From a virus, in the IMG/VR virus record IMGVR_UViG_3300042507_000546, positions 1 through 25,356 of that record: DNA of 25,356 bases; one strand, given 5' to 3'. Position numbers and translations under genes: made by a program. Positions 1 to 25,356 of this stretch are shown in pieces. Every line of letters starts with the position of its first letter. The first letter of the stretch is position 1. The notes beneath the pieces were generated by a model. The model was not told the origin of the DNA, searched no databases, and worked only from the letters and a program-made list of their open reading frames with translations.

Positions 1-295
1 CCGCCTTCTTTCTGGATTCGTCGGTAGTTTTGTTTCCGGTAACGGGTAGGTTATCTACCTGCTTCTGGAGGCCGCTAATCCACTTGTCGTATGCAGATAA
101 TTGGCTCTTGTGTGCCAATAATGACTTATCCAAATTTGCCTTCGCCTTGGCAACAAAATCACGTGCGGTAGAAGCGGCGGTAAAAGCCTTGTCCCGGTCA
201 GCAGCTCCCTGCTTATCGAAGGCACCTAATTCGACATTAATTGGCTCGCTATTGATAGAAGCGAGGATGTTGTAAACGCTTTGTTTTGTGTTCAT
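1..295 (-). CDS. Partial hypothetical protein, C-terminus beyond the left edge
   Basis: An open frame starts at ATG 295-293 and runs off the window after 98 codons. The product begins MNTKQSVYNILASINSE and is hydrophilic and Lys/Ala-rich, with likely helices around residues 30-80. Its start overlaps the stop of the upstream gene as ATGA, so it belongs to the same virion operon. I do not recognise the family. Its place after the capsid and tail-tube candidates suggests a virion or morphogenesis role, which is inference from position only. Confidence 0.75.
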   Translation of the reverse strand, partial: MNTKQSVYNILASINSEPINVELGAFDKQGAADRDKAFTAASTARDFVAKAKANLDKSLLAHKSQLSAYDKWISGLQKQVDNLPVTGNKTTDESRKKA

Positions 296-651
296 TTTCC
301 TAAATTAATTAAATCTTGAACTGCTCCTAACAATTCAAGATTGGCAGATTGCCATTGTTGTACTTCTTTAATTGAACGGCCGTCAACGCCAAGAGCAGCA
401 GCTTGTTTACCAACCTCATTAACGGAAAGGCCTGACTTGCCAGACAAGTTTTGCGCCTCACGTACCAGCGTAGCACGAGTCGATTCCATTTTATCGTACT
501 CTTGCTTCAACTGCTTAAATTTAGAAACAAATGCCTCTACCTCGGATGCTTTTGCGGAAAGATTTTTAACATCGCTACGCAAGTCGTCAATAGCAGCAAA
601 CTCAAACCGCTGGGCAGACATTTCGTTCATAATCTTTAATGCCTTTTCCAT
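292..651 (-). CDS. Hypothetical coiled-coil protein of the virion operon
   Basis: This is a 119-residue protein with no signal peptide or membrane segment. Residues 15-70 are rich in Lys, Glu, Leu and Ala with heptad-like spacing, so a coiled coil is likely. The C-terminal part (residues 70-119) is helical with repeated Leu. It starts six bases after the tail-tube candidate and its stop overlaps the next start (ATGA), so it is co-transcribed with the head genes. I cannot assign a family; a small structural or assembly factor is plausible. Confidence 0.75.
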   Translation of the reverse strand: MEKALKIMNEMSAQRFEFAAIDDLRSDVKNLSAKASEVEAFVSKFKQLKQEYDKMESTRATLVREAQNLSGKSGLSVNEVGKQAAALGVDGRSIKEVQQWQSANLELLGAVQDLINLGK

Positions 652-657
652 AGGTCA

Positions 658-1191
658 TTAAAAATCAGAACCTACGACAATCGTAGAAATACCCGCAGCA
701 GACAAAGTGCCGTCCAAGAAGTTAGCAGGAACCTGCTCTTGCCCGTTCAGCGTCAGGGTGTAACCGGAAAGGTCTCCCATAGCAGCACCGGTAACAATCG
801 TACCTCCGGTTACTTCGCAACCGTGTTCCAAACCAGCAACAAAGTAGTTACCGTTGTAGTCCTCAACGATTACAATCGGACGTCCGTAAGCCATTAACTT
901 GATTTCCTTGTTTGATTGCTTGCTCAATTTGTGCAAGGTCAAGTTCAAGGTTTGGTCGAAAAACGTGGTTCCGTTTTCACGGCTAGAGGTTACCGCTTGC
1001 TCGAATGAGGAGTTACCCTTCAATTCGTATTTGTAAGCCGTTAAACCGCTTCCCAGCGTGTCGATAGCGTCTGTATTGGTAACGTCATAAGTTACCGTCA
1101 AGCTCTGATAATTCAGAAAGTAAACCGCTGTGATTCCACCTACAACGTCCTTGCAGGGTTCAATGCGGCCAAGGGAAAGTGCACAAGCCAT
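658..1191 (-). CDS. Putative virion protein, tail-tube (major tail protein) candidate
   Basis: The 177-residue product begins MACALSLGRIEPCKDVVGGI and is rich in Thr, Val, Gly and Ser with alternating beta-strand patterns, as expected for a tail-tube or decoration beta-barrel. Proteins with this opening commonly follow the capsid gene in Bacteroidetes siphoviruses (from memory of the family, not a search). ATG 1191-1189 follows an A-rich stretch with no Shine-Dalgarno. A terminator-like hairpin lies between it and the capsid gene, so its dose may be set separately. The alternatives are a head-decoration or head-tail adaptor protein. Confidence 0.55.
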   Translation of the reverse strand: MACALSLGRIEPCKDVVGGITAVYFLNYQSLTVTYDVTNTDAIDTLGSGLTAYKYELKGNSSFEQAVTSSRENGTTFFDQTLNLTLHKLSKQSNKEIKLMAYGRPIVIVEDYNGNYFVAGLEHGCEVTGGTIVTGAAMGDLSGYTLTLNGQEQVPANFLDGTLSAAGISTIVVGSDF

Positions 1192-1212
1192 TTTATTTTT
1201 GTTTAATTTGTT

Positions 1213-1252
1213 AAAAAAGAAAGGGGTGGGGCGTCATTACACCACCACCCCT
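1213..1252 (-). terminator. Rho-independent terminator or attenuator after the capsid gene
   Basis: Read on the minus strand, AGGGGTGG (1252-1245) pairs with CCACCCCT (1229-1222): eight base pairs around a 15-base loop, followed by TTCTTTTTT (1221-1213). It sits about 20 bases after the capsid stop and before the tail-tube candidate. The loop is longer than ideal, so partial termination that lowers downstream expression is as likely as a full stop. Confidence 0.65.
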
Positions 1253-1272
1253 ATCAGGATTTTTAAGAACGA

Positions 1273-2202
1273 TTAAGCTCCGTAGTAAACGATGTCGCTA
1301 CCGATTCCGTATTGGATACCTGCGCTCATACGCATAATCAAGCGGAAGTTTTGCGAGCCGTCGATGTCAGCCATATCAATCAGACGAACCTCGTTCTTAT
1401 CGCTCAACAAGCCAGTTCCGAAGAACAAGTTTGACTTCTGTGCAGCAACGATTTTGTTAGAAGGCAAACCTTCGGCCAGAGCAACCTTGATACCATCAAA
1501 GTACAGGTCTTGTGAACCGTACCACATAGTTCCTTTGTTGTCAACACCATTAGCACCTACTCCGGAAGCGGCGAAGCCACCCAAAGCACGTACGTAAGCC
1601 TTGGCTACGTTCTGTGGAACGAACAAGGTCAAGTCCTGCTTACCGTACAAGGCAGAAGGGATAGCGTCAACTACCTTGCCCAATTCAGCGATTACGTTAG
1701 AAGCAGTAACGGTCGTACCGGTTACGTCTACAACGTCAGAATCAGCAGCGAACAATACGGTAAATCCGTCGAACTGGCCAGCAGAAGCGTTAACACCAGC
1801 CCAGATATTTTGCTCGATACGAGCAGCAACCTTCTCGGCAGCGTAAGCTACGATGAAGTCAGTAAAAGAGGCAGGTACATTCTTGAATGCAGAGTAACCC
1901 ATCTCTACGGCTTGCCAGGTTTGTTCGAAGTCCTTTTTGCACATTTGCAAGTTAACTTGGAACTCCTCGGTGGTCAAAACACGCTCTGTCAAAGTAACGG
2001 TAGACGTAGGGTCGAAGTCGCAAGTAGCGTTCTTCAAGATGTCGTCAGTACCGACCTTTTGGATAACGGATTTGTAATACACGTTGGGCATTACCTCGAT
2101 AAGACCTTTGTCCAAGGTCGGTGCGCTCAAAAGAGCTGCGGCAACGTATTTACCGGCAAACTCGCCAGCATACGTAGTAGTGATTGAAGTGGTCGTAGCC
2201 AT
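1273..2202 (-). CDS. Major capsid protein, HK97 fold
   Basis: The 309-residue protein begins MATTTSITTTYAGEFAGKYV and has the Thr/Val/Ala-rich composition of major capsid proteins. Recognisable segments are the TAT-CDFDP-TSTVTLTER region (about residues 60-75), the QVNLQMCKKDFEQTW helix start (about residues 82-96) and a C-terminal strand region ending IVYYGA. It resembles capsid proteins I know from Bacteroidetes phages. It would polymerise into the icosahedral shell on the scaffold encoded just upstream and be matured by the XkdF-like protease. ATG 2202 is preceded by an A-rich stretch and no Shine-Dalgarno, typical of Bacteroidetes. A terminator-like hairpin follows the gene. Confidence 0.85.
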   Translation of the reverse strand: MATTTSITTTYAGEFAGKYVAAALLSAPTLDKGLIEVMPNVYYKSVIQKVGTDDILKNATCDFDPTSTVTLTERVLTTEEFQVNLQMCKKDFEQTWQAVEMGYSAFKNVPASFTDFIVAYAAEKVAARIEQNIWAGVNASAGQFDGFTVLFAADSDVVDVTGTTVTASNVIAELGKVVDAIPSALYGKQDLTLFVPQNVAKAYVRALGGFAASGVGANGVDNKGTMWYGSQDLYFDGIKVALAEGLPSNKIVAAQKSNLFFGTGLLSDKNEVRLIDMADIDGSQNFRLIMRMSAGIQYGIGSDIVYYGA

Positions 2203-2217
2203 TTTTTATTTGTTGGT

Positions 2218-2766
2218 TTATTTGTTAAGACGTGCGAGAACTCGGTCGATAGCAGTCTCCGGGCTGTTCTGTGCGAGGTTAACTCGTGCAGGCGCAGGGG
2301 CTGCTTCTGGGTTGTGGCGGATAGGCGTAGCGGCAGGCATATCGCTTGACATCTCCTGCTTCTTTTTAGCCATCTCCTCTTTCATTGCGGACAATTCAGC
2401 CCGCATCTCCTCAAGGATAGGCATTACTACCTCCTTGATTTTGTCCTCCATAGTTGGCTCAACGGCTGCTTCAACCTCGATTTCAACTGAAGGCTCTTCT
2501 TCTACCTCGGCTGTTGCTTCTTTGATTTCACCGATAACACCTTCTTCAGCTACAACCAAGATGCGGCCATCCTCCATCTCGTACTCACCGACTGGGACAG
2601 CGATACGGTCTTCCTCTGATACGATGAAAATGGGTTGGCCTGCCTCGAATGATTCAGCTTCCAAGACGGTGCCGTTATCGAGCTTGGCTTGCGCCAACTC
2701 AACTTCGGAGGTCTCAACTGCGGACAGCTCGGCAAAGAATTTTTGGAAAATTTCTGTTGCTTTCAT
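2218..2766 (-). CDS. Putative capsid scaffolding protein
   Basis: This 182-residue protein is strongly acidic. It has a Glu/Val-rich run (residues about 80-105), a predicted coiled coil with repeated MKEEMAKKK-like heptads (about 105-142), a Pro/Ala linker and a short basic C-terminal helix (AIDRVLARLNK). Acidic helical scaffolds with a basic capsid-binding tail, placed between protease and capsid genes, are the rule in HK97-like head modules. The N-terminal half may form a small beta domain. The role rests on composition and position; no catalytic motif is present. Confidence 0.75.
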   Translation of the reverse strand: MKATEIFQKFFAELSAVETSEVELAQAKLDNGTVLEAESFEAGQPIFIVSEEDRIAVPVGEYEMEDGRILVVAEEGVIGEIKEATAEVEEEPSVEIEVEAAVEPTMEDKIKEVVMPILEEMRAELSAMKEEMAKKKQEMSSDMPAATPIRHNPEAAPAPARVNLAQNSPETAIDRVLARLNK

Positions 2767-2803
2767 ACTCGAAATAATTGATTAGTTATTGATTGTTACA
2801 TTT

Positions 2804-2944
2804 TTATACCGGAACCTTCACGGTAACGCCTACGCCCTGTGCTTGCAACGAACCATCGCAGCACTTCGAGGAATAGGTGTTATCCTTGCAAAGGCATCCA
2901 CGCTTGCCCCCTTTCGGGGAGGAACGGCTTGGGGTCTTTTTCAT
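2804..2944 (-). CDS. Small cysteine-rich phage protein (46 aa)
   Basis: The frame opens at ATG 2944-2942, overlapping the protease stop as ATGA, and encodes 46 residues. The middle carries RGCLCKD and SKCCDGSLQAQG, with cysteines at residues 17, 19, 28 and 29, a possible metal-binding cluster. The GCLC...KCCDGSLQAQG pattern is one I know from small proteins in Bacteroidetes phage head modules. It fills the gap between protease and scaffold. Function is unknown; a minor head component or assembly factor is a guess. Confidence 0.75.
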   Translation of the reverse strand: MKKTPSRSSPKGGKRGCLCKDNTYSSKCCDGSLQAQGVGVTVKVPV

Positions 2945-3876
2945 AGTTTACCTAATTCTTTTAATTTAGATTCTGCCCAACGCTTTGCGGCAAGACCGCC
3001 CCAGAGCAAATAGGAAATAGTACCGCACGCTTGCGTATCGTTCTCATCGTAATACGCTTCCGCACGGGATAGGTACGAGTACATACGGGTAATGGTTTCC
3101 ACGCTGATAGGTTTGCCGTCTGCGAGCTGTTGCGCTCGAATCTTGCCAACTGCCGTAGCGCATTTGTTACCACCCTTCTCGTTTAACTCGATTCCACGCT
3201 TTGCATTGTTGCGTACCGCCTCTGGGTAATCGGTGTAGGATTCCATCTCGATTCGCTTCTTGCTCTTTAAGCGGCCATCCTTTTTAATCTTGGCGATAAT
3301 GTTAGAAAGCATAAACTCCGCTTCCTCCTCCTCAATGCGCTCAAGGTGGGATTCCATTTGCATCTTGTCAACGAAATACCCTTCAATAGAAAAGCCCTTA
3401 ACCCGTCCGGTCTTAACGTAGTTATTCCAAATGTTTTCGTTGTTAACCTTCATTGAAACCATCCACGTGCCTTCGGGTAATTCCATTCCGTAGATAGCGG
3501 TCTTGTCCTTTTGTGGGTCTTCAACAATCCAAGATTCTACAACCGATAAACCACTTAACTCGGCGGCGTGTTCGAGTGTGGTGTTGCCCTGATAACCACG
3601 CATCAAAAACAACTCCGATGCCTTGCGTACCGTCTCCTTGGAAAAGTACACGTAAAACTCCTCTCCGCCTTGGTTGCGGTAGATTGTTTTATTCGGGATA
3701 AGGGCTGCACCCATCAGGATACGCTTCTCCTCGTCTTGTGCTTTGAACTCTACTTCGTACTCCTTTGCAAGGGTAATAAAGTTTTCTTCAATCGCTGGGT
3801 GTTCAACGATAGAAATAGCGTTGATTCCGTTTAGTCCTTCGGTTTCCTCAAGGACAAGTTCAATTACTTTTTTCAT
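2941..3876 (-). CDS. XkdF-like prohead serine protease with a C-terminal extension
   Basis: The 311-residue protein matches the XkdF-type prohead protease pattern. It has an N-terminal ISIVEHPAIEENF segment (residues 21-33), TLEHAAE with candidate catalytic His103, and VKGFSIEGYF with candidate Ser163. Residues 200-311 form a second domain (WGGLAAKRWAESKLKEL at the end) that I have seen in phage proteins near these proteases. The protease would cleave scaffold and capsid N-termini during head maturation. It starts directly after the tape-measure stop (TAAATG) and is followed by an ATGA-coupled small gene, then scaffold and capsid. The usual upstream portal gene is missing. Confidence 0.8.
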   Translation of the reverse strand: MKKVIELVLEETEGLNGINAISIVEHPAIEENFITLAKEYEVEFKAQDEEKRILMGAALIPNKTIYRNQGGEEFYVYFSKETVRKASELFLMRGYQGNTTLEHAAELSGLSVVESWIVEDPQKDKTAIYGMELPEGTWMVSMKVNNENIWNNYVKTGRVKGFSIEGYFVDKMQMESHLERIEEEEAEFMLSNIIAKIKKDGRLKSKKRIEMESYTDYPEAVRNNAKRGIELNEKGGNKCATAVGKIRAQQLADGKPISVETITRMYSYLSRAEAYYDENDTQACGTISYLLWGGLAAKRWAESKLKELGKL

Positions 3877-5715
3877 TTATCCGAATGTTGCTGTTCTTGC
3901 TCTGCGTCGTGCTAATTGTTGTGCGCTTGTTACTTGACCTGCTACCACGTATGCTTGAATCGGTTGCTGATTGCGGCCGTTTACACTTGCGGCTAATTGG
4001 TTTATTCCACCTTGGCCTACCACGTTAAATTGCGGGGACATAGAACCTGCGGAACTCATATCAGGAGCGTTCGTATCCGGGGTCGGTGATTCGGATGCGC
4101 TAAACTTTGTAGCTGCAATCTTTGCTACGTTAGCAGCACCAATAACACCCGCTGCAACGGCGTTAGCAACCCGTACCGGGAACGGTAACAAACCATCCGC
4201 ACCCTTTGCGCCTAACGCACCTACAACAGCGGTATAAGTCGCCATTGTGGCGTCTGCAATTTGTAATGCCTTGTTAAGTTGGAATGCCTTACGTTGACGG
4301 GCTTCGTTATCGCCCGCAAACAATTCGGACAAAGAAGCAAGAGCCGATAACGATTGCTGCGCTAAATTCATATACGCATCATTAACCATTTTGCGGTCTT
4401 CAATATCCTTCTGGTTAAGGTCTTTCTTAATCTTTGCCGTTTCAGCTGCGGAGTTTTGCTCAACCTCGGCACGTTGGTTAATAAGCTCGTTGTAACGTGC
4501 GGTTCCTTCTTTGGTTACTGCTAATTCGTCTTCAATAGCGGCAATACGTGCGGTCTTTAATAATTCAATGTTTTGCAGCTGCACGTTCAAACGCTCACGC
4601 TCGGAGTTAATCAATTCCGCATCAAGGTTTAATTGTGCTTCTAACCGAGCGATATACGCCTCCGTATTGGTGCGTTCAATATCCTTCTCCTCACGCAATA
4701 ACGAAATGTAATTCATTTTTTGCTCGGAGCGTTGCCCTTCCAAGCGTTCCTGCAAGTCCGTAAGTTCCAAGTTGGCCTGCGCCAATGCTACGGCGTTCTC
4801 CGTGGTTGCATTGATATTGTACTGCGCCTGGGCAAAGGCAATCTTCTTTTGAATCTGCTCGGCTTCTAATTTGTATTGCGTTTCCAGAATCTTGCCCAAA
4901 TTCTCATTGGCCTTAATCCTATCCTCAATAGAAGCAAACTCATCGTCCCGTTGTTGACGTTGTATTTCGGCTAACCGCTGTTGCTCTAACTGAATCTTTT
5001 GCCGTTTAACATCTGCAAGCGCTGCGGCCTTTTCAAGTGCGGTTAACTTTTGTCCTTCCTTGATTGCCTCCTTTACTCGTTTGGTTACACGCTCTGCGGC
5101 CTTGGCCACAATCTCAAGCCCACCTTCCTCAACGCCTACAACACCGTCTACAACCTCGCTAAACGCTTCCTTAGCTTGTTTAGCAGCCGCTTTGAAGTCC
5201 CCGGTAAAGAACGCTAATGCGGCCTTACCCAATGCACCAACGGCGTTTCCGATTTGTTGAAAATAGTTAAGTACGTAATCTTTGATAATCGTAGCAAAGT
5301 CCTTAATCGCTTGCACCGGGTCAGTAAACAGAGCGTCCAACGCTTTCTGCACCATCGGGAATACCACCTCCGCAAGGTCGGAGAATAGCACCTTAATCAC
5401 GTTCATTGTGGTATTGAAAAGGTCTACCACTTTTTGATTGGAAGTAAACACCTCCATAATAGCATCGCCAACGAGGGAAACAACCGTAAGGCTCTTAATG
5501 GTGTTGGCCAGCTTTGATATTGCACCTCCAGTTTTCCCGGCTTGCTTCTCGACGTTCTTAACGCCTTTGGCCATTGAATCGAATCCTTGCTTGGATTCCG
5601 TCTTTACGTTATCAATGGAGTTCGCTAATTTGTCAACGGATGCGTTGAGCTTCTCCAGGGTTGTTTCTAACCCGGAAGCATCGCCCTCGATTTTTACTGT
5701 TTCAACGACCGCCAT
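3877..5715 (-). CDS. Tail tape measure protein
   Basis: The product has 612 residues and is almost entirely helical. An N-terminal coiled region (1-70) leads to a hydrophobic helical segment (about 68-130, including IKSLTVVSLVGDAIMEVF). A long Gln/Glu/Lys/Arg coiled coil (about 215-440) follows, then a C-terminal helical Ala-rich part and a Ser/Pro/Gly tail. This is the usual layout of tape measure proteins, which set tail length and help eject DNA. By the common rule of about 0.15 nm per residue, the tail would be about 90 nm (inference). It is transcribed after the tail-tip genes, the reverse of the usual siphovirus order. Its start overlaps the end of a 49-codon gene. Confidence 0.85.
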   Translation of the reverse strand: MAVVETVKIEGDASGLETTLEKLNASVDKLANSIDNVKTESKQGFDSMAKGVKNVEKQAGKTGGAISKLANTIKSLTVVSLVGDAIMEVFTSNQKVVDLFNTTMNVIKVLFSDLAEVVFPMVQKALDALFTDPVQAIKDFATIIKDYVLNYFQQIGNAVGALGKAALAFFTGDFKAAAKQAKEAFSEVVDGVVGVEEGGLEIVAKAAERVTKRVKEAIKEGQKLTALEKAAALADVKRQKIQLEQQRLAEIQRQQRDDEFASIEDRIKANENLGKILETQYKLEAEQIQKKIAFAQAQYNINATTENAVALAQANLELTDLQERLEGQRSEQKMNYISLLREEKDIERTNTEAYIARLEAQLNLDAELINSERERLNVQLQNIELLKTARIAAIEDELAVTKEGTARYNELINQRAEVEQNSAAETAKIKKDLNQKDIEDRKMVNDAYMNLAQQSLSALASLSELFAGDNEARQRKAFQLNKALQIADATMATYTAVVGALGAKGADGLLPFPVRVANAVAAGVIGAANVAKIAATKFSASESPTPDTNAPDMSSAGSMSPQFNVVGQGGINQLAASVNGRNQQPIQAYVVAGQVTSAQQLARRRARTATFG

Positions 5716-5843
5716 TTTCTAAACTTTGCGTTTTTACCACCTATCTTGTACATTCCCTTTGCAATATCAATCTCCGGCGATACGCCGAAGTAATGCTCGC
5801 TATTTAGGAGTGCAATCAAATAACTCAAATAAGATTCCCTCAT
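5694..5843 (-). CDS. Small basic protein between tail-tip and tape measure genes (49 aa)
   Basis: An ATG at 5843-5841 overlaps the stop of the 674-residue tail protein as ATGA. The frame encodes 49 residues beginning MRESYLSYLIALL and ending in a Lys/Arg-rich stretch, KFRKWRSLKQ. It reads 22 bases into the tape measure gene. The precise stop-start overlap and filling of the only gap here support a real gene. I see no known family; position suggests a tail-assembly helper. Confidence 0.6.
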   Translation of the reverse strand: MRESYLSYLIALLNSEHYFGVSPEIDIAKGMYKIGGKNAKFRKWRSLKQ

Positions 5844-7864
5844 ACATCATTTAATAGTTCGAACTCTGCCTTGCCCGTGGTAAGGTTAATCTGCACGTTG
5901 TTCACAATCCACCTTTCGCCGTTCCAAATTAACTTATTTCGTAGGTCGAAATTTAGAATCTTGCCCAAAGGCAATATAGCAGGAATGCGAACCAATCGAC
6001 GGGAAGGGTCGTACAAGTCCGTAACATAATCTTTCCAATATACATTATACAACGAATTATTTACTGATTGCAAAAAGTACGGGTCGAGGTCTGCTCCGTA
6101 GTTTGTGGAGTAGGTTGCTGCTGTGTTGGTTTGTTCGTTTGAGGAATTGGCGTAAACGATTTCGTCAACCTCAATAGCCGTGTTACCCGTTATCGGGTCT
6201 GGAGGCGTGATAAATGAAATAGTGTTTGCGCTTATATCTAATAATCCGTTAATGTAAAATATAAACGGCTGCCCCAAGTACGTTTCCAATTCACGTGTTA
6301 CTGAATAGCCCGCAAGCACGTTGGTTAGCGTTCCGGTATCTTCGTCCGTTAACCGGTTAAAAAGCATCTGGTCGAATTGCGGTTGTACCGTCAACTCCTC
6401 ATCCGTATCGAATACAAACTCCGAACGGAGGTCTCCGTATCCAACGTCGTTAGTCAGTCGGTACTGCTCTCCGCTAATTGCACCGGTTTCGTTGTATTGG
6501 AATTGAATTTGCTTGTAAAGTTGCGGACGCTCTACTTGGCTTTCGGTAATATCAAAGTATTGCGATAAGTCAACCTCTCCACCTTCGGCATACCAATCTT
6601 GTAGCGGCTTAAACTCAAACTCGTTGCTGTTTATTGGTACAATTACCAAATTAAACATCTTGCACAACGAGGAAATAAAGTCAACTACTCGCATCTCCGG
6701 CATCAAAGACGGAATATCAAGGGTAGCAAATTTTTGTTGGTTTGCCGAATTGTATGCTGATGCGTAAGCGGTGTTCGGCGCAAACGACAATTCAATGTTT
6801 ATCTCATTAACCGTTAGCGTTACAATCTCATTGGTGGACGGCTGAAAAGCAATATATAGCGTGCTGTTATTTGTTATTGGTATCTGGCTAAAAGTAGTAA
6901 TGGCGTTTCCGTTTGTAACTATTTGAGCTATCAATAAATCGTCAATATAAAGGCCAATGTTATAGTCGTTTGCATAACCCCCAACACTCAAATCAAGTGT
7001 AATATCGTACACGTTACCGGAGCCAGTTGCTCCTTGTGGGGTAAACGTGCTATTGGAATAATCCCACCAGTCCGTAAGAATAATGGAGTATGCGTCTGGG
7101 GCTACCAACTGCGTCCACGTTGTAGCATTGGGAACGTCCTTGTACATATATCCAGCCCTGCGGTGGCACCACATATACAAGTCCTCAAATCCCTCAATAC
7201 CGGAATCGACTATATTGATGCCGTACTTGTTTTCAATAGCACTAATAATCGCCTCAATGGTAATAGCCGGTTTAAGGTCGTAGTACTGTACCCCGTGGGT
7301 TTCGTTTACGTTATGGAAATGAATGTTATTCGGGTCGTGGATTCCGTTGTTGGAGTTGTAAAACCAAACGTCTTGCGGCGTAATTAACGGGAATACAAGC
7401 GGGTAATAATCAAACGTAGTAAGACCCGTATAAACAATCGCGGGCGATAAATCTTTGTTATGCGTTGAAAGGGCTTCAAGGTCGTACAAATAATCCTCCC
7501 CAAACAAGTCCGTAAGATTAACAAGAAGCCCGTAGAACGTAATATCGTAAGCATAGGGCGCATTTTGGCGCATCTGTACACCTTCCAGCTCAATAGAGCC
7601 ATAACGGAATAGCAGGCCGTTAATTTCAATGTAGCCCTCGGCACGCAATCGGTAGTCCGCACCGCCAACAATATCCGTGCGGTAGTAATGGGAAAAGATA
7701 GCGTTATTCCTTGGCGTTGCTGGAACGCTGAACCCCTGGGTAAAGTCGGTGAAGACCTTGCTTATATCTTGAATGTTTTGTACGGATAGGTTAATTACAA
7801 TATCCTCATCCCCGAACATATCAAGTTCCTCGTCCCCTACAAATAGCGTTACCTTATTTTTCAT
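5840..7864 (-). CDS. Putative tail-tip / tail hub protein
   Basis: This 674-residue protein has little charge clustering and many aromatic beta-strand patterns. It opens with a domain containing DISKVFTDFTQGFSVPAT (about 33-50), resembling the N-terminal domain of large tail-hub proteins in Bacteroidetes phages. The middle (about 200-390) has an IEAIISAIENKYGI segment and VVDFISSLCKMFNL, typical of hub domains, followed by a Tyr/Glu/Gln-rich region. It is ATGA-coupled to the 416-residue gene upstream. No lytic or carbohydrate-binding motif is obvious. Tail hub or baseplate is the best call; a host-binding role is possible. Confidence 0.6.
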   Translation of the reverse strand: MKNKVTLFVGDEELDMFGDEDIVINLSVQNIQDISKVFTDFTQGFSVPATPRNNAIFSHYYRTDIVGGADYRLRAEGYIEINGLLFRYGSIELEGVQMRQNAPYAYDITFYGLLVNLTDLFGEDYLYDLEALSTHNKDLSPAIVYTGLTTFDYYPLVFPLITPQDVWFYNSNNGIHDPNNIHFHNVNETHGVQYYDLKPAITIEAIISAIENKYGINIVDSGIEGFEDLYMWCHRRAGYMYKDVPNATTWTQLVAPDAYSIILTDWWDYSNSTFTPQGATGSGNVYDITLDLSVGGYANDYNIGLYIDDLLIAQIVTNGNAITTFSQIPITNNSTLYIAFQPSTNEIVTLTVNEINIELSFAPNTAYASAYNSANQQKFATLDIPSLMPEMRVVDFISSLCKMFNLVIVPINSNEFEFKPLQDWYAEGGEVDLSQYFDITESQVERPQLYKQIQFQYNETGAISGEQYRLTNDVGYGDLRSEFVFDTDEELTVQPQFDQMLFNRLTDEDTGTLTNVLAGYSVTRELETYLGQPFIFYINGLLDISANTISFITPPDPITGNTAIEVDEIVYANSSNEQTNTAATYSTNYGADLDPYFLQSVNNSLYNVYWKDYVTDLYDPSRRLVRIPAILPLGKILNFDLRNKLIWNGERWIVNNVQINLTTGKAEFELLNDV

Positions 7865-9111
7865 CGAATGTTGTTCCTAATGTTCCAAGCAATCTCAAAC
7901 GTCAAGGTGTAGTTAATCATTTTGGCGTTCACCTCCTTAAAGTATTCAACACCCCCGTCGGTTGGGTTGGCCGTAAACTCCTGCCCATCGTAAAGAAGCG
8001 ATACCTTTTCGCTCATTAAAAGCTCACGGATAACATCGTCGTAATTCTCGTCTACCCATCCGGTGTTTACGGTAATCGTTTCTCGGCTGTTGACGTCAAA
8101 GTTACGGTATTGCAACTGCTGGGTTACGTCGTAAGGACGTGGTAATTGCGGCATATAACTTTCCCGTGTGAATCCTCCGCTTCGGGTAGATACCTTGAAA
8201 CAAGTCAGGTAATCGCTTACCCCGTATCGGTTAATGAAGGTAACACGTACCGGGGTGTATTTAGGTTCGCAAACCAATTCGTAATTGTAATCGGTAGCGT
8301 TCTCCTCGTATCCCAATTCAGCAAGTGCTGCACGTAGGCAAGCAAACCCCTCGCACGTACCTCCGTCGGCTTCTACCCGTGCTTTGTAGTTGACTGCTGC
8401 ACTATCGCTAATCAATGAAATAGTGTAATCCTCAATCGGTTCAACACCCAAGAAAGAATCTACGCTATTCGGGCCAGCGGGAATGTAAACAATCTTTTGA
8501 GTAGATTCGGTACTTGTGTTTGAGAATCCAAGCTCGTCGGATAGCACGTAGAAGTAATCGTTACCATTCACGTTGTACAGCACCCCATTAAGGTCGGTGT
8601 TTGCATCATACAAAGCGGGTAACGATTGCTCGTATCCTTCCATTACTTGAATGGTGCGGTTGGTGATTAAACCTGCACCCGCAACGATACCCCCGGATTG
8701 CGTTGTAAACGGCAGCCAGCCGTCCGTACATAGGAACGATTGATTGCTTACAATTAGGCCGCTTGCGGGCGTTCCCGCATCCACATAGTCAGACGATATA
8801 GTGAACTTGCACCATACGTCCTCGGTTGTTGCCGGCTCCCAATCGCTAATCGCATCGTTCTTTAATACGGTGGTAATCTTCTCACGTATTAACTCGCTGA
8901 TTTCAAAGACAATAGGTTCGTCGTTAATCGAGCTTTTAATTAACGTGTAGTCCGCCGTTGGGCTGCTTGCGCTGCTACCTTGGAAAATACGCAGGGTAAG
9001 CGTGGCACTAACAAGGCCGTCATTAACGGCTGTGCCTTTTGTTAGCGTGATAAATATCGGAGACCTTGTAAACTGCAACGAGGTCGGGTAGGCGGCTATT
9101 GGTAGTCCCAT
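7861..9111 (-). CDS. Putative tail-tip protein (distal-tail-like)
   Basis: The 416-residue protein is beta-rich with short repeats of Thr, Val and Tyr. Recognisable parts are an N-terminal segment (SLQFTRSPIFITLTKG, about residues 11-26), a middle domain with three Cys near residues 250-300, and a C-terminal KVSLLYDGQEFTANP segment (about 368-382). Its start overlaps the gp10-like stop by one base (TAATG) and its stop overlaps the hub start (ATGA). Position between tail-completion and hub genes supports a distal-tail or baseplate role. I find no enzymatic motif, and the family assignment is uncertain. Confidence 0.55.
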   Translation of the reverse strand: MGLPIAAYPTSLQFTRSPIFITLTKGTAVNDGLVSATLTLRIFQGSSASSPTADYTLIKSSINDEPIVFEISELIREKITTVLKNDAISDWEPATTEDVWCKFTISSDYVDAGTPASGLIVSNQSFLCTDGWLPFTTQSGGIVAGAGLITNRTIQVMEGYEQSLPALYDANTDLNGVLYNVNGNDYFYVLSDELGFSNTSTESTQKIVYIPAGPNSVDSFLGVEPIEDYTISLISDSAAVNYKARVEADGGTCEGFACLRAALAELGYEENATDYNYELVCEPKYTPVRVTFINRYGVSDYLTCFKVSTRSGGFTRESYMPQLPRPYDVTQQLQYRNFDVNSRETITVNTGWVDENYDDVIRELLMSEKVSLLYDGQEFTANPTDGGVEYFKEVNAKMINYTLTFEIAWNIRNNIR

Positions 9112-9617
9112 TATTTACGTGTGAATGCTTGGAAGTCATCAGGCGTAAGCTCAAACGCCTGGACTATCTCTTGTGGTAGTTTCTTGAAGTTTACTTTGAA
9201 TGGCGAACTGAAAAAGTAACTCGGCTTGATGCCGTTGTTGTACACCGACTTTGCTATTGCCCATTGCAAGCTCTTGCGTGGAATGAATCTTCCGTTCTTA
9301 TCCCGAACGCCTTGCAACCCCTTACGCACTACCCAGTTTGCAAACGCCTTGGGTGGTGGCATCTTATTGGTGTATTTGTACGGCGTGTTAAACTTGCGTT
9401 TTACGCCGCTAACACCCTTGTCTTGGTACTCACCATAGTCCTCCATTGAGAACGTAAGCGAGAACGAGTTTGGGCCAACCGACAAGTCGTAGTCAAGAGA
9501 ATTGTACAACTCCTTTGTGCTGTTCTTTTTCTTCTTGGTGAGGTTCTGCTTCGCTTGTTGAATTACACGCTTTGCAAACGTCGTTAATGCGGCTTGTACG
9601 AGTTCTTTGCGGCTCAT
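9111..9617 (-). CDS. HK97 gp10-like tail completion protein
   Basis: The ATG at 9617 gives 168 residues; a TTG two codons upstream is less likely. The sequence is basic at the N-terminus (QNLTKKKKNSTKELYNSL), then has YGEYQDKGVSG (about 61-71) and ends with a SSPFKVNFKKLP segment. This KxxSG...EYG-x-x-x-DKGVSG pattern is typical of HK97 gp10-family proteins, which act at the head-tail joint or tail terminus. The start overlaps the upstream stop by one base (TGATG). Confidence 0.6.
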   Translation of the reverse strand: MSRKELVQAALTTFAKRVIQQAKQNLTKKKKNSTKELYNSLDYDLSVGPNSFSLTFSMEDYGEYQDKGVSGVKRKFNTPYKYTNKMPPPKAFANWVVRKGLQGVRDKNGRFIPRKSLQWAIAKSVYNNGIKPSYFFSSPFKVNFKKLPQEIVQAFELTPDDFQAFTRK

Positions 9618-10084
9618 CAGCAAATTGATATTTCCGTATTCGGTACAATCAAGTCAAAGGTCAGGTTCCAACCGGTGAGTAGGTTCTCGAATCGCTCCGT
9701 AAACGGCTCACAAATAATATCCCCTTCGATTTCGTACTTCTCCGTGTACAACGTACCACGGCGCAACTGCGACTGCAATCCGTTCAAGATAGCCAGGGTC
9801 GTATTCAAAATATCCTGCTGGTTATCCACGCCAAAGAACGGCTCGTTCTGGTCTCGTATATCCTGCTTGGTCTCATCCACAATATCCATACAAAGAACCG
9901 ATACGTTGAATCGTATTACGTGGTCTGCGAATGTTGCTTGGTTAACCATAATATGCGCAAGCGGGAATATCGTTTGCTTGTTAAGGTCAACGTCGAATAT
10001 ATCGCCAAAGGTTACAACCTTCACAAGTGGATGCGAGGATAGATATTCGTTAATCTTTTCGGTGGCTAAATAAAAGCTTCTCAT
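9617..10084 (-). CDS. Putative tail terminator / neck protein
   Basis: The 155-residue protein begins MRSFYLATEKINEYLSSHPL and contains FPLAHIMVNQATF (about 41-53) and FNVSVLCMDIVDET (about 59-72). The length, alternating strand pattern and position right after the tail chaperone resemble tail-completion proteins in Bacteroidetes siphoviruses. The start codon overlaps the stop of the -1 frameshifted chaperone as ATGA, so translation is probably coupled to the longer chaperone product. No catalytic motif is seen. Confidence 0.6.
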   Translation of the reverse strand: MRSFYLATEKINEYLSSHPLVKVVTFGDIFDVDLNKQTIFPLAHIMVNQATFADHVIRFNVSVLCMDIVDETKQDIRDQNEPFFGVDNQQDILNTTLAILNGLQSQLRRGTLYTEKYEIEGDIICEPFTERFENLLTGWNLTFDLIVPNTEISIC

Positions 10085-10805
10085 TTTTTTATCATTGATA
10101 TTTCAATATCGTTTTTCTCTTTCTCGAATGTTAGGTACGTCAGGGCTTGGTTTATTGGAAGTTTAGTAACGTCTCCAAATTTAAGGACATCTCCTTGAGC
10201 AAGCGCATAGATTGATTGATACCATCCCCATCGTTGTCCAAACTGGGCTTCTCTTGTGTATGGGTTTTCACTTCTTTCTCCAAAGAGCGAAGGGTATGAG
10301 CTGCCAATACGTTCCCTAAACGATAAAAAAAAACCAGCGCACCAAGCACTACCGAAGCGGGCATCTGCTTCATCAGTTCGTCTCGTTCGTCTGTTGCTTC
10401 GTATTTAGCAATATCGTAACGCTCACCCTTCTCTTTAACCACGGGTCGGTATAGTACAGCCATTGCACGGTGCATAGTTGCCCAATCGGATAGGTACGAA
10501 TCAAGGTCAACAAACTCGCCCAATGAAATTTCGTTGAGTGCGGGTATAAACCCGTACTTGACTTCGTTGAGTTCAAAGAATTTAGTCAATCCGGGCTTCT
10601 CGGATAGGGTCTTGGTAAGCTGTTGCAATACGTTTACCGCATCCACCAACCGCACGTTGGGAAGGTCTGAAAATGGAACCCCGCAAAAGATTTCAAGCAT
10701 CTTCATTTGCTTAAACTCACCTTCGCCCTCAATACGAGCGAATCGCTGGTATTGTTCAAGCGTGATTTCGTCTAACGAAGTTGGTACTACTAATTTAAGT
10801 TCCAT
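10081..10805 (-). CDS. Tail assembly chaperone, -1 frameshifted (GT-like) product
   Basis: A -1 shift in the T9 run near codon 159 leads into a frame open to TGA 10083-10081. The extension of about 82 residues contains FGQRWGWYQSIYALAQG, then DVLKF and LTYLTFEKEKND. It resembles C-terminal domains I know from Bacteroidetes phage proteins in this position, and its stop overlaps the next start codon exactly (ATGA). It explains the otherwise empty 67 bases between the short product and the next gene. The exact slip site is inferred; the extension itself is clear from the sequence. Confidence 0.75.
10152..10805 (-). CDS. Tail assembly chaperone, unshifted (G-like) product
   Basis: ATG 10805 gives 217 residues beginning MELKLVVPTSLDEITLEQY. 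The in-frame TTG at 10820, which overlaps the terminase stop, is an alternative. The protein is helical (a Leu/Glu-rich N-terminal domain, then ASVVLGALVFFYRLGNVL at about 151-168) and soluble apart from that segment. Two features make it a tail chaperone: position before the tail genes, and a -1 frame that continues past the stop into a conserved-looking domain. Such chaperones bind the tape measure during tail assembly and are normally absent from mature virions. Confidence 0.7.
   Translation of the reverse strand: MELKLVVPTSLDEITLEQYQRFARIEGEGEFKQMKMLEIFCGVPFSDLPNVRLVDAVNVLQQLTKTLSEKPGLTKFFELNEVKYGFIPALNEISLGEFVDLDSYLSDWATMHRAMAVLYRPVVKEKGERYDIAKYEATDERDELMKQMPASVVLGALVFFYRLGNVLAAHTLRSLEKEVKTHTQEKPSLDNDGDGINQSMRLLKEMSLNLETLLNFQ
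10325..10334 (-). promoter_or_regulatory. Slippery site for -1 programmed frameshifting
   Basis: On the minus strand the reading frame passes GTT TTT TTT TAT, a run of nine T (10333-10325), which allows both tRNAs to re-pair after a one-base backward slip. It lies at about codons 158-161 of the chaperone, and the -1 frame is open from here to 10081. A GTG AAA ACC stretch about 60 bases downstream is a weaker alternative. Confidence 0.6.
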
Positions 10806-10816
10806 AGATAAATAAC

Positions 10817-11974
10817 TCAACGGATAGAATACCTACCGTAGTTTGGTTTAGAAAGTTTGTTATACACAGCGTAACGCACAGCATCGAGGGCGTGGTCAAA
10901 GGCACTAATTGGCTTGTTCAGCAGGTTTCCGTTTTTGTCTTCGACCCATTTGTAGTTCTGTAATTCTTTAATTAGATTGCTGCTTCGTGAGGTGGCAAAT
11001 ATCTTATGCCGCTTTAGAATATCAATACCTGCGTTAATAGAATCCTGCCCCTTGGCGGTTGGCTTTACGTTCCACCCGAATCGGTGCAGTTCCTCGATTG
11101 ATTTCGGTTCTGCGCTATCCGCAAAGATTTCGTCCCTGCGGTCAAGGCCAAGGGATTGCAAATGGTTGTGCAGGTCTCGGTTTGTCATCCCGGTTCGGTA
11201 GAGCAATTCGTCCAAGTAAAGATTGTCCCCGTGCTGGTAGATTGCCACAATAGCGGACGGGTCATTTGTAAAACCAAAGTCAAGGCCATAGGAAAGTAGT
11301 TTTGCTTCTTGCGGGATTTCGGACGTTCCGAATTGAAAGATTGTTGCTCGGCTCATACCACGCTCACCCAAGCCATATATACGCCAATAGTCCTCGTCGG
11401 TTTCTTTTAGGCGTTCGATTTCGTTCTTAATCTGCTCGTCAAGGAACGGGTTATCCCGGTAGGTGGTTTGGTAAAAGTCGCAGTCCTCACGGGGTATTAC
11501 CCTATCGTAAATCCAATGGAAAGATTCGGAAGGGTTGTAGTCAAGAATAATGCGCCCATCGGTACGGAATATAAGCTGCTGCCAATCCTCGTAAAACAAT
11601 TCGTTTGCCTCGTTAATGTAAAGTAGGTTGCGTTTACGTCCCCGAATCTTTTGCGGCTGGTCAAGGGAAATAAACTCAACAAGGTTCCCGTTAAGGTGGT
11701 ACTCGTGGCTGGACTTGTTATGGTATTCCTCCCGGTACAAATCGTGGTTACGGAGAATATCAAAGAAGTCCCGCATTACCGAAGCACGCAGGGATGGGAA
11801 CGACTTACGGCAAATGGTTATCGTTTTATCCGTATTGCGTTCGGTGTAATAGAAAATAAGCCAGAGCAGGATATTGTAAGTTTTCCCACTCCGTGTACCG
11901 CCTTGCTCAACGATAATACGCTTATCGCTTTTGATTAGGTGGTTAAATACCTTATTCGTTTGTATCGTCCCCAA
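10817..11974 (-). CDS. terL: Terminase large subunit
   Basis: The 385-residue protein is the packaging motor. The ATPase half has Walker A GGTRSGKT (25-32) and Walker B LLYINEAN (117-124, hydrophobic strand then Glu). The RNase H-like nuclease half has LDFGF (Asp232), FADSAEP (Asp286) and HALDAVRY (Asp364) as candidate metal ligands. It cleaves concatemeric DNA and pumps it into proheads. No ATG is available before Walker A, so the TTG at 11974-11972, within the end of the small terminase gene, is the probable start. The stop overlaps an alternative TTG start of the tail chaperone gene. The next gene is not a portal, which is unusual. Confidence 0.93.
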   Translation of the reverse strand: MGTIQTNKVFNHLIKSDKRIIVEQGGTRSGKTYNILLWLIFYYTERNTDKTITICRKSFPSLRASVMRDFFDILRNHDLYREEYHNKSSHEYHLNGNLVEFISLDQPQKIRGRKRNLLYINEANELFYEDWQQLIFRTDGRIILDYNPSESFHWIYDRVIPREDCDFYQTTYRDNPFLDEQIKNEIERLKETDEDYWRIYGLGERGMSRATIFQFGTSEIPQEAKLLSYGLDFGFTNDPSAIVAIYQHGDNLYLDELLYRTGMTNRDLHNHLQSLGLDRRDEIFADSAEPKSIEELHRFGWNVKPTAKGQDSINAGIDILKRHKIFATSRSSNLIKELQNYKWVEDKNGNLLNKPISAFDHALDAVRYAVYNKLSKPNYGRYSIR

Positions 11975-12299
11975 GAACTTCGATTTGGAACATCTTGCCC
12001 GTAGATACGTCCAACTCCTGGCGTTCTACATAACCACGCTTCTTGCCTTTGGTTTTAAGAAAGAAGATAGTAGCGGTTGAATTACCGTCCTTAATCTGTT
12101 TGTGCAGTTGGCTTTCTGCAAAGTCAAGGGCAACGTCTGATAGTTCTTCGACTGCTGCTTTGTATTCGGGGTCGGTATCCATCCAAAGGTAATGCGTAGT
12201 TCTCCCAATGCCTACCGTCTTGCAAGCCGAGGTTACAACTCCGAGGGATTTTTCCAATGCATCGAGCATTGCCTTTTTATGTTGTACAGTTTTGTCCAT
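11952..12299 (-). CDS. terS: Terminase small subunit
   Basis: From ATG 12299 the product has 115 residues beginning MDKTVQHKKAMLDALEKSLG. The N-terminal part (about 5-45) is a helix-turn-helix typical of small terminases (VTSACKTVGIGRTTHYLWMD). A central helical region follows (ELSDVALDFAESQLHKQI), as needed for ring formation, with a short acidic C-terminus. It recognises phage DNA and loads the large subunit. The open frame extends upstream to a TTG at 12368, but that would run through the opposite-strand tRNA, so the ATG is preferred. Confidence 0.85.
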   Translation of the reverse strand: MDKTVQHKKAMLDALEKSLGVVTSACKTVGIGRTTHYLWMDTDPEYKAAVEELSDVALDFAESQLHKQIKDGNSTATIFFLKTKGKKRGYVERQELDVSTGKMFQIEVLGDDTNE

Positions 12300-12322
12300 A
12301 CCATATCTTTGTTTTATATTTG
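12291..12322 (+). promoter_or_regulatory. Bacteroidetes-type promoter reading rightward
   Basis: TTTG at 12291-12294 and TATATTTG at 12315-12322 match the Bacteroidetes primary-sigma consensus (TTTG, then TAnnTTTG) with a 20-base spacer. Initiation is expected about seven bases downstream, at about 12329, almost exactly the first base of the tRNA-like cloverleaf at 12331. It is the only well-placed plus-strand promoter I found. Confidence 0.75.
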
Positions 12323-12330
12323 TTTCACCT

Positions 12331-12401
12331 GCGAGGAAAGTGTAATGGTTGCACGCTTGGTACTCCAATCAAGAAGTGGCGTTCGAATCGACCTCCTCGC
12401 T
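12331..12401 (+). tRNA. tRNA-Gly(UCC)-like gene with an eight-base anticodon loop
   Basis: The acceptor stem pairs perfectly: GCGAGGA (12331-12337) with TCCTCGC (12394-12400). The D arm is GTGT/GCAC with loop AATGGTT, including the GG pair. The anticodon stem is CTTGG/TCAAG (12356-12360, 12369-12373). The T loop is TTCGAAT. G1-C72, C2-G71 and discriminator T73 fit glycine identity. The anticodon loop TACTCCAA has eight bases instead of seven; UCC is the likeliest anticodon and CCA (Trp) the alternative. Position 8 is A rather than U, and the T stem has two mismatches (12377-12393, 12379-12391). No CCA is encoded. It may be a divergent tRNA, a frameshift-type tRNA, or a tRNA-like regulatory RNA. 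Confidence 0.65.
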
Positions 12402-13097
12402 CAAAGTAGCCCTCCTCTCTTGGAGGGTTATTTTTTGTCCCTTATACATACCTGCACCCAATTCATCTATTTTCTCAAAGGGTATTACTGGTTGTGCTAA
12501 TTCGCAATCTTTATCAATTAAATAAACATATTTTAATTGGTAGCCAGTTAATAGCTCAACTTCATAGCCACGCTCTTTTAATTTTGGTATGTCGCTTTTT
12601 TTAAGAAAAGAACTTGTTAAGCCCATATCGTAGGTTTTTTTAATATGCGATACCTGACCATTTATTTTACATATTCCTGCATTGCTCGCTATCCCAACTA
12701 ACTTAAACCCGCTTGCCCTATAAATAGTACCATCACCGCATTGAGTACCATCGCTAAAACTAATAACCCATTTAATGTGCGGGGCGTGCTTTTTTATTAA
12801 TCGTATGGTGATTGCAATACAGCGGCTCTCCGAATACTTGGGTAGGTAGTCATCAAAGGCCATACGGTTAAGTTCTATAAACTCATTCCAGCCGGTATTC
12901 TTAACAAGGTTGATGGTTCCATTCTTGTTAATGCTTGGGCCATAACTCAATACCCCGTGTAACTTGTCATCTAAAAAGCAACCAAAGTGCAGGGTGCTGT
13001 TTGGAACTACCTTTCCAGAGTAGTGATGCTTCTTAACAAACTCGTTAGCAATCTTGGCGGGTATTACCTTAACAATTATTTCCTTTGCTCTGCCCAT
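12369..13097 (-). CDS. mom: Mom-like DNA adenine modification protein
   Basis: The 242-residue protein carries the pattern of phage Mu Mom and its relatives in the GNAT-like fold: HHYSGK (24-29), WNEFIELNRMAF (70-81) and FSDGTQCGDGTIYRASGF (114-131). Mu Mom adds a carbamoylmethyl group to the N6 of adenine in phage DNA and so blocks many restriction enzymes. Its start overlaps the ParB-like stop, so they are probably coupled. The coding sequence is visibly more AT-rich than its neighbours, suggesting recent acquisition. Its last 11 codons and stop run antisense to the tRNA-like gene, and its 3' end also covers that gene's terminator. Family call is firm; exact modification is inferred. Confidence 0.85.
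   Translation of the reverse strand: MGRAKEIIVKVIPAKIANEFVKKHHYSGKVVPNSTLHFGCFLDDKLHGVLSYGPSINKNGTINLVKNTGWNEFIELNRMAFDDYLPKYSESRCIAITIRLIKKHAPHIKWVISFSDGTQCGDGTIYRASGFKLVGIASNAGICKINGQVSHIKKTYDMGLTSSFLKKSDIPKLKERGYEVELLTGYQLKYVYLIDKDCELAQPVIPFEKIDELGAGMYKGQKITLQERRATLSEEVDSNATS
12408..12436 (+). terminator. Rho-independent terminator after the tRNA-like gene
   Basis: AGCCCTCC (12408-12415) pairs with GGAGGGTT (12422-12429), including one G-T pair, around loop TCTCTT. It is followed by A and six T (12431-12436). The T-run is only on the plus-strand side, so it ends rightward transcription seven bases after the tRNA-like gene. It lies inside the 3' end of the mom-like gene on the other strand. 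Confidence 0.8.
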
Positions 13098-13669
13098 TGC
13101 ATAATAATTAAGTAGAGTGCATTACCATTGCTATTCTCATTCCCAAAGGTTTCGCAGTATTTGTAATCGTCTGTTGCTTTAATATCTGCGATTGCATTCT
13201 TTATTTGCTCGGCCTGCTCATCTGCAAGAGTGAAGGTCATTTGCTGGAACGGGGACTTATCCCCATCTGGCAAAGAGAACTCCTCGTTAAATTCTTCTGC
13301 CTTTAAGTCAAAGCCACCAATATCAAGTCCCCAATCGGTAATTGAGGCAGCATCCCATTCGTTTGCTAATAAGTCCCAATCCCATTCACCGAACCCTACA
13401 TTGTCTTTGATTATGAACTCCGCTTGTTGCTCCTCCGTTAGGTTATCGGCAATAACAATCGGCACTTCTTTAAGTCCTGCGGCCTTACACGCCTTTAAGC
13501 GCATATTGCCACCCAACACCACCATATTTGCATCCACAACAATAGGACGCAGCTCAAGCATCTGGGGGAACTCTTGGATTGATTTTACGAGCTTTTTGAA
13601 TTTATCGTCTTTGATAATTCGTGGGTTGCTCGCATTGGGAACCACTTGGGTAATTGGTACTATTTGCAT
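13076..13669 (-). CDS. ParB-like N-terminal domain protein (phage type)
   Basis: The 197-residue protein begins with a ParB/Sulfiredoxin-like nuclease domain: NPRIIKDDKFKKLVKSI (15-31), RPIVVD (41-46) and VVLGGNMRLKACKAAG (50-65, the GxxR box). The C-terminal part (about 95-197) is acidic and unassigned. Phage ParB-like proteins are often next to or fused with DNA methyltransferases and modification enzymes, where they may bind or nick DNA; this one sits between a glycosyltransferase and Mom. It is unlikely to be a partition protein, since no ParA is present. Confidence 0.8.
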   Translation of the reverse strand: MQIVPITQVVPNASNPRIIKDDKFKKLVKSIQEFPQMLELRPIVVDANMVVLGGNMRLKACKAAGLKEVPIVIADNLTEEQQAEFIIKDNVGFGEWDWDLLANEWDAASITDWGLDIGGFDLKAEEFNEEFSLPDGDKSPFQQMTFTLADEQAEQIKNAIADIKATDDYKYCETFGNENSNGNALYLIIMQWAEQRK

Positions 13670-14625
13670 AAACGCTCTAATCTAATATCGTTAAAATCGT
13701 GAATGTTGAAGTTGGTTGTCATATCCTCGTGCAGTTGCATCGCAATATCAAACGCCTTCTCTTTGGTTAGTTCTTTAATCGCTTTGTTCCAGTCGCCTTT
13801 ATGGGCAACCTTTACGCAGTTCTTGTCGGTTAGGTGTTGGGCGTAAGGTGCTACGTCACTAATAATTAACGCACAACCAGCGAATCCCGCCTCAACCATC
13901 TTTAGATTTGATTTACAGCGATTAAACTCGCTTGGGATAAGTGGAGCAAGGGCAACGTCAAACGCTTGGTACATTGCTCCGTATTCGTTCGGGGGCATTG
14001 TTTGGAGCTTGTATCTTGCTCGGCTGGCTTCAACGTAGCCACCTATATCCGCAACGTAGGATTCTACTGTTGAAAGGTCTATATTGTTTTGCGTAAGGTC
14101 TGGCAAGTGGCTTATGCCTGCAACGTAGCCGAAGCGCATTTCGTCTGACGGCTCCCGTGTTATTTGCCATTGCGGGTCTGCTGGGTCAAGACCGTTGGGA
14201 ATGATAACTACGTTTTTATTTAGCTTCTTGATTTTATCGGCTAAATACTTCTGCGTTGTCCACACCTCGTCCGCAAAATACATAGAGTTTCGTATACGGT
14301 GTTCAAGTCCTGCTTTGTCGTAGGTGACTTTGGAGGGGTGGTCTAACGCCAAGTGCCACCAGTCGTCGTTATCAATAATTACCTTCTTACCTGATTGCTT
14401 GCATATAGCAAAGAAGTTGGCGAACGACTCCCCAGAGAACGGAACGGCTCTGGAGAAGATAACGTGGGTGATGCCTTCCCAGTTGTCGGGCTGTACCTCC
14501 TGCTTGTAATTGATTATTTGAAAATCAATAAGCCCCTTCTCTTTGAGTAGAGTTAGGGGCTTGTAAATGCGGTGGTAAACCACGCCAGAGTTTTCGTCAC
14601 CGATACAAAGTACGTTTGGCCTCAT
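13660..14625 (-). CDS. Glycosyltransferase, family 4-like (GT-B)
   Basis: The 321-residue protein has a Rossmann-like N-terminus (MRPNVLCIGDENSGVVYHRI), VIIDNDDWWH (84-93), NVVIIPNGLD (about 138-147) and the C-terminal FNRCKSNLKMVEAGFAG segment (about 239-255). That segment corresponds to the sugar-nucleotide-binding E-x7-E region of retaining group 1 transferases. It would move a sugar from a nucleotide donor to an unknown acceptor: modified DNA bases, virion proteins or host surface. It is ATGA-coupled to the GT2-like gene and overlaps the ParB-like start. Confidence 0.8.
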   Translation of the reverse strand: MRPNVLCIGDENSGVVYHRIYKPLTLLKEKGLIDFQIINYKQEVQPDNWEGITHVIFSRAVPFSGESFANFFAICKQSGKKVIIDNDDWWHLALDHPSKVTYDKAGLEHRIRNSMYFADEVWTTQKYLADKIKKLNKNVVIIPNGLDPADPQWQITREPSDEMRFGYVAGISHLPDLTQNNIDLSTVESYVADIGGYVEASRARYKLQTMPPNEYGAMYQAFDVALAPLIPSEFNRCKSNLKMVEAGFAGCALIISDVAPYAQHLTDKNCVKVAHKGDWNKAIKELTKEKAFDIAMQLHEDMTTNFNIHDFNDIRLERLCK

Positions 14626-15158
14626 CTTAGATAATTATAGTAACAAAGATAGTCCCTAAGCGTCTTAATCTTTGGGTTGCGTTTCATTAGCTCCTGTGCA
14701 AACAAACCGTCTGCTTCGTATCTGTATTCAAATCTTGCTTTGCCGATAAAACCAAGCCGAGCCATATAAGAGGCCGTGTCGATTGTTCCCACTCTGGGCG
14801 ATTCGGTAGCGTGAAGGCGTGGGTCTCCATTGCGAAATACTTGCCCCCAGTTTACAAAGTCCTCCGTGCTATCCTTGACGGCTTCAAACCAGTTCGGGTG
14901 AATAATGTTATCGTCGTCCAATATGTAAATGTAGTCGTTGTCGCTTGCGGACGCTTGCAAGTAGTCAAGTGCCATATTCCGAAGCGGATTGCCAAAGGCC
15001 CCGCCAAGGTTAGACCGTACTACCTTTACGCCTTTGGGTACTTCTTTCTTTTTGGTGGAATAGTCCATAAAGACTGTCCAAGTGCAGCCAGCGGGAATTG
15101 TCTCCCTTAAGTGTTCTAAGTTCTCGGGTCGTGAGCAAGGTGTAATAATGTGTATCAT
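14622..15158 (-). CDS. Glycosyltransferase, family 2-like (GT-A)
   Basis: The 178-residue protein begins IHIITPCSRPENLEHL, the usual GT2 strand-loop-helix. It has YIYILDDDNIIHPNWF (about 96-111) with the DxD metal-binding motif, and a downstream WGQVFRNG region. It is shorter than typical GT2 enzymes (about 230-300 residues), so only the nucleotide-binding core is present. The start overlaps the methyltransferase stop by one base (TAATG), and the next transferase is ATGA-coupled, so the two probably act in sequence. Acceptor unknown. Confidence 0.8.
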   Translation of the reverse strand: MIHIITPCSRPENLEHLRETIPAGCTWTVFMDYSTKKKEVPKGVKVVRSNLGGAFGNPLRNMALDYLQASASDNDYIYILDDDNIIHPNWFEAVKDSTEDFVNWGQVFRNGDPRLHATESPRVGTIDTASYMARLGFIGKARFEYRYEADGLFAQELMKRNPKIKTLRDYLCYYNYLR

Positions 15159-15796
15159 TAGAACATAGTTAGTTGAGCGATATGGTCTTTTATTCGTTTG
15201 CTTGTTGCTGCAAAATAGTCTTTATCTATTTCGTATGCCGTTAAGTCGTATCCTTTATTGTGACAGGCAAGCGCAATACTTCCAGAACCAAGATGCGTAT
15301 CGAGTATCGTGTCTCCTTGCTTTGCGTAATTATGCAACAACCACTCGTATAGCTTTACGGGCTTCTGTGTTGGGTGTATTCTTTTTTCTTGTAAGTAGTT
15401 GTTTTGAATTGGAATAGCAACTTTTTTCAAAGAACAATCAAAAGAAGTCCAAGCCAACTCACCAGCGGAAAAAGGCACGTCACCAGTAATTATTTTATCC
15501 CAAAAAATCCAACCTGTTTTATTTGTAAGCTTGTCTATAAAATTATTAGCACCCCAAATTATTTGATTTTTTGAAACCCTAAATAGTTCTATAAAATAAT
15601 CTTCATTCGGACTTTCTTTATCCCAATCTTTACTTTGGTGCTTTCTTTTTTCTCCCTTTCTCACGCCCATATTCATATTTACATTTATTCCGTACGGAGG
15701 GTCAATAATAGCCAAGTCAAACGAGTTGTCTGGCATCTTCCTCAATGCCTCTAAACAGTCCTCGTTATAGATTCTTATTTTATCCGTTATTTCCAT
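15158..15796 (-). CDS. DNA adenine N6-methyltransferase
   Basis: The 212-residue enzyme has the catalytic DPPY motif at 32-35 and, later, the S-adenosylmethionine-binding region LDTHLGSGS (165-173). HPTQKP (141-146) precedes it. This order (motif IV before motif I) is the beta-class arrangement of N6-adenine/N4-cytosine methyltransferases, and DPPY favours adenine. No target-recognition domain is obvious, and no cognate nuclease is adjacent, so it is probably an anti-restriction orphan enzyme. The central part (15400-15680) is AT-rich relative to its surroundings. Confidence 0.9.
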   Translation of the reverse strand: MEITDKIRIYNEDCLEALRKMPDNSFDLAIIDPPYGINVNMNMGVRKGEKRKHQSKDWDKESPNEDYFIELFRVSKNQIIWGANNFIDKLTNKTGWIFWDKIITGDVPFSAGELAWTSFDCSLKKVAIPIQNNYLQEKRIHPTQKPVKLYEWLLHNYAKQGDTILDTHLGSGSIALACHNKGYDLTAYEIDKDYFAATSKRIKDHIAQLTMF

Positions 15797-16067
15797 TTGG
15801 AATCTTTTTCAAATGTACGGCCTTCAAGAAGTCCTTAGACAGTTCAACGCCAAAGTCGGCTTCGTGGTGGCACTCACGGCAAAGAGCCATAAGGTTTTCG
15901 ATTACGTCTCGGCTCTTGCTACCGCCCATTCCCCTTGGCTCGATATGGTGAATGTCAACAGCCCTTCGGCCGCATACTTCGCAGCTTACGAACTCAACTG
16001 GGTTTATCCCCATTGCTTTGAAGTAAATCTTCGTGTGCTTCTTCATAATGCTCTCCGGTGTTTCCAT
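15780..16067 (-). CDS. HNH endonuclease
   Basis: ATG 16067 gives 95 residues; a TTG three codons upstream is an alternative. The HNH motif is complete: zinc ligands CEVC (29-32) and CREC (63-66), catalytic IHHIEPRG (39-46), and ENLMALC with Asn58. Such small HNH proteins occur near terminases, where they may assist DNA cleavage during packaging, or as free-standing nucleases. Here it is separated from the terminase by the modification genes. The 3' end overlaps the methyltransferase start by 17 bases. Confidence 0.85.
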   Translation of the reverse strand: METPESIMKKHTKIYFKAMGINPVEFVSCEVCGRRAVDIHHIEPRGMGGSKSRDVIENLMALCRECHHEADFGVELSKDFLKAVHLKKIPNGNNG

Positions 16068-16269
16068 TCTGCCCAATTATATTCATACGCTTATTCAATT
16101 CATCTTCCTCGTCTTGCCAGCGGGCGTGGTTAGCGCATACGGACTTTTTAGCAAGGTTCTTGTCAACAAACCGAACCCACATCTTCGCTGCTACCGCTTG
16201 GCGTTGGGGCTTGAATGGATAGACGCCTCGTAAGCGAGCCATTGCTATCCGCATAAATTGTTCTTTCAT
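15994..16269 (-). CDS. Hypothetical basic protein
   Basis: The 91-residue product has a basic N-terminal half (ARLRGVYPFKPQRQA at 11-25; AKMWVRFVDKNLAKKS) and an acidic C-terminal half (QDEEDELNKRM, EEAHEDLL). It might be a small DNA-binding or recruiting protein, but no family is recognised. Its 5' end overlaps the previous stop by 4 bases (ATGA); its 3' end overlaps the HNH gene by 74 bases, longer than usual here. Confidence 0.65.
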   Translation of the reverse strand: MKEQFMRIAMARLRGVYPFKPQRQAVAAKMWVRFVDKNLAKKSVCANHARWQDEEDELNKRMNIIGQNGNTGEHYEEAHEDLLQSNGDKPS

Positions 16270-16484
16270 TCTATTGTAAGATTATTTGCTTGAAGTAGCC
16301 GATGCAAATCTTTGCGTATCAACTCGTAGCATTTGTACTCGCAGTCCGTCAAGGTTTCGTACTTCAACTTACCACGCAGGTCTTGGTCAATCTTCCAAAG
16401 TACGTGCTTAAACATTCCTCCGTTGACGGCTTCCATAAATTCGGGTTCCTCATCGGGGAGCGTGAACTCCAATACCGCTTTCAT
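16266..16484 (-). CDS. Conserved hypothetical phage protein (72 aa)
   Basis: The product starts MKAVLEFTLPDEEPEF, contains HVLWKIDQDLRGKLKYE (about 27-43) and ends in a Leu-rich helix. Proteins with the opening MKAxLEFxLPxE and a middle K-x-K-Y-E are frequent in phage early regions, from memory. ATGA overlaps on both sides place it in a coupled run of small genes. Function unknown. Confidence 0.75.
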   Translation of the reverse strand: MKAVLEFTLPDEEPEFMEAVNGGMFKHVLWKIDQDLRGKLKYETLTDCEYKCYELIRKDLHRLLQANNLTIE

Positions 16485-16696
16485 AAGGTAAAGAATAATT
16501 TACCTACCATTGCGGCTACTCCGCCAACTAAAGTGTACACAACGTCCCAAACGCTGTCGTTATAGTCCCTACGGCCGTCGAGTAAGATTCCCTTTAATTC
16601 TCTGCCGAATGCTGCTGCGATAAGAATCGGCCAGCTACCCGTAACAGCAAGGATTGCCATCCCTGCCCAGAAGTGTGCGATATGGTCTATTTTCAT
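16481..16696 (-). CDS. Small membrane protein with DUF2279-like features
   Basis: The 71-residue protein opens with MKIDHIAHFWAGMAI, has two hydrophobic segments (about 9-30 and 51-70) and between them KGILLDGRRDYND. The pattern D-x-x-x-H-x-x-A-G followed by a K-x-x-x-D segment resembles small membrane families related to DUF2279. It would insert in the inner membrane. The start overlaps the stop of the Cys protein (ATGA). Confidence 0.7.
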   Translation of the reverse strand: MKIDHIAHFWAGMAILAVTGSWPILIAAAFGRELKGILLDGRRDYNDSVWDVVYTLVGGVAAMVGKLFFTL

Positions 16697-16857
16697 TTGT
16701 CTTTGGTGTTAAAAGTTTCCCAATAATAATCGCACTTGCCGTTCCGAATTGGTACCTCAACAAACATCGATTGATAAGTTCCCATTGGGGCGGTAAATCG
16801 GTAGCACGTTTGTTTTAAGGCACAACCTTCGCCCGTGCATTTGGTTATGTCAGTCAT
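16693..16857 (-). CDS. Small cysteine protein, zinc-knuckle-like (54 aa)
   Basis: The frame opens at ATG 16857-16855 and ends at TGA 16695-16693, overlapping the next start as ATGA. The product starts MTDITKCTGEGCALKQTCYR, with Cys7, Cys12, Cys18 and Cys42, followed by a FVEVPIRNGKCDYYWE stretch. The C-x4-C-x5-C spacing and later GKC suggest a zinc- or iron-sulfur-binding fold. Similar tiny proteins (TKCxGxxCxxxxxCYRFxA) are common in Bacteroidetes phages, from memory. Confidence 0.8.
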   Translation of the reverse strand: MTDITKCTGEGCALKQTCYRFTAPMGTYQSMFVEVPIRNGKCDYYWETFNTKDK

Positions 16858-16860
16858 TGC

Positions 16861-16953
16861 TTAAATATATTCGTAAAAATAAAAGCCAACGAAGCACCCA
16901 AGCGTAACGCATAATACGCATAAAATAATAACGTCTCTAATTGCCTTGTCCAT
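16861..16953 (-). CDS. Very short membrane peptide (30 aa)
   Basis: ATG 16953-16951 to TAA 16863-16861 encodes a 30-residue peptide beginning MDKAIRDVIILCVLCV, with one hydrophobic segment of about 19 residues and a charged N-terminus. It fills the gap between the RecE-like gene and the Cys protein, with the next ATG only three bases after its stop. It is small, so the call is tentative. Confidence 0.45.
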   Translation of the reverse strand: MDKAIRDVIILCVLCVTLGCFVGFYFYEYI

Positions 16954-16962
16954 TTGTAAGGA

Positions 16963-17742
16963 TTAAAGTTGACCGATAATAGTGTAGTTGTCAAGCTCTG
17001 GGTTGTCATTGCCCATAAAGAACCCCTTGTACAGTTCAATCGCCTCGTGCGCCTTCTGCTCACCTATCGCTACAAACTCCGGAGATACGGTGTAGATTCC
17101 AATATCAAGCGATGCCTTGTCAACGGCAATAAAGATAAACTTATCAATAGGCACTCCGAACAATCGGGTGTAAATAAACGCTTGGAGGTCGTAGCCATAC
17201 TTCTTTGCGGAATAAGGAAACGCACGGAGGTCGGTAGTGGTTTTAAGGTCGGCAATAAAATTAGTACCTAAAATATCCGCCTTTGCCCGGAAGGGCAATC
17301 CTTCAATAACACCAACAGCAGGAACCTCGAACTCGCAGCCTTGAATGTAGCCAAGTACGTGTTCGTTGCGCAATAAGGCATCAGCAATCCTGCGGGCTTC
17401 GTTGTATTCCTTCTTGGTGATTATTTGTCCGCCTCTTGCTTTGGCGTCCTTCCATATATTCGTATTCTTGCTCTGTACGTCGATAACGTCGTACTCGGCT
17501 ACCCGGTGAGGCTCTAACGCCATCAGGTGAACCAATCGCCCTACTGTGAAAGCATCGGATTCGTCTTGCCCGTACTTCGTAACGTAGTGGTACGTTTTAG
17601 GTGAGGAAAGAAGCAGCTTACAAGCGGACGAGGATAATGCGTTTTTTGCAAGATGCCCGTAGTAAAACGAATCGTCCTGCATCTTTTCAAGAATGGTAGC
17701 CCTATCCCAGGTGCTACCGTCCAATAGTTCAATTATTTTCAT
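16963..17742 (-). CDS. RecE/Cas4-like PD-(D/E)XK exonuclease
   Basis: The 259-residue protein shows the exonuclease VIII C-terminal (PDDEXK_1) pattern. VGRLVHLMALEP (67-78) supplies the conserved His, FRAKADILG (151-159) the Asp of motif II, FIADLKTTTD (162-171) the D-x-K motif, and GYDLQAFIYTRLFG (183-196) the motif IV Gln/Tyr. It would resect DNA ends for recombination or repair, working with a single-strand-binding or annealing protein; the OB-fold protein at 22146 is a candidate partner. Its stop is followed at once by a short peptide gene. Confidence 0.85.
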   Translation of the reverse strand: MKIIELLDGSTWDRATILEKMQDDSFYYGHLAKNALSSSACKLLLSSPKTYHYVTKYGQDESDAFTVGRLVHLMALEPHRVAEYDVIDVQSKNTNIWKDAKARGGQIITKKEYNEARRIADALLRNEHVLGYIQGCEFEVPAVGVIEGLPFRAKADILGTNFIADLKTTTDLRAFPYSAKKYGYDLQAFIYTRLFGVPIDKFIFIAVDKASLDIGIYTVSPEFVAIGEQKAHEAIELYKGFFMGNDNPELDNYTIIGQL

Positions 17743-17921
17743 TTGTTTCTTGCTCTACGTTCACGTTCTTTTTTGGCACGGCAGAACTTGCAATCTGCCC
17801 TTTGGTAGTACACAACCTCGTTCTTGTTTGTGCGCTTGCAATGGGTGAAATACTTTCCGTCGACTACCTGCTTGCAGTCCGTGCATTCACGGGTAACAAG
17901 CTCTTTGAATATCCGCTTCAT
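17739..17921 (-). CDS. Small zinc-ribbon-like protein (60 aa)
   Basis: The product is very basic and carries ECTDC (Cys13, Cys16), CK at 28-29 and CKFC (Cys44, Cys47), a two-knuckle zinc-ribbon arrangement, then a Lys/Arg tail (AKKERERRARNK) suited to nucleic-acid binding. ATGA overlaps join it to the genes on both sides. It could recruit or load the exonuclease downstream, which is inference from adjacency. Confidence 0.75.
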   Translation of the reverse strand: MKRIFKELVTRECTDCKQVVDGKYFTHCKRTNKNEVVYYQRADCKFCRAKKERERRARNK

Positions 17922-18088
17922 TTGCAGTAAATAAACCCGCTAGTATTATCAATCGTCGAGGGAACCTCATCGTTTACGCCAACCACCCGGTACGGGTAAG
18001 TAAAACTTTCGTTGTAGCAAACGAATCTTGCTTGCTCCCATTGCTCGTCCACGTAGTCCCGAACAAGCACAATATCCCCCGGCTTCAC
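17918..18088 (-). CDS. Small phage protein with a KPGDIVLVRDY-type domain (56 aa, GTG start)
   Basis: The frame fits tightly between neighbours: GTG 18088-18086 overlaps the upstream stop as GTGA, and TGA 17920-17918 overlaps the next ATG. The product contains KPGDIVLVRDYVDEQW (2-17) and FVCYNESFTYPYRVV (22-36), the pattern of a small SH3-like beta domain common in phage early regions. Function unknown. Confidence 0.7.
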   Translation of the reverse strand: MKPGDIVLVRDYVDEQWEQARFVCYNESFTYPYRVVGVNDEVPSTIDNTSGFIYCK

Positions 18089-18399
18089 CACGCAAGGTTT
18101 TCTGCACGGTACTCCGCACGTAAGTACAAAGGCGAAATATCAAACCCCTCTGGGAAGTCGATTTCCCTTGGCTCTTGAATGAAGCCACCGTAGAATTTAA
18201 CGCCATCTTCGCCACGTTCGTATGCGCCGTCAAGCTCTAACCGCCAATCGTAAAACTCTTCTACATTTTTGAATCCTGCCCAAGCAGCAAACGCTTCATA
18301 GAAAGCAGTTACTGTATCGAAGTTATCCTCTGGGCCTACTCCTTGGTCTGCCGCAGCATCCATCAGGTCAACGTATGTTACTTGCATAGCAAATTCCAT
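18085..18399 (-). CDS. Hypothetical acidic protein (about 104 aa)
   Basis: ATG 18399 (MEFAMQVTY) or ATG 18387 (MQVTYVDL) is the likely start. Longer readings to 18456 run through the coding region of the 42-residue membrane gene. The protein is acidic, with FYEAFAAWAGFKNVEEFYDW (aromatic helix) and an acidic loop GAYERGEDGVKFYGG. I recognise no family. Its stop overlaps the next GTG start. Confidence 0.65.
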   Translation of the reverse strand: MEFAMQVTYVDLMDAAADQGVGPEDNFDTVTAFYEAFAAWAGFKNVEEFYDWRLELDGAYERGEDGVKFYGGFIQEPREIDFPEGFDISPLYLRAEYRAENLAW

Positions 18400-18506
18400 A
18401 AAAGTTGTGGGAAAAGAAACATAACGAAGATTGCAACGGATGCAATAGCGAACCACGCAAGCGGAACGGTTATGTCAATAATGAGGTCTTGCAGTTTGTT
18501 TTTCAT
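18378..18506 (-). CDS. Small membrane protein (42 aa), first gene after a promoter
   Basis: ATG 18506-18504 to TAA 18380-18378 encodes 42 residues beginning MKNKLQDLIID, with one hydrophobic segment of about 25 residues (VPLAWFAIASVAIFVMFLF). It sits right after a Bacteroidetes promoter and a 12-base leader motif shared with a second promoter. The following gene starts inside its 3' end. It may act at the membrane early in infection, which is inference. Confidence 0.65.
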   Translation of the reverse strand: MKNKLQDLIIDITVPLAWFAIASVAIFVMFLFPQLLWNLLCK

Positions 18507-18528
18507 TGTTTTAGGTGTTTTGTTCGTA

Positions 18529-18558
18529 CAAACATAAATAAAAAAACAATACACCAAA
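18529..18558 (-). promoter_or_regulatory. Bacteroidetes-type promoter with shared leader motif
   Basis: On the minus strand TTTG (18558-18555) and TATGTTTG (18536-18529) are separated by 18 bases, matching TTTG/TAnnTTTG. A spacer of 10 bases leads to ACACCTAAAACA, directly before ATG 18506. The same TATGTTTG and 12-base leader occur at 22763-22735. It lies just below a strong terminator, so it restarts transcription of the 18506-leftward genes. Confidence 0.75.
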
Positions 18559-18567
18559 CATTAAGAC

Positions 18568-18591
18568 AAAAAAAATAGAGCCGAAGCTCTA
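18568..18591 (-). terminator. Strong rho-independent terminator
   Basis: On the minus strand TAGAGC-TTCG-GCTCTA (18591-18576), a stable six-pair hairpin with a TTCG tetraloop, is followed by eight T (18575-18568). It ends the transcript of the replication block; the TAG stop of the 46-residue gene is within the hairpin. Confidence 0.9.
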
Positions 18592-18729
18592 CTTTTCTTT
18601 CCATTGCTGGTAGCATACCGCTACCCTTTGGTCTCGTTGGGGAAATTCCTTGGCCATTGTGTTATCCGTAACGCAACGCTGAATGAACTCCTTTTGCTTT
18701 TCTCCTGATTTTGGTTTAGGTAAGGGCAT
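18589..18729 (-). CDS. Small phage protein, MPLPKPKSGEK-type (46 aa)
   Basis: ATG 18729-18727 to TAG 18591-18589 encodes 46 residues beginning MPLPKPKSGEKQKEFIQRC, then TDNTMAKEFP and RVAVCYQQW. This short P-x-P-x-x-G-E...F-x-x-R-C...EFP...R-x-A-V-C pattern is one I know from many phage proteins and from the ends of some prohead proteases. Two Cys may pair or bind metal. Its stop forms part of the terminator. Function unknown. Confidence 0.8.
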   Translation of the reverse strand: MPLPKPKSGEKQKEFIQRCVTDNTMAKEFPQRDQRVAVCYQQWKEK

Positions 18730-19222
18730 AAAGCTCTATTTGTTTAATGAATGAATTGGTTTGCATAAGAACAGCAAGCGGAGGAATCCACCCCATAGCG
18801 TTATCGTCTCCGGTTGCACTATTGCCTACTGATTTGTAGTTGGCATTCATAAGATGCTCCAGGAGCTTTGCGGTTCGGAATATATACGCAACATTTTCAG
18901 TTCCCTTGATAATGTAAACGTAGAAGTCAGAACGGCTGGTCATAATCCCCGAATCCTCACCTTTTGTACTGTTGCGATATTCAATATAAAGGTTAGGATT
19001 GTTTGGGGTTCCCCTCTTGCTAGCCCAATAATACGCCTTTTCGTCGTACTTAACCTCAAAGGTGTAGGTTGGTTGGAAATTTGTCTCCGGGTCGGGTTCC
19101 CGCTTGGTGGCCTTTAAGTCCCAATCGTAGAACTTGCGGGGTGGCGCCTCCTCAACATCATATCCCCGATTTTCAAGGAAAGACTTCCAGAGGCGTTCAC
19201 CGTACTTACCCGACTGGTTCAT
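18716..19222 (-). CDS. Putative PD-(D/E)XK nuclease
   Basis: The 168-residue protein begins with SGKYGERLWKSFLENRGYDV (4-23), a typical nuclease first helix. It then has FYDWDLKA (Asp33, Asp35) and TFEVKYDEK (Glu56, Lys58), matching D...ExK. The following YIEYRN and GIMTSRSDFYVYII segments fit the later strands of this fold. Such phage enzymes act as resolvases or DNA-end nucleases. It overlaps the genes on both sides by 14-17 bases. Confidence 0.7.
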   Translation of the reverse strand: MNQSGKYGERLWKSFLENRGYDVEEAPPRKFYDWDLKATKREPDPETNFQPTYTFEVKYDEKAYYWASKRGTPNNPNLYIEYRNSTKGEDSGIMTSRSDFYVYIIKGTENVAYIFRTAKLLEHLMNANYKSVGNSATGDDNAMGWIPPLAVLMQTNSFIKQIELYALT

Positions 19223-19628
19223 AGGCAGTATATACAGAACGCAACTCCTCTACCCATTGCTTCCAGAGCTTCGGGTTGCATCCGCAAGGAACGTGGTATT
19301 GGTGGTTAAATACTCGTGCGTGGATTGTTGCTATTTCCTTGGTTTGCTCTGCCGACAAGGTGCTTTTGTATTCCTTGTAGAATTGGTCAAGCCATTTGTA
19401 TTCCGGCTCCTCCAAGCATTTAGGATTCTTGCTTGGGAATAACCGGTTTAACTTTTCCTTGCGAGCTTCGCATCCGCAGTCCACTCCGGTTGCTTCGGCA
19501 AACCAATCGACTACCGCCTTGATACCGGTAGCTTCGGTTATCTGCTCGATTCTATCCCCCAGTCCCTTTGGCTTCCGCCCACGTTTGGTACTCGCTGTCG
19601 CAGTTGGCTTTGATTTTGTCTCTTCCAT
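19206..19628 (-). CDS. Conserved phage protein with GLGD...DCGC motif
   Basis: The 140-residue protein begins with a Lys/Thr/Ser-rich tail and KRGRKPKGLGDRIEQIT (15-31), then ATGVDCGCEARKEKLNRLFP (46-65) and VPCGCNPKLWKQWVEEL (113-129). Cys51, Cys53, Cys115 and Cys117 could bind a metal. GRKPKG resembles an AT-hook. This GLGD...TGIK...DCGC...RKxxLNxLFP pattern recurs in Bacteroidetes phages, from memory, without a known function. Its start lies 76 bases inside the sigma-like gene, an unusually long overlap. Confidence 0.75.
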   Translation of the reverse strand: MEETKSKPTATASTKRGRKPKGLGDRIEQITEATGIKAVVDWFAEATGVDCGCEARKEKLNRLFPSKNPKCLEEPEYKWLDQFYKEYKSTLSAEQTKEIATIHARVFNHQYHVPCGCNPKLWKQWVEELRSVYTAYEPVG

Positions 19629-20088
19629 TTTTTAGCGTATTGTAAATAGACCTTAAAGAAATCTTTGTTGCCTCGGATAACTTGCGAAGCGATACGTCCC
19701 CGTTATGGTAAATCGTAAAGAGTTTGTTGTCGTACCAATCCCATTTAGATACTTCACCATTTACAGCTTCCAGAAGTACGGTAAGTGCTTGGTCGGATTC
19801 TATATTGTAAATTTCTTCCTTATCGTCGAACTCCTCGATTGATACGAATTTAATTCTTGCTCGGTTGGTCATCTCCCGCAGGTACATATTGCGCAGGGTA
19901 ATGTAAACGAAAAACGTGTTAACGTCATCGTCTCCGTATTCGAGCTTTTCGGGATTATCCACGTACTGATGCAACCGTAAGTACATATCTTGTACGAGGT
20001 CGTGAGCATCGTCCCGGTCAAGACCGAAGGACTTTGCCATACGCAGCCAATCGTCGTGCCGCTTTGCTAATCGGGGTAGGATTCCCAT
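19552..20088 (-). CDS. Phage sigma factor-like protein
   Basis: ATG 20088 gives 178 residues; the open frame extends to a TTG at 20142 across a neighbouring small gene. Residues 20-75 (GLDRDDAHDLVQDMYLRL and FFVYITLRNMYLREM) look like sigma region 2, and 131-160 (VSLRKLSEATKISLRSIYN) like the region 4 helix-turn-helix. It could redirect host RNA polymerase to late promoters; none of the TAnnTTTG boxes needs it. It could instead be a DNA-binding transcription activator. Confidence 0.75.
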   Translation of the reverse strand: MGILPRLAKRHDDWLRMAKSFGLDRDDAHDLVQDMYLRLHQYVDNPEKLEYGDDDVNTFFVYITLRNMYLREMTNRARIKFVSIEEFDDKEEIYNIESDQALTVLLEAVNGEVSKWDWYDNKLFTIYHNGDVSLRKLSEATKISLRSIYNTLKNGRDKIKANCDSEYQTWAEAKGTGG

Positions 20089-20207
20089 AAAACTTCGACT
20101 AATATAAGGCCAAGGCAAATCTCCAACGTATGTACGTCGCAATCTTCAAACTCGGTCTTACTCCAGTTAGCCCCAAGAAGAAACCCGTACAACGGGTAAA
20201 AATTCAT
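20067..20207 (-). CDS. Small hypothetical protein (46 aa)
   Basis: ATG 20207-20205 to TAG 20069-20067 encodes 46 residues beginning MNFYPLYGFLLGANWSKTEF and ending CLGLILVEVLWESYPD. It fills the space between the DnaA-like and sigma-like genes, starts two bases after the upstream stop and overlaps the sigma start by 22 bases. It is moderately hydrophobic. No family recognised. Confidence 0.65.
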   Translation of the reverse strand: MNFYPLYGFLLGANWSKTEFEDCDVHTLEICLGLILVEVLWESYPD

Positions 20208-20208
20208 A

Positions 20209-20601
20209 CTAAACCCCATTTACAAATTGTTTAAGCGTTGCCAACTTCGCCTCCAAGTCCTTTACTTGTTGTACCAATTCAGCATTCCGTTCTAACAAAT
20301 AATCGTAATTGATAACCTTCGTAACCATTACCTCGTCCTCGTCAACTTGAGGTTCCGGAATATCGCCCCGTAATTTTTCTGCTATATCGTATGCTGATTC
20401 GTAGAACTTGTCCCGTGGGAACTTCAATTTTAGATAATGAATAATTGTGGCGTGGGACTTGCCCATTTGGTTTCCCAGTTGCTCCAAGGTAAAAAACGGA
20501 CGGAATGCCTTTGCGTATGCGGTTCGGATTTTTACGTTATTCCAATCTCGGCGGCCATTATCCTTGTAGCCGATATTCTGGCAAAATTGCTTGTAATTCA
20601 T
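20209..20601 (-). CDS. DnaA domain IV-like helix-turn-helix protein
   Basis: The 130-residue protein has FTLEQLGNQMGKSHATIIHYLKL (roughly 37-59), matching the DnaA C-terminal pattern in which an Arg/Lys-x-H-x-T/A-I/V motif reads the DnaA box. A Glu/Leu coiled coil follows (about 100-125). It lacks an ATPase domain, so it is not full DnaA. It may bind phage origin sites such as the repeat region at 23824-24007 and load the ATPase encoded nearby (inference). Confidence 0.65.
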   Translation of the reverse strand: MNYKQFCQNIGYKDNGRRDWNNVKIRTAYAKAFRPFFTLEQLGNQMGKSHATIIHYLKLKFPRDKFYESAYDIAEKLRGDIPEPQVDEDEVMVTKVINYDYLLERNAELVQQVKDLEAKLATLKQFVNGV

Positions 20602-20813
20602 ACTCTTGTACCAACGTATTTAGCGTTGCCTCTTTCTTTTTGAATTAAAATATGGAAGTACGGAACCTCGTATTGCTTACCGTGTTCGTCCTCGATTAAA
20701 TACCACGCACTCCATTGGCCCCAGCTTACGGGTCGCCAATAGTCCAATACCAAAAACTTTTTGCCATTGATTGCAAAGACCTCGTTCGGTGAGAAGGGAA
20801 CCGGAATAATCAT
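20598..20813 (-). CDS. Hypothetical protein (71 aa)
   Basis: The product begins MIIPVPFSPNEVFAINGKKF, contains SWGQWSAWYLIEDEHGKQY (30-48) and looks like a small beta-rich (SH3/tudor-like) domain with many aromatics. ATGA-type overlaps with both neighbours show that it belongs to the operon. No family assigned. Confidence 0.7.
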   Translation of the reverse strand: MIIPVPFSPNEVFAINGKKFLVLDYWRPVSWGQWSAWYLIEDEHGKQYEVPYFHILIQKERGNAKYVGTRV

Positions 20814-21127
20814 ATCGTAAGATTTTCTTTGATTTGTAAAAGCTCTTTTTTTAGCTCATCAATCTCAATAGCACGTTCCCGATTCTGAATAAGCAAGCGG
20901 GCGTTTTCAACCCGTGCCTCGTTAATACGTTTGTCCAAGTGCCGCTTCATATCTACCATATCCTCCAGCATTTGCGTTGCACGCCATACGGATAACATAT
21001 AGTCGACTACGTGCTTTTCGTTTGGGTTAGCCAACGCCATCTCGTTTAACCACCGAACAACGTCGCTTACTTGCAGGATTTTATCCCGCATATAAATCTC
21101 CCAGGAATCTTGACTAAAATGGGTCAT
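20810..21127 (-). CDS. Coiled-coil protein next to the replication ATPase
   Basis: The 105-residue protein has an N-terminal helix with conserved-looking WLNEMALANPNEKHVV (25-40) and a C-terminal coiled coil of Arg, Glu, Ile and Leu (about 62-103). Its start overlaps the ATPase stop by 14 bases, suggesting coupled translation and perhaps a helicase-loading or accessory role, which is inference. Confidence 0.7.
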   Translation of the reverse strand: MTHFSQDSWEIYMRDKILQVSDVVRWLNEMALANPNEKHVVDYMLSVWRATQMLEDMVDMKRHLDKRINEARVENARLLIQNRERAIEIDELKKELLQIKENLTI

Positions 21128-22052
21128 CGCTATAAATTATAGTTTGAATAGGTGCTTGAACATCGAGCAAGTTAAGGTTGTTATATGTAAATCCAACATT
21201 GCCTTTCATTGAACGGATGCGGATGGGTTCGGACAAAGGCGTTGGCCTTCCACCCGTTTCCATCTCTTTTGTTTTGCGTACGTGAATCTCGGTAAATACC
21301 CAGTCAGTTAAGTGCTGTGCGTAGCGGTGAATGATAACAACCGAATCGGCACGGTTGCCCCATTTACCGCCTCCTTCAATATCCGAGGTCATTGGTGGGG
21401 TTGGAAGCCCTGCGTATGTATGCCCGTTGGGATGCGTGCGGCGCATTGCTTCCGTAACCGGGTGCGTGTTAACAATCGTTGTAACGGCGTTCTTGTGGGC
21501 GAAGATTCGCACGGCAGACGCTACCTCGTAATGGTACTCGTGCATCCCAGTTTTACCAAGTTTCTTTTGGTCTGTGGTAAGCGAGTTGTACGGGTCTATC
21601 AGGCATCCGGTGTACTGCCACTCCTCGTGGATTTCCTCCATTACCCGAAGCAGGTCGAATGCGTTGTAAAGATTATTGCTATCAATGAAACGAAAATGCT
21701 CATCAATGTAATCAAGGTGGCGATACATCTTGGCCTCCGTTACGTTCTGTATTGGCTCGCAGGAAAGGAACTCAATCAGCTTGCGCTTTAACGAGTGAAC
21801 CTCGTTCTCCGAGGAATAGATAAGCCACTTCTTATCAAAGTTCATAGTTTGCATCAGCATCAGGTAAATCAGCGTATGCGTCTTGCCAACGTTGGCGTGG
21901 CCGGTTACAACTACAAACTCGCCGTCCTTGAATCGTAGGAACTCATCTACTGCCGGGTGGCCAAGTTTACCGGTATCGTAGTATTTGCCGCCTCTTGCTC
22001 TTTCAAGGAACGGCAATACCTTTTCGTTAGGAATTAGGTCAGGGTGTTTCAT
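21114..22052 (-). CDS. RecA/DnaB-type replicative ATPase
   Basis: The 312-residue protein is a RecA-fold ATPase. Walker A is GHANVGKT (51-58), Walker B the strand CLIDPYNSL (150-158), and IVNTHPV follows as the sensor strand. A C-terminal basic region contains HVRKTKEMETGG. The pattern is closest to DnaB helicase C-terminal domains (SF4). No primase or polymerase is present in the window, so the phage would rely on host enzymes. The last residues YSDDPF resemble the acidic SSB C-terminal tip (see findings). The ATG is only four bases from a TAnnTTTG box. Confidence 0.8.
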   Translation of the reverse strand: MKHPDLIPNEKVLPFLERARGGKYYDTGKLGHPAVDEFLRFKDGEFVVVTGHANVGKTHTLIYLMLMQTMNFDKKWLIYSSENEVHSLKRKLIEFLSCEPIQNVTEAKMYRHLDYIDEHFRFIDSNNLYNAFDLLRVMEEIHEEWQYTGCLIDPYNSLTTDQKKLGKTGMHEYHYEVASAVRIFAHKNAVTTIVNTHPVTEAMRRTHPNGHTYAGLPTPPMTSDIEGGGKWGNRADSVVIIHRYAQHLTDWVFTEIHVRKTKEMETGGRPTPLSEPIRIRSMKGNVGFTYNNLNLLDVQAPIQTIIYSDDPF

Positions 22053-22056
22053 AGGG

Positions 22057-22064
22057 CAAACGTA
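22057..22064 (-). promoter_or_regulatory. Promoter box immediately before the ATPase start (leaderless)
   Basis: TACGTTTG (minus strand, 22064-22057) fits TAnnTTTG and ends four bases before ATG 22052. Initiation would fall at the start codon, predicting a leaderless mRNA. The -33 element is weak (TTTG 15 bases upstream). It follows a strong terminator, supporting a fresh start of transcription. Confidence 0.6.
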
Positions 22065-22095
22065 AACAAAAAATCAATACAAAAAATCATTGGGC

Positions 22096-22122
22096 AAAAA
22101 AAAGCCCCTCCGGAGAGGGGCT
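22096..22122 (-). terminator. Strong rho-independent terminator after the SSB-like gene
   Basis: On the minus strand AGCCCCTC (22122-22115) pairs with GAGGGGCT (22110-22103) around a four-base loop TCCG, followed by seven further T (22102-22096). It lies about 25 bases after the stop at 22146 and before the next promoter. Confidence 0.9.
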
Positions 22123-22145
22123 AAAAACCAGTCATTATGAAACAC

Positions 22146-22574
22146 CTAAAACGGACTGGATTCTTCTACACGAGTAGCAAAGTGTTCTTGGTGCGTGGAA
22201 CCATTGGTTCCGGACATCCAAGCGTTAAACTTCTCTGCCAACTCAAAGATTTTTTCGGGGGCGATTGTTGCTCCTTGTGCAACGTAAGCGGCACTCATCT
22301 CAACAGCCGACTTCAACGCCACCTGGCGAATGATAGACGCTGAACGGTCATCGTTTACCTTTGGTGCGGAAGGTGTCCAAGCGGGCTTATCGCCACGCTG
22401 AATCTTGATAGTACCTTTCTCGTTCTTGGTGTACTCAACCTCGTCTCCTACTTTGTAGGAAGGGGTTTGGGACTTGGCGAATGCTGTTCCGAAATCGCCG
22501 TTATCAAAACGGATATCCAATTTGTAGAACTCTTGCCATTGGCCGTTCGGGGTGATGCTTGTGATTTTAGGCAT
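22146..22574 (-). CDS. OB-fold single-stranded-DNA-binding-like protein
   Basis: The 142-residue protein opens with a short beta-barrel region (MPKITSITPNGQWQEFYKLD, then FDNGDFGTAF, then KVGDEVEYTKNEKGTIKI). This resembles OB-fold proteins found in phage replication regions. A flexible, Pro/Ser-rich linker follows, then a helical C-terminal segment. The very end, EESSPF, looks like an SSB-type tip that recruits partner proteins. It would coat single strands or support recombination with the RusA- and RecE-like enzymes. ATG 22574 overlaps the upstream stop. A terminator follows. Confidence 0.65.
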   Translation of the reverse strand: MPKITSITPNGQWQEFYKLDIRFDNGDFGTAFAKSQTPSYKVGDEVEYTKNEKGTIKIQRGDKPAWTPSAPKVNDDRSASIIRQVALKSAVEMSAAYVAQGATIAPEKIFELAEKFNAWMSGTNGSTHQEHFATRVEESSPF

Positions 22575-22728
22575 TGTGTAATTCGTTTAATAGGGTTTGT
22601 TTTAATACTTCGTTTTCTGCTTCGAGGAATTGCATCCGGGATGCCATCGCCTCGACCCGATGTTGTAAGAACTCAACCATTTGTTGAGCCGATTCTTGCG
22701 ACCAGTTTGTTCTTTGTCCGTAGTCCAT
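22567..22728 (-). CDS. Small coiled-coil protein (53 aa)
   Basis: ATG 22728 gives 53 residues: a polar N-terminus (MDYGQRTNW) then one long amphipathic helix (about 14-50, with RMQFLEAENEVLKQTLL). A longer TTG-initiated reading to 22758 runs through the promoter box and is rejected. Stop and next start overlap. It is the first gene after a promoter. It may dimerise; role unknown. Confidence 0.65.
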   Translation of the reverse strand: MDYGQRTNWSQESAQQMVEFLQHRVEAMASRMQFLEAENEVLKQTLLNELHNA

Positions 22729-22755
22729 AGGATTTGTTTTAGGTGTTAGACAAGG

Positions 22756-22763
22756 CAAACATA
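22756..22763 (-). promoter_or_regulatory. Bacteroidetes -7 box with the shared leader motif
   Basis: TATGTTTG (22763-22756) is followed after nine bases by ACACCTAAAACA (22746-22735) and then ATG 22728. The same box and leader appear at 18536-18507. A TTG 18 bases upstream may serve as the -33 element. Confidence 0.65.
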
Positions 22764-22773
22764 CGCAAAAAAA

Positions 22774-23136
22774 TTAACATACAACACCCTTACCAAAAAA
22801 AATTACTTGTCCGGTATTCTTTGTAACCTCGTGGTCTCGGCTTATAGTGATTTTAGTTACAAAGTTAGTATTATCGTCCTCGATGCCTCCCCACTTGCGT
22901 AACGCATCCAAGGCAAACTTAATAGCCATAATGCAGTTATCGTTATCGTATCCGTAGTTGTGGCGTAGGGTTGCCGTTATCGTTCGGAAGCGTGTTTTGT
23001 CGTATGCTGCTAATTGCGTAAGCACTTCCTCCGTAAACTTGTCCTTGGCCTTCTTGCGTACTATCCAATGCTTGGAAGCGTAGAACTGATTAAGGGACGG
23101 TACTTTGGATAGCGTTACTTTAATCTCGATATCCAC
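22774..23136 (-). CDS. rusA: RusA-like Holliday junction resolvase
   Basis: GTG 23136 gives 120 residues, the normal RusA size. The core has VPSLNQFYASKHW (12-24), YGYDNDNCIM (61-70, with Asp64 and the DxDN box), ALDALRKWGGIEDDN (75-89, Asp77 and Asp87/88) and a C-terminal strand. These Asp residues fit the RusA metal site that nicks four-way junctions. An ATG at 23223 would add 29 low-complexity residues but overlaps the upstream gene by 104 bases, so it is disfavoured. Confidence 0.85.
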   Translation of the reverse strand: MDIEIKVTLSKVPSLNQFYASKHWIVRKKAKDKFTEEVLTQLAAYDKTRFRTITATLRHNYGYDNDNCIMAIKFALDALRKWGGIEDDNTNFVTKITISRDHEVTKNTGQVIFFGKGVVC

Positions 23137-23305
23137 AACGGGCTGCAAAGGCTGGGTCGAGCTTGTGGACTTCTTTGAGGAGGATTTGTTCCTGCTCCTT
23201 GGCGTAGGCACGGCTTTGGTCATCGCAATTAGCGAAAAGAATCGCAACCTCCGACAGAATCGTATCTATCTGCCTCTTTGTTTCCGGGTTGGTATAATAC
23301 GGCAT
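23120..23305 (-). CDS. Hypothetical protein (61 aa) overlapping its neighbours
   Basis: From ATG 23305 the product begins MPYYTNPETKRQIDTILSEV and continues as a Glu/Leu/Ala-rich helix (about 12-50), ending AARCGYRD. A GTG at 23329 is an alternative start. It overlaps the DUF3310-like gene by 77 bases and the RusA-like gene by 17. The composition looks protein-like, but the long overlap lowers confidence. Confidence 0.5.
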   Translation of the reverse strand: MPYYTNPETKRQIDTILSEVAILFANCDDQSRAYAKEQEQILLKEVHKLDPAFAARCGYRD

Positions 23306-23537
23306 AATCTTCGAGTTGTTGGAGTTCACGTTGTAGGTGGATTATTGCTTTGGTAATATCTTGCTCGGCAGGATTGCCGTCCTTCTTTCCAGCACGAAGC
23401 AGGTAGGCGATTGCTACGCCGAGGTTGTAATTATCGTGGGCAAAGTCCTGCACCACGTCAAACGCCTCAATGCCTTTGAATTTGCCGATGTAGTAATCAG
23501 GCGTCCCAGTAGATAAACACTTGGTGGAATCCTTCAT
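23229..23537 (-). CDS. DUF3310-like phage protein
   Basis: The 102-residue protein has YYIGKFKGIEAFDVV (15-29), the segment NLGVAIAYLLRAGKK (38-52) and DITKAIIHLQRELQ (about 60-73). This is the Y-x-x-F-x-GIE...LG-x-AI-x-YLLRAG-K pattern of DUF3310, a family of small early phage proteins often called nucleotide kinase-like, though no kinase activity can be read here. The C-terminal 25 residues lie over the next gene. ATGA links it to the upstream gene. Confidence 0.75.
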   Translation of the reverse strand: MKDSTKCLSTGTPDYYIGKFKGIEAFDVVQDFAHDNYNLGVAIAYLLRAGKKDGNPAEQDITKAIIHLQRELQQLEDYAVLYQPGNKEADRYDSVGGCDSFR

Positions 23538-23722
23538 TGGTCAAAGTTTTTCTTTCCTGCTTCCCAGGTGTTGTACTTGGCGATTGCTGCTGCTTCGTTT
23601 TCGCTTCTTGGATAGTCGCAGAATCCGAAGTGGTTAAGGAATGCGTTTGTGTAGTCATTGGGAATTTGTTTCAATTCCATTGCAAGATACTTCTTGCGTC
23701 GGTCGTTTCTTTCTGTTGCCAT
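23534..23722 (-). CDS. Hypothetical first gene of the early operon (62 aa)
   Basis: The product begins MATERNDRRKKYLAMELK, has a basic N-terminus, and a middle FLNHFGFCDYPRSENEAAA. It is the first gene after the AT-rich control region, and its ATG is four bases from a TAnnTTTG box, so it would be made from a leaderless transcript early. No family recognised; small basic first genes are often host-takeover or regulatory factors (inference). Confidence 0.65.
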   Translation of the reverse strand: MATERNDRRKKYLAMELKQIPNDYTNAFLNHFGFCDYPRSENEAAAIAKYNTWEAGKKNFDQ

Positions 23723-23726
23723 ATTG

Positions 23727-23734
23727 CAAACCTA
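23727..23734 (-). promoter_or_regulatory. Early promoter box directly before the first early gene
   Basis: TAGGTTTG (minus strand, 23734-23727) fits TAnnTTTG. Four bases (CAAT) separate it from ATG 23722, so a leaderless mRNA is predicted. The -33 region has only a weak ATTG/TTGG element upstream. Confidence 0.55.
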
Positions 23735-23823
23735 AAACAGAAAGCAATAGGTCTAACCAATGTAGATAACTAAAAATTTTTCAACATTTGTCGGGCGTAT
23801 GCGCCCAATACTTATTTTTTACA

Positions 23824-23913
23824 AGTTAGTTAAGTTAACTAGTTATATAACTAACTAACTATATAACTTAAATATCTAACTTAACTATCAAGTTAACTAA
23901 CTAACTTGAGTTA
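23824..23913. repeat. Array of TAACT/AGTTA pentamers in both orientations
   Basis: About 16 copies of TAACT or its complement AGTTA lie within 90 bases, several in tandem (TAACTAACTAACT twice). The array contains a perfect 12-base palindrome AGTTATATAACT (23841-23852) and a hairpin CAAGTTA-N6-TAACTTG (23889-23908). It looks like closely packed protein-binding sites (iteron- or operator-like). Unit size and lack of spacers rule out CRISPR. Confidence 0.75.
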
Positions 23914-23935
23914 AAATTAAAAATAAAAGAAAATT

Positions 23936-24007
23936 TGCGTTTACACGCATTTTATTAGTCAAGTGGTACAATCTATCCAATTTAGATAGATAATGCGTTA
24001 AAACGCA
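23936..24007. repeat. Three palindromes: TGCGT-N4-ACGCA twice, flanking ATCTATC-N7-GATAGAT
   Basis: TGCGT-TTAC-ACGCA lies at 23936-23949 and TGCGT-TAAA-ACGCA at 23994-24007, with start points 58 bases apart. Between them, at 23971-23991, is ATCTATC-CAATTTA-GATAGAT, a seven-pair inverted repeat. Two equal outer palindromes around a different central one suggest paired binding sites for a dimeric regulator or initiator. Confidence 0.7.
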
Positions 24008-24019
24008 CCTAAAGCACCT

Positions 24020-24430
24020 CTATTGCCTTATTAGGACTATAAGCAACATACCAACTGCAAACACCATTAGGTATTTCTCCCAATCACCTTTTCCATTGGT
24101 CGCAATCTTGGTGTTAATGTACTTGGTTACTTGCACCGTATCTGGCAAGCACGTCGCTTGCAATCGGATGGTATCAAAGTTTCTAACAATCTTAATCCGA
24201 ATGTTGTCCTTTTGGACAACTACGGTATCTACATTGTTAAGCGTAAGCGTATCCCATAAGTTACGTTCCTTGGTTACGATTGTGGTATCCCACTTCGTCT
24301 GCCAAACATTAGCACCTTTCTTTACGGCTTGGCGCAAATGATATTCAGCACTACAACTACCCAGAGCAAGACTCGCAATCAGGATTATCAATGCTGCAAG
24401 CAGGGGGTGTGGGTATTTCTTCAAGCTCAT
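24020..24430 (-). CDS. Unimolecular spanin-like lipoprotein (u-spanin)
   Basis: The 136-residue protein has an N-terminal signal with lipobox LGSC (Cys26) after a hydrophobic helix (residues 10-24), a periplasmic middle of Thr/Asp/Val beta-strand type, and a C-terminal hydrophobic segment (about 117-134, YLMVFAVGMLLIVLI). An outer-membrane lipid anchor plus an inner-membrane helix on one chain is the u-spanin layout, which fuses or disrupts the outer membrane at the last step of lysis. It directly follows the endolysin gene. Family homology was not tested; it could be a generic phage lipoprotein. Confidence 0.7.
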   Translation of the reverse strand: MSLKKYPHPLLAALIILIASLALGSCSAEYHLRQAVKKGANVWQTKWDTTIVTKERNLWDTLTLNNVDTVVVQKDNIRIKIVRNFDTIRLQATCLPDTVQVTKYINTKIATNGKGDWEKYLMVFAVGMLLIVLIRQ

Positions 24431-24441
24431 TCAGCCAGTCG

Positions 24442-24870
24442 TTAAAATTGGACGTATTTTGTTTTTCCACCTTTCTTAATTGCTTTTAATACTTCTCCTT
24501 TGTTATTTGTAGCGTCGTAGGCAACGTGAATCCACTTCGGTTGAGCATCGGTACCAAATTCCCAAATAAGTTGCTTAAACGGCAGATTCTTGCGTATGTA
24601 CTTAAATACCGAAGCCATATCCTCGCATTGGATGTCCGCAGCCCTTCCGTGTACGTGGTCGCTTGTTGCACTACCGCCTACCGAAGAGTTTACTCCCGGT
24701 GAACGGAATCCACTCGTTACGTTTATCACCCCGAACTTATCCCGCACCGGTTGCAGGACTTTCTGCACCAATAGTTTTAGATTGCGGATTTCCTCTTGGC
24801 TTGGATTGTTGGGCAAACCGGTATCCGTATCCGTAAACTCCGAAAGCATAAAGTCCTTTGAAAGTCGCAT
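24442..24870 (-). CDS. Endolysin: M15-family D-Ala-type peptidase
   Basis: The 142-residue enzyme has SGFRSPGVN (53-61), SDHVHGRAADI (70-80) with zinc ligands His72 and Asp79, IWEFG with Glu104 (catalytic candidate), and WIHVAY with His115. This is the VanY/M15_3 set that cleaves peptide cross-links in peptidoglycan. No signal peptide is present, so it needs the holins to cross the inner membrane. An 87-base stretch without a gene lies upstream. Confidence 0.9.
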   Translation of the reverse strand: MRLSKDFMLSEFTDTDTGLPNNPSQEEIRNLKLLVQKVLQPVRDKFGVINVTSGFRSPGVNSSVGGSATSDHVHGRAADIQCEDMASVFKYIRKNLPFKQLIWEFGTDAQPKWIHVAYDATNNKGEVLKAIKKGGKTKYVQF

Positions 24871-24957
24871 AGGTTATGTTTTTTGTCACTTTTAAGACCC
24901 ATTAGGTGCTTTTTATTGCTCTAATGATGGTTTTATCTGCCTTGACCCCGATAGGCC

Positions 24958-25200
24958 TTACTCGTCGACTTTTTGTTTTGGCTTTTTGTGTGCCGTCCGA
25001 GTTTTCTTTTGGACTTCTTGATTTTGGTTGTCTCCTGCTGCTTCGCCATCTTTACTCATCATTAACGCAAATCCACCCATAATAAACGCACTAAACTCCG
25101 TTAGCGAGGCTTTCTCAAACCAAACGAGGATACCCCCGAATGAAATTAAGATAAGCCCTATAACGGTCGTTTTTGGATTTGCAAAGATTCTATTTATCAT
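24958..25200 (-). CDS. Holin-like membrane protein (80 aa)
   Basis: The protein has two hydrophobic segments (about 10-27, TTVIGLILISFGGILVWF, and 35-49, FSAFIMGGFALMMS) joined by a short polar turn, and a basic, charged C-terminus (KKTRTAHKKPKQKVDE). Size, two helices and charged tail fit class II-type holins. It lies just before the endolysin and overlaps the previous gene by 11 bases. It could be the holin or its antagonist partner. Confidence 0.75.
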   Translation of the reverse strand: MINRIFANPKTTVIGLILISFGGILVWFEKASLTEFSAFIMGGFALMMSKDGEAAGDNQNQEVQKKTRTAHKKPKQKVDE

Positions 25201-25351
25201 TACGAATATCTCTATTCCAACGCCACAACGTGTACACGAAAGAGGTTGCCATTACGAACAACCCCGCTATCTGATGCACCTCGGCAATCGTTAATCCTCC
25301 AACGGCTAAACTCCAAGACGTTGCTACTGCACTTGAGCTATCTGTTTTCAT
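25190..25351 (-). CDS. Second holin-like membrane protein (53 aa)
   Basis: ATG 25351-25349 to TAG 25192-25190 encodes 53 residues beginning MKTDSSSAVATSWSLAVGG. Hydrophobic segments at about 8-22 and 28-43 suggest one or two membrane helices, with a basic end (WRWNRDIRNDK). The stop overlaps the start of the 80-residue holin-like gene, so they are co-translated. The pair may act as holin and antiholin. Only five bases of upstream sequence are visible. Confidence 0.7.
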   Translation of the reverse strand: MKTDSSSAVATSWSLAVGGLTIAEVHQIAGLFVMATSFVYTLWRWNRDIRNDK

Positions 25352-25356
25352 TCTTC

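Follow-up and report, generated by a model that had tools for sequence, protein, structure and literature searches.

The main non-coding control region and candidate replication origin of a one-strand Bacteroidota-type phage

The junction at which the lysis operon gives way to the early/replication operon serves as the chief non-coding control region of the phage genome described here, and it is most likely also the replication origin, a reading given a probability of about 0.5. The location of early control in this region is near certain, and that function for it is likely. Sequence and comparison among relatives establish its position, its conservation, a promoter box, a repeat array of extreme helical instability, and the pairing of a GC-rich hairpin. 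The origin estimate goes no higher because GC skew, DnaA boxes, and iterons gave negative results.

The window, the whole 25,356-bp virus record that was analysed, carries nearly all of its convincing genes on the minus strand. Inspection of its ORFs delimits a gene-free stretch at 23723-24019 (297 bp, 28% GC) on the late/early junction, which lacks a conserved ORF and occupies the same place in the versions compared. An earlier note made from the window had recognized this stretch as gene-free and put it at about 285 bases; the gap is slightly longer than that because the first early ORF begins at 23722 on the minus strand.

With its 25.4 kb, the window represents part of an uncultured, one-strand, circularly permuted phage of Bacteroidota type whose genome measures 29-31 kb. 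Relatives of 29-31 kb have end overlaps at differing map positions, so their maps are circularly permuted and the window therefore lacks about 4 kb. Along the minus strand, an endolysin gene (24442-24870; phrog_894, E 2.4e-34) and a small gene encoding 136 aa (24020-24430), the last of the lysis cassette and spanin-like by position without a family match, precede the non-coding region. The early block follows with a 62-aa gene (23534-23722), a DUF3310 protein, a RusA-like resolvase, a small protein, a DnaB-like replicative helicase (21114-22052; phrog_18375, E 2.8e-39, with a DnaB_C match below the Pfam cut-off), and a small DnaA-like protein (20209-20601). An ECF-like sigma factor (19552-20142, minus strand), a candidate for late promoter recognition, and further genes come after it, down to the terminase and structural genes. 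A ParB-like/methyltransferase-associated protein (13076-13669) and a DNA methyltransferase (15158-15796), both on the minus strand, are encoded upstream of the terminase genes. The region lies upstream of the replication genes (RusA-like, DnaB-like helicase), and every relative has the lysis genes on one side of it and the early block (RusA-like, DnaB-like helicase, DnaA-IV-like) on the other. The genome is compact, with few other gaps.

The family has many members among environmental virus contigs. No close relative was found among named phages at the DNA level, and the region itself gave named-phage matches at chance level only. The nearest named helicase relative belongs to Maribacter phage Panino (36%), and the nearest terminase relatives are those of Phocaeicola/Bacteroides phages (about 37%) and a fecal phage (42%). 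A search of bacterial genomes with the helicase found no prophage or host.

Conservation of the repeats in related phages had been named in the earlier note as a test, which the region passes: it is kept in 46 distinct versions as well as in more distant relatives. Extracted from each relative as the DNA that separates the final lysis gene from the first early one, the gap is conserved in position and measures 278-304 bp in 44 of the 46. Its aligned parts are a conserved lysis-side segment of about 95 bp, a T-rich tract, the array, and a strongly conserved early-side part that reads GTAAAAAATAAG-hairpin-dyad-TAGGTTTGCAAT-ATG. Four contigs (two distinct versions) carry an insert of about 350 bp with an antisense ORF between the lysis-side part and the array, both of which survive it; fixed spacing between them is therefore unnecessary. 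By reading, the inserted ORF looks like an HNH homing endonuclease. Such HNH-like inserts occur in the control regions of L018 (2377-3012), L037 (2344-2984), L039, L062, and the distant L071 (5742-6462). Where helicase identity falls to about 72-75%, relatives have another first gene and another promoter, yet a lysis-side part and an AAGTT/AACTT array persist. At 45% helicase identity (G017), the corresponding place has an ATAT array framed by GC hairpins, and canonical terminators stand at its edges. One further contig of 43,471 bp, G013 (the contig of L133), carries two distinct terminase genes separated by 31 kb and is possibly a chimeric assembly of two relatives.

The array itself (23824-23913, minus strand) is about 79% AT and is a candidate DNA-unwinding element. 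The claim that 16 TAACT/AGTTA pentamers crowd into 90 bases was borne out: 17 occur in 23735-24019, and 16 of these fall within the 90 bp that start at 23824. After dinucleotide shuffling the region has 2.5 on average and 8 at most, the next densest 90 bp in the window has 3, and shuffles of the whole window reach no more than 4. A 4-base period, TTAG/CTAA, that runs in both orientations describes the unit better. Self-complementarity is significant in the window's array, with 65 six-mers whose reverse complement is present against 21 in shuffles; other arrays are less so (L044, p 0.12; G017, not significant). The array is retained in all 46 versions. Its sequence differs in almost every version of the alignment while its words and boundaries are kept.

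The 4-base period and a length that ranges from 71 to 102 bp among relatives might reflect neutral slippage, that is, a decaying, functionless microsatellite in an ordinary intergenic gap. Fixed boundaries, universal retention, repeats in both orientations, and the scarcity of other gaps in so compact a genome make this account very unlikely, as does the occurrence in G017 of an equivalent, easily melted array of other sequence.

Computed from nearest-neighbour energies, helix stability singles out the array. Within the window, no other segment of 60, 100, or 200 bp is as unstable: the array has -1.02 kcal/bp against -1.13 for the runner-up and a genome mean of -1.36. In a comparison of the window, six relatives with end overlaps, and five further relatives including G017, the array falls on the least stable 100 and 200 bp of the whole genome in 11 of 11 relatives, mostly with a large lead. 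The array of G017 has no meaningful sequence similarity to that of the window, yet it stands at the same place and is again the least stable DNA. Because the sequence of the array turns over and its instability is kept, a DNA-unwinding element is favoured and an origin is the best reading. Selection appears to have acted on easy melting, and perhaps on self-complementarity, rather than on exact sequence. No other single argument for an unwinding element is as strong as this kept instability, which still falls short of proof, as AT-rich promoter, terminator, and control regions tend to be the least stable DNA and the compared genomes share ancestry.

The main rival to an origin is a purely transcriptional control region, in which weak lysis-operon terminators, an AT-rich operator or UP-type array with its regulator, and a leaderless promoter would share the gap and replication would begin elsewhere. 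This rival is a tentative but serious alternative, and part of its support is the promoter. A -7-type box, TAGGTTTG, lies at 23727-23734 on the minus strand, 4 nt before the ATG at 23722, and TAGGTTTG-N4-ATG is near-invariant in 44 versions. The box satisfies TAnnTTTG, the -7 box of Bacteroidota sigma-A promoters (PMC6847099, PMC9723704). In such promoters the start site lies 4-5 nt downstream of the -7 consensus (PMC6847099), which would make the A of the ATG the first transcribed base; the early mRNA is accordingly predicted to be leaderless. Leaderless transcripts are a minority in flavobacteria, making up 5.5% of mRNAs in F. psychrophilum (PMC9723704). The first early gene, whose product is 60-90% identical in relatives from residue 1, is predicted to be driven by this region.

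The likeness to Bacteroidota sigma-A promoters resides in the box and its position 4 nt ahead of the predicted start, and the match has limits. Positions -10/-9 fail the TAHHTTTG consensus (PMC6847099), being GG in nearly all versions and CG in L021 and L035, whereas F. johnsoniae promoters almost never have G at the variable positions. The -33 element is also weak: a possible TTG at 23758-23760 (minus strand) lies 23 nt upstream of the -7 box, and at this spacing clade 1 has TTG and clade 2 has CTG. In the window's clade the helicase gene has a like arrangement, TACGTTTG-N4-ATG, behind a canonical terminator, which supports both boxes as phage early promoters. The earlier note had held that no familiar phage element explains the arrangement; it overlooked this promoter and the terminator-like character of some hairpins, although these simpler readings account for parts of the region only.

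A transcriptional account also draws on those terminator-like hairpins, on the canonical terminators at both edges of the AT array in G017 relatives, and on the ECF-like sigma factor that the phage encodes. It is harder to reconcile with an array that remains where the first gene and its promoter have been exchanged, and sequence turnover with kept instability suits a sequence-specific operator poorly. A point against the origin, on the other hand, is the placing of the promoter, which is downstream of the array and directed away from it; transcription into the array is therefore not predicted.

The lysis side of the region carries palindromes that are conserved within clades, with one arm replaced in some. 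There are exactly two copies of TGCGTNNNNACGCA in the window (23936-23949 and 23994-24007), and two equal TGCGT-N4-ACGCA palindromes around a third dyad are indeed present where the earlier note had placed them. Palindrome 1 (23994-24007, minus strand), 12 nt past the stop of the lysis gene, is kept in most relatives; it reads TGCA-TTCTAA-TGCA in L017 and L019, and its left arm is lost in the L007/L016/L115 group. The middle dyad, TCTATC-N7-GATAGA (23972-23990, minus strand), is seen in the sequence of the window; in the second clade another dyad, TACCAA-AA-TTGGTA, occupies almost this position. Palindrome 3 (23936-23949, minus strand) is followed by a T-rich tract, is invariant in clades 1-2, and is lost in clade 3. 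Judged as a GC-rich stem followed by a T tract, it is weakly terminator-like on both strands. Long-range pairing between palindromes 1 and 3 is 98% maintained in clades 1-2, with no covariation beyond shuffles there.

A core dyad between equal palindromes resembles an att arrangement, and the earlier note had offered a switch region as an alternative to a replication origin. A recombination or packaging site (att, inversion switch, or pac) was rejected and has only a negligible probability: no integrase or invertase was recognized, by length and match to the window, among the genes of the complete relative G006, no inverted forms were seen, and the terminase genes lie about 12 kb away. An origin or control function remains plausible by position, conservation, and melting; for a switch, no evidence of inversion or recombination was found.

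The early side holds the GC-rich hairpin that the earlier note had reported, GGGCG-CATA-CGCCC on the sense (minus) strand and GGGCG-TATG-CGCCC as written in the window (23793-23806). Its cells are 91% paired, two pairs have changed on both sides, and its covariation score exceeds 500 of 500 shuffles. In other clades it reads GGAGG-CATA-CCTCC, and the CATA loop is nearly constant. It is terminator-like on the opposite strand only.

These compensatory changes, together with a whole region that folds far better than shuffles (z = -6.1), could point to a structured non-coding RNA or a regulatory UTR transcribed from the lysis side. For 37 sequences of the lysis-side part RNAalifold gives no shared structure, no Rfam family matched, and pairing that survives sequence change is confined to the 7-bp GC hairpin. 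Array folding scores range between about -0.3 and -4.2 in different relatives and are alike on both strands, as expected of DNA dyads, and in four contigs a gene of about 350 bp is inserted between head and array. Conserved RNA structure was rejected as the main reading for want of a common fold, with covariation in the GC hairpin alone, and is improbable.

Beside the hairpin lies an imperfect dyad that had been missed earlier (23755-23792, arms AACCAATGTAGATAAC and TTTTCAACATTTGTC). Each arm holds a DnaA-box-like 9-mer, TTATCTACA on the minus strand and TTTTCAACA on the plus strand, and TTnTnnACA is invariant in both arms in 23 sequences. Covariation in this dyad does not exceed shuffles; arms kept in this manner might be a protein site. 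The DnaA-like arms are absent from distant relatives.

For an origin, what persists at greater distance is the array with the lysis-side head, despite replacement of the first gene and its promoter. Several negative results stand against an origin. A change in GC skew, one of the checks proposed in the earlier note, did not appear: in six complete relatives the skew range is not beyond block shuffles. In six genomes the AT-skew minima lie no more than about 1.3 kb from the region, mostly block-shuffle noise in genomes of shared ancestry. No DnaA-box cluster is present, as TTATCCACA with at most one mismatch is no denser in the region than elsewhere. A loose DnaA-trio pattern, too loose to discriminate, occurs in 41 of 44 versions against 13-24 of 44 shuffled, and a strict pattern in 13 of 44 against 1-4 shuffled. 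Iterons in the form of direct repeats of about 20 bp are absent from the array, whose repeat unit varies.

In G006, no polymerase, primase, or full initiator was recognized either, so host machinery must be directed to a site. Genes of this relative were named by inference from gene length and match to the window, the profile scan covering those shared with the window. The protein called DnaA-like in the earlier note (20209-20601, minus strand) has weak to moderate support as a stand-alone DNA-binding protein of DnaA domain-IV type and lacks the AAA+ domain. Its top PDB profile matches are DnaA, at an E-value of only 0.083. Its model matches the DnaA DNA-binding domain 3pvp (prob 0.93, TM 0.60 over the target); larger MarR-type proteins rank higher by E-value with poor TM-scores. 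The protein has a predicted long C-terminal helix and is conserved in the family.

A possible sequence of events can be proposed for the origin. Upon entry, the early promoter (TAGGTTTG) would fire from the A of the ATG to give a leaderless transcript. Proteins, possibly host DnaA or the phage DnaA-domain-IV-like protein, would bind the dyad beside the hairpin, and with negative supercoiling from early transcription they might melt the adjacent AT-rich TTAG/CTAA array, where the phage DnaB-like helicase would then be loaded. The lysis-side palindromes might close off late transcription or bind a further protein. A broader proposal, that the origin is family-wide, that its array is selected for easy melting while its words may change completely (TTAG/CTAA here, ATAT in distant relatives), and that opening is aided by the phage's stand-alone, ATPase-less DnaA-IV-like protein, which would work with host DnaA or load the phage helicase, is doubtful as a whole. 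If the region is an origin, its versions would form a compact natural variant set with scrambled sequence and kept melting for testing what an unwinding element needs, and a phage protein with DnaA domain IV only would be placed in a defined pathway.

Known origins offer partial parallels. In Lactococcus Ceduovirus phages (c2, bIL67, and 923 types), an origin has been shown experimentally in the non-coding early/late junction (PMC7150918). The likeness lies in a non-coding region between late and early modules whose sequence changes completely between origin types. In Ceduovirus, however, the modules are divergent, the origin lies between early promoters PE1 and PE2, and a non-coding transcript matters (PMC7150918), whereas here all genes run one way and the region is a candidate origin. 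A second early promoter of the Ceduovirus kind was not seen on reading the alignment, which has one conserved promoter-like box, downstream of the array. With bacterial oriC (DUE plus DnaA boxes/DnaA-trios, BUS; PMC8287927), the region shares an AT-rich melting segment beside a GC-rich segment and DnaA-box-like 9-mers; in contrast to oriC, it has two imperfect boxes only and its array steps 4 bases rather than 3, and unlike the BUS its trio pattern is loose and points at the promoter. Iteron origins of plasmids and phages likewise place a short-repeat array in an AT-rich gap, but as direct repeats of about 20 bp, whereas the words here are of five bases in both orientations and there is no recognized Rep-type initiator. 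In the literature searched, no replication origins of Bacteroidota phages were found for comparison, and they appear little described.

The helicase gene is provided with a canonical terminator and a promoter of its own, both in the window (22053-22145) and in relatives. In clade 2 and in distant relatives, a pair of complementary arms (CTGATTGGT..ACCAATCAG; TGTGTGTTT..AAACACACA) brackets this terminator and promoter; the sequences of the arms differ between clades, but their complementarity stays.
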